Origin: Acidisarcina sp. | GTDB lineage: Bacteria; Acidobacteriota; Terriglobia; Terriglobales; Acidobacteriaceae | Length of the DNA stretch: 64,000 bases | NCBI GenBank assembly: GCA_035539175.1 | Contig: DATLIY010000008.1 | Coordinates: 434,001-498,000 of the forward strand | Reading direction: 5' to 3' | In this document: in pieces, positions 1 through 64,000 of the stretch | How the letters are laid out: each line of letters begins with the position of its first letter | Numbering within the stretch: the first letter of the stretch is position 1 | The notes under the pieces: generated by a model | The model's database searches: none | Told to the model about the DNA's origin: nothing | Seen by the model: only the letters and a program-made list of their open reading frames with translations | Made by a program: the position numbers and the translations under genes

Positions 1-768
1 GACGACGGCTGCCGCACCATAGATGAACTCAAACCGAAACCAGAGGTACACCAGCATGCCAGCCAGCGAATATAGGGCCGCAAGCATCGCCTGACGACGC
101 AGCTGCGCACCTACCTGGGGGCCTACAATCTCCACATTCCGAACGGTAAACCCGGAGAGATAGCTGTCCTGCTTGAGCTGGGCAACAATCGCGGGGTCCG
201 TCACCGAACTCAACTGGTCAATCGATCCAAGGAGCCCGCTGTGAGCCTTATCGCGATAGTCGAGCACAGCGTTCGCTGCCTGGACATAGCGCTTTTCCGA
301 GTCTGGCGAAGTACCGAGATGCAGCGGATCTTTCTGCTGCAACAGGTCAGCAACCGCTCCACGGCTCGCGTTGTCGAGGTCGAGCTTGCCCTGATTTGCC
401 GCTCCCGTCGGGGAGTAGTTCGTCTCCAGCGCCTGGACGATCGTTTGGCGGCCACTGTCCAACCGGGCCTCGCTGGTCTCTTTCTGGGCAAGCGCAATGA
501 TGACTTCATGGTTGGCGGCCTGGCCATATGCCTGGATACGGGCATCGTGGATGCCTGCGCGATCCGCAGTCGCGCGGATGCGGGCCAGATCAGGCTGCTG
601 GTCAAATTTGACGTAGACCAGTGTTCCGCCGTGGAAGTCCACGCCGAGAGGAATGTGATGCCAGAAGAGCATCGACAGCACGCCGGCGATGCTGAAAACG
701 AGCGAGAAGCCGAGGAAATACCACTTCTTCCCGAGCCAATCAATATTTACATCACGAAACAATTCCAC
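1..768 (-). CDS. secF: Protein translocase subunit SecF (partial, C-terminus beyond window)
   Basis: SecF forms with SecD the proton-driven accessory complex of the SecYEG translocon in the inner membrane. The visible 256 codons begin at a GTG, giving VELFRDVNIDWLGKKW followed by a hydrophobic segment; a GAGGAG lies upstream. This is the SecF N-terminus (first membrane helix), followed by the long periplasmic loop. Near the window edge comes a second membrane stretch with a WFRFEF motif. The gene lies about 180 bp downstream of secD on the same strand, the normal yajC-secD-secF order. The frame stays open to base 1, so the rest lies outside the window. An overlapping open frame in another phase is a shadow. 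Confidence 0.93.
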   Translation of the reverse strand, partial: MELFRDVNIDWLGKKWYFLGFSLVFSIAGVLSMLFWHHIPLGVDFHGGTLVYVKFDQQPDLARIRATADRAGIHDARIQAYGQAANHEVIIALAQKETSEARLDSGRQTIVQALETNYSPTGAANQGKLDLDNASRGAVADLLQQKDPLHLGTSPDSEKRYVQAANAVLDYRDKAHSGLLGSIDQLSSVTDPAIVAQLKQDSYLSGFTVRNVEIVGPQVGAQLRRQAMLAALYSLAGMLVYLWFRFEFIYGAAAVV

Positions 769-947
769 TGAATTCCGCCTACTCCTCGAGCCGGGCCAAC
801 CCGGCCTCGTGCTCTAGATTTCTTTCTTGACGGCTTCGGCACTTCTTGGCGCTGCCTTTGCCAGCCGCGCCAATTCCTGAAAACAGGATGCCGCCGATAA
901 TCCTACTCCGCCGCGAGGACGCCTCGCCGGATGCCTGATACCAGGCA

Positions 948-2561
948 TCAGATCGAGAGCGCTTCTCCCCGCGTGTGATGATTCACGTGCCAGTCAAAGA
1001 TTACGCGCGAGACAAAGACCGCCGTAAAGAGGTTGGCCAGCAGACCGAAAGTGAGTGTGACAGCGAAGCCCTTGACCGGGCCACTGCCGAAGAGGAACAA
1101 GATAGCCGCCGAGACGATGGTGGTCACGTGCGTATCGATGATTGTGACCCAGGCATGCGCAAACCCCTGATCCACTGCCGCGGAGGGCGCCTTGCCCGCA
1201 CGCAGTTCCTCGCGAATGCGCTCAAAGATCAGCACGTTGGAATCGACGCCCATACCAATCGTCAGGATGACTCCGGCAATTCCCGGCAGGGTCAGGGTAG
1301 ACCCGCTGAAACCCATAAATCCAAGCAGGATTACAAGGTTCAGAAACAGAGCCAGATCCGCATTGATCCCCGCGCCCCGGTAATAGACGAGCATGAAGAT
1401 CATGACGGCAAGCATGCCGATAATCGAAGCCAGCACGCCCTGGTGAATCGAATCCGCACCCAGCGACGGGCCAACGGTGCGCTCTTCCAGGTAGCGAATC
1501 GAAGCGGGCAGAGCGCCGGTACGCAGCATCAGCGAGAGATCGGCCGATTGCTCCTTGGTGAAACCGCCGGTAATGCGTCCCTGGTCGCGGATGGGCTGTT
1601 GAATGTTCGCCACTTCGCGCACGCGATTGTCGAGTACAACTCCAAGACGATTGCCGATATTGGCGCTGGTGAACTGATAGAAGCGCTCACCGGCTTCCCG
1701 CGTCAGGATGAAGGTGACATCCGGGCGCTGGTTCTCGTCGACCGAGGGCTGCGCATCGCGGAAGTCGCTTCCAGCTACTTCGGAGATGCGCTTGAGGATC
1801 CACACCTGGTCCGCCGTATCTCCACTGGAGACCATGCCGGAGCCGTGCATAATGACCTGATCCGGCGGGACGACTCCGCCGACAGATTGCAGCGCCGCTG
1901 CCTCATCGGGGAATGGGCCGCCCAGCACATGGTGAATCTCCAGCCGTGCCGTCGATTGAATAATCTCCTTGACGCGGCCGGGATCGTCGACGCCGGGCAG
2001 TTCGACAAGGATCTGATTCGACCCCAAACCGTATTCCTGAATGACCGGCTCGCTGACTCCCAGCTTGTCGATGCGCTCACGGATGGTCTCAATCGCCTGC
2101 TGTAGAGCGTGCTTCTGGATCGTCTGCAACTGGGAGAGCTTCATCGTGAGCGTCCAGGCGTTATCCGCGCTCGACGAGATGTCGTACTGATTGGAGTACT
2201 TTGCGTTCAGAGCGCTGCGAACGTCCCCGGCGCGGTCGGCGGGAGTCCCGAGAACCTGCACCGTCTCCGGATGCTTCGGATCGGGCTTGATAACGGAGCT
2301 GAAGGTCAGGCCCGACTGCTGCAGGTCCTGCTCGATGCGCTTCATCGTGTTATCGGTTTCGGCGTTCACGGCATCGTCCACCATCACCTGAAGAATGAGG
2401 TGAGTGCCGCCGCGAAGGTCGAGCCCCAGATGGATACGGTCGGTGAGCGCGGTCTTCCATGCCTTGCCATCTACGCCCTTGGGAATACCAAAGATGCCGA
2501 AGATGAACACAAGCAGGACTGCGAGAATCAGAAGTGCTTTGGTGCCTAGGTTCTTACTCAT
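948..2561 (-). CDS. secD: Protein translocase subunit SecD
   Basis: SecD is the large partner of SecF in the Sec translocon accessory complex. The protein is about 537 residues. It has an N-terminal membrane helix, the family motif LGLDLRGGTHL after it, a long periplasmic region, and a C-terminal block of membrane helices with GIAGVILTIGMGVDSNVLIFERI, the conserved SecD/F transmembrane signature. Start: an in-frame GTG lies three codons upstream (2570), but the ATG at 2561 leads directly into the usual SKNLGTKA N-terminus. Neither has a convincing ribosome site. It follows yajC by about 65 bp. Confidence 0.95.
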   Translation of the reverse strand: MSKNLGTKALLILAVLLVFIFGIFGIPKGVDGKAWKTALTDRIHLGLDLRGGTHLILQVMVDDAVNAETDNTMKRIEQDLQQSGLTFSSVIKPDPKHPETVQVLGTPADRAGDVRSALNAKYSNQYDISSSADNAWTLTMKLSQLQTIQKHALQQAIETIRERIDKLGVSEPVIQEYGLGSNQILVELPGVDDPGRVKEIIQSTARLEIHHVLGGPFPDEAAALQSVGGVVPPDQVIMHGSGMVSSGDTADQVWILKRISEVAGSDFRDAQPSVDENQRPDVTFILTREAGERFYQFTSANIGNRLGVVLDNRVREVANIQQPIRDQGRITGGFTKEQSADLSLMLRTGALPASIRYLEERTVGPSLGADSIHQGVLASIIGMLAVMIFMLVYYRGAGINADLALFLNLVILLGFMGFSGSTLTLPGIAGVILTIGMGVDSNVLIFERIREELRAGKAPSAAVDQGFAHAWVTIIDTHVTTIVSAAILFLFGSGPVKGFAVTLTFGLLANLFTAVFVSRVIFDWHVNHHTRGEALSI

Positions 2562-2627
2562 GGGAATCACAACCAGGGTGACCCGCCGGCGTCGAGCGGT
2601 CTTCGCTACTCGGACGGCAGGGCACGG

Positions 2628-2939
2628 TTACTTTACTTCCTCTTGTGTGGTGACGGATGCGATGGCGGTCTTCACGACCTCGATCTTGACATTGTCGGGA
2701 GGGATGCGAAGCTGGACGGCATCATCCTTGAGGGAAATGATGGTTCCCCGCAAGCCGCCCGTGGTCGTGACTTTATCCCCGGCCTTGAGGCTTCCCAGCA
2801 TCTCCTGCCACTTCTTCTGGCGCTGCTGGTTGGGCCGAATCAGCATGAAATAGAACACAACAATAATAAGGACGAAGGGCAGGAAGGTCATGTACCCCTG
2901 CGCAGCGCCGGCAGCGAGAAATAGAGCAAGAAACGTCAA
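2628..2939 (-). CDS. yajC: Preprotein translocase subunit YajC
   Basis: YajC is the small single-span membrane partner of SecDF. The 103-residue product has one hydrophobic helix (MTFLPFVLIIVVFYFMLIRP), then PNQQRQKKWQEML and the GDKVTTTGGLRGTI core typical of the family. The open frame reaches back to 3137, but the upstream part is proline- and arginine-rich junk. A TTG at 2939 preceded by AAGGA with a 7-nt spacer gives the normal YajC length, so I chose it. It sits between tgt and secD, the common tgt-yajC-secD-secF order. Confidence 0.88.
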   Translation of the reverse strand: MTFLALFLAAGAAQGYMTFLPFVLIIVVFYFMLIRPNQQRQKKWQEMLGSLKAGDKVTTTGGLRGTIISLKDDAVQLRIPPDNVKIEVVKTAIASVTTQEEVK

Positions 2940-3259
2940 CGCACAATCCTTCTCTTGAGTGCTCTGAGATGCCGAACGACTCAAACCACCTGAATGTTTT
3001 GTCTTCTGGGAAGGCCACTCCCGGGAATCAGCAAACGCGCTTGTCAGATTACTGCAGCAGCGATTGGTATTCCAGGAGGGCGGGGAGGAGGGCTGCTCAG
3101 TGTTGGGGAAATCCCCGGAGGGGAGAGCTCTAGGCACCGGCGATGAACCGGTATCCTAAATATGGCTGGTACCGTGGCCGAGGCCTCGATATCGTTTTCC
3201 ACTAACTGGACGGGCCCAACTGCCTGCTTGCTTCCTTTCGACAGAGTACCGTTCAAGCC
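2940..3259. other. Intergenic region between tgt and yajC
   Basis: This 320-bp stretch holds no gene I can support. Short frames here lack ribosome sites and family features. It is unusually long for a tgt-yajC junction, so it may carry a separate promoter for yajC-secDF. I did not find a convincing -35/-10 pair. Confidence 0.5.
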
Positions 3260-4414
3260 TTACTCACCGGGACGCGAATCTTCACGCGCGCGTACATCGG
3301 CCAGCAATGCAGGAAGGGTACCTATCGCAATAGCATCACGCACGCGCCGCATCGTGTCAAGGTAGAAGGCCAGATTGTGCAACGTATTCAGCACTGCCGA
3401 CAGAGGTTCCTGGGCGGCCATCAAGTGGCGCAGGTAGGCTCGGGTATAGCGCCGGCAGACCATGCAGGAGCAGTTGGGATCGGCTGGCCCCTGATCTTCG
3501 GCGAAGGCCCGATTCTTGATATTCAGGCGCCCCTGAGAGGTGAAAAGCAGTCCATGACGGGCAGCGCGCGTGGGCAGAACGCAATCCATCATGTCGACGC
3601 CCATAGCCGCATACTCCACAATCTCCTCGGGATAGCCCACTCCCATCACGTAACAGGGCTTGTTCTCCGGTAGCAGGGGCAGGGTCTGTTCGATGATCTC
3701 CCGGGTAAGAGCTCGCGGTTCTCCTACACTCAGGCCGCCAATGGCGTAGCCGGGAAAGTCCATCTCCACCAGGCGTTCGGCGCACTCGCGGCGCAGATCG
3801 GGGTACATGCCGCCCTGGACAATGCCGAAGAGGCTCTGCGTCTGCCCGGGAAAGTCGGCGGCCCAGGGTGCTTCCTGGCAGTGCGCATCAAAATGGTCCT
3901 TGCTGCGGCGGGCCCAGCGCAGCGTCAGCTCCAGCGATGCCTGCGCCCGCGAGCGCTCAGCCGGGTACTCGGTGCACTCATCAAAGGCCATCACAATATC
4001 CGCGCCGAGGGCAATCTGCACATCCATCGAATGCTCCGGCGAAAAGAAGTGGGAGGAGCCGTCGAGGTGCGACCGAAAACGGACGCCTTCTTCGGTAACC
4101 TTCCGTAACTCATTGAGGCTAAAGACCTGAAAGCCCCCGGAGTCGGTGAGCAGGGCGTGCGGCCAGCTCATGAATTTGTGCAGCCCGCCCATCCGCCGGA
4201 TGAGTTCGTGGCCCGGCCGCAGGTAGAGATGGTAGGTGTTGCCGAGGATGATCTCCGCCCCAAGCTCTTCCAACAAATGTTGAGGAACGGCTTTGACCGT
4301 TGCCACCGTACCCACGGGCATAAAGACGGGCGTCTCTACCTCCTGATGCGGCAGGGACATCGTGGCGCGGCGGGCTGGACCACCCATCGCATGAATCTGA
4401 AATTTAAGCGCCAT
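3260..4414 (-). CDS. tgt: tRNA-guanine transglycosylase (queuine tRNA-ribosyltransferase)
   Basis: Tgt exchanges guanine-34 for preQ1 in the anticodons of tRNA-Asp, Asn, His and Tyr, a step of queuosine synthesis. The 384-residue protein is full length. It shows DSGGFQVFSL (catalytic Asp91), GGLSVGEP in the substrate pocket, MMDCVLPTRAARHG with the nucleophile Asp277, and the zinc site CSCMVC (Cys315, 317, 320) with a His near 349. It starts at an ATG. It heads the sec genes on the minus strand and follows the AI-2E-family permease by about 50 bp. Confidence 0.97.
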   Translation of the reverse strand: MALKFQIHAMGGPARRATMSLPHQEVETPVFMPVGTVATVKAVPQHLLEELGAEIILGNTYHLYLRPGHELIRRMGGLHKFMSWPHALLTDSGGFQVFSLNELRKVTEEGVRFRSHLDGSSHFFSPEHSMDVQIALGADIVMAFDECTEYPAERSRAQASLELTLRWARRSKDHFDAHCQEAPWAADFPGQTQSLFGIVQGGMYPDLRRECAERLVEMDFPGYAIGGLSVGEPRALTREIIEQTLPLLPENKPCYVMGVGYPEEIVEYAAMGVDMMDCVLPTRAARHGLLFTSQGRLNIKNRAFAEDQGPADPNCSCMVCRRYTRAYLRHLMAAQEPLSAVLNTLHNLAFYLDTMRRVRDAIAIGTLPALLADVRAREDSRPGE

Positions 4415-4465
4415 TCCTTCTCATTGTACGGTGCTTATAGTACGGGGCTTATGGAATACGGCTGC

Positions 4466-5569
4466 TCACCGCTCCAGTTGACCGCTTCGCTCGCGCCAGA
4501 TCAGCAGCAGTGCCAGGGCGATCGTCAAAACCACCGGTCCAAGCACCAGACCGGGAACGCCGAGCAGAGCGATGCCGCCAAGCACCGACAGGAATATCGG
4601 TATCGTGTGGAGGCGCAGCCGGGAGCCGACCAGGATGGGATAGAGCACATTGTCAATGGTGCTGACGACTAGGCTTCCCCAACCAGCCAGAATGACCGCT
4701 TTGACCCAGTGGTCGGCCAGCCCCAGATAAACAGCAACGGGAACCCAGACGAGAAAGGCTCCCAACCCTGGAATGAAGCTCAGCGCCAGCGTGACCATAG
4801 CCCAGAGAAAGGGCGCGGGGACGCCAAGGGCCCAGTAGGCCAGGCCCGCCAGAGTAGCCTGCACCGAGGCGACAACCAGCCTGCCCAGCACCGTGGCATA
4901 GATCGTATCGGCCACGCGCCCCAGCAGGTAATCCGTCTCGCGATCCTGAAGCGGCAGCAGCAGGCGAACCGCGGAGATGGCCTGTTGCCTGTCGCGATAC
5001 AGGAAAAAGAGCAGGAAGAGCATGATCACAAGCTGGATCAAGGCTGCAAGCGAGTTGGACAACACCCTCCCCAGCCACGATGCCAGCATTGCCGTCGCAG
5101 ACTGCGTGGCCTGCTCCAGATCCAGCTTTGCTGAAGTGTCGCGGAGAAGAGCCGTCACCGTCGGATGGTGGGCGAGAACGGTATCGACGGAGCGTTGTAC
5201 CGATCCATCGCGAACGGCATTTGCTAAGGCAAGGGCATTCTGGCCAAGGCCGGCCAATACCGTCGAAACCGGCAGAACGATGATCAGCACCACGGCGACC
5301 AGGGCGATCGTGGCCGACAGCGTGGGACTGTGCAGCCGGCTCTTGAGCCAGTCGTAGGGCTTAGCGGTGACGGTTGCCAGAACGACCGCTCCCGTAATTC
5401 CCGCCAGAAAGGGATAAACGATGAGTGCGCAGACCAACAGGATTCCGAAGGTGAGCAGAAACAGAGAGGTATTCTTCCAGGTCGTTGTAGCATCCGCGCG
5501 TGTGGAGCGATCCGGCTCCATCAGCGTTCTGTTCCCTTGTGCTTCCGCTCTGTTCGCTTCATCGTTCAC
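4466..5569 (-). CDS. AI-2E family transporter (PerM/YdiK-type permease)
   Basis: A 367-residue polytopic membrane protein. After a hydrophilic N-terminus of about 30 residues come paired hydrophobic helices (SLFLLTFGILLVCALIVYPF and following), a soluble middle region, and the family block FIPGLGAFLVWVPVAVYL with a further helical pair ending in GPVVLTIALALLLIW. Members of this family have been assigned varied export roles, and the substrate here is unknown. The GTG start at 5569 is chosen because GGGGAG lies 8 nt upstream. It is co-directional with tgt. Confidence 0.85.
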   Translation of the reverse strand: MNDEANRAEAQGNRTLMEPDRSTRADATTTWKNTSLFLLTFGILLVCALIVYPFLAGITGAVVLATVTAKPYDWLKSRLHSPTLSATIALVAVVLIIVLPVSTVLAGLGQNALALANAVRDGSVQRSVDTVLAHHPTVTALLRDTSAKLDLEQATQSATAMLASWLGRVLSNSLAALIQLVIMLFLLFFLYRDRQQAISAVRLLLPLQDRETDYLLGRVADTIYATVLGRLVVASVQATLAGLAYWALGVPAPFLWAMVTLALSFIPGLGAFLVWVPVAVYLGLADHWVKAVILAGWGSLVVSTIDNVLYPILVGSRLRLHTIPIFLSVLGGIALLGVPGLVLGPVVLTIALALLLIWRERSGQLER

Positions 5570-5609
5570 GCTGCAAACTCCCCTACAACAGAGGTCGCGT
5601 AGAACTGTA

Positions 5610-7850
5610 TCACCGACCAGGAAGCTCCACCCTCAGACCGATCCTTCCGGTAACCGGCGTGCCCAGCGTCAGCACCGGCGTGCGGCCCACCTCAATTGCT
5701 CGATCCAGCATGTTCTCCACCCCGGCGAAGACTTCGAACCGGTGGCTATCCGCGCCGCCAAAGCTGCGGGAGAGGCTTGCATCCACGCGGAAGAACCCGT
5801 GAAGTAGAAAATGATTGGCATCATCGTCATATTGCCGCCCGGAGGCGCGAGCCTGCGCAGCAAGAGTCCCAAATCTGGAGGAGTGCAGAGTGGCCTGGAG
5901 CGTGGCCATGTTCCGTGGAACCTGTGGGATCCACTTGCCCTCAATCTGAGGCTGTTGCCGCGACTGCGTCACCGTGGCATCGGCAAACTGATATCCGCCG
6001 CCAACGGAGAGCCAGCTTCGCGGAGCCGTCTCAAAATCTACCGCCACGCCGCGGCTTTCGATCTGACCGAGGTTTTCGCGCTGCTTCACGATGGCCGTCG
6101 GAGTCGCGGAGAGCGTCAGAGCCGTGATGGGGCGATTCACCTGCGTCCAGAAGTAGCTGGCGCGGACAGTGGCTGCCGGGAAAGAGATCTGCGAGCCTGC
6201 TTCCCAGCCAGTCGCGCGCTCGGTGCGCAGCATCGGATTGGCGATGGTCAGCTCCTGCCCCACCTGCCCATTGCGGTAGAGCTCGTTCGGCGTTGGTGCC
6301 CGAAAGGCGCGAAAGCCAGAGGCAGTCAGCGCGAATCGCGGACCGATGCGCCGCAAGAGCCCCACGCGCGGATCGAAGACATCCTCGTCCAGCCGAGGGA
6401 GCGGGACATTGCTGGCAGGACTCTGACGGGCATCGAAGTTGCGGAAAAGATCCACGCGAGCGCCAGCCGTCAGCGTCCATTGTTTCGGCGTCCACAGCGC
6501 CTCGATGTAGGAGCTGCTCTGGCGCTGTCGTGCGCTGACGCTGGTTCGAAGCCGACTGGGGAAAGGCGTTTCGGTATCTTCGGCGCGAACGTCCCGCACC
6601 TCGCCACCCACCACCAGCACGAGCCTGTCGCCCAGCGTTTGCTGCCAGTGAGCCACGGCTCCCAGTTCGCTGGCCGGCGTTTGAGCCAGGCGCGTGAGCC
6701 TCTCCTGCATGCGGCTCGGCGAGATGGCCGAGAATGTCTGCCGAAAGTGCTCGGTGCTGCCGTAGAGGCGAAGTCCCAGCGTGCCGCCGCTCGAGTCGCT
6801 CCAATCCAGCCCGCCGGCATAGCGCCAGAGCCGCGTGCCGTTCTTCTGCAGCGGTGTGCCGTTATTGCGCGCCTCGTTCAATCCATTGCCGCGGACAAAG
6901 ATCCTCATCGTTGCCGACTGATGCTCGATATCGACCAGGCCATTCTCCGCATTCAGGTTGGAGGCTGTATCGACAGGGCCGCGCACAGCAGGGGCCACCA
7001 GAATAAAGCCGTCGGTACGAAAGAGCCCGCCGCTCGCAAGAGCCGCCCACTTCTTGTACGTGCCCTGGCCCAGCGCGGCTGCTTCGCGGGTGTTCTGCCC
7101 ACCATAGCTGGCGAGGAATGAGAGAGCATCGCGACCGGGGCGCACCGGGATCAGGTTCACCACGCCGCCAATGGCGCCGGAGCCATACAAACCCGATGCG
7201 CCGCCACGCACAACCTCCACGGACTGTATAGACAGCGTCGGCAGATCCTGCCAATGAATCCATCCTCCAAAGGGATCGTTCTGCGGCACATCGTCTGCAA
7301 CCACCAGGGTCCTGCTGGCAGCGGTAGAGCCCAGGCCGCGCAGCGAGATTCCCTGCGAAGTTGGGTTGGCAACGCGGGAGCTGGAGCGACGAAACAACTC
7401 GACTCCCGCGACCTGCCGTAACTTGTCATCGAGGCTGAATGCGGCAGCCTGCCGGAGCGCGCCCGAGGTAAGAATCCGAACGCTGGCCGGGCTCTCCGCC
7501 ACAGGAAGCGGAGTGCGATACGCGGTAACCGTGATGCTTTGTTGCGGGCCTGCTGCGTTCAGAACAACGCGAGGAGCATCTCCCGGCAGAAACGTAGCAG
7601 TAGCCGTTGCAAATGCCGGTGCCGCAAAGCGTAGCGGAACACCGGACGGCCCGGAGAAGTTGCCACCGGCATCGGTGGTCGCCACAAGGCCAGAGGGAGT
7701 GAAGATGGAGACGCCTGCCACGGGCCTTCCCTGTCGATCGACAACAACGCCGCTGACCCGTTGCTGCGCGACTGCGGGAAGAGCGCACCACAGCAGGATG
7801 GCGCACAGCAGCCAGACGACAAGGAGCAGCAATTTCAATCGTTGCGGCAT
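5610..7850 (-). CDS. TonB-dependent receptor, cobalamin/siderophore-receptor size, with regulatory-like N-terminal domain
   Basis: A 746-residue outer-membrane receptor that imports a ligand using TonB energy. It has a signal peptide (hydrophobic core to about residue 28, PAVAQQ cleavage region), then a carboxypeptidase-regulatory-like beta domain (about 31-95, SGVVVDRQGRPVAGVSIFTP). The plug follows, with SVEVVRGGASGLYGSGAIGG, and then a barrel of the BtuB/FepA size class that ends in RIGLRVELPG. GGAG precedes the ATG. It follows folK with only about 35 bp between, so the two may share a transcript, although the functions do not obviously match. The ligand cannot be read from the sequence, and no cobalamin riboswitch is present upstream. 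Confidence 0.9.
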   Translation of the reverse strand: MPQRLKLLLLVVWLLCAILLWCALPAVAQQRVSGVVVDRQGRPVAGVSIFTPSGLVATTDAGGNFSGPSGVPLRFAAPAFATATATFLPGDAPRVVLNAAGPQQSITVTAYRTPLPVAESPASVRILTSGALRQAAAFSLDDKLRQVAGVELFRRSSSRVANPTSQGISLRGLGSTAASRTLVVADDVPQNDPFGGWIHWQDLPTLSIQSVEVVRGGASGLYGSGAIGGVVNLIPVRPGRDALSFLASYGGQNTREAAALGQGTYKKWAALASGGLFRTDGFILVAPAVRGPVDTASNLNAENGLVDIEHQSATMRIFVRGNGLNEARNNGTPLQKNGTRLWRYAGGLDWSDSSGGTLGLRLYGSTEHFRQTFSAISPSRMQERLTRLAQTPASELGAVAHWQQTLGDRLVLVVGGEVRDVRAEDTETPFPSRLRTSVSARQRQSSSYIEALWTPKQWTLTAGARVDLFRNFDARQSPASNVPLPRLDEDVFDPRVGLLRRIGPRFALTASGFRAFRAPTPNELYRNGQVGQELTIANPMLRTERATGWEAGSQISFPAATVRASYFWTQVNRPITALTLSATPTAIVKQRENLGQIESRGVAVDFETAPRSWLSVGGGYQFADATVTQSRQQPQIEGKWIPQVPRNMATLQATLHSSRFGTLAAQARASGRQYDDDANHFLLHGFFRVDASLSRSFGGADSHRFEVFAGVENMLDRAIEVGRTPVLTLGTPVTGRIGLRVELPGR

Positions 7851-7865
7851 CGGACTCCGGAACGC

Positions 7866-7897
7866 GACGTTACGCGACTCTGACGTTACGCGACTCT
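7866..7897. repeat. Perfect 16-bp tandem duplication at the folK 3' end
   Basis: GACGTTACGCGACTCT occurs twice head to tail (7866-7881 and 7882-7897). The copy at 7882-7897 contains the last codons and TAA stop of folK. The second copy forms the spacer before the TonB receptor start. It reads as a recent slippage duplication. Confidence 0.85.
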
Positions 7898-8401
7898 GCG
7901 GACTGCATCGATACGATTGGGACCTGCATCCGGCAGATCCTCCAGCAGCTTTTTAATGGTTACCCCGAGGATTGGATGCACCAGGGTCGGCGCTATCTCC
8001 GCCAGGGGCTGCAGCACAAACCTGCGCCGCGCAAGCTCGGGATGCGGAAGGTTCAGTTGAGGCGAGGCCAGCACAACATCGTCATAGAAGAGCAGGTCCA
8101 GGTCCAGGGTGCGTGGCCCCTTCGGAGTGGCCGTCAGGCGATCCCGGCCAAAGTCGAGCTCAAGAGCCAGCAGTCTCGTCAACAGCTCCTCCGCCGTCAA
8201 CGAGGTCTCCAGCAGGAGCACAGCATTGACAAAGACTGGTTGCTCCGTGTTGCCTACAGGCTCCGTAATGTAGAGCGATGAGATCCGCTCGACATCGCCG
8301 AGCTTTTTGAGATCCTCTGCCGCGCGGCGCACAGTTTTCACGGGAGTGCCCCAGCGCGAAGCGACATTTGAACCGAGCGCAATGTAGGCAGAGTGCGTCA
8401 C
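7886..8401 (-). CDS. folK: 2-amino-4-hydroxy-6-hydroxymethyldihydropteridine diphosphokinase
   Basis: FolK (HPPK) transfers pyrophosphate from ATP to 6-hydroxymethyl-7,8-dihydropterin in folate synthesis. The 171-residue product is of normal length. It begins SAYIALGSN, carries TEPVGNTEQPVFVNAV, and has the GPRTLDLDLLFYDD signature containing the metal-binding aspartates, then LPHPELARRRFVLQPLAEI. It is transcribed away from nadD, with about 105 bp between the two starts. Its stop codon lies inside a 16-bp tandem duplication. Confidence 0.95.
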   Translation of the reverse strand: MTHSAYIALGSNVASRWGTPVKTVRRAAEDLKKLGDVERISSLYITEPVGNTEQPVFVNAVLLLETSLTAEELLTRLLALELDFGRDRLTATPKGPRTLDLDLLFYDDVVLASPQLNLPHPELARRRFVLQPLAEIAPTLVHPILGVTIKKLLEDLPDAGPNRIDAVRRVA

Positions 8402-8506
8402 ACTGTACCCATTTTCCTACGAGTGGCGGGAAAGCGCGAACGCAACATTCGTCTTGAACGCCTTCCGCAGCGCACTACGGAGGCATTCCACGATAGGATG
8501 CTTCCT

Positions 8507-9199
8507 ATGCGTATTGCCTTTTTCGGCGGGAGTTTCGATCCGCCCCACTGCGGCCATCTGGCGATTGCGCGGGCCGCGATCGATCACCTGCAACTCGACC
8601 GCGTCCTGTTTGCGCCGGTAGGCACGCAGCCGTTGAAGCAGGAGTTGCCGCCAGCCGGATTTGACGATCGCCTCGCAATGGTTCGACTGGCTATTGGAGA
8701 CGACCCCAGGCTGGGCGTCTCGCTTCTGGACGCACCGCGCGCCGACGGGCAGCCGAACTACACGCTGCGCACCCTGCACGAACTAAGGCAGACGCTCTCC
8801 CCCGAAGATGAGTTGTTCTGCCTCATCGGGGCTGACTCCTTCCTGACGCTCAAGGAGTGGCACGGAGCCGAGGATCTGCTCTTTGCCTGCGACTTCATAG
8901 TCGCTGGCAGACCAGGGTTTCTGCTGGATAACCTGGGAGCCGCTCTGCCGGAGGGAGTCCGCGTCCTCGGCACGCCAAAGCTCCTGGAGCCGGACTGCCT
9001 GTCGATCCTGCTCGAAAGCCCCTCCCAGCGGCGCTCGCATCTATACGTACTGCCGCATCTGAAGATAGACATCTCCGCCACCGAGATTCGCAATGCTCTG
9101 CGCGCGGCGACTGTCGATCCGCAAGGGAATGGGAACGGAATTCTGCCCGCTACGGTGATTGCCTACATCCGGGCGCATGGGCTTTATCGCCACGAATGA
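8507..9199 (+). CDS. nadD: Nicotinate-nucleotide adenylyltransferase
   Basis: NadD adenylates nicotinate mononucleotide to deamido-NAD. The protein starts MRIAFFGGSFDPPHCGH, the nucleotidyltransferase motif with the HxGH box, and ends with KIDISATEIRNAL, the family's C-terminal phosphate-binding motif. The frame opens at 8393, but homologous sequence begins at 8507, where AGGA sits 8 nt upstream. A second in-frame ATG at 8498 would add three residues. It is about 230 residues long and is followed by rsfS about 80 bp downstream, a usual pairing. Confidence 0.94.
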   Translation: MRIAFFGGSFDPPHCGHLAIARAAIDHLQLDRVLFAPVGTQPLKQELPPAGFDDRLAMVRLAIGDDPRLGVSLLDAPRADGQPNYTLRTLHELRQTLSPEDELFCLIGADSFLTLKEWHGAEDLLFACDFIVAGRPGFLLDNLGAALPEGVRVLGTPKLLEPDCLSILLESPSQRRSHLYVLPHLKIDISATEIRNALRAATVDPQGNGNGILPATVIAYIRAHGLYRHE

Positions 9200-9281
9200 A
9201 AAGAAATCGCGGCGGAATGTCTGGCGTCCTGCAAGCTTCACAGGCTACGATGAGAGGTAGTCAGGAGAACAACCGAACCGA

Positions 9282-9926
9282 ATGGCATCCCTTGAGACAC
9301 GCCGCATGGTGCTAGCTGCCGCCGCAGCCTGTGAAGACAAAAAGGCCGTAGATACGCGCATCCTTGAGCTGGACCCGATAGACTCCGGGTTGACCGACTT
9401 CTTTCTCATCACCAGCGGAACCAATACGCGGCAGGTCGTCGCCATCGCCGATGAGATTGAATTCCGCCTGAAGCGGGAGTTCGGCGTCTACGCGAACTCC
9501 GTCGAAGGGCGCCGGGTGGGCGAGTGGGTGTTGCTGGATTACGTGGATTTTGTGGTCCACGTCTTCTTAACGGAGAAACGCGCCTTCTACGATATTGAGC
9601 GCCTGCGAAAGTCGGCAAAGCTCGTGGATCTGGAACAGCTGAAGGCAACGCTCAACGAAAAGGTAAAAGCTGTGCGGGAGAAGCGCCCAGCGAAGAAGGC
9701 TGCCCAAGCCGCTGCAAAGAAAGCAGCCGCGAAGAAGACAGCAGTAAAGAAAGTGGCAGCAAAGAAAGCAACTGCAGCGGTTACAAAAGAAAAGACCCCC
9801 GCGAAAAAGGCTGGAAAAGCAGCTCCTGCAAAGAGCGCAGCGCGAAAGACAGCCACAAAGAAAGCAACCGTGGCTGTAACAAAATCACCTGCGAAGAAGA
9901 AAGTCGCCTCAAAAAAGAAGGCCTAG
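9282..9926 (+). CDS. rsfS: Ribosome silencing factor RsfS with long Lys/Ala-rich C-terminal tail
   Basis: RsfS binds ribosomal protein L14 and blocks subunit joining in starvation. Residues 1 to about 117 are the complete family domain (ILELDPIDSGLTDFFLITSG, EGRRVGEWVLLDYVDFVVHVF). The remaining 95 or so residues are almost entirely Lys, Ala, Thr and Val in AAKK/AVKK/TAKK-like repeats, resembling histone-H1-like bacterial tails. Most RsfS proteins stop after the domain. The tail is in frame with no stop, and a strong hairpin follows the gene. The tail may bind nucleic acid; this is inferred from composition only. Confidence 0.93.
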   Translation: MASLETRRMVLAAAAACEDKKAVDTRILELDPIDSGLTDFFLITSGTNTRQVVAIADEIEFRLKREFGVYANSVEGRRVGEWVLLDYVDFVVHVFLTEKRAFYDIERLRKSAKLVDLEQLKATLNEKVKAVREKRPAKKAAQAAAKKAAAKKTAVKKVAAKKATAAVTKEKTPAKKAGKAAPAKSAARKTATKKATVAVTKSPAKKKVASKKKA

Positions 9927-9988
9927 ACTGGAGGCGTGAGGATCGCTCTGCGCATCGCAGATCTCTCCACAACTCTCCCAGCAAACAA

Positions 9989-10020
9989 CAGAAAGGGCGC
10001 TCTCACGAGCGCCCTTTCTG
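9989..10020. terminator. Bidirectional intrinsic terminator between rsfS and a TonB receptor
   Basis: A perfect 14-bp stem (CAGAAAGGGCGCTC / GAGCGCCCTTTCTG) with a TCAC loop lies between two convergent genes, so it can serve both. There is little U-tract beyond the stem. Confidence 0.85.
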
Positions 10021-10047
10021 CGTTGTGCTGGCTTCGCGGCTCCGAAG

Positions 10048-13000
10048 TTAGAAGTTCAACTTCAAAGCGAATTGACCAAAGCGGCGCTCGTCGTTCGCAC
10101 CACTGTTGTTCCCGATACCACCCTTGGAGCCGATGATCTGGGGTTGTCCAGTGACTGGATCGACGGTGCTGCTTGCATCGTTCAGGGCCTCTTGCAGGTA
10201 GAGGTTGTGATGATTGAGGAGATTGAATCCCTCCGCACGGAACTCAAGATTGACGCTCTCATGAATGGGAAATGTCTTGCTGAGAGACATATCAAAATTC
10301 CAGCCTCCGGGTCCGCGGAAAGCATTACGTGACGTCATAGTGGCAGGCCACGGTCCCCAATCGGAGATTCCCAGCAGGGCATCATTTCCCCACGAGTTGG
10401 CAAGAGGCAGCACACCGAGGACATAGGTGTTCGTTCCACCGCCGTTTTGCCCGTGCGGAATGGACTTGAACGTATGCTGCGGCACAACACCTGCCGCCGG
10501 AGTATAGCGTGCGACATTGTAACCGCTGGCGTTGTTGGTGGAGTCGTAGTAGGTAAACGGCGTACCACTGTGTACCTGGTAGATACCAGTTACCTGCCAT
10601 CCTCCAACGACGTAGGTCGCCAAACCGTGATTCTTATAGGCCGGGGTCTGATAGATCGGGGCCAGAACGAAGCGATGACGGATATCGAGATCGCCGTTGC
10701 CACGGTCCATAGCGGGATTGAATGGATCTGTATATCCGAGGCTGAAAGCATTATTCGTCTCGGAGAAGGTGGTACTCAGATCGTCAATCTGGTGGGCAAA
10801 TGTATAGTTGGCAGTCACCCCGAGTCCTGTGTGGCGAATGTTGGAGCTTTGGAACTGCACATTCGCGGCATGGTAGTAGGAGTCTCCACCTGCTCCACGG
10901 TTATTGATGTTCGAAAACTGGGGATCCAGGCGGGTAAGGGCCTTCTTCTGGGTAGCGGGGTCTAAGACGGGGTCGCCCAGCAGAACATTGCCACTGCCCA
11001 CTCCATTGATGTTCTTGATGTCGTAGAGGTGAATTCCACGCGACGCGGCATACTGAACGGAGAGGACCATTCCAGTTCCCAACTCGTGGTCGATCGCAGC
11101 GCTGTAGAACTGAGTCTGGGCGGTGCGGATGTTCTGGTCAACGTTACGAAGACTGGTTGGCGGCAACGGGACACTGCCATTGGCACCACCCAGAGGGCCT
11201 GCGTTTGAACTTGTAACCCTCTGTTTGTCGTTCAGAACGATGACAGCATAGTTCGGAGGATTCTGAATCACATTAAAGGTGACGTTTCCGAAGTTGCGCT
11301 CATAGCTGATACCATAGCCGGCTCGGAGAGAGGTTCTCCCGTTGCCGAACACATCATAGGCAAGGCCGATACGCGGAGAGACGGTTCCATACTGCGGATT
11401 CCACAACGATTTAATCGGGCTGTTCGGTGTCGTATAGACATGCCCGTTGCGGATGTTCTGTGCAGTAAGGGTGTTATTGCCATAGTAGAAGTTGGAATCC
11501 AGATTTTTCTTGTTGTTGTGCTGGACACCGTAATATTCGTAGCGGACACCGTAGTTGACCGTGAGACGCGGCGTAGCCTTCCAGGCATCCTGGGCATAGA
11601 CAGCCCAGTCATGGAAGCGGTCGCTGCGCGCGAAGGAGGGAGATGTTGCCGGAAGCGTGATCTCGCAGGCAGGCGTGGTAATGAGAGCCTTCGTGTATGG
11701 ATTTCTCACACATGGCAACGCGCCTGCAGGATTGACCGCGGCCTGGAACTGGAAGAGATCACCGCTTGCCAGGTTCTTAATGCCCTGGGCTCTATTGTTC
11801 CCCAGCTGCTCGTTTGCCTGCGCATAAGCACCGTAGGCGCTATTGTCCTGAATATAGATAATTTGCGCCCCTACCTGCACAGCATGTTTGCCCTTGATGA
11901 AGCTCAGGTCCTCGTTGACCTGGACCGTGTTCTGCGGACCGCCGAATGGAAGCCCCCCGTTTGCCGGATTCGTGTCGTAGAAGCCGGGAAGCTGGATGGG
12001 ATACGACGTACCAGGCACCTGTGCGTTGGACGAGAGAAATAGTGTCGGCACATTCTGGAGCTTATTGTCGTAGCCAAGAGCCGTGTTAAAGCGGCTGAAG
12101 CTGGCTTTCGTGTTGGCTGTAAAGTACGGCGTGAACAGGTGCGAGAGGTTGAGCAGGTAGGCCTGATTGCTGAGATTCTGCCCAACGTTGTACTGGGTAT
12201 AGGGCGACGCAAACTGGCTGCCACTCAGGTCAACTTCGTGGTAGTCGACATAACGGAAGAATACCTGCGTCTTATCGGAGAGGCTGTAGTCTACGCGGCC
12301 CACAACGTTGTACGTATTCTGCGGAACACTGCCGCCAGCATTCTGGGGCGAGGTAAAGGGTACGGCGCCAAAAACGGGCGTTCCGTCGGGAATGCCGTCG
12401 ATGTGGCCGATTGGGCAACCCGATGCACAGGAGCTATAGGTGCTGGAGAAGGTGAAGTTCTTTGATCCCGCATACTTCTGGAAATAGTCCTGAACATTGG
12501 GGGCGGCCAACGCGAGGAACTGGGGCGTCGGAACTCCGCTGGCGCCAACCGCCGCGCTGCGGACGCGAGTCCACTCTGTGCTGGCGAAGAAAAAGAGCTT
12601 GTTCCGCACGACCGGGCCACCCACCGCAAAACCAAACTGGTTGCGCGTGTACTGACCTTTCTTCAAACCCGACTGCGCGTTGGTCACCGTGTTCGCCGTA
12701 TATGCGGACAACCGGTTAAACTCCCACGCATCTCCATGGAACGCATTGCTGCCGCTGCGGGTAGAAACGTTCACAATACCGCCGGAAGCGCGACCGTACT
12801 GGGGCTCGAAGTTGCTGGTGATAAGGCGGAACTCTTGAACCGCATCCATCGGAACGAAGATTCCGATCGAATCTCCAAATACGCTAACGTTCTCAACGCC
12901 ATCCAGAAGAATTTCCGTCCCCGAAGAGCGTGCTCCATTGATGTTGAAGCCTGCGCCACGCGTGGTTGCATTCTGCGTATTGCCGTTCGCACGCGAGTCA

Positions 13001-13557
13001 CCGCTCGTGGAACTATCGCCTGCAGAAATATTCCCTGAGAGGGCGACGAAATCATAGGGGTTGCGCGTAAGGCTTGGCAGTTGAGAAATCTGCTTTTGAT
13101 CGACGACCTGGGAGAGCTCCTGAGTCTGCGTGTTGACCTGGGCGCCGCCCTCAGCAACAACCTCAACTTGGGTAGTAGTACCGCTCACCGAAAGCTTCGC
13201 GTCGACCGTGACTCTGCTTCCGACCGTGACCTGCGCCCGGACGGTATAGGGCTGGAAGTTGGAGGTTTGGATTGTGACCTGGTAGGTGGATGGCTGCAGA
13301 CCGGTGACCAGATAGACGCCGGTGCTGGAGGTGGTTGTGGTGCGGACCGCATCAGTGCTCAAATTGGTGATGTTTACGGTGGCACCGGGGATAACCGCGC
13401 CGGACGAGTCCGACACTGTTCCAGAAATCTGTCCTGTCTCCTGCTGCGCGAGGGAAAGTCCAAGCGCCACAAAAGCGAATACAACGAGTCCCGTCAAAGA
13501 GCGAATTCCACGACGAATATCTGGGAAGTACATTGCTACATTCTCAGTAAACCCCAT
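10048..13557 (-). CDS. Giant Oar-like TonB-dependent receptor with carboxypeptidase-regulatory domain
   Basis: An outer-membrane protein of about 1,170 residues of the class abundant in Acidobacteriota. In order it has a signal peptide (hydrophobic GLVVFAFVALGLSLAQQ), a carboxypeptidase-regulatory-like domain (GQISGTVSDSSGAVIPGATV, then VTGLQPSTYQVTI), a plug (LLDGVENVSVFG; PQYGRASGGIVNVSTRSG), and a long barrel ending RRFGQFALKLNF with a terminal aromatic. Start: ATG 13557 has GAAAGG 7 nt upstream. An in-frame ATG at 13629 has an equally good site because the initiation region is duplicated (see findings). Further in-frame codons back to 13755 look non-coding. The substrate is unknown, likely an oligosaccharide or complex ligand. 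It runs co-directionally with a second receptor of the same class. Confidence 0.92.
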   Translation of the reverse strand: MGFTENVAMYFPDIRRGIRSLTGLVVFAFVALGLSLAQQETGQISGTVSDSSGAVIPGATVNITNLSTDAVRTTTTSSTGVYLVTGLQPSTYQVTIQTSNFQPYTVRAQVTVGSRVTVDAKLSVSGTTTQVEVVAEGGAQVNTQTQELSQVVDQKQISQLPSLTRNPYDFVALSGNISAGDSSTSGDSRANGNTQNATTRGAGFNINGARSSGTEILLDGVENVSVFGDSIGIFVPMDAVQEFRLITSNFEPQYGRASGGIVNVSTRSGSNAFHGDAWEFNRLSAYTANTVTNAQSGLKKGQYTRNQFGFAVGGPVVRNKLFFFASTEWTRVRSAAVGASGVPTPQFLALAAPNVQDYFQKYAGSKNFTFSSTYSSCASGCPIGHIDGIPDGTPVFGAVPFTSPQNAGGSVPQNTYNVVGRVDYSLSDKTQVFFRYVDYHEVDLSGSQFASPYTQYNVGQNLSNQAYLLNLSHLFTPYFTANTKASFSRFNTALGYDNKLQNVPTLFLSSNAQVPGTSYPIQLPGFYDTNPANGGLPFGGPQNTVQVNEDLSFIKGKHAVQVGAQIIYIQDNSAYGAYAQANEQLGNNRAQGIKNLASGDLFQFQAAVNPAGALPCVRNPYTKALITTPACEITLPATSPSFARSDRFHDWAVYAQDAWKATPRLTVNYGVRYEYYGVQHNNKKNLDSNFYYGNNTLTAQNIRNGHVYTTPNSPIKSLWNPQYGTVSPRIGLAYDVFGNGRTSLRAGYGISYERNFGNVTFNVIQNPPNYAVIVLNDKQRVTSSNAGPLGGANGSVPLPPTSLRNVDQNIRTAQTQFYSAAIDHELGTGMVLSVQYAASRGIHLYDIKNINGVGSGNVLLGDPVLDPATQKKALTRLDPQFSNINNRGAGGDSYYHAANVQFQSSNIRHTGLGVTANYTFAHQIDDLSTTFSETNNAFSLGYTDPFNPAMDRGNGDLDIRHRFVLAPIYQTPAYKNHGLATYVVGGWQVTGIYQVHSGTPFTYYDSTNNASGYNVARYTPAAGVVPQHTFKSIPHGQNGGGTNTYVLGVLPLANSWGNDALLGISDWGPWPATMTSRNAFRGPGGWNFDMSLSKTFPIHESVNLEFRAEGFNLLNHHNLYLQEALNDASSTVDPVTGQPQIIGSKGGIGNNSGANDERRFGQFALKLNF

Positions 13558-13733
13558 GTTGTACCCTTTCCTCTCGGCTTGTCCCACTAGCCCCGAGACA
13601 CCACTCTGCTTTTTTTTGGCAAAACCCATTTTCAACCTTTCCTCTTGGCTGGCAGGTCGAGAAGCAAAAAGGAAGCGAATGAAGCACCCTGCAAAGAGAC
13701 CACTCTGCCCCCAGCACTGGAGTATGCCCAGAT

Positions 13734-13747
13734 TGAATTGCAATTCA
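13734..13747. promoter_or_regulatory. 14-bp perfect palindrome, operator-like
   Basis: TGAATTGCAATTCA reads the same on both strands. It lies about 180 bp upstream of the receptor start at 13557, where a promoter-proximal operator could sit. The binding protein is unknown. Confidence 0.4.
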
Positions 13748-14020
13748 CGCGCCAAAGAGGACTGGAGTACGCATGGGAATGCAACCTATTGATAAGATTG
13801 GGGTAACTGAGAATTAACCCAATTAATACTCGCTGTTTACATGGGGACAATAATATGAAAATCCATAACATTCCAAAAAGAGAATATGGAAAGTGCCAGC
13901 CGTCACAGAATCTCCCGGATTTGGAGATTAGCCTTCACCGGGGCTTTGCACACCTGAGCGAGAGGTGGCCAAGCCAAAAAATTGGTTGGACGATGGACGG
14001 GGATAAGAAATGAATTAGAT

Positions 14021-14060
14021 ACGCCAAAAAGAGGCGGCCAGTTGGCCGCCCCTTTGGCGT
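14021..14060 (-). terminator. Intrinsic terminator after TonB receptor
   Basis: Two nested stems: ACGCCAAA (14021-14028) with TTTGGCGT (14053-14060), and GGCGGCC (14033-14039) with GGCCGCC (14044-14050), around an AGTT loop. It lies about 60 bp past the stop of the receptor ending at 14118. On the minus strand the 3' side contains TCTTTTT. Confidence 0.8.
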
Positions 14061-14117
14061 TTGAAACTATCCAGTATCTCCGTCGCATTGGGAGGAGGCG
14101 TCGTCAGCAGCACCGGC

Positions 14118-17100
14118 CTAGAACGTGACCTTGCCCCCCAGCTGGAAGGTGCGCTTATTGGAGGTGTTGTATGCAGTCGACCCGAAAGAGCTGCCTGCAT
14201 CCTCAATATAGGAATCGGGAGTTCCGAGGAATTCGTGGTTGATGACGTTGAAGCCATTCAGGTAAAGAAGCAGCGCGACCCCCTCCCGCAGCTTCGTCGT
14301 CTTCACGATGGCAGCATCGAGATTGTTATACGCCTGCCCTCGAACCGTGTTTCGTCCCACGCCAGGGTAGGGGTTCCCCACCAGGTTTGCGTAAGCCTGG
14401 TTGTTCCAAAGCCAGCGAACGTTGCCGGGTGAGGTGGGCTGGTTGAGATTGCCGTTTTGATCCGTCACGCCGTATGCGTAGTACCCGGTGCCGGCTGTGG
14501 TGAAGTTCTTCCCGGGATCGACCACGTAGATACCGACGGTGCCAATGGGGGCCTTGGGATTCGCGGACACGGGGCGGCAAACGTCATTCCCGATGCGTGC
14601 ACCATTGAACTTGGGGTCGCAATAGCTCGTTGAGTTCAGCGCACTGCGGTCCCCGATAGCCGCGGAATAGAACTGGAATGGGCTCCAGGGTTGACCGCCG
14701 TTGTAGTCATACGCAGTGCTGACGGTGTAGCCGCCAAGGAGTTTGCCGATCCATCCGCCCTGATTCTTATAGAAAGGCAGCTCGTACACCGCGGCGACAG
14801 AGGCTACATGGGGGAACGAAATGGCTGCGACGCCGCGCTCCGCAGTATTTGTGTCCAGGGGATTCTGGGCATACGCAATCGCGTCAGCCCCCCCGCCGTT
14901 GCTATAGGCCTCATCGGCATTGTTGATTGCGCGACTGTAGGTATAACTCGTCGTTGTGGTGAGGCCGTGGAACGAGCGCGTCTTCAACTGGAGCTGGAGT
15001 GCGTTGTAGTTATTGAAAGCAGTATTGGCGCGAGTAATCACGTTGCCCTGGCCGCAATGCAGGCGGCCATCATCGAATCCGCCCGACTGGCAGAGCGAAC
15101 TTGCCGCGATGCGCTGCGGGAAAGCGGTCGCGATATCCAATAGATAAGGATTGCCGTTGAGCGATTGGAAGTTCCCCACCGTATGGCTTCCTACATAGCT
15201 GGCGGAGAGGACACCCGCATTCCTTATGCCATATTCCACTCCCAGCAGATAGCTCTCGGTATAAGGATTCTTAAAGGTAGTGGTGTTGTTGGTCAGGCTG
15301 CGCGTGTTTGGATTGACGCCTCTCGGCAAGAGCGGCAAATTTAAGGCGCGCACGGCCGCACCCGATGTTCCGCTGGCAGGGAGACACTGGACCGATCCGC
15401 CATTGCATGTGATGGTGCCGGAGTTAATGACGGGAGCCGCGGTGGCTGAATTCAGAAACATGTTGTAGAAGGAGGGATCGAAGTTGATGCCAAACCCTCC
15501 GCGAACCACAAGATTCTTTACGCTGCCAGGATTGAAGGCAAAGCCGATTCTCGGCTGGAAATTCTTATAGTTCTGGTTGGTGAGCGGGTAGACGCGCTGC
15601 GCCAGCGGGAGCGTCGTCTCCCAGAAGGGATTGGAGCCGGTCTCCCGCTTCACCGTTTCGTCGTGCAGCAAGTTGACAGCCTGCTTGAAGAATTCCCAGC
15701 GCACTCCGAGATTCAGCGTCAGATAGGACGCGATGCGGTAATCGTCCTGAAGGTATAACGAGTAATCCGGCTCCGTGAATGGAATGACAGGATTGCCATC
15801 GCCCATGCTGAGCCTCCCCACTCCCTGCAGAAAGCTACTAAACGAGCCGAAGCTGTAACTGCCGTTGTAGTTGGGGAGAAAGACGTTCGGTGAGTTCTGA
15901 TAGGTGAAGTCGCCACCGAAGCTGATGGTCTGCTTTCCATGCAGCCAACTGGCATTGTCCTGCACCTGGGTCACCTTGACCGTACGTCCTTGGGGGAAAG
16001 AGGCGCTGTAGCCGAAGCGGGCATACCCTCCCGAGATAGCCACCGAGGCGGTACATGCCGTCAGGTTTGTCGAGACGCAATGTGCCAGAGATCCACCCTG
16101 AAAATGGACCTTGCTCTGCTGGAAGCTATAGCGGATTTGATTCGACCAGGAAGCATTGAAGGAGTGAGTCCAGTCGGCTCCGATGGAATGCGTGATCGCG
16201 GGAACATCATAGAAGGCGCCGGTCGCAATGCTGGCAGCAGTACCGTTATTCGTATTGATCTGATTCTGATACATGTACCGCGCGAAGAGATGATCTCTCT
16301 CGCTCGGCTGCCAATCGAGGCGGCCCAGTTCCTCCTCATCGTTGTACTCGGAGACAACGAAGCGCTGGACGGCGGCAAATTCGACATTCGTATCGCTGAC
16401 GCCACCGGGCCCCACAACGGTCTTGATCACCTGGGTGCCAGATACCGGTATCGGGTTCCCGGCCTTTACAGCATAGGGCCCAGCCAGGCTCAACGCCGCC
16501 ACGGCCGGAGCATTGGGAAACTTTGCCTGTAGCTCCGCAAGGCCGGCAGGCGTGGGTGTCAGGGTCGAACCCGACGACGAGGGCGAAGCGCCATTCCGGG
16601 TCCTCTCCCAGTTTGTACCGCCGAAAAACCACAACTTGTTCTTGAGTATGGGGCCGCCGAAGGTACCGCCGTAGCGATTGTCCACGGTGCGGGGCACGAC
16701 AGGAACCGAACAGCCGACAGCAGATGCATTTTGGCCCGGCAGGCAATAGCCGAAGAGCGGGCTCTTCTGGTCGTTGCTGAGCGAGCTCAGAAACGAACCG
16801 GTGTAGTACTCGAAGCCGCTTCCGTGGAACGCGTTGGTTCCGTTCTTCGTTACGTAATTCACGATCGCGCCCATGTTGCGGCCATATTGCGCGTTCAGAT
16901 TACTGGAGATGATCTGCACTTCCTTGATAGCGTCCTGGTTGCCGAAGAAGAACTGCGAGCCACCGACCGAATTGTCGTTATTGGACTGTCCATCAATCTC
17001 AAAATTGTTTGAGCGGGAGCGCTGGCCATTGACCGAATAGTCGTCGCCATTGGAGTTCGAAAAAGACAGGTCATGGGCTTTCACAACGCCCGGGATGAAC

Positions 17101-17597
17101 TCCATAACATTGTCCAACAGCCCGTTGAGCGGCAGGGTTGGCAGTTCCACGGTGCCAAAGGAGGATTGCACCTGAGCCTGCTGCGTCTCCAGGATCGCTG
17201 CTGCTTCATCGGATACCTGGACCGTGGTAGCGGCGCTCCCTATAGAAAGAACTTCGTTGCCGAGAGAGACCAGGCCGCCCGCGGTAACCGTGACATTCTC
17301 CATGTGCAACGGATTGAAGGAGGCCGCGGTAATGGTGATGCTATAGGTGCCGCTGGGTAGATTGCGCAGCGAAAATACGCCTTGTTCGGCCGATTTCGTT
17401 TGAAATCTTCCGCCGGTCGCTTGATCGATCGCAACGACCTCCGCGTTTGACACGACCGCATTTTGCTGGTCTGTCACGGTCCCGTTCACGGTACCGGTCG
17501 TGATCCCCTGAGCGTTCAGTTGCCTCCCACTCAAGAAGAGCGCAGATGCGAGCAGCAACGTGGCGACGAAGATTCCAATGCAGCGACGTGAATTCAC
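14118..17597 (-). CDS. Giant Oar-like TonB-dependent receptor with carboxypeptidase-regulatory domain
   Basis: A 1,159-residue outer-membrane receptor. It has a signal peptide (IGIFVATLLLASALFLSG, then LNAQG), a regulatory-like domain (TTGTVNGTVTDQQNAVVSNAEV, FSLRNLPSGTYSITI), a plug (DGQSNNDNSVGG; NAQYGRNMGAIVNYVTKNG) and a barrel finishing KRTFQLGGKVTF with a C-terminal Phe. The GTG start has AAGGA 7 nt upstream. It is same-strand with the receptor at 10048-13557, but a terminator and a long gap separate them, so they are probably independent units. No SusD-like partner is present, as expected outside Bacteroidota. Confidence 0.92.
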   Translation of the reverse strand: MNSRRCIGIFVATLLLASALFLSGRQLNAQGITTGTVNGTVTDQQNAVVSNAEVVAIDQATGGRFQTKSAEQGVFSLRNLPSGTYSITITAASFNPLHMENVTVTAGGLVSLGNEVLSIGSAATTVQVSDEAAAILETQQAQVQSSFGTVELPTLPLNGLLDNVMEFIPGVVKAHDLSFSNSNGDDYSVNGQRSRSNNFEIDGQSNNDNSVGGSQFFFGNQDAIKEVQIISSNLNAQYGRNMGAIVNYVTKNGTNAFHGSGFEYYTGSFLSSLSNDQKSPLFGYCLPGQNASAVGCSVPVVPRTVDNRYGGTFGGPILKNKLWFFGGTNWERTRNGASPSSSGSTLTPTPAGLAELQAKFPNAPAVAALSLAGPYAVKAGNPIPVSGTQVIKTVVGPGGVSDTNVEFAAVQRFVVSEYNDEEELGRLDWQPSERDHLFARYMYQNQINTNNGTAASIATGAFYDVPAITHSIGADWTHSFNASWSNQIRYSFQQSKVHFQGGSLAHCVSTNLTACTASVAISGGYARFGYSASFPQGRTVKVTQVQDNASWLHGKQTISFGGDFTYQNSPNVFLPNYNGSYSFGSFSSFLQGVGRLSMGDGNPVIPFTEPDYSLYLQDDYRIASYLTLNLGVRWEFFKQAVNLLHDETVKRETGSNPFWETTLPLAQRVYPLTNQNYKNFQPRIGFAFNPGSVKNLVVRGGFGINFDPSFYNMFLNSATAAPVINSGTITCNGGSVQCLPASGTSGAAVRALNLPLLPRGVNPNTRSLTNNTTTFKNPYTESYLLGVEYGIRNAGVLSASYVGSHTVGNFQSLNGNPYLLDIATAFPQRIAASSLCQSGGFDDGRLHCGQGNVITRANTAFNNYNALQLQLKTRSFHGLTTTTSYTYSRAINNADEAYSNGGGADAIAYAQNPLDTNTAERGVAAISFPHVASVAAVYELPFYKNQGGWIGKLLGGYTVSTAYDYNGGQPWSPFQFYSAAIGDRSALNSTSYCDPKFNGARIGNDVCRPVSANPKAPIGTVGIYVVDPGKNFTTAGTGYYAYGVTDQNGNLNQPTSPGNVRWLWNNQAYANLVGNPYPGVGRNTVRGQAYNNLDAAIVKTTKLREGVALLLYLNGFNVINHEFLGTPDSYIEDAGSSFGSTAYNTSNKRTFQLGGKVTF

Positions 17598-17599
17598 GT
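17586..17599. promoter_or_regulatory. 14-bp perfect palindrome across the receptor start codon
   Basis: ACGTGAATTCACGT spans the GTG start of the receptor gene. It could be an operator or could form a weak hairpin at the ribosome site. Its core TGAATTCA resembles the palindrome upstream of the neighbouring receptor (13734-13747). Confidence 0.35.
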
Positions 17600-17741
17600 G
17601 TAATCCTTCTGGGGGTAATAAACCAGATAATTTGCTGATGCAGTGATGATGATACTGTATGGCTCAGCAATCGTTAGAGTTGCTGATAATGTTCCTGCTT
17701 CTTATTCCGCTCCTGATTCTTTGTCCGCTACACTCCAAGCT

Positions 17742-18188
17742 GTGAAAATCCATATCGTCTCAATTGCCAACCGCACGCGGAGCGATGCCTTCGATGCGCT
17801 GACCAGGATCTATCTAGAGCGGTTGGTTCCGTATACGAAGGTTGAAGCGGCGGCGTTCCGCAATGAGCAGGCTTTTTTCGAGTGGGTGGAGCGGCAGCGG
17901 TCCAGAACCCCTCCCTTTCTTGCGTTGCTCGACAGCCGAGGGCGGCAAAATTCCTCGGAGCAGTTTGCCGAGTGGCTTGGCCGGCAGCGGGATTCCGGGA
18001 TCCAGACGCTGGTGCTTGCTATCGGACCGGCGGACGGTTGGACGCAGGAGGCGCGGGCGAAGGCGGATGCGCTGCTTTCTCTGGGGGTGATGACCCTTCC
18101 GCATGAACTCGTTCGCGTCGTACTGGCCGAACAACTCTATCGTGCATTTACAATTCTCGCGGGGCATCCGTACCACAGCGGGCACTAG
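17742..18188 (+). CDS. rlmH: 23S rRNA (pseudouridine1915-N3)-methyltransferase
   Basis: RlmH is a SPOUT-fold enzyme that methylates pseudouridine 1915 in helix 69 of 23S rRNA. The product of about 148 residues starts VKIHIVSIANRT (GTG). It contains LALLDSRGRQNSSEQFAEWL and the SPOUT knot region VLAIGPADGW, and ends MTLPHELVRVVLAEQLYRAFTILAGHPYHSGH, the highly conserved RlmH tail. The frame is open back to 17643, but that part lies in the divergent promoter region and matches nothing in the family. cobO follows 31 bp downstream. Confidence 0.94.
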   Translation: MKIHIVSIANRTRSDAFDALTRIYLERLVPYTKVEAAAFRNEQAFFEWVERQRSRTPPFLALLDSRGRQNSSEQFAEWLGRQRDSGIQTLVLAIGPADGWTQEARAKADALLSLGVMTLPHELVRVVLAEQLYRAFTILAGHPYHSGH

Positions 18189-18219
18189 CCGGGCGATCCC
18201 CGGCGGAAGGGCTAAAGAG

Positions 18220-18768
18220 ATGGCGGGAGCGCCGGCAGAGTCAAGGAAGGGCCTGATCCTGATCAACACCGGGCCGGGCAAGGGCAAGACAACCGCCGCC
18301 ATGGGGACAGCCCTGCGCGCGGTGGGAAACGGAATGCGTGTCCTGATGCTGCAATTCCTCAAGGGCTCGTGGCATTACGGCGAGTTGGAGGCAGTGAAGG
18401 CCTTTGGCGACAACTTCGTCCTGAAGCAGATGGGACGCGGCTTCGTGAAGATTGGCGGCGCAGAGACCGATCCTGAGGATGTTCGCCTGGTGGAGCAGGC
18501 TTGGGAAGAGGCCCGGCGCGCGATTCTTTCCGGCGAGTGGGACATGGTGGTGCTGGACGAGATCAACTATGCCATCGGCTACGGCATGCTGGATCCGGCC
18601 AAGGTCGTAGAGACCTTAAAACAACGGCCGGAGATGGTACACGTTATCCTGACGGGGCGGAACGCGCATCCCTCCCTGGTGGAGATTGCGGATACGGTAA
18701 CCGAGATGCGCCAGGTAAAGCACGCGTACGAGAGCGGGATTCTTGCTCAGCGCGGCATTGAATACTGA
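18220..18768 (+). CDS. cobO: Cob(I)yrinic acid a,c-diamide adenosyltransferase
   Basis: The enzyme adenosylates reduced corrinoids with ATP to make adenosylcobalamin-type cofactors. The 182-residue product has the P-loop INTGPGKGKTTAAMG near the N-terminus, then LMLQFLKGSWHYGEL, a Walker-B-like MVVLDEINYAIGYG, and VILTGRNAHPSLVEIADTVTEM, as in the CobO/BtuR family. The ATG at 18220 (GGAAGG upstream) was chosen over the longer frame starting at 18103, which would overlap rlmH. No other cobalamin genes lie in the window, so this may serve salvage. Confidence 0.92.
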   Translation: MAGAPAESRKGLILINTGPGKGKTTAAMGTALRAVGNGMRVLMLQFLKGSWHYGELEAVKAFGDNFVLKQMGRGFVKIGGAETDPEDVRLVEQAWEEARRAILSGEWDMVVLDEINYAIGYGMLDPAKVVETLKQRPEMVHVILTGRNAHPSLVEIADTVTEMRQVKHAYESGILAQRGIEY

Positions 18769-18797
18769 GCGCTGGCACAGGCTACGAAAGGGAGAGA

Positions 18798-19712
18798 ATG
18801 TCCTGGTTTAAGCGGCAGGAAGCAGAAGTAGAAGGCTCGGGAGAGGCGTCGTTCGGCAACTCCGTGGATGCCTCGGGCGAGAAGCGGGTCAAAACCGAGG
18901 GCCTCTGGATCAAGTGCGATCGATGCCGCCAGATCATCTGGAAGGCGGACCTGGAGGCAAACCAGATGGTGTGCCCCAAATGCGAGCAGCACTTTCGCAT
19001 CGGAGCCCGCCAGCGCATCGATCTCCTGCTCGATCCCGGCTACGAACTGGTCGATCTGGAGCTGCGATCGACAGATCCTCTGAAGTTTGTCGACGTGAAG
19101 CCCTATGCGGAGCGGCTGGAAAAGGCGCGCAAGGCCACCGGGCTCAACGACGCCATCGTGAACGCCATCGGCACCATGGGCCCGCACAAGGTGGTGCTGA
19201 GCGTGATGGAGTATGCCTTTATTGGAGGCAGCATGGGCGCCGTCGTGGGCGAGACGATTGCCCGCGCAATTGACCGCTCGCTTGCCACTCGCGATCCGCT
19301 GATCATCGTTGCCTCGTCGGGCGGGGCGCGCATGATGGAGGGAGTGGCGAGCCTGATGCAACTGGCCAAGATCTCCTCCGGACTGGGGCAAATGGACGAC
19401 GCCCGTATTCCATACATCTCGGTGATGGCCGATCCCACGACAGGTGGTGTCACCGCAAGCTTCGCGATGCTGGGCGACCTGAATATCGCGGAACCCGGTG
19501 CTCTGATTGGCTTTGCCGGCCCGCGCGTGATTGAGCAGACGATTCGCCAGAAGCTTCCCGAGGGTTTCCAGCGGTCAGAGTTCCTGATGGAGCACGGGAT
19601 GCTGGATGCGGTGGTAAAGCGCAAGGATATGAGGAACTACCTCATCCGCGCATTGGAGTTTCTGCAGCCGGACAAGGTTGCGCAGCCAATTGAGACCTCT
19701 ACGACGATCTAA
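18798..19712 (+). CDS. accD: Acetyl-CoA carboxylase carboxyltransferase subunit beta
   Basis: AccD with AccA transfers the carboxyl group from carboxybiotin to acetyl-CoA, the first step of fatty acid synthesis. The 304-residue protein has the N-terminal zinc ribbon (Cys40, Cys43, Cys59, Cys62), followed by the crotonase-like domain with IIVASSGGARMMEG, SVMADPTTGGVTASFAMLGD and GFAGPRVIEQTI. The ATG start has GGGAGAG upstream. It lies 29 bp after cobO and shortly upstream of folC; accD-folC pairing is common in bacteria. Confidence 0.97.
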   Translation: MSWFKRQEAEVEGSGEASFGNSVDASGEKRVKTEGLWIKCDRCRQIIWKADLEANQMVCPKCEQHFRIGARQRIDLLLDPGYELVDLELRSTDPLKFVDVKPYAERLEKARKATGLNDAIVNAIGTMGPHKVVLSVMEYAFIGGSMGAVVGETIARAIDRSLATRDPLIIVASSGGARMMEGVASLMQLAKISSGLGQMDDARIPYISVMADPTTGGVTASFAMLGDLNIAEPGALIGFAGPRVIEQTIRQKLPEGFQRSEFLMEHGMLDAVVKRKDMRNYLIRALEFLQPDKVAQPIETSTTI

Positions 19713-19730
19713 ACTGAGCCCCTTATATCG

Positions 19731-19925
19731 ATGACCTTTCTGAACGCAGCTTCGATCGTTGGCGGTTTGGCAATCGTGGTAAACGGGCTGCGCAGAAGGG
19801 CATGGTGGAGCGACGAGCCGGCAGAAGACGCCGCCCGCGAAAGACCCCGGCAGAAGCCCTGGATCTACATCGCATTCGGACTGGGGATCTTCGCCTGCGG
19901 CGTCTATGGGTTGTTTCAGACATAA
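19731..19925 (+). CDS. Small membrane protein between accD and folC
   Basis: A 64-residue frame with two hydrophobic segments (NAASIVGGLAIVVNGL and IYIAFGLGIFACGVYGLF) separated by a charged loop with many Arg, Glu and Asp. It sits 18 bp after accD on the same strand and about 67 bp before folC, as expected of an operon member. The ribosome site is weak. I do not recognise a family. The strongest support is the position and the clean two-helix pattern. Confidence 0.5.
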   Translation: MTFLNAASIVGGLAIVVNGLRRRAWWSDEPAEDAARERPRQKPWIYIAFGLGIFACGVYGLFQT

Positions 19926-19992
19926 GAAATCCGCCATTTGAAGGGCGGGAAGCCTTTCCCCATAGAAATTCGTGGACGGCTAGAATAGTGCT

Positions 19993-21378
19993 ATGTCATA
20001 CGCAGCGGCGGTCGATCATCTATTTGCGCTGAGTGGCGAGCTTCACACGGCTCCCGGTGCGACGCGCCACAAGTTTCGGCTTGAAGACATGCACGTGCTG
20101 ATGAGTGCGCTCGGCGAGCCTCAGCTTCGCTTCCCTTCCATTTTGGTGGCCGGCACCAACGGCAAAGGATCGACCTGCGCCACGATGGCCAGCATTCTGA
20201 AGGCTGCGGGATACCGCACCGGGCTGTATACCTCGCCACATCTATCCCGCGTCAATGAGCGCATCCAGATCGACGGCGAGCCCATCCCGGACGCAAAATT
20301 TGCGGAGCGCTACTACCGCGTAGACGAGGCGGCCACGGCACTGGTCAGCCAGGGCAAGCTCAAGGATCTGCCCAGCTTCTTCGAGCGGATGACAGCAATC
20401 GCCTTTTTGACCTATGCCGAGGAGCACGTCGACCTGGCGGTGCTGGAAGTGGGCATGGGCGGACGCCTGGACGCGACCAATATCGTCGAGCCAATTGTCA
20501 GCGTTATCACCGATATCTCGCTCGATCATACGGAATGGCTGGGATCGACCATCACGGCGATTGCGCACGAGAAGGCTGGAATCATGCGGCGAAACGGGGT
20601 ACTGGTGACGCTGCCGCAGCATCCGGAGGCGAACCAGGCAATCGGGGAAGACGCGACGGCGTTGAATGTGCGGGCGGTAAACGCGGCCCGGTATATTCCG
20701 GCGCGGCAGATCAGCACCGCGCGCAACCGGTACCCTATCGAGGTTCCGATCAGCGAGGCCCTGAACGGCGTGCTGGAAGTCGATTCGCCGCTCGCGGGAG
20801 TGCACCAGCAGCGCAACCTGGCGCTCGCGATTGCGACGATGGTAGAGATTCGTAACAGTAACGGTTACAAAATAGATTTACCGGCAATTGAGGCTGGCAT
20901 TCGCACCACGCGCTGGCCCGGACGCCTCGAGCGCTTTGCCGGTAATAGCCTGCGGGCGGAGATTCTTGTCGATGTGGCTCACAATGCTGCCGGAACCTGG
21001 GCCTTGCGCTCGGCGCTTTCCTCGCTGGAAGAGGACGAACCCGGCAACATGGATCGAACCCTCGTCTTTGGCTGTCTTCGAGACAAGGCCGTGGCGGAGA
21101 TGGCGCAGATTCTCTTTCCCCTCTTTGACCGCGTGATCCTGACGCAAGTGGACTCTCCCCGCGCGGCCACGCTGGCCGAAATGGAGCTCGCCGCGTCAGC
21201 CACCGGTGTCCCTTTTGAAACTGCGACCGATGCCCACGCGGCGCTGGATGCAGCTTTGCGGCAGACATCACCGAATGGCCATATCGTGGTCAGCGGCTCG
21301 ATTTACCTGGTCGGCAAGATTCGCGACCTGATTCCCTCACTCGACGCGGAAGCCTCTCCCGCAAGGACAAGCGCATGA
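19993..21378 (+). CDS. folC: Bifunctional folylpolyglutamate synthase/dihydrofolate synthase
   Basis: FolC ligates glutamate to dihydropteroate and extends the polyglutamate tail of folates. The 461-residue protein shows the Mur-ligase-type P-loop VAGTNGKGST (about 53-61), then LYTSPHLSRVNERI, LEVGMGGRLDATN, DISLDHTEWLGSTI, HEKAGIMR and the C-terminal DVAHNAAG. All are family signatures. It overlaps plsC by four bases (ATGA), indicating translational coupling. With folK it is the second folate gene in the window. Confidence 0.96.
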   Translation: MSYAAAVDHLFALSGELHTAPGATRHKFRLEDMHVLMSALGEPQLRFPSILVAGTNGKGSTCATMASILKAAGYRTGLYTSPHLSRVNERIQIDGEPIPDAKFAERYYRVDEAATALVSQGKLKDLPSFFERMTAIAFLTYAEEHVDLAVLEVGMGGRLDATNIVEPIVSVITDISLDHTEWLGSTITAIAHEKAGIMRRNGVLVTLPQHPEANQAIGEDATALNVRAVNAARYIPARQISTARNRYPIEVPISEALNGVLEVDSPLAGVHQQRNLALAIATMVEIRNSNGYKIDLPAIEAGIRTTRWPGRLERFAGNSLRAEILVDVAHNAAGTWALRSALSSLEEDEPGNMDRTLVFGCLRDKAVAEMAQILFPLFDRVILTQVDSPRAATLAEMELAASATGVPFETATDAHAALDAALRQTSPNGHIVVSGSIYLVGKIRDLIPSLDAEASPARTSA

Positions 21379-22199
21379 TTCGTCGCCCCTCGCCGCTCCC
21401 ACGCCGTTACCGAATCCTTTCGAACGCCGTGCAGGCTCCACTTTTTGGCCTGGCGACGATCGGCTTTGGTAGCCTGTCCATCGCCTCCTCCTTTCTGGAC
21501 CGCGAGGGGCGGCTGCAACATCGAATTGCCCGCATCTGGGCAAAAACGACGATGGGCGTCAGCCTTTCCCCGGTGACGGTGATCGGTGAGGAGAATCTTC
21601 GCCGCGCGTCGGTTGCGGTCTATGCCTGCAACCACACGTCGTACATGGATACCCCGGTTCTCTTCAGCTCGCTTCCGTTCCAGTTTCGAATCCTCGCCAA
21701 GCAGCAGCTCTGGAAGGTTCCCTTTATCGGCTGGCATCTGAACCGGTCTGGTCAGATTCCGGTGGATAGCACGACACAGCGCTCCTCGATCACCAGCTTG
21801 AGCGCAGGAGTTCGTGCATTGAAGAGCGGAATGCCCCTGGTTGTATTTCCAGAAGGTGGACGAACGATGACCGGCCATCCTCAGGCTTTTCTCAGTGGCG
21901 CCGCTTACCTGGCGCTGCGGGCGCAGGTTCCTCTGGTGCCGATGGCTCTCGTCGATGTCTACGGGCTCCTGCCGATACACACCACGCAGTTCCATCCCCG
22001 CCCGGTGAAACTGGTTGTGGGGGAACCCATCGCCACCGAGGGACACACGACTCGCGAACTCGACGCGCTGAACAAGCGCCTCCGCGAGGAGGTTTGCCGC
22101 CTGTACTACAAGCATGGCGGCATGCCGAAACCCGTTGCCGCGCCGGCAGAGCTACCCGCAGCAGCGACGCAGCCAACTCCACTTGAGCCGACTCGATGA
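21375..22199 (+). CDS. plsC: 1-acyl-sn-glycerol-3-phosphate acyltransferase
   Basis: PlsC acylates lysophosphatidic acid to phosphatidic acid at the inner membrane. The 274-residue protein has the acyltransferase HX4D motif NHTSYMD (His87, Asp92), the substrate motif around GQIPVDSTT, FPEGGRT (Glu160), and VPLVPMALVD. Hydrophobic stretches at the N-terminus suit membrane association. It overlaps folC upstream and the amidotransferase downstream by four bases each, so the three are translated as a coupled set. The C-terminal 25 residues are Pro/Ala-rich and may be disordered. Confidence 0.92.
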   Translation: MIRRPSPLPRRYRILSNAVQAPLFGLATIGFGSLSIASSFLDREGRLQHRIARIWAKTTMGVSLSPVTVIGEENLRRASVAVYACNHTSYMDTPVLFSSLPFQFRILAKQQLWKVPFIGWHLNRSGQIPVDSTTQRSSITSLSAGVRALKSGMPLVVFPEGGRTMTGHPQAFLSGAAYLALRAQVPLVPMALVDVYGLLPIHTTQFHPRPVKLVVGEPIATEGHTTRELDALNKRLREEVCRLYYKHGGMPKPVAAPAELPAAATQPTPLEPTR

Positions 22200-22963
22200 A
22201 ATCTCCCCGCATAGCGCTTCCTCAACCCACCTCGTCGGCCGCTGAATACAATCAGCGGAGCTGGCCGCAATACGCGCACGCAATCCAGTCCTGTGGTGGT
22301 ATCGCCGTCCCCATTCCTCTGGGAGAGAGTCAGGCAAACGTGGCCAGACTGATCAGCGGATGCAGCGGCATCCTGCTTCCCGGAAGCCCGGCAGACGTGA
22401 ACCCCCAGAAATACAGCCAGCCCACCGAGGCGGAGACATCGCCCTCCGATCCAGACCGGGAGGCGGTCGACGAACTACTGTTGCAGGATGCCTTTAATCT
22501 CCGCAAGCCGATTCTCGGGATCTGCTATGGGCTGCAGGCGCTGAACGTCTGGCGCAACGGAACCTTGCGGCAGCATATCCAGAGTGGACTGCATAAACAG
22601 TCCAAGGTAGAGAACGCCCACCCGATCGCGCTCACTCCCGGATCGCATATCGCAAGTATTGGAGGGGACGCGCACCAGAATGGCGAGAAGACGTGGGTCA
22701 ACTCCAGCCATCATCAATCGGTAGACATTCCCGGAGACGGGATGCAGGTTGTGGCTCTTTCTCCGGAAGACGGGGTGATTGAAGCGCTCGAATTGGCGCC
22801 CGGCTCCCAGTTCGTGCTCGGCGTGCAATGGCATCCGGAGCGCACCTTCGGCACAAACGCCCTTTCGCGGGCAATCTTCCAGTCCTTTGTGGACGCAGCC
22901 TCCGATTGGAAGCTGCAACCCATACAGGAATCGGTTGTTCCGGTGGCCTCTTGCCAGAAGTAA
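22196..22963 (+). CDS. Class I glutamine amidotransferase-like hydrolase (peptidase C26, PuuD-like)
   Basis: A 255-residue protein of the gamma-glutamyl-gamma-aminobutyrate hydrolase family. The nucleophile elbow is ILGICYGLQALNVWRNG (Cys110) and the catalytic His lies in GVQWHPERTFG. It also has GILLPGSPADVNP, the oxyanion region, and NSSHHQSVD. The usual GICRG is GICYG here. The substrate is probably a gamma-glutamyl compound, but neither polyamine nor GABA genes are nearby. It overlaps plsC by ATGA and rsmG probably by 13 bp. Confidence 0.85.
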   Translation: MKSPRIALPQPTSSAAEYNQRSWPQYAHAIQSCGGIAVPIPLGESQANVARLISGCSGILLPGSPADVNPQKYSQPTEAETSPSDPDREAVDELLLQDAFNLRKPILGICYGLQALNVWRNGTLRQHIQSGLHKQSKVENAHPIALTPGSHIASIGGDAHQNGEKTWVNSSHHQSVDIPGDGMQVVALSPEDGVIEALELAPGSQFVLGVQWHPERTFGTNALSRAIFQSFVDAASDWKLQPIQESVVPVASCQK

Positions 22964-23559
22964 TCCTGAACCAGCTGCTCTCTTCCGCCGGAATGGAGCC
23001 CCTCTCCCCGGCTCTGAGCGAGAAATTTGCCGCATACCAGCGCTTGCTGATGAAGTGGAACTCCAGGCTGAACCTCACTGCTATCCGCTCGGAGGAAGGC
23101 ATTCTTCGCCGCCATTTTGTGGAGTGCATCTTCTGCGCCCGCCATCTCCCCGCTGGGATCTCTTCCCTGCTGGATTTTGGTTCGGGTGCGGGTTTTCCCG
23201 GACTTCCGATAGCCCTTTGCCGTCCGGAGATCTCCGTCACACTGGCCGAGTCCCAGACAAAGAAGTCGGCTTTCCTGCGGGAGGCGGTTCGGGTGCTCGG
23301 CCTGGGCACCGAGATCTATAGCGGACGGGTAGAGACTCTCCGCCTACGCTTCCAGGCGGTGGCCATGCGTGCCGTCGATAAGATGGAGGAGGCGATTCCC
23401 CTGGCGATTGAGCGGCTCTCCCCCAAGGGACTGCTGGCTCTGATGGCTAGCGAATCCAGCCATTTCCCTGACCAATATCCAGCGCTGGATTGGAGCGAAG
23501 CCATTCCGCTGCCCTATTCCGAGCAAAATGTTTTGTTGATGGCGCGGTTGCGGCGGTAG
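22951..23559 (+). CDS. rsmG: 16S rRNA (guanine527-N7)-methyltransferase
   Basis: RsmG (GidB) makes m7G527 in 16S rRNA using S-adenosylmethionine. The protein has the YQRLLMKWNSRLNLTAI start block, RHFVECIFCARHL, the SAM loop LDFGSGAGFPGLPIAL, LAESQTKKSAFLREA and the ARLRR end. The start is uncertain. TTG 22951 gives LLPEVILNQLLSSAG, which aligns with the family N-terminus; ATG 22993 is shorter; the open frame reaches back to 22828. rsmG directly before parA-parB is the classic gene order near bacterial origins. Confidence 0.9.
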   Translation: MPEVILNQLLSSAGMEPLSPALSEKFAAYQRLLMKWNSRLNLTAIRSEEGILRRHFVECIFCARHLPAGISSLLDFGSGAGFPGLPIALCRPEISVTLAESQTKKSAFLREAVRVLGLGTEIYSGRVETLRLRFQAVAMRAVDKMEEAIPLAIERLSPKGLLALMASESSHFPDQYPALDWSEAIPLPYSEQNVLLMARLRR

Positions 23560-23575
23560 CTTCCCGCTCGCGATC

Positions 23576-23589
23576 GTTCCACGTGGAAC
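23576..23589. promoter_or_regulatory. parS-type partition site 1
   Basis: GTTCCACGTGGAAC, a perfect palindrome closely matching the known chromosomal parS consensus (TGTTNCACGTGAAACA). It is the first of three copies in 74 bp between rsmG and parA and is the expected loading site for the ParB encoded just downstream. Confidence 0.9.
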
Positions 23590-23610
23590 ACAAGAAAAGG
23601 ACTTCTGCTT

Positions 23611-23624
23611 GTTCCACGTGGAAC
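23611..23624. promoter_or_regulatory. parS-type partition site 2
   Basis: Second copy of GTTCCACGTGGAAC. Here the flanks T and A extend the dyad to a perfect 16-bp palindrome. It lies 35 bp from the first copy. Confidence 0.9.
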
Positions 23625-23635
23625 AACTACACTTC

Positions 23636-23649
23636 GTTCCACGTGGAAC
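23636..23649. promoter_or_regulatory. parS-type partition site 3
   Basis: Third copy of GTTCCACGTGGAAC, 25 bp after the second. The remaining rsmG-parA spacer (to 23877) has no gene. It contains TTCTCCACA at 23800-23808, one mismatch from a consensus DnaA box, which alone is weak evidence for an origin. Confidence 0.9.
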
Positions 23650-23877
23650 AATCGCCGCCAAACGATTCAATCTCAGTAGCAAAATCTCGAAAGTTTTCCA
23701 CCGACAACCCAATTCCGGTCCTTCGGAAGTAATTCCGGGCCGGGTCCTAAAGGTAGTGGGGACAGGCAGTTCCGTTCGCGCCTTTGCCCCCGCCAAAAGT
23801 TCTCCACAGATCGGGCCGCGTTCTGCACAGCCTGCTTCCATTGCGGAACCGCCCGCCGCCGATTACTCTTTTGGCTC

Positions 23878-24717
23878 ATGGCAAAAGTGTTGGCAATCGT
23901 AAATCAAAAAGGCGGCGTGGGAAAAACCACGACCGCGATCAACCTCTCCGCTGCCCTTGCACTTGAAGGATTGAAGTGTCTTCTGCTGGATTGCGATCCT
24001 CAGGCGAATACAACCGGAGGACTTGGCTTTGGCCGCGACGAGCAGCGGGCCTCAATGTATGACGTGCTGGTGGGCGACTCGTTAATGACCGACATCATCC
24101 TCCCCACCGAGATCGACACGCTCAAGATCGTCCCGGGCAGCAAGAACCTGATTGGCGCAAACGTCGAACTGGTACAGGCGGAGAACCGGTCAGAGCGCCT
24201 GCGAAACGCCCTCGCTCCAATCCGGGATCAGTATGACTTCATCATCATGGATTGCCCTCCGGCCCTCGACTTATTGACTCTAAACGCCTTAGTGGCTGCG
24301 GATCGCCTGCTGGTGCCCATGCAGGCAGAGTATTTCGCGCTGGAGGGCATCAGCGAACTGGTTAGTACACTGGAGCGGGTTCGCTCGGCCTTCAACCCTA
24401 CGCTCGGCATTGAGGGCGTCCTCCTCACGATGTATGACGACAGGACGAATCTGGCGCAACAGGTGACGGAGAATCTTCGAGGCTTCTTTGGAGAGAAGCT
24501 GTTCAACACCGTGATTCCCCGAAACGTACGCCTGGCAGAGGCCCCCAGTCACGGAAAGCCGGTAGCAATCTACGATCCCCGCTCCCGGGGAGCGGAGAGT
24601 TACCGCACGCTGGCACTAGAGATCCTGACGCGCAATGGCATCAAGAGCCCGAAAAACCCGAAGCAGGAGAATGGGAAGGCTCAGGAAGTAAGGGTTCGTT
24701 TCTGGCCCTACGCCTAA
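23878..24717 (+). CDS. parA: Chromosome partitioning ATPase ParA (Soj)
   Basis: ParA is the DNA-binding ATPase that moves ParB-parS complexes during chromosome segregation. The 279-residue protein opens [19 protein letters not shown], the deviant Walker A with the signature lysine. It continues with [33 protein letters not shown] (Walker B region) and [18 protein letters not shown], typical of chromosomal Soj proteins. There is no N-terminal helix-turn-helix, so it is not a plasmid type Ia ParA. The last 25 or so residues are a polar extension. It is preceded by three parS sites and followed by parB. Confidence 0.96.
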
Positions 24718-24787
24718 GACGCACTCGGCAGGATCGCTTCGCTGGACGAAAACACACGATAGAACTACGAGAAGGAAACTACCCGGA

Positions 24788-25708
24788 ATGAGTACCACCA
24801 TTGACCATTCGAAACGTCGCGCATTGGGTAAAGGACTGGAGTCGCTCCTGCCCCGCGCAACCCCCCCAACTCCCGCGCCCGTAGCGCCTCCCCCGCCAGC
24901 ACCCGCGCAGGAGAGCGGCAAGCCGCGTGAAATTGCCGTCGAGCTGATTGATAAGAACCCCTTCCAGACCCGCAGCCACTTCGACGAGCAGCAGCTTGCC
25001 GAACTGGCTGCGTCGATTGCCGCTACAGGAGTGGTCCAGCCGGTTGTGGTGCGCCCCCTGCCCAACGGCCGATTCCAGTTGATTGCCGGCGAACGGCGCT
25101 GGCTGGCGTCGCAGAAGGCAGGGAAGAGTGTGATTCCCGCCATACTGCGGCAGGTCTCCGACGAGCAGGCGATGGAGATGACCATTGTCGAGAACCTGCA
25201 ACGCGCGGATCTGAACCCGATCGAGCAGGCTCGTGCCTATGACCGCCTAAGCCGCGACTTCAAGATGACGCAGGAGCAGATGGCCCAGCGCACAGGCAAG
25301 GACCGGGCATCGGTCTCGAACTTCCTGCGCCTGCTCAAGCTGCCCATCGAAGTGCAGGTGCAGGTGGAGAAGGCCGAGTTGAGCTTTGGGCATGCGCGCA
25401 CGCTGCTGGCGCTTGAGTCGCCGGAAGCAATCCTGAAGGCGGCCAAGAAGGTGACGGCACTCTCCATGTCCGTCCGGCAAACAGAGAGCTATGTGCAGGG
25501 ACTCCTGAACCCGGAAAAGAAGAAGGATGGCGAGGGGAAGCACGATCCGCCGCTGGACCCTAACGTGAAAGAGGCGCAGGACAAACTGCAGCGTTCGCTG
25601 GGGCTGAAGGTCCGCATTGAAGATAAAAATGGCCGGGGCCGGGTCGTGATCGAGTATGCGCGGCTGGAAGACTTCGATGCCCTGATGGAAGCAATTACCG
25701 GACGGTAG
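24788..25708 (+). CDS. parB: Chromosome partitioning protein ParB (Spo0J)
   Basis: ParB is the CTP-dependent clamp that loads at parS. The 306-residue protein has the N-terminal ParA-contact motif KRRALGKGLESLLP (about 9-22) and a Pro/Ala-rich linker. The ParB/Srx nucleotide domain follows, with NPFQTR, GERRWLASQKAG (101-112) and IVENLQRADLNPIEQARAY. A helix-turn-helix region comes next (KDRASVSNFLRLLKLP), then a C-terminal dimerisation part ending LEDFDALMEAITG. It starts at ATG 70 bp after parA. Confidence 0.96.
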   Translation: MSTTIDHSKRRALGKGLESLLPRATPPTPAPVAPPPPAPAQESGKPREIAVELIDKNPFQTRSHFDEQQLAELAASIAATGVVQPVVVRPLPNGRFQLIAGERRWLASQKAGKSVIPAILRQVSDEQAMEMTIVENLQRADLNPIEQARAYDRLSRDFKMTQEQMAQRTGKDRASVSNFLRLLKLPIEVQVQVEKAELSFGHARTLLALESPEAILKAAKKVTALSMSVRQTESYVQGLLNPEKKKDGEGKHDPPLDPNVKEAQDKLQRSLGLKVRIEDKNGRGRVVIEYARLEDFDALMEAITGR

Positions 25709-25717
25709 AGCCCGGGA

Positions 25718-25747
25718 CCACCTGCTGGCCGGGCTGACAGCAGGTGG
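25718..25747 (+). terminator. Hairpin after parB
   Basis: A perfect 10-bp stem (CCACCTGCTG / CAGCAGGTGG) with a 10-nt loop, starting 10 bp after the parB stop. No U-tract follows, so termination is likely but not certain. Confidence 0.55.
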
Positions 25748-25913
25748 CCACCCACCCCCACCCTCCTCTGCTACACTTTCCCCACTTGTACAGGAGTCGA
25801 TTCGATTTGCAGATGCGCCGGTATCCTGCTCCCTATTTGTCACAACTACTGTTACTTATCATGGAGACCGCGTCCACTCACTGCTCCACACATCGAAGCG
25901 AGGAGCGCCTGAA

Positions 25914-26699
25914 GTGAAGACTACGCCTGTGGGCAGCAGCCAGAGCGCCGACTTAAGAGCCAACCGGGAAGCCTGGTGGAGCAGAGCAACGCCGTTCGAA
26001 TTCCGCCATCGTGTGGTGATCATCGCAATCCTGTACACACTCGGCTTTGGGGCCTTCTGGAACGTTCCCGTTGGCTCGGCAACCAGTCAAACAACGTGGC
26101 TCGTTCTTTCGTCGCTGCTGGCAAGCACTCATGCTCTTGGTCTCAGTTCTGCAACGATCTTTGTAACTGCGATGGCGCTTTGTTGCGGAATCATTGGAAC
26201 CGCGCTGCGGGTGTGGGGCACGGCGCATCTGGGCGCAACCACAATGACGGACGGCGACATGCGCTCCCGCAGGATTGTCGCGTCAGGCCCTTATCGTCAT
26301 ATTCGCAATCCGCTATATCTGGGATCGTGGCTCCTGTCGATCCCGATCCTTCTGTTGATGCCGGTTGCAGGAGCAATCTTTGTGCTCGTGGGGCTGTCGA
26401 TCTTCTTTCTGCGTCTGATCGCCAGGGAGGAATTCCACCTGGGCGAAAAGCTGGGAGAGAGCTACCTCTCCTACTGCACGCGCGTCCCCCGGCTTCTCCC
26501 CACGCTGGTTGGGGGCGTGTCTCCCATGGGCGCGCAACCGCGATGGATGCAGGCGCTCCCTGCCGAGTTCTTCGCGTTGAGCTTTACTGCGTGCTTTGCG
26601 ATTCTCGCGTGGCGCTATAACGCACAGTTGCTGACCCGCTGTGTGCTTGTCTGTTTCGGACTCTCGCTGATTGTGCGAGCGATGCGGAAACCGCGGTAG
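25914..26699 (+). CDS. Isoprenylcysteine carboxyl methyltransferase/phospholipid-methyltransferase-like membrane protein
   Basis: A 261-residue polytopic membrane protein with four or more hydrophobic helices and the ICMT/PEMT-type motif VASGPYRHIRNPLYLGSWLL followed by FHLGEKLGESYLSYCTRVPRLLP. In that superfamily the motif binds S-adenosylmethionine. The substrate is unknown; lipids or small molecules are typical for bacterial members. The GTG start at 25914 has AGGAG 8 nt upstream. A 205-bp gap with a hairpin separates it from parB, so it is probably a separate unit. Confidence 0.8.
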   Translation: MKTTPVGSSQSADLRANREAWWSRATPFEFRHRVVIIAILYTLGFGAFWNVPVGSATSQTTWLVLSSLLASTHALGLSSATIFVTAMALCCGIIGTALRVWGTAHLGATTMTDGDMRSRRIVASGPYRHIRNPLYLGSWLLSIPILLLMPVAGAIFVLVGLSIFFLRLIAREEFHLGEKLGESYLSYCTRVPRLLPTLVGGVSPMGAQPRWMQALPAEFFALSFTACFAILAWRYNAQLLTRCVLVCFGLSLIVRAMRKPR

Positions 26700-26711
26700 A
26701 GTGCAAAAGAG

Positions 26712-26741
26712 AGGGAGAGGCGCTTGCCTTCGCCTCTCCCT
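26712..26741. terminator. Bidirectional terminator between methyltransferase and HU gene
   Basis: An 11-bp perfect stem (AGGGAGAGGCG / CGCCTCTCCCT) with an 8-nt loop between two convergent genes. Confidence 0.8.
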
Positions 26742-26800
26742 TGCATGCTGCTACCAGCCCCCGGTCCGCCATGCAGCGGACGCGGGTATTGCAGATATCA

Positions 26801-27097
26801 CTACTTCTTCGGCGGCGCGATGACGTCCTTAGCTGCCTTGGCGACGCGGAACTTGACGACGGTCTTCGCCTTGATCTTGATCGTTTCGCCGGTCTGCGGA
26901 TTGCGGCCCAAGCGAGCCTTGCGCTCTGCCTTCACCAAACGGCCGAGTCCGGGAATGACGAATACGCCGTTCTTCTTCGTTTCCTTCACTGCGGTTTCTG
27001 CGAGCAAATCAAGAAAAGCCGCAGACTGTTTGTTGGTGAGTGCGAGCTTCTCGGCCATGTGCCGGACAAGTGCTGTCTTGGTCATACCTGATGCCAT
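26801..27097 (-). CDS. HU family DNA-binding protein
   Basis: A small histone-like dimer that bends DNA and compacts the nucleoid. The 98-residue protein begins MTKTALVRHMAEKLALTNKQ and has the core VFVIPGLGRLVKAERKARLGRNPQTGETIKIKAK with the proline of the DNA-intercalating arm (RNPQTG). The C-terminus AKDVIAPPKK is short and basic. An excellent AGGAGG lies 7 nt before the ATG at 27097. A consensus-like promoter lies about 200 bp upstream, giving a long leader. Confidence 0.95.
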   Translation of the reverse strand: MASGMTKTALVRHMAEKLALTNKQSAAFLDLLAETAVKETKKNGVFVIPGLGRLVKAERKARLGRNPQTGETIKIKAKTVVKFRVAKAAKDVIAPPKK

Positions 27098-27272
27098 GTA
27101 AATCCTCCTGGTGATGCGTATGTTCGCCGCCCCGAGTCGCGCCTATCGCGCTTTCCCCTGTTCCTCTGGAGCAGCTTTACCGCTGGCGTTCCGGGCTTAT
27201 CGACCAGCATGGAAGGCTTTTTGCGTCTCTTCTGGCCTGAGGCCCGATGTGCGCGAAACCCTTTGTTCATGC

Positions 27273-27287
27273 GGGTTCAAAGAACCC
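27273..27287 (-). promoter_or_regulatory. Hairpin near the 5' end of the HU transcript
   Basis: GGGTTC and GAACCC flank a 3-nt loop just downstream of the predicted transcription start of the HU gene. It may protect the 5' end of the mRNA or be an operator. The resemblance to a tRNA T-arm is coincidental, because no cloverleaf surrounds it. Confidence 0.4.
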
Positions 27288-27298
27288 TACCGCCGTTT

Positions 27299-27327
27299 AC
27301 GATGCGGCTTTCAGAAATCTTTGTCAA
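27299..27327 (-). promoter_or_regulatory. Predicted sigma-70-type promoter of the HU gene
   Basis: On the minus strand a perfect -35 TTGACA (27327-27322) is followed after 17 nt by CATCGT (27304-27299, 3 of 6 matching TATAAT). It points at the HU gene. The predicted leader is about 190-200 nt and has no frame I can support. The rest of the 312-bp gap (to 27409) is T-rich on the plus strand, with TTTTTCGGCT occurring twice about 40 bp apart. Confidence 0.5.
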
Positions 27328-27409
27328 CGGCAAAAAGCCTATTTCCACAGGTTTTTTCGGCTTTTGTACCGTTTTTAACCATTTTCCTTGGTTTTTCGGC
27401 TCATTTTGC

Positions 27410-28258
27410 CTATCCGAAGAGGCGTCCGTCCATCGGGAACAGCACTCGCTTCCTGCGTTCCAATGCGCCGGAGAGGGGCGTATTCAGCAGGTTCACCAGT
27501 GGAGAAGCCAGGCGAAAGCGGCTCGCGATCTCACGGACGAAGCCCGGCTCCAAAGCCACCTCTGCGGGCAGTGTCGTCGATACTCCCCATTGCCGGCAAA
27601 GGATCAGATCCATCGCCGGATGCTCCCTGGGGAATCCCTTAGGCGGCCGGGTCAGGGGAAGTCCCTCGAAGAGGTCCATCCGGCTCCGCAGCTTCTTGTC
27701 CTGGAGCAGGCGCCGCGCCTCCTCATGGTGCTCTAGCAGGTAGCTTCGGATGGCCAGAAGCTGCTCACGCTCCGGCATGTAGACACCGGCGGCGATGACG
27801 ACCTCTTTGGCAGAGACGTGAAAGTAAAAGCCGCCTCCCGATGTCTTCTGCAATCCAGCGTGCGACCACCAGGCAGCAACCTGGCGCTTATAGGGGCTCT
27901 TGTCAGAAGAGAAGCGCGTGTCGCGGTAGATGCGCATCATGCACTTTTCCGGCGGACACACATGGGCTGGAGAAAAATCTGCCATTGCGGTTGTGATCTG
28001 GCCGATAATCTCAAGCATGGGCCGCTTTAGCTCGCGCTCGAACTCCTCCCGACGCGGCTCAAACCACTCCCGCCGGTTATTCCGCTCCAGGCCACGCAGA
28101 AACTTCAGCGCGGCTGGCTGAAAATGGGCTGGCGGCTTTGGAGATGAGTTCCGCGTCCCATGCTGGGCCGTGGGCTTCGCCGGCGTACGGACTCTATTGC
28201 TGGCCCGGCTTGCCCCTTTCTTCTCGTGGGCTGGGGCACTTCGTTTTTCTGGCGTCAT
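27410..28258 (-). CDS. DUF2461 family protein
   Basis: A 282-residue protein of the DUF2461/TIGR02453 family, function unknown. After a basic, probably disordered N-terminus of about 45 residues comes the family opening LKFLRGLERNNRREWFEPRREEFEREL. It is followed by CMMRIYRDTRFSSDKSPYKRQVAAWW and GGGFYFHVSAKEVVIAAGVYMPE, all conserved in the family. The last 35 residues (SPLVNLLNTPLSGALERRKR onward) extend past the typical domain. It lies beyond the HU promoter on the same strand and is probably transcribed separately. Confidence 0.88.
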   Translation of the reverse strand: MTPEKRSAPAHEKKGASRASNRVRTPAKPTAQHGTRNSSPKPPAHFQPAALKFLRGLERNNRREWFEPRREEFERELKRPMLEIIGQITTAMADFSPAHVCPPEKCMMRIYRDTRFSSDKSPYKRQVAAWWSHAGLQKTSGGGFYFHVSAKEVVIAAGVYMPEREQLLAIRSYLLEHHEEARRLLQDKKLRSRMDLFEGLPLTRPPKGFPREHPAMDLILCRQWGVSTTLPAEVALEPGFVREIASRFRLASPLVNLLNTPLSGALERRKRVLFPMDGRLFG

Positions 28259-28425
28259 CAGGCCTGATTTTAAGACTCTTTCGACGAGTTACCTTCTGGA
28301 GAAAGCGATTTTTCGGAGCAGAGCGTTTCGTGCCGGGAGCGCACATCCAAACCCATGGTGTGGGGAGAACGCTCTGCAACCTTCGTGCAGCATCGCAAGA
28401 GCGTGGCTTCGCTCAGAATGTTCCT

Positions 28426-28893
28426 ATGCTCCGTTTCTCTGTCACCAGTGCCGGTCGAGTTCTTCTAGCGCTCTTCGTCTTCACGCTGGCGCTCCCCGCT
28501 GGAGCGGGTGCGGGAGCCGCGCAGATTACGCTCGAACAGGCGCGCAGTGTGGCCATGCTGGTCGCGCGCCACGAGTCGATCAACGTCGATGACGCCGACA
28601 CGATGGTTGACTCGATGGATGGCAACGGCTCCTTTGTCTCCGGCTACTTCAGCTTCATCTTCATCGCGGTGGATCCACACCAGCCGGGGAAGGATCGAAC
28701 ACTTGCCATGTACGCCGTAAACGCGCGCACCGGCGATACCTGGGAGCTGAACCTCTGCAAGCACTACTCTTTCCCGGAACTGCTGCGGGTTCAACGCGCC
28801 ATTCGCAAGAAGACCGGCGCGGCGCTCGCAGATGAAGCTGCAGCGGCAAAGGTCGTTGGCTGCGGAAAGACACCAGAGACCGTAAGCAACTAG
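28426..28893 (+). CDS. Secreted protein of unknown function
   Basis: A 155-residue product starting MLRFSVTSAGRVLLALFVFTLALPAGAGAGAAQ, a clear signal peptide. The mature part has LEQARSVAMLVARHE, an acidic VDDADTMVDSMDGNG stretch, and two cysteines far apart that could form a disulphide in the periplasm. I recognise no family. The open frame starts at 28138, but the upstream part is antisense to the DUF2461 gene. The ATG at 28426 gives the signal peptide. Confidence 0.65.
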   Translation: MLRFSVTSAGRVLLALFVFTLALPAGAGAGAAQITLEQARSVAMLVARHESINVDDADTMVDSMDGNGSFVSGYFSFIFIAVDPHQPGKDRTLAMYAVNARTGDTWELNLCKHYSFPELLRVQRAIRKKTGAALADEAAAAKVVGCGKTPETVSN

Positions 28894-28957
28894 CGCGGAT
28901 GCGATACAGTCACGGTTGATCCCTCGCGCCACTGGCCAGGCTTGCGGCAATCCTCGC

Positions 28958-29545
28958 CTATCGAATGACCAGCATCGCAGCACGAAAGAGTTCATCGAAG
29001 TCCCCGGCCGCAGCTTCGTTCTTCGTGACCACACTCTCGATTGCCTTTTGTGCCGAGGCGCGCTGATACCCGAGGTTGATCAGCGCCGACAGAACATCCT
29101 CTGCCGCAGGGCCACCAACGACGGGAACCGGTGCGGACGCCATATCCTCAAGCTTGTCTTTCAGTTCGACAACCAGTCTCTCTGCCAGCTTTTTCCCCAC
29201 GCCGGGAATGCGGGTCAGCGTGGCATGATCCTGTGCGCGAATGGCAGCGACCGTGCGCTCCGGGTTCAGCCCGCTCAGGATGGTCACAGCCAGCTTGGGG
29301 CCAACCCCGTTGACCTTGATGAGGCGTTCGAAGAGACGCTTCTCGTTGAAATCGAGAAAGCCGTACAACGCCAGAACGCCCTCGGCAACCTGCGTGTAGA
29401 TGAAGAGCGAAACGTCCTTGCCTTCGGCCGGGAGCGCGGTGAAGGTGGGCACGCTGATGACGACGTCGTAGCCAACACCGCCAACATCCACAATGGCCTG
29501 GCCCGGCTGCTTGGAGAAGAGCTTACCGCTCAGATGTGCAATCAT
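28958..29545 (-). CDS. ruvA: Holliday junction branch migration protein RuvA
   Basis: RuvA tetramers hold Holliday junctions for the RuvB motor. The 195-residue protein begins MIAHLSGKLFSK, the family OB-fold start. It has KVNGVGPKLAVTILSG and LTRIPGVGKKLAERLVVELKDKL, the two helix-hairpin-helix motifs, and a C-terminal RuvB-binding domain (AAEDVLSALINLGYQRASAQKAIESV). The frame is open back to 29731, but homology starts at the ATG at 29545. ruvB and ruvC are not in the window. Confidence 0.95.
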   Translation of the reverse strand: MIAHLSGKLFSKQPGQAIVDVGGVGYDVVISVPTFTALPAEGKDVSLFIYTQVAEGVLALYGFLDFNEKRLFERLIKVNGVGPKLAVTILSGLNPERTVAAIRAQDHATLTRIPGVGKKLAERLVVELKDKLEDMASAPVPVVGGPAAEDVLSALINLGYQRASAQKAIESVVTKNEAAAGDFDELFRAAMLVIR

Positions 29546-29705
29546 TGCGGCGATTGTATCGCGGGTAGCGGGACGGACGGCGGTTCCCTGGCCGCGGAAC
29601 TGTCGATGAGCTGTTGAGGAGCCAGCCCGCGACCAGCGGCCCGGCTGCACAGTACCGAGCCGCGACGCAGCTAAGCCCTGCCGCCACCTGCGATCCCCAG
29701 CTTTG

Positions 29706-29724
29706 TCCTGAGCGAAGCGAAGGA
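29706..29724. repeat. Short palindromic intergenic repeat of dispersed type
   Basis: TCCTGAGCGAAGCGAAGGA is an imperfect palindrome in the ruvA upstream gap. Similar GAGCGAAGCGAAGGA units are known as dispersed intergenic repeats in many bacterial genomes, from memory including Acidobacteriota. Nearby, AGCTAAGCCCTG (about 29670) and AGCTGAGCCCTG (about 29735) form a second near-duplicate pair. A search for copies elsewhere in the genome would settle it. Confidence 0.45.
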
Positions 29725-29749
29725 TCTGCACATTAGCTGAGCCCTGACG

Positions 29750-30508
29750 TTAGCCTCGACGACGATAGAGGATCTGGAACTCGTAGCCAGGATTGGGCGG
29801 GAAGAGCCCGGCAACGTGGCGAAGCCTCTCTGCAAGAGCAGGAGCCGCCAGCAGCGGATACTCCCTCTCGCGCAGGTCGGAGTAATCGAAATCCAGCGTA
29901 AGCGAGAGCAGGTAGATGGCGATCGCATCGGAGAAGGCGGCTTCGAGGAAGCTGTTGCGGGCCTTCTCATCCACCGCGCCTTCGGAGCCGTCCGAGCGGC
30001 GGCGATCAAGGGCGCGGCGGCGATTCTCGTAGGCATCCTGGCTGGTTTCCCCGCGGACATCTGCCTCCGCCTGGGACCACACCAGATCGGCAAAGCTCTT
30101 GGGAACCCCAGCAGCCTCCACAAAATGGTGTCCGGCGTTGATAAAGAACTCAAAGGCCAGCGCAAAGCGATCCTGCATCAGGCGGGTCGAGATGAAGACA
30201 CAATCCGCGCTGCCGAACTTGACGTTGCGATGGCAGATTGCACGATCGCCCAGATCCACGGTGTAGCTGGGCGCCACCAGCGTCTCGTCATTCTCGCCCA
30301 GCGTCAGCGGAACGAAGTAGTAGGCATGGTGGGATAGAGCCGCAGCCATAGACAGTGGCACAGCCTGCAGGATCTGCTCCAGATCCGCGCTAGCCGGGGT
30401 GGTTTCGCCATAAGTGGCATAGCAGATTCCGTTGGTGGCCTGCTGAACTGCGTTTTCCTGCACCACTTTGGCGGCAGGCAGTAACTCGATCTGAGCGGCT
30501 TCAGCCAT
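29750..30508 (-). CDS. Conserved protein of unknown function
   Basis: A soluble protein of about 252 residues, with no signal peptide and no membrane helix. Visible blocks are LSMAAALSHHAYYFVPLTLGENDETLVAPSY (the first part only), ADCVFISTRLMQDRFALAFEFF and a C-terminal acidic DFDYSDLREREYP. I do not recognise a family. The ATG at 30508 was chosen because the upstream extension to 30616 crosses into the divergent neighbour's start. It is co-directional with ruvA about 200 bp downstream. The neighbour on the other side is divergent, with 54 bp between starts. Confidence 0.6.
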   Translation of the reverse strand: MAEAAQIELLPAAKVVQENAVQQATNGICYATYGETTPASADLEQILQAVPLSMAAALSHHAYYFVPLTLGENDETLVAPSYTVDLGDRAICHRNVKFGSADCVFISTRLMQDRFALAFEFFINAGHHFVEAAGVPKSFADLVWSQAEADVRGETSQDAYENRRRALDRRRSDGSEGAVDEKARNSFLEAAFSDAIAIYLLSLTLDFDYSDLREREYPLLAAPALAERLRHVAGLFPPNPGYEFQILYRRRG

Positions 30509-30562
30509 AACGCTGTATTCTAACTGAGCATCAGCCTCGCTGCTTGAACAAAGGACTTGAGG

Positions 30563-30901
30563 ATGACCTCCGAGCCAATCCATGCAGGACCAAACGCCAG
30601 CACAGCCGGAACGCACCTGACCCGCCCTGCCCGCTCCGGAAGAGTATTCGGCTTACCCCTGGGAGATTTCGGCCTGTTTGCCAGCCTTCTGATCGCGTTC
30701 TCCTCAGGATTTGTGGCCTTCTTCCTGACCACGTTCTTCGCCATCTTTGGCATCCTGTTCTACAACACTCTTGGCCACCACTCGATGGACTTTGCAATTG
30801 CCTATAAGCGGATCGCCTTTCCCGTCGGCATCGTGGTCCTGGCCGTAAGCCTTTTGTTCTTCGGGACTGTCTGGGTACGGCGAAAACTCTCAGGAGACTA
30901 G
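30563..30901 (+). CDS. Small two-helix membrane protein upstream of Kdo hydroxylase
   Basis: A 112-residue protein with a hydrophilic N-terminus and two strong hydrophobic helices (LFASLLIAFSSGFVAFFLTTFFAIFG and IAFPVGIVVLAVSLLFFGTVWV) linked by a loop with His and Asp. AAGGA lies 7 nt before the ATG at 30563. Its stop is 2 bp from the start of the Kdo hydroxylase gene, which has AGGAG inside this gene's end, so the two are probably co-translated. The function is unknown. Confidence 0.65.
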   Translation: MTSEPIHAGPNASTAGTHLTRPARSGRVFGLPLGDFGLFASLLIAFSSGFVAFFLTTFFAIFGILFYNTLGHHSMDFAIAYKRIAFPVGIVVLAVSLLFFGTVWVRRKLSGD

Positions 30902-30903
30902 CC

Positions 30904-31839
30904 GTGGCAATCGTGTCCATACCGCCAGAAGCGCTGCTTGAGGATGCTACTCATGACAGCCGTTTCGTGGAGCACCACCGGGATTGGTGCCTTCACCTTG
31001 AGGCGGGGGATATTCTTCTTTTTCCCAAGACGCCAGTAAAGATACCGGCGGAAGACCTTGACTTCCTGCTCAGCCAGCACCAGGCGGCAAGCGGACTGCA
31101 CAAAAACATTGCCTACAAACCGGGAAAGGACCTGCTGACGGGGATCGACTCCAAGAGCATGCCGCCGCAGGCGATCGAGCGCCTCCACTCCATCCTGCGC
31201 GCTTACTCTCTCGCCGTAACCGATTTTCTCCATGGCTTTCTGGCGCCATACCAGGCTCGATGGGAGCTGGATTACGCCAGCTTTCGCCCGGTAGAGGAAC
31301 AGGGCCGCGATCTGCCCCTGCATCGCCGCAATGACCTGCTGCACACCGATGCGTTTCCCACCCGGCCAACGCAAGGTGCGCGCATCCTGCGCTTCTTCAA
31401 CAACATTAACCCCACGCGCACAAGAGACTGGATTGTTGGGGATCCCTTTGGCGAGATCGTCGGAACCTATGCACCGCGGGAGATTCCGCTTCCCCACCCG
31501 AAGAGCCTTGCGGTTCAGACGCTGGATTCGCTGGGGAGGGCTCTGGGGCTAAGCCGGATTTTACCCGCGATTCAGCGCTCGCCCTATGACGAGTTCATGC
31601 TGCGCTTCCATAATTTTTTGAAAGAGAATTCGGTCTACCAGGCCACCTGCGCAAAGACGCACATCGAATTCCCTCCCGGCTCAAGCTGGATGGTCTACAC
31701 CGACACGGTTCCCCATGCTGTACTGTCGGGCCAGTTCGCGGTGGAGCAGACGTTTCTGGTATCGCCTGAGGCGCAACTCGACCGCTCCAGTTCACCGGTC
31801 GCAATCCTGGAGCGAATGACCGGCAGCCGGCTCCGCTAG
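30904..31839 (+). CDS. Kdo hydroxylase family protein (Fe(II)/2-oxoglutarate oxygenase)
   Basis: A 311-residue protein matching the Kdo 3-hydroxylase (KdoO) family, which oxidises Kdo of lipopolysaccharide inner core to Ko. Seen: GDILLFPKTP, LHRRNDLLHTDAFPTRPTQG with the metal-binding HxD pair His147/Asp149, RILRFFNNINP, and the distal VPHAVLSGQFAVEQTF with His271. This is a complete facial triad with a 2-oxoglutarate-binding region. The GTG start follows AGGAG by 7 nt. Inference: it modifies the lipopolysaccharide core; no other Kdo or lipid A gene is nearby. The family assignment comes from recall of motifs, not a search. Confidence 0.72.
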   Translation: MAIVSIPPEALLEDATHDSRFVEHHRDWCLHLEAGDILLFPKTPVKIPAEDLDFLLSQHQAASGLHKNIAYKPGKDLLTGIDSKSMPPQAIERLHSILRAYSLAVTDFLHGFLAPYQARWELDYASFRPVEEQGRDLPLHRRNDLLHTDAFPTRPTQGARILRFFNNINPTRTRDWIVGDPFGEIVGTYAPREIPLPHPKSLAVQTLDSLGRALGLSRILPAIQRSPYDEFMLRFHNFLKENSVYQATCAKTHIEFPPGSSWMVYTDTVPHAVLSGQFAVEQTFLVSPEAQLDRSSSPVAILERMTGSRLR

Positions 31840-31882
31840 AGCCGGCCGGTACGTAGCGGACCGAAACCTGGGTCTTGTGAGA

Positions 31883-32704
31883 TCAGTACTTGCTATGAAA
31901 GACGAAGCTGTTGATGTCGGGCCAGAATTCCTTCACGAGATTGGAGGCGCCATCGAGTCCGATCTGCACCAGCCACCTCTGCCCGGTCTTGGTCCAGGTG
32001 CGGTACGGGCTGGGATAGTAGAGGCCCGAGATGCCTGACGCCGCCCCATTCCCAACGATCTCCGAGATGTTCAGCGTATTGTGCGCCGAGTTGGTTGCAG
32101 TCAGGTCGGAGCGGGTGATCGCGAGGCGGCTGACGGAGTAGATCGAGCGTTTGACGATTCCTCCGTGTCCCAGCGTGTAATAGCGGGGATCTTCATGGAG
32201 GGCGCTAGGCAGCACGGCTTCCGTCAGGATGTTTCCGTCAAGATTGTCGGCGAACTGGTGCCAGTAGTAGCGTCCGTAACCGACACCACCATGACCAAAC
32301 TCGGGGTAAGAATTCTGCGCATCGGAGATGCCAGCGAGGATGCCGACATAGATGAACGAGGAGTAGTCGAAGCTGTCCTCAAGCATCAGCTTGAACTTCT
32401 CCTTGGAGGACTGTGGAGGAAGTTTTTCATCCGCCGAGACCGATCGGAAGTTCGGAACAATGAAGAGAATCCGCTTGGTCTGCTTACCGTCCGTAACCGT
32501 AGATGCGGGTGCGGTGGATGTCGATGACGAGATCTGCTGCGCCGAGTCCGAAGAGGAAACACCAGGAGCATCCGGCAGCTCTGCGACCTCGATTGGCTCA
32601 GCCTTTTGCGCGTGCAGACGCATCGGCACCGCAGCAAAGAGTAAAAGAAAAGCCGCGCCTGCAACTTCTCGTAGGATCGCCTGACGACTGCGTTGGATTC
32701 TAAT
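31883..32704 (-). CDS. Secreted protein of unknown function with apparent AUU start
   Basis: A 273-residue exported protein. A frame using standard starts begins only at 32629 (GTG), inside the signal peptide. Reading upstream gives RIQRSRQAILREVAGAAFLL, then LLFAAVPMRLHAQ, a complete signal peptide. The codon at its head is ATT (32704-32702) with AAAGGA 7-8 nt before it; no ATG, GTG or TTG is in frame there. The mature part has a Ser/Thr-rich linker and then LEDSFDYSSFIYVGILAGI, GRYYWHQFADNLDGNILTE, ALHEDPRYYTLGHGG and a C-terminus ending VFHSKY. Similar proteins are common in Acidobacteriota, but no function is known to me. Confidence 0.7.
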   Translation of the reverse strand: MRIQRSRQAILREVAGAAFLLLFAAVPMRLHAQKAEPIEVAELPDAPGVSSSDSAQQISSSTSTAPASTVTDGKQTKRILFIVPNFRSVSADEKLPPQSSKEKFKLMLEDSFDYSSFIYVGILAGISDAQNSYPEFGHGGVGYGRYYWHQFADNLDGNILTEAVLPSALHEDPRYYTLGHGGIVKRSIYSVSRLAITRSDLTATNSAHNTLNISEIVGNGAASGISGLYYPSPYRTWTKTGQRWLVQIGLDGASNLVKEFWPDINSFVFHSKY

Positions 32705-32992
32705 GACTATTTCCTTTCGATCGCGGCCCGGAGAAGGGGCCCTTGTCTCAGCGCAAAGTACTCAAGCGGCTGAATGAAAAGTGTGTACTCACTTTGCTTT
32801 AGACGTAAAAAGCTGCATCTCGTTGCATTTTCTTAGGCGAAAAAGCAAGCAGGCCCATCTGTTATTTATAACAACCCTGCCAAGGGCATAACAGCGCACG
32901 CGGCGTGGCATTTTTTGCGCTGTAGGGACACGCATCTCGACGAAGCCGCTTTAAGTCAATATCCTGAAAGAGACTTCACAACGGCACAAACT
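32705..32992 (+). promoter_or_regulatory. Long thrS leader with hairpins
   Basis: A 288-bp non-coding stretch before thrS. It contains ACAGCGCA (32891-32898) pairing with TGCGCTGT (32916-32923) around a 17-nt loop that itself has CACG/CGTG and ends in a six-T run (32911-32916). Also present is AAAGTG/CACTTT near 32779-32796. The layout could support attenuation or ThrRS autoregulation. Nothing resembles a T-box. Confidence 0.35.
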
Positions 32993-35062
32993 ATGAGTTC
33001 ATCCGAAAATACGATCCAAAATACAATCGCCAAAGATACAATCCAGGTTCAACTGCCCGACGGCACGGTCAAATCGTTTCCCGGTGGCGCGACCGCCTTT
33101 GACGTCGCCTACAGCATCTCGCCGCGTCTTGCCGCTGCTTCCGTAGTAGCACGCATTAAGCCGCTGCACACCACAGCAGCGGAAAGCCACACAACCGAGA
33201 CGGCAGCCACCGAAGAATCCATGTATGCGGCGAACGATCCCGATGCGGAAAGACTCGTAGACCTGAGCGCACCGCTTCGCACGGATGTCGAGCTCCAGTT
33301 GCTCACGGAAAAGGATCCGGAGTCGCTGCAAGTCGTGCGTCATTCCGCGGCTCATGTGCTGGCTACAGCAGTCCTCGAACTCTTTCCCGAAACAAAGCTG
33401 GGACACGGACCGGCAACCGATGCGGGCTTCTTCTATGACTTTTACCGGCCCACGCCGTTCACCCCCGACGACCTGAAGGCGATTGAAGCGAGGATGGCCG
33501 AGATCGTCGCACGCGACGAGAAGTTCGTCTGCGAACACGAGCCTCGCGAGAAGGGGCTCCAGGAGTTCCAGGCCGACAACGACTTCATGAAGGTTCACTT
33601 TGTCGAGAAGTTCACCAAGCCCGGCGAGGAGATTTCGCTCTATCGCAATGGCCGTTTTGTGGACTTCTGCCGTGGGCCGCATGTTCCTTCCACGGGCCGC
33701 GTCAAGGCGTTCAAAGTGCTCAGCATCGCTGGAGCCTATTGGCTGGGCGACGAAAAGAATCCGCAACTCCAGCGTATCTACGGCACCGCATTCTTCTCGC
33801 AGAAAGAGATGGACGCGCACTTCGCGCGGCTGGAAGAGGCGGCCAAGCGCGACCATCGCGTAATCGGCAAACAGATGGATCTCTTCTCCATTCAGGAGCT
33901 GGCCGGGCCGGGGCTCATCTTCTGGCATCCCAAGGGCGCCATGATCCGCAAGATCATGGAGGACTGGATGCGCGAGGAGTGCATTCGGCGCGGGTATTCG
34001 CTGGTCTACACTCCGCACGTAGCACGCGTGAACCTGTGGCAGACCAGCGGCCACGAAGGCTTCTACTCGAACAATATGTTCACGCCCATGAAGTTGGACG
34101 ATGCAGACTACCGCATGAAGCCGATGAATTGCCCCTTCCATATCCTGATCTACAAGAACTCGCCAAAGAGTTATCGCGATCTTCCGGTGCGCTATGCGGA
34201 GTTGGGCAACGTCTATCGCTACGAGCTTTCAGGAACGATGCATGGCTTGTTGCGCGTACGTGGCTTTACGCAGGATGACGCGCACATCTTCTGCACGCCC
34301 GAACAGGTGGAAGACGAGGTCGTAGCCTGTATCGACTTTGCACAATCCGTCCTCGAAACCTTCGGCTTCAAGGAATTCAAGGTGGAGCTCTCGACGTGGG
34401 ATCCGAAGGATCGCGCCCACTACGCGGGCAGCGACGATAAGTGGGATCTCGCCATCCACTCGCTGGAACACGCACTCGAGCGGAAGCAGATTCCCTATAA
34501 GACGATTCCCGGCGAAGCCGCATTCTATGGCCCCAAGATCGACATCAAGCTGGTCGATGTCCTGGGCCGTTTGTGGCAGCTCTCCACCGTGCAGTTCGAC
34601 TTCAATCTGCCGGCACGCTTTGAGCTGGAGTATGTCGGGGAGGATGGCGAGCGGCATCAGCCGGTGATGGTTCACCGCGCACTGTTCGGCTCGGTGGAGC
34701 GATTCTTCGGCGTGCTCATCGAGCATTACGCTGGCGCATTTCCGCTGTGGCTTGCTCCGGTGCAGGTGGGATTGGTGCCCATCAGCGAACGGCATCTCGC
34801 CTACGCGGAAAAGATACAACAACAGTTACAGAATGCCGGAATCCGCGTGGAACTGGATGGCCGCAACGAAAAGATGAATGCGAAGATCCGCGATCTCACC
34901 ATGCAGAAGATTCCCTACATTCTCGTAATGGGCGATAAAGAGGAAGCTGCTGGTTCCGTCAGCGTCAGGACACGAGCCAAGGGGGACCAGGGCTCGGTGC
35001 CCTTCGCGGAGTTCCTTGGCCGCATCGAAGCCCTGATTGCAAGCCGGTCAACGGATCTCTAA
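32993..35062 (+). CDS. thrS: Threonyl-tRNA synthetase
   Basis: ThrRS charges tRNA-Thr and edits mischarged serine. The 689-residue product has, in order: an N-terminal TGS domain (IQVQLPDGTVKSFPGGATAF) with a polar insertion of about 25 residues after it; the editing domain with HSAAH and CRGPH metal motifs; the class II core with MKPMNCPFHILIY (zinc Cys), YELSGTMHGLLRVRGFTQDDAHIF (motif 2 region) and HRALFGSVERFFG (motif 3); and the anticodon-binding domain (QVGLVPISERHLAYA, GSVSVRTR). The ATG at 32993 was chosen. A TTG 26 codons upstream has no family sequence. The ribosome site is weak. Confidence 0.96.
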   Translation: MSSSENTIQNTIAKDTIQVQLPDGTVKSFPGGATAFDVAYSISPRLAAASVVARIKPLHTTAAESHTTETAATEESMYAANDPDAERLVDLSAPLRTDVELQLLTEKDPESLQVVRHSAAHVLATAVLELFPETKLGHGPATDAGFFYDFYRPTPFTPDDLKAIEARMAEIVARDEKFVCEHEPREKGLQEFQADNDFMKVHFVEKFTKPGEEISLYRNGRFVDFCRGPHVPSTGRVKAFKVLSIAGAYWLGDEKNPQLQRIYGTAFFSQKEMDAHFARLEEAAKRDHRVIGKQMDLFSIQELAGPGLIFWHPKGAMIRKIMEDWMREECIRRGYSLVYTPHVARVNLWQTSGHEGFYSNNMFTPMKLDDADYRMKPMNCPFHILIYKNSPKSYRDLPVRYAELGNVYRYELSGTMHGLLRVRGFTQDDAHIFCTPEQVEDEVVACIDFAQSVLETFGFKEFKVELSTWDPKDRAHYAGSDDKWDLAIHSLEHALERKQIPYKTIPGEAAFYGPKIDIKLVDVLGRLWQLSTVQFDFNLPARFELEYVGEDGERHQPVMVHRALFGSVERFFGVLIEHYAGAFPLWLAPVQVGLVPISERHLAYAEKIQQQLQNAGIRVELDGRNEKMNAKIRDLTMQKIPYILVMGDKEEAAGSVSVRTRAKGDQGSVPFAEFLGRIEALIASRSTDL

Positions 35063-35094
35063 GCGGAACGGGCGAATGCCAAAGTTGAAGCATA

Positions 35095-35156
35095 GCGGGA
35101 AGCAAATCGCAGCGAGAGCTTCGGCTCTTATCGGCTAAAAGCAATTTGCATCCCGC
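35095..35156 (+). terminator. Structured element between thrS and the downstream oxidase
   Basis: GCGGGAAGCAAAT (35095-35107) pairs with ATTTGCATCCCGC (35144-35156) with one mismatch. Inside is AGAGC-TTCG-GCTCT (35115-35128), a stem with a UUCG tetraloop. It may terminate thrS, although no U-run follows, or form a leader for the next gene, whose start is only 29 nt on. Confidence 0.5.
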
Positions 35157-35184
35157 ACGATGTCCGCTCCTAAGGGGGTCTTCA

Positions 35185-35736
35185 GTGGGTCAGCGATTTC
35201 AGGAACTTTCGGAAAGCCACATTCAATTCATCTCTGAGCAGAAGATATTTTTTGTAGGCACCGCGACGGAAACCAGCCGAGTCAACGTCTCCCCAAAAGG
35301 CATGGATACCTTTGCCGTACTGGATAGCAAACGTATTGCCTGGCTGAACGTGACCGGCAGCGGCAACGAAACGTCGGCTCACATCCAAAACAATCCGCGC
35401 ATGACGATCATGTTCTGCGCCTTTGAAGGCAAGCCTCTCGTCTTAAGGCTCTATGGCCGTGCAATGGTTGTTCATCGCTCTGACCCAGAGTGGGACGAGT
35501 TAATTCGCCTCTTCAAACCATTCCCCGGCGCTCGCCAGATCTTCAGTGTTGCCGTTGACTTGGTACAAAGCTCTTGCGGCATGTCGATTCCGTACTTTGA
35601 CTATGTCGGCGAACGAGAGCTGCTGAATGACTGGGCCACGAGAAAGGGCGAGGATGGAATGCGCCAATACTGGGCGACAAAGAATCAGGAAAGCATTGAT
35701 GCGATCCCGACCAATATTGTCGCCAAATCAGGCTAG
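35185..35736 (+). CDS. Pyridoxamine 5'-phosphate oxidase family protein
   Basis: A 183-residue flavin-reductase-like split-barrel protein: FQELSESHIQFISEQKIFFVGTA opens the domain, then VNVSPKGMDTFAVLD, IAWLNVTGSGNETSAHI and MTIMFCAFEGKPLVLRLYG. These match the PPOX-type domain that binds FMN or a related cofactor. It is not PdxH itself, because the pyridoxal-specific C-terminal motif is absent. The GTG at 35185 has AGGGGG upstream and starts right at the domain. It is separated from thrS by a structured element. Confidence 0.82.
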   Translation: MGQRFQELSESHIQFISEQKIFFVGTATETSRVNVSPKGMDTFAVLDSKRIAWLNVTGSGNETSAHIQNNPRMTIMFCAFEGKPLVLRLYGRAMVVHRSDPEWDELIRLFKPFPGARQIFSVAVDLVQSSCGMSIPYFDYVGERELLNDWATRKGEDGMRQYWATKNQESIDAIPTNIVAKSG

Positions 35737-35798
35737 GTATCCCCACGCCGCTATTGGCCGACTCCATTCTGAAACACCTATCCTTACGCCATTGCAGT

Positions 35799-36875
35799 TC
35801 AGCGCGCAGGCGAGCCGTATTGCTCCTCGATCCAGCGCTGGTAATCGCCAGAGAGGATCTGCTCTACCCAGGGCCGGTTGGCAAGATACCACTCTACCGT
35901 CTTCCGCATGCCCGTCTCGAAGCTCTCGCGTGGCCGCCAGCCTAGCTCCCTGGCAATCTTTTCGGCATCAATCGCGTAGCGGCGATCGTGGCCCGGCCTG
36001 TCCTTCACAAACGTGATGAGCGAACGATAGGAACCGGCCGACGGATTGGGCCGGAGTTCATCCAGTAGAGCGCAGACGGTCTCCACCACCTGCAGGTTAG
36101 TCTTCTCGTTATTTCCGCCGATGTTGTAGGTTTCTCCCGGCCTTCCCTCCTCCAGCACAACGCGAATCGCCTCACAGTGATCGCCCACATAGAGCCAGTC
36201 GCGCACGTTCTGCCCGTCTCCATAAATCGGCAGTGGCTTCCCGGCGAGAGCGTTGAGCAGAATCAACGGAATCAGCTTCTCCGGAAACTGGAACGGACCG
36301 TAGTTATTGGAGCAGTTGGTGGTGAGCGTCTTCAATCCATAGGTGTGGTGATAGGCGCGAACCAGGTGATCCGATCCAGCCTTCGATGCCGAGTAAGGGC
36401 TGTTGGGAGCGTAGGGTGTCTCTTCAGAGAATGCCGGATCCTCTGGCCGCAGCGATCCATAAACCTCGTCCGTGGAGACGTGGAGGAAGCGAAACCGCTC
36501 CTGCTCACTTGCCTGCAGCGTGCGGAAGTATGCAAGCGCCTCCTCCAGCAGAGCGAAGGTTCCGAAGACATTGGTCTGGATGAATTCCTCTGGCCCGAGG
36601 ATGGAGCGGTCCACATGGCTCTCCGCTGCAAAATGGACGATGGCCCGCGGCTGGTATTTCGCGAAGAGATCGTGAACGCCGGCGCGGTCACGGATATCTC
36701 CACGAGCAAATACGTGGCGATCGTCGTCTGCAAGCTCGGCCAGGTTGCCGGGATTTCCCGCATAGGTGAGCTTGTCAAGATTGACGACCTGCGAGCCGCC
36801 GCTTCGGATCCACTGGCAAACAAAGTTGGAGCCGATAAATCCGGCGCCGCCGGTAACGAGAATGCAATCGCGCAT
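35799..36875 (-). CDS. rfbB: dTDP-glucose 4,6-dehydratase
   Basis: RfbB converts dTDP-glucose to dTDP-4-keto-6-deoxyglucose. The 358-residue extended SDR has the NAD loop TGGAGFIGS (about 8-16), [31 protein letters not shown] with the catalytic Asp/Glu (about 134-140), YSASK (Tyr161, Lys165) and [15 protein letters not shown]. All motifs are complete. It is the last gene of the minus-strand order rfbA, C, D, B and lies 22 bp after rfbD. The C-terminus meets the oppositely transcribed oxidase gene about 60 bp away. Confidence 0.96.
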
Positions 36876-36897
36876 GATGAAGGATCCTGGTGTTGAT

Positions 36898-37788
36898 CTA
36901 AATCTTTGCCGCCTGGCGTACTTCGATCTCCCGCAGAACAGCGGCTGTTGCCGTCTTCCAGTCGCTCAATCGAAAGCCAAAGGTCTGCTCGAACTTCGTA
37001 TTGTCGAGAACGGAATTCTTCGGCCGCCGCACCGGGGACGGATACTCCATTGCAGGAACAGGCAGCAATCGCTTCGCCTTGCGATCCGGCATCGCATCCA
37101 GGATCGCCTCTGCAAATCCGTACCAGGAAGTGCTGCCCGCAGCGGTCATGTGGTAGAGGCCCGCAGGAAATTGATCCTGCTTTGTGTGTGCATACTGCTG
37201 GACCAGACGCGCCGTCGCACGCGCTATCTGTCCTGCGCTGGTCGGCGCTCCCATCTGGTCGCAGACAACCTTCAACTCTTCGCGCTCCTTCGCCAGCCTG
37301 CGCATCGTGAGAAGAAAATTGTTGCCGCGGGAGCCATACACCCAACTCGTACGCAGCAGCAGGTAGCGTCCTCCCGTCTGCGTTACGGCGCGCTCGCCCT
37401 CCAGCTTGCTGGCTCCATACACGTTCAGCGGAGCGGGCTCGTCCGTCTCAACATAGGGGCCTAGCTTCTCGCCGTTGAAGACGTAATCGGTGGAGTAGTG
37501 GACGAACATTGCGCCGAGCTTCCGGGCCTCTTCCGCCAGCACCGCCGGAGCCGTGGCGTTGATGGCTCTCGCCAGATCCGCATGCGTCTCGGCATCATTG
37601 ACCGCGGTATAGGCCGCGGGATTGACCACCACTAAAGGGCGAATGTCGGCCACCAGGGCACGCACCTCTTCGGCAGAAGCCATGTCGCACATTGCCCGGT
37701 CGGCGGCCACAACCTCACCCAATTGCCGAAGCAGCGGAGCAAGTTCGCTTCCCACCTGCCCAGTGCTTCCAGTCAGCAATATACGCAT
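36898..37788 (-). CDS. rfbD: dTDP-4-dehydrorhamnose reductase
   Basis: RfbD performs the last step to dTDP-L-rhamnose, the donor for O-antigen and other surface polymers. The 296-residue SDR shows [36 protein letters not shown], the catalytic YGASK (Tyr124, Lys128) and [12 protein letters not shown]. It sits 24 bp after rfbC in the operon. Confidence 0.95.
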
Positions 37789-37812
37789 CCAACGATCCTC
37801 TCAGGATTCCTC

Positions 37813-38355
37813 TCAGGCAAAAACCGGCGCATCCCGCAACAAGGCCCCTGCCTTGTCTTTGGAGGAGATGATTGGCGTTCCGTCGATCGGCCACGGAATG
37901 GCCAATTCCGGATCGTTCCATAGCAGTGAGCGCTCATGGGCGGGCGCATAAAAATCGCTCGCCTTGTAGAGCACATCCGCCGTCTCCGAGAGCACGACGA
38001 ATCCATGAGCAAAGCCTTCAGGAATCCAGAAGATTCGCTTGTTCTCCGCGGAAAGCTCCTGCCCTACCCATTGCCCAAATGTCGAAGAGCTGCGCCGAAG
38101 ATCGACGGCGACATCCCAGATCGAACCGGCGACCACGCGCACCAGCTTCCCCTGGGGCTGCTGCAACTGATAATGAAGTCCGCGCAAAACTCCGCGGCTG
38201 GAGCGCGAGTGATTATCCTGCACGAAATCCCGATCGAGTCCCAGATCGTGGAATTTGCGCTGATTGTAGCTCTCCAGAAAGAAGCCGCGCTCGTCTCCGA
38301 ATACCTCCGGCTCGAAAACCAGCACCTCGGGAATCTTCGTCTTTAAAGCCTTCAT
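37813..38355 (-). CDS. rfbC: dTDP-4-dehydrorhamnose 3,5-epimerase
   Basis: RfbC epimerises C3 and C5 of the dTDP-4-keto sugar. The 180-residue cupin has [34 protein letters not shown] with the catalytic His61, [27 protein letters not shown] and [11 protein letters not shown] with the catalytic Tyr. It overlaps the rfbA stop by four bases (ATGA), so the two are coupled. Confidence 0.96.
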
Positions 38356-39251
38356 CTGCTCCCCAGGTGGGCTGAAAATGCGTTCTTCTCTTCCACGATC
38401 TTGAAGAGATACTGGCCGTAGCCGTTCTTCTCATTTTCGGCAGCCAGCACAAGAAGCTGGGCAGTGTCGATGTACCCCTGCCGCCAGGCAATCTCTTCCG
38501 GGCAGGCGATCTTGGTGCCTTGCCTCTTCTCTACCGTCTGGATGAACATCGAGGCGTCCAGCAGCGATTCATGCGTGCCGGTATCGAGCCAGGCGTAGCC
38601 GCGGCCCATCAACTTCACATTCAAGGTTCCCGCTTCAAGATACAGCCGATTCAGATCCGTAATTTCAAGCTCGCCTCGCTTCGAGGGGCGGAGCGATCTG
38701 GCGTATTCCACGACCTTGTCGTCATAGAAGTACAGCCCGGTCACGGCAAAATTCGAGCGCGGATGTCCGGGCTTCTCCTCAATGCTGATGGCTTTGCCTT
38801 GCGGGTCAAACTCAACCACGCCATATCGCTGGGGATCATTGACCAGGTAGGCGAAGACGGTCGCGCCCTGCACCTTGTTGGCAGCCTCGCGAACGAGGTT
38901 CGAGAAATCATGTCCATAGAAGATGTTGTCGCCCAGCACCAGCGCGGCACAGCTCCCGCCGAGAAACTCCTCACCAATCAAAAACGCCTGCGCCAGTCCA
39001 TCGGGACTCGGCTGCACGGCGTACTGCAGATGCAATCCCCACTGCTGCCCGTCTCCAAGCAGTTGCTGGAATCGAGGTGTGTCCTGCGGGGTGGAGATGA
39101 TGAGGATCTCACGAATCCCCGCGAGCATCAGGGCGCTCAGCGGGTAGTAGATCAAAGGCTTGTCATAGACCGGAAGAAGCTGTTTGGAGACCGCCTTCGT
39201 TGCCGGATAGAGTCGAGTGCCGGAACCGCCAGCGAGGACAATTCCCTTCAT
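38352..39251 (-). CDS. rfbA: Glucose-1-phosphate thymidylyltransferase
   Basis: RfbA makes dTDP-glucose, the entry to the rhamnose pathway. The 299-residue product begins [20 protein letters not shown], the nucleotide-binding motif. It continues with [48 protein letters not shown] and a full C-terminal domain ([14 protein letters not shown]). The frame is open back to 39350, but the ATG at 39251 is where homology begins. It is the first gene of the four-gene operon. The ribosome site is weak. Confidence 0.96.
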
Positions 39252-39637
39252 CGGCTTAGAACTCGTCTGCAAAGTACTCAAGGTCACCTGGGTGATTTTC
39301 CTGTCCGCGCAAAGCGGGAAAGTCTCCGACTTGTTTGCACATAACCGCATCGGGCGCGAATCAACTCAACGCCGGAAACACTGTGAGAATACCACGATGC
39401 GTATGGCTCCTCTGACTTCGCCATCCCTGCAGCTGCCGTCTTGCTGCCTGCCGTTCCTGCTATGGCACAGCTTCCTGCTTCGGAACTACTTTTGGATAGA
39501 GCGCATTGCTTCTATATAGAGTTACGTGGCTCATTTCCCTTGCGATGGCCGCTACAGGAGCTCCACTCCAAACCGCGAGCCTCTTGCCTCTCCTTCCAAA
39601 GCTCGAAGTTTTCCACTAGAGTTACGTAATACTTCAA
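39252..39637. other. Divergent promoter region between rfbA and the oxoamine synthase gene
   Basis: A 386-bp gap between two divergent transcription units. Short frames here are not credible. TAGAGTTACGT occurs twice in direct orientation (39517-39527 and 39617-39627), exactly 100 bp apart. The second lies 10 bp upstream of the oxoamine synthase start. They could be regulator half-sites. Confidence 0.4.
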
Positions 39638-40936
39638 ATGGACAACCTACTGGAAACCAAAACCGACACTCAGGGTCAACCCAAGTCTTTCGCCTCATCG
39701 TCTGGTGAGATGTTCGAGGAATACTTTGTCCCTGGCAGAAGCTGGAGCTTCAAGAAGCATGACCTGCTCGATGCACGTGCTCGCAGGCTCTTCGAATCCA
39801 CCGCGCTCGGCTGCGCCGCGGATGCCTATCCCTTTCAGATTCCGCTGCAGAGCATGTCCGGGCCTATTGTTCAGGCAGATGGACATGAAATGCTCCTGCT
39901 GTCGTCTTACGACTATCTGGGGTTGATCGGCGATCCCCGGGTGAACAAGGCGGCCATCGATGCTGTGAATACCTATGGCACCGGCACCGGGGGAGCGCGA
40001 CTGCTCACCGGGACTTTGGATCTGCACCGCCAGCTTGAGAAGGAAGTCGCGGAGTTCAAGGGGACCGAGGCAGCCATTACCTTCAGTTCCGGCTACCTGG
40101 CCAACATCGCGGTAATTACCTCCCTCTTTGGCCCCGCGGATCGCGTGATCGCAGACGCCCTGTGCCACCGGAGCCTGATCGATGCCTGCCGGATGGCCGG
40201 CGTGCAGATTCAGCGCTTTCGTCATAACGACCCCGAGTCGCTGCGAAGCGAGATCCAGAATGGTTCTACGGCCAATCGGACGCTCATCATCTCCGATGGC
40301 GTGTTCTCCATGGATGGCGACATCTGCTGCCTGCCGGACCTGATCGCGATCAAGAAGGAATTCGGCTGTTTCCTGCTGATGGACGATTCGCATGCGACGG
40401 GCGTGCTTGGAACCCACGGCACCGGTACCGATGAGCACTTTGGCATTCCCGCCTCGGAGGTCGATCTCTGGACCGGGTCGCTGGCCAAGTCCATTCCTTC
40501 CAACGGCGGCTTTGTTGCGACCACGCAGGAGATGGCGATCTTTCTGCAGCATGCCGCAGCGCCGTTCATCTTTTCGGGATCGATTGCCGCTCCCGCAGTA
40601 GCTGCGGCACGCGCCGGGCTGGCTGCGATCAAGAGCGATCCGGAGCGGTTGGCACGCTTGAAGCACCATGCCAACTTCCTGCGCAGCGGGCTGCAGAGCC
40701 TGGGCTACAACACGGGACTGTCCGAGACTCCGATCATCCCCATCCTGCTGGAGGATGAAAGGGCCACAGCGCTGTTTGCGAGAAAGCTCAGGAATTACGG
40801 GATCCTCGCCAGCCCCGTCATGTTCCCCGCAGTAGCCCAGGGAACGGCGCGGCTTCGACTGTGCGTGACGGCGGCGCACACCCAGGAACACCTGGAGTTC
40901 GCGCTCGACGTCTTCCAGAAGATGCTGCAAAGCTGA
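39638..40936 (+). CDS. Alpha-oxoamine synthase family aminotransferase (serine palmitoyltransferase/KBL/BioF-like)
   Basis: A PLP enzyme of 432 residues that condenses an amino acid with an acyl thioester. After a 35-residue polar extension come LLSSYDYLGLIGDPRV, TYGTGTGGARLLTGTLDLHRQLE, AITFSSGYLANIAVI, ADALCHRSLIDACRMAG, SDGVFSMDGDICCLPDL, LLMDDSHATGVLG (Asp and His contacting PLP) and TGSLAKSIPSNGGFVAT with the Schiff-base Lys284. The family is certain. The choice between sphingoid-base synthase, 8-amino-7-oxononanoate synthase and others is not. No biotin or threonine-catabolism genes are near, while an ACP, a ketosynthase and an SDR are, which favours a long-chain acyl substrate. It is followed directly (2 bp) by the SDR. 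Confidence 0.85.
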   Translation: MDNLLETKTDTQGQPKSFASSSGEMFEEYFVPGRSWSFKKHDLLDARARRLFESTALGCAADAYPFQIPLQSMSGPIVQADGHEMLLLSSYDYLGLIGDPRVNKAAIDAVNTYGTGTGGARLLTGTLDLHRQLEKEVAEFKGTEAAITFSSGYLANIAVITSLFGPADRVIADALCHRSLIDACRMAGVQIQRFRHNDPESLRSEIQNGSTANRTLIISDGVFSMDGDICCLPDLIAIKKEFGCFLLMDDSHATGVLGTHGTGTDEHFGIPASEVDLWTGSLAKSIPSNGGFVATTQEMAIFLQHAAAPFIFSGSIAAPAVAAARAGLAAIKSDPERLARLKHHANFLRSGLQSLGYNTGLSETPIIPILLEDERATALFARKLRNYGILASPVMFPAVAQGTARLRLCVTAAHTQEHLEFALDVFQKMLQS

Positions 40937-40937
40937 T

Positions 40938-41927
40938 ATGTCCGTTTTCCTCACAGGGGCCAGCGGATTTCTGGGGGGGAGACTGGCCGAAGTGCTGGTT
41001 GCGCGAGGAGAGGAGGTAGTCGTCCTCGCTCGCGCCAGCGCCGACATGCGGCACCTCTCGCATCTCCCCCTCCGTATCGTTCGCGGAGATCTGGGCGACC
41101 TGCCCACCCTGCGGCAGGCGGTTCGCGACGCAAGCCAGATCTTCCATTGCGCCGCTTGCTCCACAGACTGGGCACCGCTAGACACCTACTACGCGGCGAA
41201 TGTAGCCGGCACGAAAAACCTGCTCCTGGCGGCGCGGGATGCTGCCAGCCTGCAGCGATTTGTGCACGTCAGCACCAGCGATATCTACGGCTATCCGCGC
41301 GTTCCGTGCGCAGAGTCGCAGCCGATGAAGAATATCGGGCTGCCCTACAACAGCACCAAGTGCCAGGGGGAAGTCGCCGTCTGGAACGAGCGCGAGCGGT
41401 CTGGCCTGCCCATCGTGATTCTTCGTCCCGCAACCATCTACGGGCCACGGGGCAAGGCGTTTGTCACGGATATCGCGGAGCTGCTGCAGCAGGGATGGAT
41501 GGCTACCATCGATTCCGGCAAAGCCCCCGGCGGATTTGCGTATGTCGATAACGTTGTCGATGCGATGCTCCAGGCAGCCACAGTTCCCGAGGCGGAGGGA
41601 GAAGCCTTTAACATCGCGGATGGGACCGGGGCCACCTGGGCGGACTATCTCTCTCTCTTCGCGGCAACCCTCGGCACCCGTCGACCGCGGATCAATCTCC
41701 CTTTCCGGGTTGCGATGTCAGTTGCCCGGGCAATGGAGTTTCCTTACACCCATTTGAGGTTTGGCGGACGGCCGTTGCTGACGCGTCACGCGGTCTATCT
41801 GCTGGGACTGAATCAGGAGTTTCCCGTAGAAAAAGCACGGCGTATCCTCGGCTTCTCTCCCAGAGTTGGCCTCGCAGAAGGAATCGACCGCTCCATCGCA
41901 TGGTTGAAGGCTTGCGGACAGGCCTAG
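40938..41927 (+). CDS. NAD-dependent epimerase/dehydratase family protein (extended SDR)
   Basis: A 329-residue extended SDR. It has TGASGFLGGRLAEVL for NAD(P) binding, VRGDLGDLPTLRQAV, FHCAACSTDW, VSTSDIYGYPRVPC, the catalytic YNSTK (Tyr137, Lys141) and RPATIYGPRGKAF. It starts 2 bp after the oxoamine synthase stop and is surely co-transcribed with it. In Caulobacter-type sphingolipid loci an SDR of this general kind (CerR) reduces the ceramide ketone next to serine palmitoyltransferase. A similar ketone reduction is inferred here. It ends 4 bp before the convergent ketosynthase gene. Confidence 0.82.
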   Translation: MSVFLTGASGFLGGRLAEVLVARGEEVVVLARASADMRHLSHLPLRIVRGDLGDLPTLRQAVRDASQIFHCAACSTDWAPLDTYYAANVAGTKNLLLAARDAASLQRFVHVSTSDIYGYPRVPCAESQPMKNIGLPYNSTKCQGEVAVWNERERSGLPIVILRPATIYGPRGKAFVTDIAELLQQGWMATIDSGKAPGGFAYVDNVVDAMLQAATVPEAEGEAFNIADGTGATWADYLSLFAATLGTRRPRINLPFRVAMSVARAMEFPYTHLRFGGRPLLTRHAVYLLGLNQEFPVEKARRILGFSPRVGLAEGIDRSIAWLKACGQA

Positions 41928-41931
41928 CAGC

Positions 41932-43155
41932 TCAGGCGTTTGGCAAAGCCTTGAAGGCCAACACTGCGTTCAACCCACCAAAGGCAAAGGAGTTAGAGAG
42001 GCAAGCTTCCACCGACACCCGGCGAGCCTGGTTGGGAATGACGTCAAGATCGCAGGCAGGATCCGGAGTGGTGTAGTTCATCGTCGGCGGCAGCACCCCA
42101 TGTTGCAGGGCGAGCACGCTGGCAACCGCTTCCAGAGCGCCCGCGGCGCCCAGCGTATGCCCATGCATGGACTTGGTGGAGCTGATGGCGAGGCGATCGG
42201 CGTGGCTGCCAAAGGCGGAACGAATCGCGGCAGTCTCCGTGCGGTCGTTCGCCTCCGTCCCGGTCCCATGCGCATTGATGTATCCGATCTGCTCCGGCGC
42301 CAGGCCAGCATCGCGCAACGCGGAACGTATCGCCAGCGCAGCCCCCTCCGAAGAGGGTTGCGTAATATGGCAGGCATCGGCTGACATTCCAAAACCGACG
42401 ATCTCCGCGAGCGGGCGAGCACCGCGCGCCAGAGCCGCCTCCAGCGGCTCCATCACCAGCATGGCGGCGCCTTCACCCAGAATCATTCCGCAGCGATCCG
42501 CGGAAAAGGGGCGGCAGGTGTCCTTGCTGATCACGCGCATCGCCTCCCAGGCCTTCAACGATCCCAGAAACAGGGGGGCTTCGCTTCCTCCGGCAATGGC
42601 CATTGGAGCCATTCCGGAACGAACCATCCAGAAAGCCTGCCCTATGGCGTGGGCCGATGAGGCGCATGCGGTCGAGACCGTATAGGCCGGTCCATGGATC
42701 CCATATTTCATGGAGATGTGGCTGGCACCGGCATTGCTCATGCCGAGGGGGATGGTCAGCGGGTGAACCCGCGATCTTCCGTGATGGAACAGCTCCCAGT
42801 AGCCAGCTTCCTCAGCAGCGCGGCCGCCCAGACAGGAGCCGGTGACAATCGCCGTGCGCTCCTGCAGATCCGGGGTCCACTCGATGCCCGACTGTGCCAC
42901 CGCTTCCCCGGCGGCAGTCAAGGCAAACTGCGCGAAGCGGTCCATGAAGGCCAGCTCCTTGGCTGAAAATTTCTCTTCGGGAACGAATCCGCGCACCTGG
43001 GCGGCGTACTTGAAGCGTACCTCTCCCCGTGTCGGGTCGATGCAGTCGATGGGGCTGATGCCGCTGCGCCCGCCCTCGAGTGCTGCCAGGAATTCCTGCT
43101 GGTTCCGTCCGATTCCGCAGATCGCACCAACGCCTGTGATGACCACCCGCTGCAT
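41932..43155 (-). CDS. Beta-ketoacyl-[acyl-carrier-protein] synthase family protein (FabF-like)
   Basis: A 407-residue condensing enzyme of the KAS II fold. It has VVITGVGAICGIG, the active-site STACASSAHA (Cys164), NAHGTGTEANDRTE (His296), STKSMHGHTLGAAGALE (Lys328, His333) and a terminal SNSFAFGGLNAVLAF. The triad is complete, so it should elongate an acyl chain and is not just a chain-length factor. It starts 1 bp after the ACP stop and must be coupled to it. It is distinct from a fab-operon FabF, given the setting beside an oxoamine synthase. Confidence 0.9.
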   Translation of the reverse strand: MQRVVITGVGAICGIGRNQQEFLAALEGGRSGISPIDCIDPTRGEVRFKYAAQVRGFVPEEKFSAKELAFMDRFAQFALTAAGEAVAQSGIEWTPDLQERTAIVTGSCLGGRAAEEAGYWELFHHGRSRVHPLTIPLGMSNAGASHISMKYGIHGPAYTVSTACASSAHAIGQAFWMVRSGMAPMAIAGGSEAPLFLGSLKAWEAMRVISKDTCRPFSADRCGMILGEGAAMLVMEPLEAALARGARPLAEIVGFGMSADACHITQPSSEGAALAIRSALRDAGLAPEQIGYINAHGTGTEANDRTETAAIRSAFGSHADRLAISSTKSMHGHTLGAAGALEAVASVLALQHGVLPPTMNYTTPDPACDLDVIPNQARRVSVEACLSNSFAFGGLNAVLAFKALPNA

Positions 43156-43156
43156 G

Positions 43157-43420
43157 TCAGCCTTCAGAAGAAGCCGCTTCCTTCGCCGCTAACAGGTGCG
43201 AAATCCCGGCAACCATCTCCCGAACGTTTGTAACCTGCTTCGCCTCCTCGTCATCGATCTCGATGTCGAACTCGCTCTCCAGATCAAACAGGATGTTCAG
43301 CCGGTCCAGAGAATCGATCCCCAGCTCTTCAAAGGTGCTCTCGGGTCGCACGTTCTCCAGTGGAATGCGACGGGTGGTTCCAATAACTCTTACGACTCGA
43401 TCCTAAACTGATTCGGACAT
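43157..43420 (-). pseudogene. Acyl carrier protein with in-frame amber codon at position 6
   Basis: The downstream 64 codons (GTG at 43351) encode helices II-IV of an ACP: STFEELGIDSLDRLN, with the phosphopantetheine Ser, then LFDLESEFDIEIDDEEA. Helix I is encoded in the same frame further upstream (DRVVRVIGTTRRIPLENV) and leads to ATG 43420 (MSESV), but TAG stands at 43405-43403. No ATG, GTG or TTG occurs between the TAG and helix II except GTG 43351. The gene may be broken, be read from a non-standard start, be suppressed, or carry a sequencing error (CAG to TAG). KAS follows 1 bp after its stop. Confidence 0.7.
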
Positions 43421-43560
43421 AGACCCTTTGGCGAAATAAAATTCACAGAACGTTCTCTGAAGATACTCTCGTAGGGGGCAATTTTCTACCCTTTCCGTCG
43501 GGCAGCGGCCCTGAAGGGTGCGCTCCGCGCGGGTGTGCTCTGTACTTCTACTATTCAGAT

Positions 43561-44754
43561 CTACTTCGTCTCGCGGAACTTTTCTACAGTCTGCGCGCCT
43601 TGTTTCTCGCGAGCTTCCTTGAGCTTCTGGTAAGCAGCCAGGGCCTTTTGCGCGTCCTGCGGCCGCTGTGCCTTGCGATACAGGCGGGCCAGGTTGTAGT
43701 AGGACTGCTCCACCATCTCACCGCTGGACTGCGGATTCGCCACCCTCTCAAAAGCTGCCATGGCATCCGCATCCCGGCCTGCGCTGGCCAGCGCTCGGCC
43801 CAGAAAATAATAGGCGTCCGTGCGAGTGGGATCGGCCTTCACCACCTCTTCCAGCATGGGAATCGCCTCCGCCGAATTGCCCCGTTCCACGCGAATGCTC
43901 GCAAGATTGAACATCGCTCCCACGTCGGACGGATCGAGCTTCAACTCTGCGGCGTAGGTCTGCTCCGCCAGGTCAAGCTGGCTGGATTTGTGGTACTCGA
44001 CGCCAAGATCTTCATATAAATCCCGCTGGTTCGGCTCGATCTGGATGGCTGCTTTGTACTCGGCAATCGCCTCCTTGTGCAGGCCATCTTCGGCATACAG
44101 ACGGGCACGAACGCGGTGAACCTGCCAGGAGTTTGGCGCCAGCTCGAACATTCTGGCGTAGGCCTTTTTCGCCACCAGCATGTGAGCCCGGCCAAGCATG
44201 TCCAGCAGTTCCAGGTCTTTGGGCGATAACTGGCTGGCGTGATCGAGCGGAGGGATGGCTTTTTCCGGCTCATCCATGGCGAGCGCGATTGTCCCGGCCA
44301 GCATCAGCGCTTCGGGGTTGTCCGGATTCAGCTTCAGCTCGTTGGCAACCGACTCCTGCGCCTTGTCGTATTGGTGAACTTCGAAATAGAGGATTCCGAG
44401 AAAAAGATTCGGCCCGGAGAGCGTGGGCTTCAACTGCAACGCCGTCTTCAGCGAAGAGACGGACTCCTCCAAGCGGCCTGCCCGCATCAGGGCGATGCCG
44501 AGGTTCATGTGCCCCTCGGCCAGCGACGGAGCAAGCCGGGTTACCTGGGTAAAGTCCTGCACCGCGTCCGGAGTGCGTCCCTGCTGTAAGGCCTGCAACC
44601 CGGCGTTCATCTTTGATTCGACCCGGGAATCGACGCGGGAATCCACATGGGCGTTCTGTGCGGGAAGCGGAAGACTGGCCGACAATCCTGCCAACAGCAG
44701 GAGAACAGCGAAAGAGGGGATCTTGAATCGGGCAGGGGTCATGGGAGGGGTCAT
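43561..44754 (-). CDS. Secreted or periplasmic TPR-repeat protein
   Basis: A protein of about 397 residues: a signal peptide (FAVLLLLAGLSASLPLPAQ), a short VDSRVDSRVESK repeat, then about nine TPR units (GHMNLGIALMRAGRLEESVSSLKTAL and GPNLFLGILYFEVHQYDKAQ are clear ones) up to a charged C-terminus rich in Lys and Glu. TPR arrays bind partner proteins. ATG 44754 was chosen with GGAG about 10 nt upstream; the frame runs back to 44892. It is divergent from the arabinofuranosidase gene. About 140 bp separate it from the downstream ACP gene on the same strand. Confidence 0.8.
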   Translation of the reverse strand: MTPPMTPARFKIPSFAVLLLLAGLSASLPLPAQNAHVDSRVDSRVESKMNAGLQALQQGRTPDAVQDFTQVTRLAPSLAEGHMNLGIALMRAGRLEESVSSLKTALQLKPTLSGPNLFLGILYFEVHQYDKAQESVANELKLNPDNPEALMLAGTIALAMDEPEKAIPPLDHASQLSPKDLELLDMLGRAHMLVAKKAYARMFELAPNSWQVHRVRARLYAEDGLHKEAIAEYKAAIQIEPNQRDLYEDLGVEYHKSSQLDLAEQTYAAELKLDPSDVGAMFNLASIRVERGNSAEAIPMLEEVVKADPTRTDAYYFLGRALASAGRDADAMAAFERVANPQSSGEMVEQSYYNLARLYRKAQRPQDAQKALAAYQKLKEAREKQGAQTVEKFRETK

Positions 44755-45017
44755 GGGGGTTTCGCTCCACCGTACTAGGTCGCTCCGTAACATTTCAAGT
44801 GGGAGACATTTTCTGGAATTTGGCTGCCTCAGCGACTTGCGATTGCGGCGGCCGGACCTGACGGTCGTCCCCTCGCCGCTTTGCACCGCCAAAGTAATCG
44901 ATTACACTGTGAGGCCATCTGAGGTTGATCCCTCAAGAATCCACTCCGCCTGCAAGCATGGCGTCGGCCTTCAGGGTCGATCCACTCGCTAACGCACGCG
45001 CGAAAAGAGCGAAGTAT

Positions 45018-47084
45018 ATGGCGATCCGTACCCTGCTGAGAACCGCCCTGGCCCTCTCCACAATTCTGCCTGTTGCCACGGCAGCAGCTCATGCCCAAAT
45101 CACCGTAGACCAGGCGATTCCCTCTCTTGCCCGGATCCATGTGGACGCAGCGCACCCGGAGGAGCGCTCCATTCCGCGCACCATCTTCGGCACTTTTCTG
45201 GAGCCGATCGGCAACTCGACCTACAACGGCCTGTGGGCGGAGATTCTGGAGAATCCCAGCCTTGAAGCAGGGCTATGGAGCGCAGGCAACGTGCAGAACA
45301 TGCTGCACGAACGGCCGGAGCTGGTGCAATCGTCCCAGCTTGGCGCTCCGCTGCCGTGGGAGGTTCTGAACCCTGCGCAGGGGAATCGGTATGAGTATCG
45401 CTATGGTGATGCGGCCAACTCCTCGCGGTCTTTCCTCCTGATGGGCGTCCCCGGCCAGCAGACCGGGATTCAGCAGAGAGTCTATCTGCCCGTACATCGT
45501 GAGCTTGTCTACAAGGCCAGCGTCTATGCGCGGCACCTGGACGGAGCGCAGGGACTCTCGATCGAGCTGAAGAAGCGTGACTCCGGCGAAGTGCTGGCAG
45601 AGGCCACGGTGGCGACGATTGCCCCGGAGTGGACCAGGTATTCCGTGGAACTGAAGCTGAAGCCGGGAGCACTGGCTCCTCTCGATCCGGCGGATTTCGT
45701 GCTGGCGGTGAAGGACGATGCGCGCATCCTGATCGACCAGGCCTCGCTGCTGCCGGCGGATGCCATCGACGGCCTCGATCCCGACATGGTCCGCATGGTC
45801 AAGGATATGCATACACCGCTGATCCGCTATGGCGGCAACTTCACCTCGGGCTATCACTGGCGCGATGGCGTTGGCCCAATCGAGAAGCGGACGAGCATGC
45901 CCAATATTGCCTGGGGAATTCCCGAGTACAACACCTTTGGCACAGACGAATTCCTGCGCTTCTGCAAACTGGTCGATGCGGAGCCGCAGGTTGCGGTGAA
46001 TCTTGGCACGGGCACCGCCTCGGAAGCCGCCGAGTGGGTGAGTTACATCAACCAGCATTGGGGAGATCGGCGGGGAGGGCTGCTGTGGGAGCTGGGCAAT
46101 GAGCTATGGGGCAATTGGAACACCGGATGGCCAACGCTTGAGCAGTTGGCGCCGCGAACGAAGGCCTTCAGCGACGCGATTCGCCAGGTCGATCCCAAGG
46201 CGAGGCTGATCGCAACCGGTCAGGATCCGGATGCCTACCAGAAGTGGAACGCCGTGCAACTTACAAACCCTGCCGGCACAGAGGACTACCTCTCGACCCA
46301 CTTCGTGGTGACTACCGATCAGGTCAGGCTGAGCGATCCTTCACCGGAATTTCTCGCGCAGTCCTCCTTCGCCATGACCACCGAACTCGAACGCAGGCTA
46401 AAGGCGATGCAGGCGCAGATCGACGGCTCGCCCAGCAAAGACCACACCCGCATCGCATTCACGGAATGGCTCTGGGTCAGCGGCAATCGTCGTCCCTCGG
46501 CCAGATGGGACAACGTTGCCGGGGCAATCACCACTGGCGCGATGTACAACATGCTGCTGCGCTCCAGCGACCATGTGCCGGTCTCGGATATGACCGGCGT
46601 CATTGAGTTCGCGGGCATCTGGAAGAAGCGGGGACGCGTCTTCGGAACCCCGGCCTCGTATGTGTTTCAGATGTACTCGACGGCCGCTGCCGATCACCTG
46701 CTGCCTGCGACGACGGAGAGCGGCAGCTACAGCGTGCACCAGGGGATCACCCGCCTGCCGGAGATCGCCGATGTGCCGTATCTCGACGTCACCGCGACAA
46801 CGAGTGCAGACAGGAAGCATGTAACGCTCTTCGTCGTAAACCGTAGCCTGGAGCGGGATATCGCCACGGAGATTTCTCTGGCAGGCGCAAAGGTACAACC
46901 CAGCGCGGACACCCTGACGCTGCGCTCGGAGGATTTGTATGCCGTCAACAGTGAGATGGACCCGGAGGCTATTCTGCCGGAAAAGCACACGGCCAAAGTG
47001 GGGGAGAGCTTCCGCTACATCTTTCCGCGCGCCAGCGTAACCAGAATCTCGCTGACTACGATTTCCCCTGCCAAGAAGCCGTAG
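45018..47084 (+). CDS. Secreted alpha-L-arabinofuranosidase, GH51-like
   Basis: A 688-residue exported glycoside hydrolase. It has a signal peptide (MAIRTLLRTALALSTILPVA, cleavage after AAAHAQ), then IFGTFLEPIGNSTYNGLWAEILENP at the domain start. A carbohydrate-binding-like insert (LVYKASVYARHLDGAQG) follows, and then the barrel with RYGGNFTSGYHWRDGVGP, LLWELGNELWG (acid/base Glu362) and IAFTEWLWVSG (nucleophile Glu483). These catalytic motifs fit clan GH-A family 51. It should release arabinose from arabinan or arabinoxylan outside the inner membrane. The ATG at 45018 gives the signal peptide; upstream in-frame starts to 44925 do not. A TonB receptor lies 1.6 kb downstream. Confidence 0.86.
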   Translation: MAIRTLLRTALALSTILPVATAAAHAQITVDQAIPSLARIHVDAAHPEERSIPRTIFGTFLEPIGNSTYNGLWAEILENPSLEAGLWSAGNVQNMLHERPELVQSSQLGAPLPWEVLNPAQGNRYEYRYGDAANSSRSFLLMGVPGQQTGIQQRVYLPVHRELVYKASVYARHLDGAQGLSIELKKRDSGEVLAEATVATIAPEWTRYSVELKLKPGALAPLDPADFVLAVKDDARILIDQASLLPADAIDGLDPDMVRMVKDMHTPLIRYGGNFTSGYHWRDGVGPIEKRTSMPNIAWGIPEYNTFGTDEFLRFCKLVDAEPQVAVNLGTGTASEAAEWVSYINQHWGDRRGGLLWELGNELWGNWNTGWPTLEQLAPRTKAFSDAIRQVDPKARLIATGQDPDAYQKWNAVQLTNPAGTEDYLSTHFVVTTDQVRLSDPSPEFLAQSSFAMTTELERRLKAMQAQIDGSPSKDHTRIAFTEWLWVSGNRRPSARWDNVAGAITTGAMYNMLLRSSDHVPVSDMTGVIEFAGIWKKRGRVFGTPASYVFQMYSTAAADHLLPATTESGSYSVHQGITRLPEIADVPYLDVTATTSADRKHVTLFVVNRSLERDIATEISLAGAKVQPSADTLTLRSEDLYAVNSEMDPEAILPEKHTAKVGESFRYIFPRASVTRISLTTISPAKKP

Positions 47085-47103
47085 CTGCCGAGGTCATTTC
47101 CCG

Positions 47104-47139
47104 GCGGAGGAGGTCCGGCATCGGGTTTCCTCCGCTTTT
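47104..47139 (+). terminator. Intrinsic terminator after the arabinofuranosidase gene
   Basis: GCGGAGGA (47104-47111) pairs with TCCTCCGC (47128-47135), followed immediately by TTTT. It is 20 bp after the stop and just before the convergent TPR gene. Confidence 0.7.
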
Positions 47140-47148
47140 GCATGGAGG

Positions 47149-48387
47149 CTATTTCTGGGGAGAAGCCGGAGGCACGGTCTGCAGAGGGCCCTTTAACTGG
47201 AGGCGGCCTGCCTGCCTGCGATTTTCTTCATCTGCGAGCCGGGTAGCAATGGCGAGTTCCCGCTCGGAGTCCTCCTTGCGGCCTACCTTGGCAAGCGCAA
47301 GGCCGTAGTAATAACGCGCTTTCTGGTAGTCCGGCGCACTCTGCACCGCCAGCGCGAGCTCCTCGACTGCCTTGTCATACTGCTTTCTGCGATAACCGAT
47401 CATGCCCAATCCGCAGTGCGCTCCACCGTGCTGGGGATCGCGTTCGAGCGCCTTCTGGAAGTACTCCTGGGCGCTCTCCAGTCTGCCTGCCTCAAGATCG
47501 ATCTCGCCGAGCTGGTAGTACGACTCGACCTGCTGGGGACGCAACTCGACCGAGCGCTGAAATTCTCTGCGCGCCTCAGCCGGCTTTTGCGCCATCAGCA
47601 AAGCGCGGCCCAAACCGTAGTGCGCGGTGGCGTCCTCGGGCCTCTGCTTCAGATAAGCGCGGAAGTAGGTATCGGCCTGAGGAAGGTTCTGCAGATCCAT
47701 CTGGACCCGTGCGGCGGCATAGAGCGCGTTTGGATCGGAGGGTTCTAGTAAGAGAGCGCGCTGCAGGGCTTCGTCGGCATCTTTGTAGAGCCGCATTTCA
47801 TCTTCCAGGATTCCGAGGCTCACCAGCAATTTGACGTTGTCGGGGACATACTTTCTGGCCCGCAGCAGCGCAATCAGCGCGCCATCGCGGTCGCTGCGGC
47901 GTCTTGCCTCCAGGGCCACTGCCAGAGCGGACTCAACCTCTGCATTCGACGCGACTTTGTCGGGCCTTGCCTGCAGAACCGGCTCAAGGGAAGACATTGC
48001 CTCCTCCCAATGGCGGCCCGCCAGCAGCAGCAGGCCAAGCTGACGACGCGCAGCCAGCAGCGTGGAATCGGATGCAAGAGCCTTGCGGTAGAAGTCCTCC
48101 GCCTCGCCGCTTCGGGATTGACGCTCGCGAATCTCCCCCATCAGCTCGAGCGCAGGCGCATTGCCGGGATCCCTCGCCAGAAGCATCTGCAGCACGCTTT
48201 CCGCCTGCGCGACATGCTGCTGCTCCAGGAGGCGATGCGCACGGGCAACGGTGGCCCCGGCTCGAGAAGTTGAGGCCCCCGGCGCGGCAATGGTCTGCGC
48301 CAGAGCAAACCGGCAGCCGCCCATCAAACCGGCGAGCAAGACAGCACCGGTGAGCAAGACAGCGGTTCTCTGGAATCTGCGAGCCAT
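47149..48387 (-). CDS. TPR-repeat protein, exported
   Basis: A protein of about 412 residues. The N-terminal hydrophobic signal TAVLLTGAVLLAGLMGGC could be a weak lipobox (MGGC), but the ALAQ soon after also fits ordinary signal peptidase. About eight TPR units follow (AQSVLQMLLARDPGNAPALELMGEI-like; YYQLGEIDLEAGRLESAQEYFQKAL is the clearest). The C-terminus is GPLQTVPPASPQK. It is convergent with the arabinofuranosidase gene. The ATG at 48387 is preferred to the TTG at 48414. It is a second TPR protein around the same enzyme, possibly scaffolding envelope proteins. Confidence 0.8.
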   Translation of the reverse strand: MARRFQRTAVLLTGAVLLAGLMGGCRFALAQTIAAPGASTSRAGATVARAHRLLEQQHVAQAESVLQMLLARDPGNAPALELMGEIRERQSRSGEAEDFYRKALASDSTLLAARRQLGLLLLAGRHWEEAMSSLEPVLQARPDKVASNAEVESALAVALEARRRSDRDGALIALLRARKYVPDNVKLLVSLGILEDEMRLYKDADEALQRALLLEPSDPNALYAAARVQMDLQNLPQADTYFRAYLKQRPEDATAHYGLGRALLMAQKPAEARREFQRSVELRPQQVESYYQLGEIDLEAGRLESAQEYFQKALERDPQHGGAHCGLGMIGYRRKQYDKAVEELALAVQSAPDYQKARYYYGLALAKVGRKEDSERELAIATRLADEENRRQAGRLQLKGPLQTVPPASPQK

Positions 48388-48728
48388 TCGTGAGCCATGA
48401 ATCCATTGCGGCAATGCTTCCCGGCCGGGCAGGAGACAGTGGCGATTCTAAACCACGGCTCCGGGCATTCCGCAGCATCTGAGGCTCCCCAGGCCGCCGC
48501 AATTTCCGGCTGCATCGCTCACTGTCCAGAAATAGTTCATTTGAACTATTTTCAGGTAGCCCAACCTACTCATGTGCGTGTACACCTCGTCTACGTAAGC
48601 TTTCATGCGGTCTGGTATCGACACTTATCCAGGCTATGAAAGCGATTACAGCAGCCCGGCCAGCATCTAGTTTGCGATCACCAGAGCCGACGGTCTGTTT
48701 CCGCTAAGAGCGTTTTTGAGGGGGCACA
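48388..48728. promoter_or_regulatory. Divergent promoter region with a 10-bp inverted repeat
   Basis: A 341-bp gap upstream of the TonB receptor. It holds AAATAGTTCA (48530-48539) and its exact complement TGAACTATTT (48542-48551) around TT, a 22-bp operator-like dyad about 180 bp before the receptor start. GntR- or LacI-type sugar regulators bind dyads of this size, but the protein is unknown. Confidence 0.5.
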
Positions 48729-51700
48729 ATGAATCGAAGAGTTTTGCGAGTAAGCGGCCTGCTCCTGGGCCTGCTCCTCTTTCTCTCCGGATGGACGGCA
48801 TACGCACAAACCAATCAGGGCGTGCTGGCTGGCAATGTCGTAGATACGACGGGAGCCGCCGTACCCAACGCAACCATCACGGCGACAAACGATGCAACGG
48901 GTGCGGTTTACAAAGGGGCCTCCACTTCTGCGGGAAGCTATCGTTTCCCTGAAGTCCAGCCCGGCCGCTACACATTGGTCGTTCAGGCACCCGGCTTCAA
49001 GGAGAATCACCAGACCGGCGTGCTGGTGCAGATCGGCAACGTCTCCGCGCTGGATATCAGTCTCGAAGTAGGCAGTTCGAGCGAGACGGTAACGGTCAAC
49101 TCTGAAGCGCCACAGATCCAGACTCAGTCTTCGGATGTCGGCGGCATCGTCAACACGAAGCAGGTTCTCGAACTTCCGCTGGCACTTGGCGGCGTGGGCG
49201 CGATGCGCTCTCCCGAGGCCTTCGTCTTCCTGGTTCCGGGCACAGTGGGACCCGGCAGCGCCAACAGCAACAACGGCATCTTCATCTCGAAGATCGGCGG
49301 CGGCCAGAACTTCGGCAACGAAGTCCTGATCGACGGCGCCAGCCAGACGCGCTCCGAGAACGGCTCGTCCTATGACGAGGAAGCCCCCTCGGTAGAAGCA
49401 CTCTCCGAATTCAAGGTCACCACATCGACCCCGCCTGCCGAGTTTGGCCGGACCACGGGTGGCATTGAGAACTTTGTGACCAAGTCCGGAACCAACAAGT
49501 ACCACGGCTCCGCCTTCGAAATCTTCCGCAACGAAGATCTGAATGCGAATGACTGGTTCAACAATGGCTATCTCTCGCTATGCGCTTCGGGCGATACCGG
49601 TTGCCGGTCGCGGCGTCAGCGCGGCCTGGATAAGAAGCATGACTTCGGCGGATCGATCGGCGGCCCGCTCAGCGTTCCCCATGTCTTCAATGCCAAGGAC
49701 CGTCTCTTCGGATTCTTCTCGTGGGAGCAGTTCCGCCAGACCAGGGGTGGAACCAACATCACGACTGTGCCCACCGTAGCCGAGCGCGGAGGAGACTTCT
49801 CCGATCGCCTGCTCGCACCGAATGGTCACACCAACGTATGCGACGGAACCCCGATCATCGCCGGGCAGATCTTTGATCCGCTGACGGAAAGGACAGTTTC
49901 GGTTACGAATCCTGATGGCTCCACCACGAGGATACGGTGCCGCACGGCCTTCCCTGGCAACAAAATTCCGCTCTCCAGGTTCAGCCCGGTCGCGCAGAAC
50001 ATCATGAAGTTCTATCCGGCTCCGCAGAACTCCAATCTGCAGAACAACTACTCCAACAACACCCCATATCCGCTCAACAATACGACGTACACGATCCGTA
50101 TTGACGGCAACGTTACGCAGAGCAACAAGGTTTGGGGAACCTACTCGGCACGCGAGAATACCGACCTGAAGTCCAACCGCACCTTCCCATACCCGGTAGA
50201 AAACAACCAGTGGCAGCAGGACTTCATCACTCACTTCTTCCGCACCGGCTGGGATTATGCGATCTCGCCAAACCTGCTGAACCACCTGGTATTCGGCAGC
50301 AACCGCAGCAACAGCATCAACTTCACCGAAGCGGCTAATGGCAAGACAAACTGGGCGAAGCAACTGGGAATCGGCAATGTCTTCGGCACCGCCTTCCCGG
50401 TGATCCGTGCCAATGCTGAAGGCATCCCCCAACTGGGCAAATCCCAGGCGGATGCAAACGTGGACAACGGTCTCCGTTTGAACGACAGCATCAACTGGAT
50501 TCATGGGCGCCATAGCTTCAAGTTCGGTGGCGACTATCGCTATCAGCAGTATTCGAACATCGCGCACGACAATGAAGCGGGCAACTTCAACTTCAGCGGC
50601 AACCAGACAAGGGTCGATGATTCCACCACCCCCGACACCGGGAATGGTCTCGCCAGCCTTCTGCTGGGCGGCGTCAACGACGCGAATCTGGGAGTCCGGC
50701 TGCACCAGCCACGCTGGATCTCAAACTACTGGGCCGTCTTTGCTCAGGATGACATCAAGGTCACCCCATCCCTGGTTGTCAACGTCGGTGTGCGCTATGA
50801 CATCGATCAGCCCCGCAGAGAGGTTGCCAACGCCACGTCGAACTTCAGCCCAACCGCCATCGATCCGGTGAACGGTCGGCCGGGAGCGCTGGTCTTCGCA
50901 AGCAACTGCGGTAGCTGCAACAAGCGCTGGGCGGACACCTGGTTCAAGGATTTCGCTCCTCGCGTCGGCTTCGCGTTCACTCCACAAACCCTCGACGGCA
51001 AGGTGGTTATACGCGGCGGCTACGCAATCCTGTATGGCCCGCTGCAGTACAACGACTTTGGCGGCTCCATGCTCCAGGGTTATGCGGCGAATCCGAACTT
51101 TGGTTCGGATGGATTTGAACCCGCCTTCCAGATTGACTCGGGCTTCCCGGCCTACAAGCCTCCGCCGAACCTGGATCCGGGCCAATATGACAACGGCAAC
51201 GCATCCGCGCCGATCCCATTCAGCAACTACATCAAGGCGAGCTATGGCCGTCCGCCCATGATCCAGCAATGGAACATGCAGGTGCAGCAGGAACTGGCGC
51301 ACGACCTGATTGCAACCATCGGCTACATTGGTTCGCACGGCACGCATCTTCGTTCCGGCATCGAGAACATCAACAACATGCCGCTCTCCGCATTTTCCAT
51401 GGGCAACAAGCTGCTCGATCGCTTTGGCCCGAACGACACGACGGTGGACAGCGTGCCGAGTCCGTACAAGGGATTCAATGGCCAGGTGCAACAGGCACTG
51501 CGGCCCTTCCCGCAATACGGCTTCATCGCAACCGACTGCTGCTTGCAGAACGTCGGCCAATCCACCTTTAACGCACTGGTGGCAACGCTGGAGCGCCGCT
51601 TCAGCAATGGCCTGAATCTGCAGGCCTCCTACACCTGGTCCAAGACCATCACCGATGCCGACTCCTCACTCCCCGGCATCAATGGCGGTGTGGCCCAGGA

Positions 51701-52406
51701 GCAGAATCCCTTTAACCTGCGGCAGGAAAAGGCCGTCAGCATCCAGGACATTCCGCACACACTGGTCCTCAGCTACATCTATCAACTGCCGATCGGCAGG
51801 GGCAGACAGTTCCTGGGCGGAACCAACCGGCTCGTGGACGCATTCCTGGGTGGATGGCAGATTGGCGGCGTGCAACGCTACCAGTCGGGTCAGCCTCTCT
51901 CGTTTGGCTGCGCCGATGGCATTCCGGGATGGGATAACTGCATCCGCTTTACCCGTCTACCCGGATCGGATCTTTCCAGCCACATCAAACACATCAACCC
52001 GTTTGTCATCGACACGAACGGCCCGAATCCAAGGGTCAACAGCCTCTTCAACGGCCTGAAGAGACCGGACGCGCCTCTCTACTCGGCGCTGCAACCGAAT
52101 CCGGCTCTGCTGTCGCAGAACGCCCCTGTCAACCGTGGAACGGGACCGTACTCCTTTGGCAACATGCCACGCGTCAGCACGGACGTTCGCAATGGCCTCT
52201 ACCTTAACGAGGACTTCAGCCTGCTCAAGAACTTCAACATCACGGAAGGCACGTTCTTCCAGTTGAAGGCGGAGTTCCTGAATGCCTTAAACCGCCACAT
52301 CTTTGGCACACCCGATCTGAATCCATATAGCAGTTACTATGGCGTGCCGACCTATACCATCGATGGCCCACGTAACATTCAGATCACCGGTAGATTTACG
52401 TTCTAG
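48729..52406 (+). CDS. Giant Oar-like TonB-dependent receptor with carboxypeptidase-regulatory domain
   Basis: A 1,225-residue outer-membrane receptor. It has a signal peptide (VSGLLLGLLLFLSGWTAYAQ), a regulatory-like domain (GVLAGNVVDTTGAAVPNATI, YRFPEVQPGRYTLVV), a plug (EVLIDGASQTRSENG; AEFGRTTGGIENFVTKSG) and a barrel ending GPRNIQITGRFTF with a C-terminal Phe. The start ATG follows a GAGGGGGCACA ribosome site. The GH51 enzyme upstream makes an arabinose-containing oligosaccharide ligand plausible, but this is by neighbourhood only. A clear terminator follows. Confidence 0.93.
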   Translation: MNRRVLRVSGLLLGLLLFLSGWTAYAQTNQGVLAGNVVDTTGAAVPNATITATNDATGAVYKGASTSAGSYRFPEVQPGRYTLVVQAPGFKENHQTGVLVQIGNVSALDISLEVGSSSETVTVNSEAPQIQTQSSDVGGIVNTKQVLELPLALGGVGAMRSPEAFVFLVPGTVGPGSANSNNGIFISKIGGGQNFGNEVLIDGASQTRSENGSSYDEEAPSVEALSEFKVTTSTPPAEFGRTTGGIENFVTKSGTNKYHGSAFEIFRNEDLNANDWFNNGYLSLCASGDTGCRSRRQRGLDKKHDFGGSIGGPLSVPHVFNAKDRLFGFFSWEQFRQTRGGTNITTVPTVAERGGDFSDRLLAPNGHTNVCDGTPIIAGQIFDPLTERTVSVTNPDGSTTRIRCRTAFPGNKIPLSRFSPVAQNIMKFYPAPQNSNLQNNYSNNTPYPLNNTTYTIRIDGNVTQSNKVWGTYSARENTDLKSNRTFPYPVENNQWQQDFITHFFRTGWDYAISPNLLNHLVFGSNRSNSINFTEAANGKTNWAKQLGIGNVFGTAFPVIRANAEGIPQLGKSQADANVDNGLRLNDSINWIHGRHSFKFGGDYRYQQYSNIAHDNEAGNFNFSGNQTRVDDSTTPDTGNGLASLLLGGVNDANLGVRLHQPRWISNYWAVFAQDDIKVTPSLVVNVGVRYDIDQPRREVANATSNFSPTAIDPVNGRPGALVFASNCGSCNKRWADTWFKDFAPRVGFAFTPQTLDGKVVIRGGYAILYGPLQYNDFGGSMLQGYAANPNFGSDGFEPAFQIDSGFPAYKPPPNLDPGQYDNGNASAPIPFSNYIKASYGRPPMIQQWNMQVQQELAHDLIATIGYIGSHGTHLRSGIENINNMPLSAFSMGNKLLDRFGPNDTTVDSVPSPYKGFNGQVQQALRPFPQYGFIATDCCLQNVGQSTFNALVATLERRFSNGLNLQASYTWSKTITDADSSLPGINGGVAQEQNPFNLRQEKAVSIQDIPHTLVLSYIYQLPIGRGRQFLGGTNRLVDAFLGGWQIGGVQRYQSGQPLSFGCADGIPGWDNCIRFTRLPGSDLSSHIKHINPFVIDTNGPNPRVNSLFNGLKRPDAPLYSALQPNPALLSQNAPVNRGTGPYSFGNMPRVSTDVRNGLYLNEDFSLLKNFNITEGTFFQLKAEFLNALNRHIFGTPDLNPYSSYYGVPTYTIDGPRNIQITGRFTF

Positions 52407-52432
52407 CTGCCGGGCCACAACTGAAAAACAAT

Positions 52433-52470
52433 AAGGCAAGGGGTGGATCTCAAATCCACCCCTTGCCTTT
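52433..52470 (+). terminator. Intrinsic terminator after TonB receptor
   Basis: A perfect 16-bp stem (AAGGCAAGGGGTGGAT / ATCCACCCCTTGCCTT) with a CTCAA loop, then T residues. It is 27 bp past the stop. Confidence 0.88.
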
Positions 52471-52535
52471 TCAGCAGAGCTCTATCTTGTTATCAGGACT
52501 TGCTGTGATTCCTCCACCCGTCTACACGGAGCGCT

Positions 52536-53357
52536 TCATCTACGGGAAGCAACGGCTTGCCGCTTCTCTTCGAGGGTTCGCTTGAGAGACTCTTCTGCAA
52601 AGGACCGGAGTATGGGATCAATCAACCTTCCCATCCCGAAGGGGACGTCCCGGCTGAGCGTAATCGCCTCGCACTCCACATAGACTCCGCCATCCCGCTG
52701 CTGCATCCGCCAGTAGGAGTTCATCGCCCATAGCAGCCCTGTTCCTTCGCCTTCCGCAAGAACATGTTCGGAGGGAGTCCCGGCGTCGTCCACCTGGCGC
52801 ACCGACTCGCTGCGCGATTGGATCGTGAGCTGGTCCGGCCCGACTCGCGCATAGTCGATGACGTGAACGGTGTCCATGACAGCGGTGAGGACCTTCTTCT
52901 TCGTTATGCGGTAAGAGACCACGAAATGATCTCCCTGATGCGAGAGAACCCTGGGCTGGCTGATCTCGGGGCTATATATCCTCGCGTAGTCGGCGTAGTC
53001 CTGGTCCACCTGCTCGATCTGCTCGAGCGAGGCTCCGGGAAAGAAGACTCCCCCAATCCAATGCTGGATCATGCCTCCGGGGACGGCGACGGAGCCGATG
53101 TGCGAGGTGACGATGCCACCACTCCGCACGGACTGCTGGCGCTGCGCATCCCGATCGATCCACAGGAAGCCGCTTCCGGCATGGTTCTGCACCGCCAGGT
53201 GCGTTTCCAATGCGGCGATGTAATCCTGGTATTTCGCTTTCGCTTCCGGCCGCAACGCGGCGTTCGCGACGAGCGGCGTTATCCAGAGGCAGAGGAAGAG
53301 GGTCCATGCGGGAGTCCACATCCGGCTCCCGCTGCTGTCGTTCGAGAGAACTTTCAT
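52536..53357 (-). CDS. Exported protein with SRPBCC-like features, unknown function
   Basis: A 273-residue protein with an N-terminal signal or anchor (WTLFLCLWITPLVANAA). The mature part has HLAVQNHAGSGFLWIDR, PGGMIQHWIGGVFFPGASL, FVVSYRITKKKVLTAVMDTVH and a C-terminal YVECEAITLSRDVPFGMGRLIDPIL, then a helical SFAEESLKRTLEEKR. The last block resembles the end of START/SRPBCC lipid-binding domains. I would not go beyond that. It is convergent with the TonB receptor and upstream, on the same strand, of no recognisable partner. Confidence 0.7.
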   Translation of the reverse strand: MKVLSNDSSGSRMWTPAWTLFLCLWITPLVANAALRPEAKAKYQDYIAALETHLAVQNHAGSGFLWIDRDAQRQQSVRSGGIVTSHIGSVAVPGGMIQHWIGGVFFPGASLEQIEQVDQDYADYARIYSPEISQPRVLSHQGDHFVVSYRITKKKVLTAVMDTVHVIDYARVGPDQLTIQSRSESVRQVDDAGTPSEHVLAEGEGTGLLWAMNSYWRMQQRDGGVYVECEAITLSRDVPFGMGRLIDPILRSFAEESLKRTLEEKRQAVASRR

Positions 53358-53463
53358 TCTTTGTATATGGACGCATGGACCCTATCCATGGATGCACGCC
53401 AGTGGTCATGTCCGGGGCTTATCTTGATCATGCCTTTCGTTCATGCCGGGTGCAGAAAGAGCG

Positions 53464-53490
53464 GGCCCAGAGCGCGGCACGCTCTGGGCC
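53464..53490 (-). terminator. Terminator for the secreted protein at 53520-53939
   Basis: A perfect 11-bp stem (GGCCCAGAGCG / CGCTCTGGGCC) with a 5-nt loop, 30 bp past the stop on the minus strand, followed by CGCTCTTTC. Confidence 0.7.
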
Positions 53491-53519
53491 ATATAGTCGC
53501 AGTAGTTGTAGACTTCGTT

Positions 53520-53939
53520 TCACTTCATCGCAACTATGGTCCTCTCTTCATTCCGAAGAGCTGCGTTTTGCATCCTGGCTCTCTTCTCGAGCTTTGTAGG
53601 CAGGAGCATAACGCTGCCGCTGGCTGAAGTTGAAACAACCTCATTCAGAAAATATTGGTCGCCGATCTTGTGGAATACCAGCTTGGGGGCTGCGTCCGCG
53701 TACTTGTAGTCGGCGGTTCCCATGACGAACACAGAAATCCCCACGCCTCTGCCCTCAAGTAACACCTCGTGCGAAGTCCCTGAGGTAATTCTGTAGGTTC
53801 CGGGCGGGAGCAACTGATCGCCCACGGTGAAGTCGAAGGGAACGTTTGCCTTGATGGCGTGTTCCTGTGCCGAAGCTCGGTTGGCAGTAACGAAACTCGC
53901 AACGGCGAGGAGTGCAATTACTGAAAGGATACGTCTCAT
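53520..53939 (-). CDS. Small secreted beta-rich protein of unknown function
   Basis: A 139-residue product. Signal peptide: MRRILSVIALLAVASFVTAN, then RASAQ. The mature part starts EHAIKANVPFDFTVGDQLLP and GTYRITSG, followed by a beta-rich body and a basic tail. This KANVPFDFxVG opening is, from memory, frequent in small acidobacterial exported proteins whose function is unknown. ATG 53939 has GGAGA upstream; the frame continues to 53999 without relevance. A strong hairpin follows it. Confidence 0.75.
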   Translation of the reverse strand: MRRILSVIALLAVASFVTANRASAQEHAIKANVPFDFTVGDQLLPPGTYRITSGTSHEVLLEGRGVGISVFVMGTADYKYADAAPKLVFHKIGDQYFLNEVVSTSASGSVMLLPTKLEKRARMQNAALRNEERTIVAMK

Positions 53940-54585
53940 GGTGTTGTCTCCATTTCTACGGCACATTCTTCCAACAGTTCCGTGGAAGTTTCTCTCCATG
54001 GAACCCGAACTGAATTCTGCTTCGCTAATCCCTGAATCTCGACTGCTTCAGTACGGCTGCTCTTACGCGCAGGGATATAGCATCTGCGTCGCCAAAGTTC
54101 CGCGGATAACCTCGCATCTCCTCCGCTGGAACGCGCCTGTATCTTTCCAACGACATACATGCGGAGCATGTGCGACGTAGCTGGATGAATCAATATTCAC
54201 GGGTGATGTTGGTATCCGAATGGATACCAATGTGGAACCGATTGGCTCCTGCGACGCTGGTTGGAAGGCTTCCTCGACGCTCTGCCGCGGGGTCAACTGC
54301 GCAAGCGATCAGGCTCTCTCGATGAAGTTGAGACACGTTGAAAAAGACAACCAGCCGACATGCTTGTACTTGCGCAAGCGTGGTGACATTTCTATTTGTA
54401 AGGAGTATATAAGCAGGTATTCCGTGGTTTTCCACGGGGCGCTCGGCAAAACACGCAGGCAGTTCTTGCGATGCATTTCACCGATTCTCAACCGGTTCGC
54501 GGCGCCCACCGAGTAACCCTGGTTTCGAGGATACGATCAGGGTCCTGAATTCACGATCATCGTGCAGCAAGGACGAAGGTCATGA
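53940..54585. promoter_or_regulatory. 646-bp intergenic region with several inverted repeats
   Basis: No gene supported. Features: a perfect dyad TTGGTATCC-GAAT-GGATACCAA (54209-54230); two TGCGCAAGCG copies (54298-54307 and 54371-54380), the second within the palindrome CTTGCGCAAG; and a hairpin CCGTGG-TTTT-CCACGG (54422-54437). These could be enhancer sites for the adjacent regulator or an unannotated small RNA. No TGGCAC-N5-TTGC sigma-54 promoter was found in it. Confidence 0.5.
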
Positions 54586-56151
54586 ATGCTCCATAGCTCT
54601 CAAGCAACGCTTTTCCTTGCCGAACTGAGGAAAACTGAAGTGGATCACACACCAATGCTTCCTGTCTTTGGGATTGATGTCGGGCGCATGACGCGTGATT
54701 TGGCTGCCTTGTTCCGCATTAGCAGTGTCATCAATTCCATCCGTGACCTTGATCTTCTACAACGCGAGCTCTTGCAGCTTATCTTCGAAGTCATCCCTGC
54801 CGAGCGCGGTGCTATAGTCTTGCGCCCCTATGGGAACGATGATCGGGTATCAGTCTGCACGTGGAGCCGCCCCCATGAAGACCAGCACCCCATCTCGGTC
54901 CAGCAGGATCTGGTTCGCAGGGCCTTGTGGGAGCGCACGCCCATACTCAGCAGCCCAGACTTAAACAACCCTGACTCAAACAACAGGGAGAGCGTACTCT
55001 GCCATCCCCTGGTGGGAGTGGAAAAGACGATCGGAGTCATCTATCTGGCTTCCTCTGAAGTCCCGTCCCCGTTCCGCGACGATCACGTGCACTTCGTCAG
55101 CGTGGCATCGCGAATCGCAGCGGTGACGCTGGAAAATATCCTCGCCTTGAATTCTCTCAGCGGCGATCAACCTCGATTGAAAGAGGCGCCCCATGCGGCC
55201 AGCAAGCTCGTCGGTGTGAGCCGCCAGATCGAGCAACTGCAGAGATTCATCTCGCGCGTCTCCCAGAGCGATTCCACGATATTGATACGCGGAGAAAGCG
55301 GCACCGGCAAAGAGCTGGTCGCCCGTGCCATCCACAACAAGAGTCCGCGGATGGATCGACCATTTGTCGCCATCAACTGTGCCGCAATTCCCGAGGCACT
55401 GCTGGAGAGTGAATTGTTCGGACACGAAAGGGGCGCGTTCACCGGAGCCGTCGGCGTAAAAATGGGGAGGCTCGAAGCGGCACAGGACGGAACCTTGTTC
55501 CTCGACGAGATTGGCGAGCTGGCCCCTTTGCTGCAGGCGAAGTTATTACGCGTACTACAGCAACGGGAGTTCGAGCGGCTGGGAGGAAATCGTTCCATCG
55601 CATTCAAGGCCCGTGTCGTCGCAGCCACCAATAAGAACCTTGAGGTTGCCATCAAGTCCGGAGAGTTTCGCCAGGACCTGTATTACCGGCTCAATGTCGT
55701 CTCGGTTACGGTGCCTCCTCTGCGCGAACGGCCCGAAGACATTTCGCTGCTTGCCCTATACTTCGCCGAAATTCATGCGGCCAAAAACAAGCGCCCCTTC
55801 AAAGGAATCTCGCAGGAAGCGCGCGCCATCCTGCTGCGGTATAGCTGGCCGGGGAATGTTCGCGAACTGGAGAGCGCAATCGAACATGCAATCGTGCTCG
55901 GTCTAACGGAGGAAATCCTTCCCGAGGATCTGCCGGACGCGATTCTGGAAGAACAGGCACTGGTACTGGCAAAAGATGCGCGGTATCACGACGCGCTCAA
56001 ACGAACAAAGAAAGACCTGGTGCTCAGCGCTATTCGCGATGCCAAAGGTAATTATCGCGAAGCCGCGCGGCTGTTGAGTATTCACCCCAAGTACCTGCAC
56101 AGGCTGGTACGAAATCTGGATCTGAAGTCTCACCTGCAGGAAGTTGAGTAG
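54586..56151 (+). CDS. Sigma-54-dependent transcriptional activator with GAF domain
   Basis: A 521-residue bacterial enhancer-binding protein. Residues of about 40-190 form a GAF sensor domain ([35 protein letters not shown]). The AAA+ domain has [15 protein letters not shown] (236-250), the sigma-54 contact motif GAFTGA (283-288), [11 protein letters not shown] and LRERPEDI. The C-terminus has a Fis-type helix-turn-helix ([20 protein letters not shown]). The architecture resembles FhlA/HyfR-type regulators with a single GAF domain. It lies upstream of a hyf-like operon on the same strand, which makes that operon a plausible target. The start at 54586 has GAAGG upstream. Confidence 0.92.
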
Positions 56152-56238
56152 CAGAAAAACACAAGCAGAGCTGGCAGGTGGAAGCACTTACCTGAGCTAG
56201 GGACACCACAGCGTGCCGCAATTCAAAGCGGAGAACCA

Positions 56239-57651
56239 CTAGATCTCGCAGCTGCTGGCGCGCTCCGGGCAAACGACGGGGATCGCAAATTCGCGAGTCA
56301 GCAGCTCCTCCAAAGCCTGCTGCGCCTTCGGCTCTCCATGGACGAGAAAGATCTTCTTCAGTGACTTTGCGATGGGGCGAACCCACTGGACCAGGTCGTG
56401 CTGATCGGCATGCCCGCTTAACTCGTCCAGCATAGCGACTTCGGCTCTCAGCGCATAAGGCTCTCCGAAGATGGGAACAGGACTCTGTCGCTCAGCAATG
56501 CGACGGCCCAAAGTGTGCTCCGCCTGATAACCGGCAAGCAGGATTAGATTCCTCGGGTCCTCAATACCGTTCTTAAGATGGTGAAGGACGCGGCCTCCCT
56601 CGCACATTCCCGCGGACGAGATCACGACGAAGGGCGTGCGCAGATCATTCAATGCCTTGCTCTCCTCCGCCGAACGCAAGTAGCGCAATCGCGCAAAACC
56701 AAATGGGTCTTTACCGTCTTTCAGGAACTGACTCGCTTCGTAGTCAAACTCCGCCGGATGCCGGCGAAAGATCTCCGTCACGTTCAACGCGAGTGGGCTA
56801 TCGACGAAGATCGGTATCTCCGGCAGCGACGACTCAACCATGAGTTGATGGAGGAGAAAGACAAGCTGCTGGGTTCTGCCCACGGCGAAGGCCGGGATGA
56901 TGACTCTGCCACCTCGCGCAATGGTCCGGCCAATGTATTCGGCGAGCTTCTCTTTCGCATTGGAAAGCGTGGGGTGCAGACGATCGCCATAGGTGCTCTC
57001 AAGGATGAGATAGTCGGCTGCAGGAGCCTGTTCCGGATTCCGCAGAATCGGAAGACCCTTCCTTCCCATATCACCGGAGAAAAGCACACGGCACGTTCTT
57101 CCGTTCTCGCGGAGTTCCAGTTGCACGAACGCGGACCCCAGCATGTGTCCGGCATTTCTCAGGGTAGTCGTGATGCCGGGAGCAACCTCCCGCTTTTGTC
57201 CGTACTTCAAGGGAGAGAACTGGCCCATGATCCGGGTCACATCCTCAAGGGTATACAGCGGCGGAACGGCATGAGCGCCCACTTCCATTCCAATATCTTT
57301 CCTGCGTTTCCAGCGACGCTCGATAAACGCCTGGTCGCGCTCCTGCAAGGATGCGCTATCCGCGAGCATGTATCTGCATAGATCGACAGTCGCTTCGCCG
57401 GTATAGATGGTTCCGCCAAATCCCTGCTTGCCGAGAGTGGGCAGATTTCCGCTGTGATCCACGTGGGCATGCGACAGAACTACCGCATGGATATCTTCCG
57501 GCTTAAAGGAGAAATGAGAGTTTCTTTCATACGTCGGCTGCCGCTTGCCTTGCAGCAAACCGCAATCCAGCAGGATGCGCGCCTGATTCGTCTGAACTTC
57601 ATGCATCGAACCGGTAACTTCCTGAGCAGCTCCCCAGAATATGATTCGCAT
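56239..57651 (-). CDS. MBL-fold RNA/DNA metallo-hydrolase with beta-CASP domain
   Basis: A 470-residue protein of the CPSF/RNase-J-like class. It begins MRIIFWGAAQEVTGSMH and has the zinc motif LSHAHVDHSG (His61, His63, Asp65, His66), FSGDMGRKG and LILESTYGDRLHP. The beta-CASP insert follows (GGRVIIPAFAVGRTQQLVFLL; ISSAGMCEGGRVLHHLKN), and then motif LDELSGHADQHDLVQWV and FLVHGEPKAQQAL. These are complete catalytic motifs, so it is probably an RNA endonuclease or exonuclease. It is divergent from the ArsR gene with 103 bp between starts, and convergent with the sigma-54 activator. Confidence 0.9.
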   Translation of the reverse strand: MRIIFWGAAQEVTGSMHEVQTNQARILLDCGLLQGKRQPTYERNSHFSFKPEDIHAVVLSHAHVDHSGNLPTLGKQGFGGTIYTGEATVDLCRYMLADSASLQERDQAFIERRWKRRKDIGMEVGAHAVPPLYTLEDVTRIMGQFSPLKYGQKREVAPGITTTLRNAGHMLGSAFVQLELRENGRTCRVLFSGDMGRKGLPILRNPEQAPAADYLILESTYGDRLHPTLSNAKEKLAEYIGRTIARGGRVIIPAFAVGRTQQLVFLLHQLMVESSLPEIPIFVDSPLALNVTEIFRRHPAEFDYEASQFLKDGKDPFGFARLRYLRSAEESKALNDLRTPFVVISSAGMCEGGRVLHHLKNGIEDPRNLILLAGYQAEHTLGRRIAERQSPVPIFGEPYALRAEVAMLDELSGHADQHDLVQWVRPIAKSLKKIFLVHGEPKAQQALEELLTREFAIPVVCPERASSCEI

Positions 57652-57754
57652 GGTTCCTTTCTCTGAATCCGAACGCTCAAAAGCTGGCCGAAAAGGCGCC
57701 AGAAAATTAGAGGAAAAGTATCTTTCCTTTTCCCAAACACCTTAATATACAAAT

Positions 57755-58090
57755 ATGTCTGAATTGAGCCAATTTAAGGCCGAGTTTTTCAAGGCCCTCT
57801 CCCACCCGCTGCGTATACGCATCCTGGATGAATTGCGGAATGGTGAGGCGGGCGTCAATGAACTCAGCTCTCGTTTAGACGTTGAACAGAGTACACTCTC
57901 CCAGCACCTTGCTCTCCTGAGAGCCCGCGACCTGGTGGTAGCGCGAAAGAACGGGCTTAACGTCTTCTACTCGGTCAGGGACAAAGATATCTTCCGCCTG
58001 CTCGATGTCGCCCGAAAGATCTTCAACACTCGTCTGGTGGGAGTGCGAAACATGCTGTCTCAGATGGAGACGACGAGCAAAGCCAAATAG
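57755..58090 (+). CDS. ArsR/SmtB-family transcriptional regulator
   Basis: A 111-residue winged-helix repressor: FKALSHPLRIRILDELRNGEAGVNELSSRLDVEQSTLSQHLALLRARDLVVARKNGLNVFYSV. The recognition helix is VEQSTLSQHLALLRAR. There are no cysteines, so the classical metal-binding ELCVCD motif is absent; sensing may use other residues or a different signal. It heads the block that leads to the hyf-like operon. The AT-rich motif CATATTTGTATATT overlaps its own start on the minus strand and has a near copy upstream of hyfB. Confidence 0.9.
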   Translation: MSELSQFKAEFFKALSHPLRIRILDELRNGEAGVNELSSRLDVEQSTLSQHLALLRARDLVVARKNGLNVFYSVRDKDIFRLLDVARKIFNTRLVGVRNMLSQMETTSKAK

Positions 58091-58109
58091 AAACACTGGC
58101 GTGACTGAG

Positions 58110-58331
58110 ATGCCTTCTCTGTCCAACGTCTCAGGCGGCGGAGAATCGATGATGATCCTGAACATTCTGATGGGTTTCTTCTTTGGCTTCTCGCTGGGCG
58201 TGGGCTGCGCGCTTGCAGTCATGTATTCGATTTATAGCGGCGGATATCGCAAGGCGATTGCCGACTCCCTCTGCCAGCCTCGGCCAGAAAAATACGAGCG
58301 GCTCCTGAAGAAAGCGCAAGCAAAGGCTTAA
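58110..58331 (+). CDS. Small single-span membrane protein
   Basis: A 73-residue frame starting MPSLSNVSGGGESMMILNIL, with one strong hydrophobic helix (NILMGFFFGFSLGVGCALAVMYSIYSGG) and a basic cytoplasmic tail (PRPEKYERLLKKAQAKA). It lies 19 bp after the ArsR stop on the same strand and about 290 bp before hyfB. An internal ATG at 58149 is an alternative start. The function is unknown; the position suggests a role with the membrane complex. Confidence 0.55.
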   Translation: MPSLSNVSGGGESMMILNILMGFFFGFSLGVGCALAVMYSIYSGGYRKAIADSLCQPRPEKYERLLKKAQAKA

Positions 58332-58620
58332 GCACTTCTAATGATGAGCCTTACGGGCTAGTGCCGATTTGGTTCTATACATCGTAACATTCAGTTATTA
58401 TCATATTCGTATGCCAGGGTTGAGCCTGCCGAAGGCGGAGTTCTTTCAGGCGCACTCAGGCGCTCTCCCATTTCTTGCGCGTATGCACGCTGGCAAGAGA
58501 ATCCTCCAAAAATAATTCGAAGGGATTCAGTGCGTTGAGTAGTCTTTGCATTTTTGAAATGGCGGTTGCCAGGTGCGTCGCCTGCGGCACGTGCCACGGC
58601 GATTCCCCGGAGGTTTCTGC
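58332..58620 (+). promoter_or_regulatory. Upstream region of the hyf-like operon
   Basis: 289 bp with no gene. It contains CATATTCGTAT (58403-58413), nearly identical to the motif at the ArsR start (57747-57757, minus strand). GAGCCTGCCGAAGGC at about 58425 resembles a dispersed intergenic repeat core. No sigma-54 promoter was recognised. Confidence 0.4.
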
Positions 58621-60666
58621 GTGAGCCTCCCCGGCTGGATAGCCCAATACGCTGCGATCCTCTCCGCACATGATCTCTCGCTGTTGCTGATCCTGGTGCT
58701 GGGCTGGTTCGCGGTCGGGCTTGCCGGCTTGATTCGGCCGCATCGCGTTGGCTTTGTCGCCGCCGTGCTCTTCCCTATCGGAGCGCTCCTCGCGCTGGGT
58801 GTTGCCCTTCTCGGCGGACTGGCGCTGGTCGCAGGCCATGCTCCGCAGGTTGCGGTTCTTCGCCTTGGGTTACCGGACTTGCCTTTCCATGTGCGGCTGG
58901 ATGCTCTCTCGGGGTTCTTTCTCGTTCTGATGGGGATCGCTGGAGCGGGCATCTCGATCTTCGCCGCGGGCTACTTCCGTTCGGGAGAAGGCACGGCGCC
59001 CGGTCTGCACTGCCTGCAATATCACGTCTTCTTTGCCAGCATGGCGTTGGTAGTGCTGGCGGACGACGCGTACTTCTTCATGGTGGCGTGGGAGACGATG
59101 GCGTTGAGTTCGTACTTCCTGGTGACCTCGCAGCATCGCATCCCCGAGATTCGGCGTGCGGGTTTCCTCTACCTCCTGATTGCGCATGTAGGAGCGATCT
59201 GCATCCTGCTCAGCTTCGGCGTGCTGCAGGGTGGCAGTTGGCAATTCACCTTCGACGCGATGCGCAGCGCCCGGCTCACCCCGTTCTGGGCGGCGACGGC
59301 GTTCCTGCTGGCGCTGCTCGGCTTCGGCGCGAAGGCAGGCCTGGTGCCGCTGCATGTATGGCTGCCCGAGGCGCACCCCGCTGCACCTTCGCCGGTGTCG
59401 GCCATGATGAGCGGCCTTATGCTCAAGACCGCGGTGTACGGCATGCTGCGGATTACCTTCGATCTGCTGCACCTGCGGTATTGGTGGTGGGGAGTCCTGG
59501 TGCTCCTCGTGGGACTGTTCTCGGGAATCTTCGGAGCGATCTTTGCCGCGGTGCAAACGGACATGAAGCGTCTGCTGGCCTATTCCTCGATTGAAAATCT
59601 CGGAATAATCTTTGCCGGCATAGGCCTGGCAATTTTGTTCGAGGCCTTCCATCTGAATCTCTTCGCTGCACTCGCGCTGACTGCGGTTCTGATCCACTCT
59701 TTGAATCATTCGCTCTTCAAGAGCCTGCTGTTTCTTGCGACTGGCTCGGTGTTGCATGCGACAAGTCATCGCAGCCTGGGCAAACTCGGCGGACTCATTC
59801 GCCGCATGCCATGGGTGGCCGGACTGGCGCTGGTGGGCACGCTGGCAATCGCGGGCCTGCCGCCGCTCAACGGATTCATCTCCGAGTGGCTGCTGCTGCA
59901 ATCCTTTCTCTTCACGCCGCAGATTCCCCACGCCTTTCTCAACATGGTGATTCCGCTGGGTGCGGCGGCGCTGGCGCTCATCGCTGCGCTGTCCGCCTAC
60001 GTCATGGTGAAGTTTTACGGCATCATTTTTCTTGGCCAGCCGCGCGAGGCCTCTCTGGTGGAAGCCCATGATCCAGGCTGGCTCGAACGCCTCGGACTCA
60101 GTTGGCTAGCGCTTGGCTGCATATTAATTGGTGTGCTGCCACAGATTGCTCTTCGCGCGGCAGGTGCGGTTACCGGGCCTCTGCTGGGCAAAGCGGTGAA
60201 CGTCACCTCGCCTTTCTTATGGATCGCTCCGATTACGCCCGCGCAGGCATCCTATAGCGGCCTGGTGCTGCTGGGCGGAATCGTCCTCGTGGTCGGCGTC
60301 ACCTTCATCCTGGTGCGCATTCTGGCACACGGACGCATACGCCGGACGGCTCCCTGGGACTGCGGCTATCCCTGGCAGACGTCGCGGATGCAGGACACGG
60401 CAGAGGGCTTTGGCCAGCCGATCCGGCACATGTTTGGCTCCTTCTTCCGGATGGAGCGCGAGATGCCTTCGCCCTCGGACAGTTCTCCACACTACCGAAT
60501 CTACATTGAGGATCGCTTGTGGCGTGCGGTCTATGAGCCGCTGGCGCTTGCGGTGCAACGTCTTTCGAACGCCATAGGCGCCCTGCAGGGTGGACGCCTA
60601 GCTGTCTACCTGCTGTATAGCTTTCTCACTTTGATTGGTCTGCTGGTGTTTGTGCTATGGGCGTGA
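58621..60666 (+). CDS. hyfB: Hydrogenase-4/complex I proton antiporter subunit (HyfB-like)
   Basis: A 681-residue membrane protein of the NuoL/MrpA/HyfB class with about 14-16 helices. Motifs for proton translocation are visible: AWETMALSSYFLV with the Glu, GFGAKAGLVPLHVWLPEAHPAAPSPVSAMMSG with the Lys, AYSSIENLGIIF, and ATSHRSLGKLGGLIRRMPW. The C-terminus (PWDCGYPWQTSRMQDTAEGFGQPI) is typical for HyfB-like subunits. The GTG start at 58621 has GGAGG 7 nt upstream; the frame extends to 58573 without support. It is the first gene of hyfB-C-E-F-G and overlaps the next gene by 10 bp. Confidence 0.9.
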   Translation: MSLPGWIAQYAAILSAHDLSLLLILVLGWFAVGLAGLIRPHRVGFVAAVLFPIGALLALGVALLGGLALVAGHAPQVAVLRLGLPDLPFHVRLDALSGFFLVLMGIAGAGISIFAAGYFRSGEGTAPGLHCLQYHVFFASMALVVLADDAYFFMVAWETMALSSYFLVTSQHRIPEIRRAGFLYLLIAHVGAICILLSFGVLQGGSWQFTFDAMRSARLTPFWAATAFLLALLGFGAKAGLVPLHVWLPEAHPAAPSPVSAMMSGLMLKTAVYGMLRITFDLLHLRYWWWGVLVLLVGLFSGIFGAIFAAVQTDMKRLLAYSSIENLGIIFAGIGLAILFEAFHLNLFAALALTAVLIHSLNHSLFKSLLFLATGSVLHATSHRSLGKLGGLIRRMPWVAGLALVGTLAIAGLPPLNGFISEWLLLQSFLFTPQIPHAFLNMVIPLGAAALALIAALSAYVMVKFYGIIFLGQPREASLVEAHDPGWLERLGLSWLALGCILIGVLPQIALRAAGAVTGPLLGKAVNVTSPFLWIAPITPAQASYSGLVLLGGIVLVVGVTFILVRILAHGRIRRTAPWDCGYPWQTSRMQDTAEGFGQPIRHMFGSFFRMEREMPSPSDSSPHYRIYIEDRLWRAVYEPLALAVQRLSNAIGALQGGRLAVYLLYSFLTLIGLLVFVLWA

Positions 60667-61610
60667 TCTCGCTTGTGCGTCAATGCAGCGAAGTACTGCT
60701 GGCCATCGCGCTGGCCCCTCTCTTTGCCGGATGGATTGCGCAATGCCGGGCGTGGCTGCAGAGCCGCTCGGCTCCCTCACTGCTGCAGCCCTATCGCATG
60801 CTGCGCAAACTGTTCCTCAAAGATGTTGCGATAGCCGAAAGTGCATCGCCTTTGTTTCGCGCCACTCCTTATGTCGAGTTTGGAGCCATGGTCCTGGCCG
60901 CGGCCATCATTCCTTCCATCGCTACCGACCTGCCATTCGCGCGCGTGGCAGATGCAATCGCGCTCATCGGATTGTTCGCAACGGCACGTGTGTTCCTTTC
61001 GCTGGCCGCGATGGATATCGGAACCGCCTTCGGTAGCCTGGGCGCACGACGCGACATGATGATCGGCTTCCTCGCGGAGCCTGCCTTGCTGATGGTGCTG
61101 TTCAATGCATTTCTAATGTCGGGCAGCACGGCATTGCCGAGCCTGGTTGAGGCTTACTCCGCTCATCCGCTTTCGTTGAATCCCAGCCTTACTTTTGCTG
61201 CCGTCGCTTTTGTGATGGTGCTGCTGGCGGAAAATGGACGCATCCCGATTGACAATCCAACCACGCATCTTGAACTCACGATGATCCACGAGGCGATGCT
61301 GCTTGAGTATTCGGCGCGCCATCTGGCGCTGGTGGAGTGGGCCTCAAACCTGAAGCTCTTTAACTACGCCTGCATTGGCTTTGCTCTCTTTATGCCCTGG
61401 GGCATCGCAACCCACGGCGCAGATGGAGGAGCTGCGTTGCTGCTCGCCGTGGCCGTGCTGATCATAAAGCTCACTGTGGCTGGCGCGGCATTGGCGCTGG
61501 TGGAGACGTTGTCTGCAAAGCTGCGTTTATTCCGTGCGCCGGAGTTTCTGGCAATGGCGTTTCTGCTTGCCGTGCTTGGCCTGCTGGTCCACATTTTGCT
61601 GGGAGCTTAA
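60657..61610 (+). CDS. hyfC: Hydrogenase-4 membrane subunit HyfC-like (NuoH family)
   Basis: A 317-residue integral membrane protein of the NuoH/HyfC family that links the hydrophilic arm to the proton channel. It shows LQPYRMLRKLFLKD, the conserved loop GSLGARRDMMIGFLAEPALL and LLAENGRIPIDNPTTHLELTMIHEAM, all hallmark acidic loops. About eight helices are visible. It overlaps hyfB by 10 bp and is followed by hyfE with 5 bp between, so the subunits are made together. Confidence 0.92.
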   Translation: MGVISLVRQCSEVLLAIALAPLFAGWIAQCRAWLQSRSAPSLLQPYRMLRKLFLKDVAIAESASPLFRATPYVEFGAMVLAAAIIPSIATDLPFARVADAIALIGLFATARVFLSLAAMDIGTAFGSLGARRDMMIGFLAEPALLMVLFNAFLMSGSTALPSLVEAYSAHPLSLNPSLTFAAVAFVMVLLAENGRIPIDNPTTHLELTMIHEAMLLEYSARHLALVEWASNLKLFNYACIGFALFMPWGIATHGADGGAALLLAVAVLIIKLTVAGAALALVETLSAKLRLFRAPEFLAMAFLLAVLGLLVHILLGA

Positions 61611-61615
61611 TCAGG

Positions 61616-62281
61616 ATGCATCTGTCTCATCTCATCACCGAACTGCTCAAGCTGCTGGCCTCCATCCTGCTGCTGATCTCCTTTGCCATGCTTTCGCAGC
61701 GCCGCACCCGGCGTCTGATTCCGCTGCTGGCAGCGCAGGGAGCAATTCTGTTTCTCTCCACCTGCATTGTGGCTTACAGTGCCGGCCTGCGAGAGCTCTA
61801 CTACTCGGCGGCGCTTACCTTGCTGCTGAAGGTTCTTGCGCTGCCATGGATCTTCCATCGACTGATCCATCGCCTGGGAATTCAATGGGAGAGCGAGCAG
61901 CTGGTCAACGTGCCGATCACGATGCTGGTGGGACTGGCATTGGTTATCTTCGCGTTTGGGCTGGCACAGCCAATCAGCATGCTGGCGACGACGATCACGC
62001 GCAACACCCTGGGAATCGCGCTCGCGGTCATGCTGCTGGCCTTTCTAATGATGATCAGCCGCCGCATGGCAGTGACGCAGGTGATCGGGTTTCTTGCCAT
62101 GGAGAATGGTCTGTTCTTTGCGGCGACAAGCGCCACCTATGGCATGCCAATGGTCATCGAGTTGGGCATCGCGCTCGACGTTCTGGTTGGCGTATTTATT
62201 CTCGGCATTTTCTTCTTCCAGATCAGAGAGCAATTCGAGAGCCTCGATCTCAGCAACCTGGAAGCACTCAGGGAGGATTGA
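61616..62281 (+). CDS. hyfE: Hydrogenase-4 component E-like subunit
   Basis: A 221-residue membrane protein of the HyfE type, with an N-terminal NuoK-like part: AILFLSTCIVAYSAGL and MLVGLALVIFAFGLAQPI are helices, and TRNTLGIALAVMLLAFLMMISRR and GFLAMENGLFFAATSATYGMP carry the conserved glutamate region. Its C-terminus (FFQIREQFESLDLSNLEALRED) is acidic. It is closely packed between hyfC and hyfF. Confidence 0.88.
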   Translation: MHLSHLITELLKLLASILLLISFAMLSQRRTRRLIPLLAAQGAILFLSTCIVAYSAGLRELYYSAALTLLLKVLALPWIFHRLIHRLGIQWESEQLVNVPITMLVGLALVIFAFGLAQPISMLATTITRNTLGIALAVMLLAFLMMISRRMAVTQVIGFLAMENGLFFAATSATYGMPMVIELGIALDVLVGVFILGIFFFQIREQFESLDLSNLEALRED

Positions 62282-62282
62282 A

Positions 62283-63734
62283 GTGGAATTGCTTCTGGTA
62301 TTAGGTTTGCCGGTATTGGGCGCGCTCCTGCTGGCCTTCTTCGGAGCGCGACGCTTTGCCGCGGACCTCAACGCCGGCATCAGCTTTGCCACCATGCTCG
62401 CCGCCGCGTTTCTTGTGTTGCGTGTGATTCGTTACGGCACCATGTTGGCTGGCCATGAGCAGTTCCTGGTCGATTCGTTCAATGTGTTCCTGGTGGCGCT
62501 CACGGCCTTTGTAGGGTTTACCACTGCACTCTTCTCCCGGCCTTACATGCGCATCGAGGAGGAGCACGGACGCCTGACCCCACGGCGGCTGCGTCTCTAT
62601 CACAGCATGTACCAGCTCTTTATGGCTGCCATGCTGCTCGCGCTGATCACCAACAACATGGGGCTGCTGTGGGTGGCGATGGAGGCTGCAACGCTATCGA
62701 CGGTGCTGCTGGTTTCTCTCTACCGCACGCGCGCCAGCCTGGAAGCAGCGTGGAAGTACTTCATCCTGTGCGGCGTTGGAATTGCGCAGGCTTTATTTGG
62801 CACCATGCTGTTGTACTTTGCCGCGGAGCAGACGCTGGGACGCGAAGGAATGACCGCTTTGCTCTGGACTCACCTGAATGCCGTGAAGGGACAACTTGAG
62901 CCACGGGTGTTGGGACTCGCATTTGTCTTTCTTCTGGTCGGCTACGGTACAAAAGTCGGGCTGGCGCCGCTGCATAACTGGCTGCCGGATGCGCATGCCG
63001 AGGGACCGACGCCAGTCTCCGCCGTACTCTCCGGGCTGCTGCTGAATGTGGCGCTCTACGCAGTGATTCGCTGCAAGGTTCTGGTTGAAGGCTCCATCGG
63101 CTCCTGGCTTCCGAGTCACATGCTGATGGGCTTCGGACTGCTCTCCGCGGTGCTTGGCGCCTTTTTCCTGTGGAGACAGCAGGACATCAAGAGACTCTTC
63201 GGTTATTCGTCGATCGAGCACATGGGCATCATCACGTTTGCCTTCGGGCTAGGCGGCCCGGTTGCCAACTTTGCCGCGCTGCTGCACATGACGGTGCATT
63301 CGCTCACAAAGTCGTCGATCTTTTTTGCCGCAGGGCATGCTTCGCAAACGGCAGGCACGCAGCGCATGGATGGGATTCGCGGGCTGGTTGGCATCAGTCC
63401 CACCATCGGCTGGGGGCTGATGCTGGGCTCGCTCGCAATTCTCGGGATGCCACCGTTTGGGGTGTTTGCCAGCGAGTTCCTGATTCTGACAACTGCCATG
63501 CGCGAGCATCCCTGGTCGACTCCCTTTCTGCTGGTCGCGCTCGGCGTGGCCTTTGCCGGTATCTTCCGGCGAGTTCAGCCAATGGTATTTGGCGAGAGCG
63601 ACGCTCAGCCTTTACCGCATTCGCCGGCGCTGGTGCCGGTCTTTGCCCATCTCGCAATGGTGCTTGTCCTGGGGGTGTATATGCCTCCTGCGCTCGCAGC
63701 GTGGTTCCGCGCCGCCGCCAGGTTGATCGGATGA
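62283..63734 (+). CDS. hyfF: Hydrogenase-4 proton antiporter subunit F-like (NuoN/MrpD class)
   Basis: A 483-residue antiporter-like membrane subunit. It has LWVAMEAATLSTVLLVSLY with the channel Glu, GYGTKVGLAPLHNWLPDAHAEGPTPVSAVLSG with the Lys, LFGYSSIEHMGIITFAFGLGG, and HASQTAGTQRMDGIRGL. The GTG start at 62283 has GGAGG upstream; the frame in this phase runs back to 62094 inside hyfE and is not used. The stop overlaps the next gene's ATG (ATGA). The second large antiporter makes this a two-pump complex. Confidence 0.9.
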   Translation: MELLLVLGLPVLGALLLAFFGARRFAADLNAGISFATMLAAAFLVLRVIRYGTMLAGHEQFLVDSFNVFLVALTAFVGFTTALFSRPYMRIEEEHGRLTPRRLRLYHSMYQLFMAAMLLALITNNMGLLWVAMEAATLSTVLLVSLYRTRASLEAAWKYFILCGVGIAQALFGTMLLYFAAEQTLGREGMTALLWTHLNAVKGQLEPRVLGLAFVFLLVGYGTKVGLAPLHNWLPDAHAEGPTPVSAVLSGLLLNVALYAVIRCKVLVEGSIGSWLPSHMLMGFGLLSAVLGAFFLWRQQDIKRLFGYSSIEHMGIITFAFGLGGPVANFAALLHMTVHSLTKSSIFFAAGHASQTAGTQRMDGIRGLVGISPTIGWGLMLGSLAILGMPPFGVFASEFLILTTAMREHPWSTPFLLVALGVAFAGIFRRVQPMVFGESDAQPLPHSPALVPVFAHLAMVLVLGVYMPPALAAWFRAAARLIG

Positions 63735-64000
63735 TGCATATGTGGCCAGAGTTCCTCAAAGATCGACGCATCCCGCTGGCGGCCAATCTCCCCGCGCGCC
63801 GCATCAGCGTAGACAACAGCCAGCAATGGCTGGACGCGGCACGCGTGCTGCGAGCCTCCGAGGCGCAACTGCTGACGATGTGGGGGGCGGACGATCGGGA
63901 CCGCGACGGCTGCTTTCGCATCTACTCCGCCTATCTGCTGCCGCATGATCTGCTGGTGGTGGAGCACGTCATCGAAGAGACTTCCACTCCGGCCTATCCC
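63731..64000 (+). CDS. hyfG: Hydrogenase large subunit/NuoC-NuoD-like protein (HyfG-like), N-terminal part
   Basis: The first 90 codons, open to the window edge. MWPEFLKDRRIPLAANLPAR and then DAARVLRASEAQLLTMWGAD and YSAYLLPHDLLVVEH resemble the NuoC-like domain that precedes the NiFe-type catalytic domain in HyfG and related proteins. The start ATG overlaps the hyfF stop. The CxxC pairs that would hold NiFe lie beyond the edge, so catalysis cannot be judged. Confidence 0.75.
   Translation, partial: MMHMWPEFLKDRRIPLAANLPARRISVDNSQQWLDAARVLRASEAQLLTMWGADDRDRDGCFRIYSAYLLPHDLLVVEHVIEETSTPAYP

Follow-up and report, generated by a model that had tools for sequence, protein, structure and literature searches.

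In the nonsense pseudogenes of bacteria, a single-base change places a stop codon in an otherwise conserved gene. An amber codon within a frame can also be recoded, by a suppressor tRNA, as pyrrolysine or in codes where a stop has become a sense codon. Pairs of an acyl carrier protein (ACP) and a ketosynthase (KS) are represented by NodF and NodE of rhizobia. According to excerpts of PMC9386255, serine palmitoyltransferase of Rhodobacteria has an ACP dedicated to it, AcpR, and the ACP bundle has three major helices, of which helix I is one.

Here we describe an ACP gene with an in-frame TAG next to a FabF-like KS gene in Acidisarcina sp., a soil acidobacterium. The window, by which we mean the whole stretch of 64,000 nt that was analysed, covers positions 434,001-498,000 of contig DATLIY010000008.1, and the features discussed are collected in Table 1. 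The sister, which is the only other genome of the genus in the comparison, is the metagenome-assembled Acidobacteriaceae genome GL140_4_metabat_397 (GTDB 220). Its copy of the locus (L059) lies on a contig of 17,808 bases and encodes a KS that is 84% identical to that of the window. Read on the minus strand, the window has the ATG at 43420-43418, TCC GAA TCA GTT, the TAG at 43405-43403 and then GAT CGA GTC GTA AGA GTT ATT, and the frame encodes MSESV, the stop, DRVVRVIGTTRRIPLENVRPESTFEELGIDSLDRLNILFDLESEFDIEIDDEEAKQVTNVREMVAGISHLLAAKEAASSEG and a GIDSLD motif before closing with the TGA at 43159-43157. An amber codon at position 6 of an ACP frame that reaches back to an ATG is exactly what the original prediction had described at these coordinates.

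Downstream of the TAG, the frame matched PF00550 (phosphopantetheine attachment) at 43.4 bits (Pfam cut-off 20.8; 42.9 bits in the genome search), and the NCBIfam acyl carrier models listed all scored below their own cut-offs on the same fragment, for example 52.9 against 71. The serine of the DSL motif is present (GIDSLD), and I35, D36 and S37 are invariant across the ACP alignment (A1). The residues before the stop, MSESV, resemble the MSETV that opens the sister protein beyond chance, and the spacing of 4 bases between the AAGG site and the ATG is the same in both. Helix I spans residues 5-17 in a model of the sister ACP built on a 12-sequence alignment, with a mean pLDDT of 86. The TAG at residue 6 falls within this helix, and the window ACP would hence not form a complete helical bundle. 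With helix I placed in this way, a start at GTG 43351 would remove all of it, as had been anticipated for the next usable start codon.

Table 1. Features of the ACP-KS locus, with positions counted from the first base of the window
Feature	Position	Strand	Remarks
Alpha-oxoamine synthase family, BioF/Kbl/serine palmitoyltransferase-like	39638..40936	+	Below every NCBIfam cut-off listed
NAD-dependent epimerase/dehydratase-type reductase	40938..41927	+	Top NCBIfam match OleD, below its cut-off; stop codon is TAG
Ketosynthase (KS), FabF-like beta-ketoacyl-ACP synthase	41932..43155	-	Open frame, 407 aa; begins one base past the ACP TGA
Acyl carrier protein (ACP) gene, interrupted by TAG at codon 6	43157..43420	-	88 codons including stop; sister copy (L059) of same length, uninterrupted
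GTG, codon 24, first ordinary start after the TAG	43349..43351	-	Product would be a 64-aa ACP without helix I
In-frame TAG, codon 6, second residue of helix I	43403..43405	-	CAG in the sister species
ATG start with AAGG ribosome site 4 bases 5'	43418..43420	-	AAGG-ATG identical in the sister

The KS gene is open over all of its 407 codons and can be regarded as intact, as originally proposed. It had also been called coupled to the ACP; the two genes are indeed adjacent, with a one-base gap, but since the KS carries its own AAGG site at a spacing of 5, we take coupled to mean adjacent and not necessarily translationally coupled. For comparisons across the family, the KS as query found 416 relatives, of which the best 80 loci were kept, and tblastn placed an ACP beside the KS in 62 of these. 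The four-gene locus (39638-43420), in which the oxoamine synthase and reductase genes converge on the KS and ACP genes, is conserved in close Acidobacteriaceae. By tblastn, and with some contigs ending early, the oxoamine synthase was present at 17 of the 80 KS loci, every one of which falls within the set of 19 loci L020-L038, and the reductase at 16, of which 15 were within L020-L038 and one was the sister. The closest PDB structures to the oxoamine synthase are serine palmitoyltransferases, and it scored 338.1 bits (cut-off 640) and 310.9 bits (cut-off 500) on the NCBIfam models for these enzymes. PF00550 exceeded its cut-off five times in the genome, with two matches in short frames (the window ACP and a housekeeping ACP that adjoins a second KS) and the remaining three in frames of 867-1136 codons. 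Judged by its gene content, the relatives of the synthase and the presence of a second short-frame ACP, the locus resembles a pathway for lipids that has a carrier to itself, in the manner of AcpR. The pathway of AcpR also includes an epimerase-type reductase.

On the other side of the ACP, a TPR-repeat gene (43561-44751) is located between the ACP and a plus-strand gene at 45018-47084, and the sister locus gave no match to it at E values up to 10. The counterpart of the plus-strand gene in the sister is 83% identical and is separated from the start of the ACP there by about 0.5 kb. A box common to the window and the sister (GGGTAGAA), with look-alikes in some other relatives, was considered as a conserved promoter 5' of the ACP and rejected, the alignment being poor (40% mean column identity); no minus-strand promoter upstream of the ACP was identified by a promoter scan.

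The sister ACP reads MSETVQDRVVRVIGTTRRIPLENV... and is 93% identical to that of the window across the aligned 67 residues. We read the 30 best ACPs of the family base by base, placing codon 6 by its fixed distance from the DSL motif, and found CAA in 14, CAG in 11, GAA in 2, GAG in 2 and TAG in 1. Glutamine or glutamate is accordingly encoded in 29 of the 30, the sister among them, and the exception is the window. Given the majority of CAA and CAG, the ancestral codon was most likely a glutamine codon, from which a single transition yields TAG; the CAG in the sister supports the earlier suggestion that one CAG-to-TAG change would explain the stop. It had further been suggested that a sister genome with CAG at this codon would identify the TAG as an error, which is not a valid test because a sister species with CAG displays the ancestral state. 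The alignment proposed there did give CAG in the sister, and the same TAG was present at codon 6 in no relative examined. At the border of codons 5 and 6 the sister has GTC CAG and the window GTT TAG, that is CC versus TT, which makes a tandem change possible, codon 5 being unpolarised.

A wider search of 398 family genomes with an alignment of 20 ACPs yielded 107 matches in 95 genomes (E <= 1e-16), with the TAG of the window as the only internal stop. Five of the 107 were flagged with stops, and in each of the other four this was the terminal stop of the gene itself. Because the 107 matches include many less closely related ACPs, the set of 30 provides the closest comparison. The segment from the start codon through helix I is open in all 62 KS-linked ACPs (the 18 loci of the 80 where tblastn gave no ACP are not counted), and every relative examined, in this set and among the 30, starts upstream of helix I, mostly from the shared ATG or from a TTG or GTG immediately before it, and in a few cases further upstream. 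In several ACPs of the Granulicella type, the start is a TTG or GTG that directly precedes the position of the ATG in the window. In the ACP of Acidobacterium sp. S8 (L158 1501-1755; the same gene in L035), none of the codons ATG, GTG and TTG occurs shortly before helix I, and the nearest ones upstream are a TTG and a GTG located 18 and 20 codons before the codon-6 position, respectively. A TAG inside the KS of another relative (G035) was rejected as an interruption, being the terminal stop.

Divergence from the sister was used to estimate the selective constraints on the locus. The ACP yielded a dN of 0.037 and a dS of 1.11, corresponding to a dN/dS ratio of 0.033 (86 codons; 7 amino-acid-changing and 36 synonymous substitutions), and the ratios were 0.087 for the KS and 0.114 for the reductase (298 of 329 codons, the sister contig ending within the gene). 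The housekeeping ACP and the second KS of the same two genomes gave 0.027 and 0.039. The KS and reductase of the cluster are thus less constrained than the housekeeping pair, for the KS on both branches. Codons 7-23, from the TAG to the next GTG, differ by 9 synonymous substitutions and by no amino acid, which argues that helix I was translated and kept until recently. Amino-acid changes were near-evenly distributed over the two branches, with 4 on the window branch and 3 on the sister branch for the ACP, and 28 and 26 for the KS (10 unassigned), which argues against relaxation on the window side. The low dN/dS of the window ACP likewise shows no sign that selection was relaxed once the gene had been broken, as expected if the break is young. 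If all 4 changes on the window branch of the ACP are assigned to a neutral period, a Poisson bound caps this period at roughly 8% of the branch, an approximate value, since dS of about 1.1 is nearly saturated, the branch was taken as half of the distance and changes were polarised by the outgroup majority. Purifying selection in both ACP and KS that was undisturbed until very recently fits the option, raised in the original prediction, of a freshly broken ACP.

Our preferred explanation, to which we assign a probability of roughly two in three, is a very young single-base nonsense change on the window lineage that truncates the dedicated ACP of a small gene cluster. An ancestral glutamine codon would very recently have become TAG by one base change on this lineage, and translation from the old ATG would now end at codon 6, after five residues. 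Were translation to resume at GTG 43351, the resulting ACP would lack helix I. The KS would stay open and translatable from its own AAGG site, but in the absence of a matched carrier the pathway, probably that of a lipid-making cluster, would probably be off or weakly served by the housekeeping ACP. As in nonsense pseudogenes, the premature stop is missing from the orthologues (29 of 30 in the codon-6 set; 62 of 62 linked to a KS). The remaining genes of the cluster that were examined carry no second lesion, as would be expected of a young break but also of a base error.

Such an error in sequencing or assembly, with the gene intact in the organism, is the less likely of these two explanations, although it deserves to be taken seriously. 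Purifying selection on the rest of the ACP, the KS and the reductase, the open frames of the latter two and the CAG in the sister would all be expected of an intact gene, and an error in the single genome of a species would look identical to a real mutation. Against this, the assembly appears to be of good quality, with 13 contigs totalling 3.9 Mb, 99.96% completeness and 0.24% contamination, and real nonsense mutations in bacterial genomes are commoner than the stop-creating base errors of good assemblies. When the window was scanned for in-frame stops, two hits emerged (54759 and 57877), which also counts to some extent against an error, but the scan is a weak control since it needs 30 coding-like codons on both sides and is blind to a stop as early as codon 6. 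The hit at 54759 is antisense to a 521-aa ORF. The TAA at 57877, on the minus strand, has coding-like sequence on either side of it in its own frame and is located upstream of a 470-aa ORF (56239-57651), which we take to be metallo-beta-lactamase-like; it possibly marks a second interrupted frame or the border of two adjacent ORFs.

It is improbable that the ACP is still made, whether by amber readthrough or suppression or from a non-standard start after the TAG. The constraint on the helix I codons until recently and a TAAG stretch 4 bases 5' of ATT 43384 would be in keeping with continued synthesis. However, a search for ATG, GTG, TTG, CTG, ATT, ATC and ATA from the TAG up to the GTG gave only ATT 43384 (codon 13), ATT 43366 and CTG 43360 as start-like codons, and there is no in-frame ATG, GTG or TTG from the TAG to the end of helix I. 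ATT 43384 corresponds to residue 13, inside helix I, and ATT 43366, CTG 43360 and GTG 43351 are past it, so that every later start loses most or all of residues 5-17 and a working ACP from any of them is unlikely on the modelled structure. The unusual start codon that had been offered as an option is therefore unsupported, all relatives examined starting upstream of the helix.

Readthrough fares no better. None of the 49 tRNA matches in the genome has the anticodon CUA, although a very aberrant tRNA could escape a search with RF00005; ARAGORN gave names to 47 of these loci, and the remaining two, both degraded copies, have the loops CAU and CCU, as read by eye from the alignment. Release factor RF1 is present (534.6 against a cut-off of 423.25), and TAG is a normal stop that ends the reductase and TPR genes and 17 of the 41 long mechanical ORFs of the window. 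Together, these observations led us to reject readthrough under a changed code, and with the codon-6 TAG found in none of the relatives examined, we find no support for recoding. A regulatory variant, in which programmed or leaky readthrough or the post-stop ATT still supplies a working ACP and throttles the output of the cluster at the carrier, seems to us very improbable. An odd, short and weak-scoring tRNA at 143104-143175 of contig C8 (L152 75-146) has the anticodon UAG, for Leu CUA codons, and is no amber suppressor. Low-scoring tRNA-like remnants with shortened D arms at L155 77-143 (C13, loop CCU) and L153 72-140 (C9, loop CAU) may be integration-site leftovers. Finally, it is scarcely credible that the ACP frame died long ago or is there by chance. 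Nothing beyond the stop itself favours such a view, which is refuted by a dN/dS of 0.033 at a dS of 1.1 from the sister, and the 93% identity to the sister ACP over 67 residues also counts against it.

As a broken gene, the ACP carries little weight beyond annotation. Automatic gene callers would drop it or start it at GTG 43351, which would put an incorrect, shortened protein on record. Provided that the mutation is real, the strain represents a naturally occurring mutant without the carrier of an acidobacterial ACP-ketosynthase pathway, and the product of that pathway would be easier to identify if lipids were compared between the strain and a close relative. A search of the open-licence literature gave no paper that links Acidobacteria, sphingolipid, serine palmitoyltransferase and acyl carrier protein together, and in the excerpts of PMC11334938, on Black Sea sphingolipids, the word Acidobacteria occurs once, in the reference list. 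Judged by title and abstract opening, the same literature contained no paper on a premature stop in an ACP with a ketosynthase and, by title among the matches listed, none on an ACP pseudogene or nonsense mutation in Acidobacteria.

Compared with the known systems, the window shares with amber recoding an in-frame TAG within a conserved frame, and differs in that no CUA tRNA was found, RF1 is present and TAG is an ordinary stop that is not conserved at this site. With NodF and NodE it shares an accessory ACP adjoining a FabF-like KS. At the DNA level, the rhizobial matches among the 20 plasmid records listed of 87, one of them labelled hsnB, covered 34-39% of the query at 64-66% identity; the plasmid search gave partial KS matches only, the best of those listed being from Xanthomonas sacchari (45% coverage at 67.5%). 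As in the AcpR system (PMC9386255), a second small ACP adjoins a serine palmitoyltransferase-like enzyme, but the window ACP is paired with a FabF-like KS, the oxoamine synthase scores below the serine palmitoyltransferase cut-offs and no acyl-ACP synthetase such as AasR is among the seven window proteins scanned. The nonsense pseudogenes are the nearest match. The window ACP departs from them in having no visible relaxed selection or second lesion, and is not yet separable from a base error. The feature thus has the appearance of an ordinary one-base break of very recent date, or less probably of an error in base calling, and not of a new way of reading genes: as in the nonsense pseudogenes, one premature stop, absent in the relatives examined, lies a single transition (CAG to TAG) away from an open gene.
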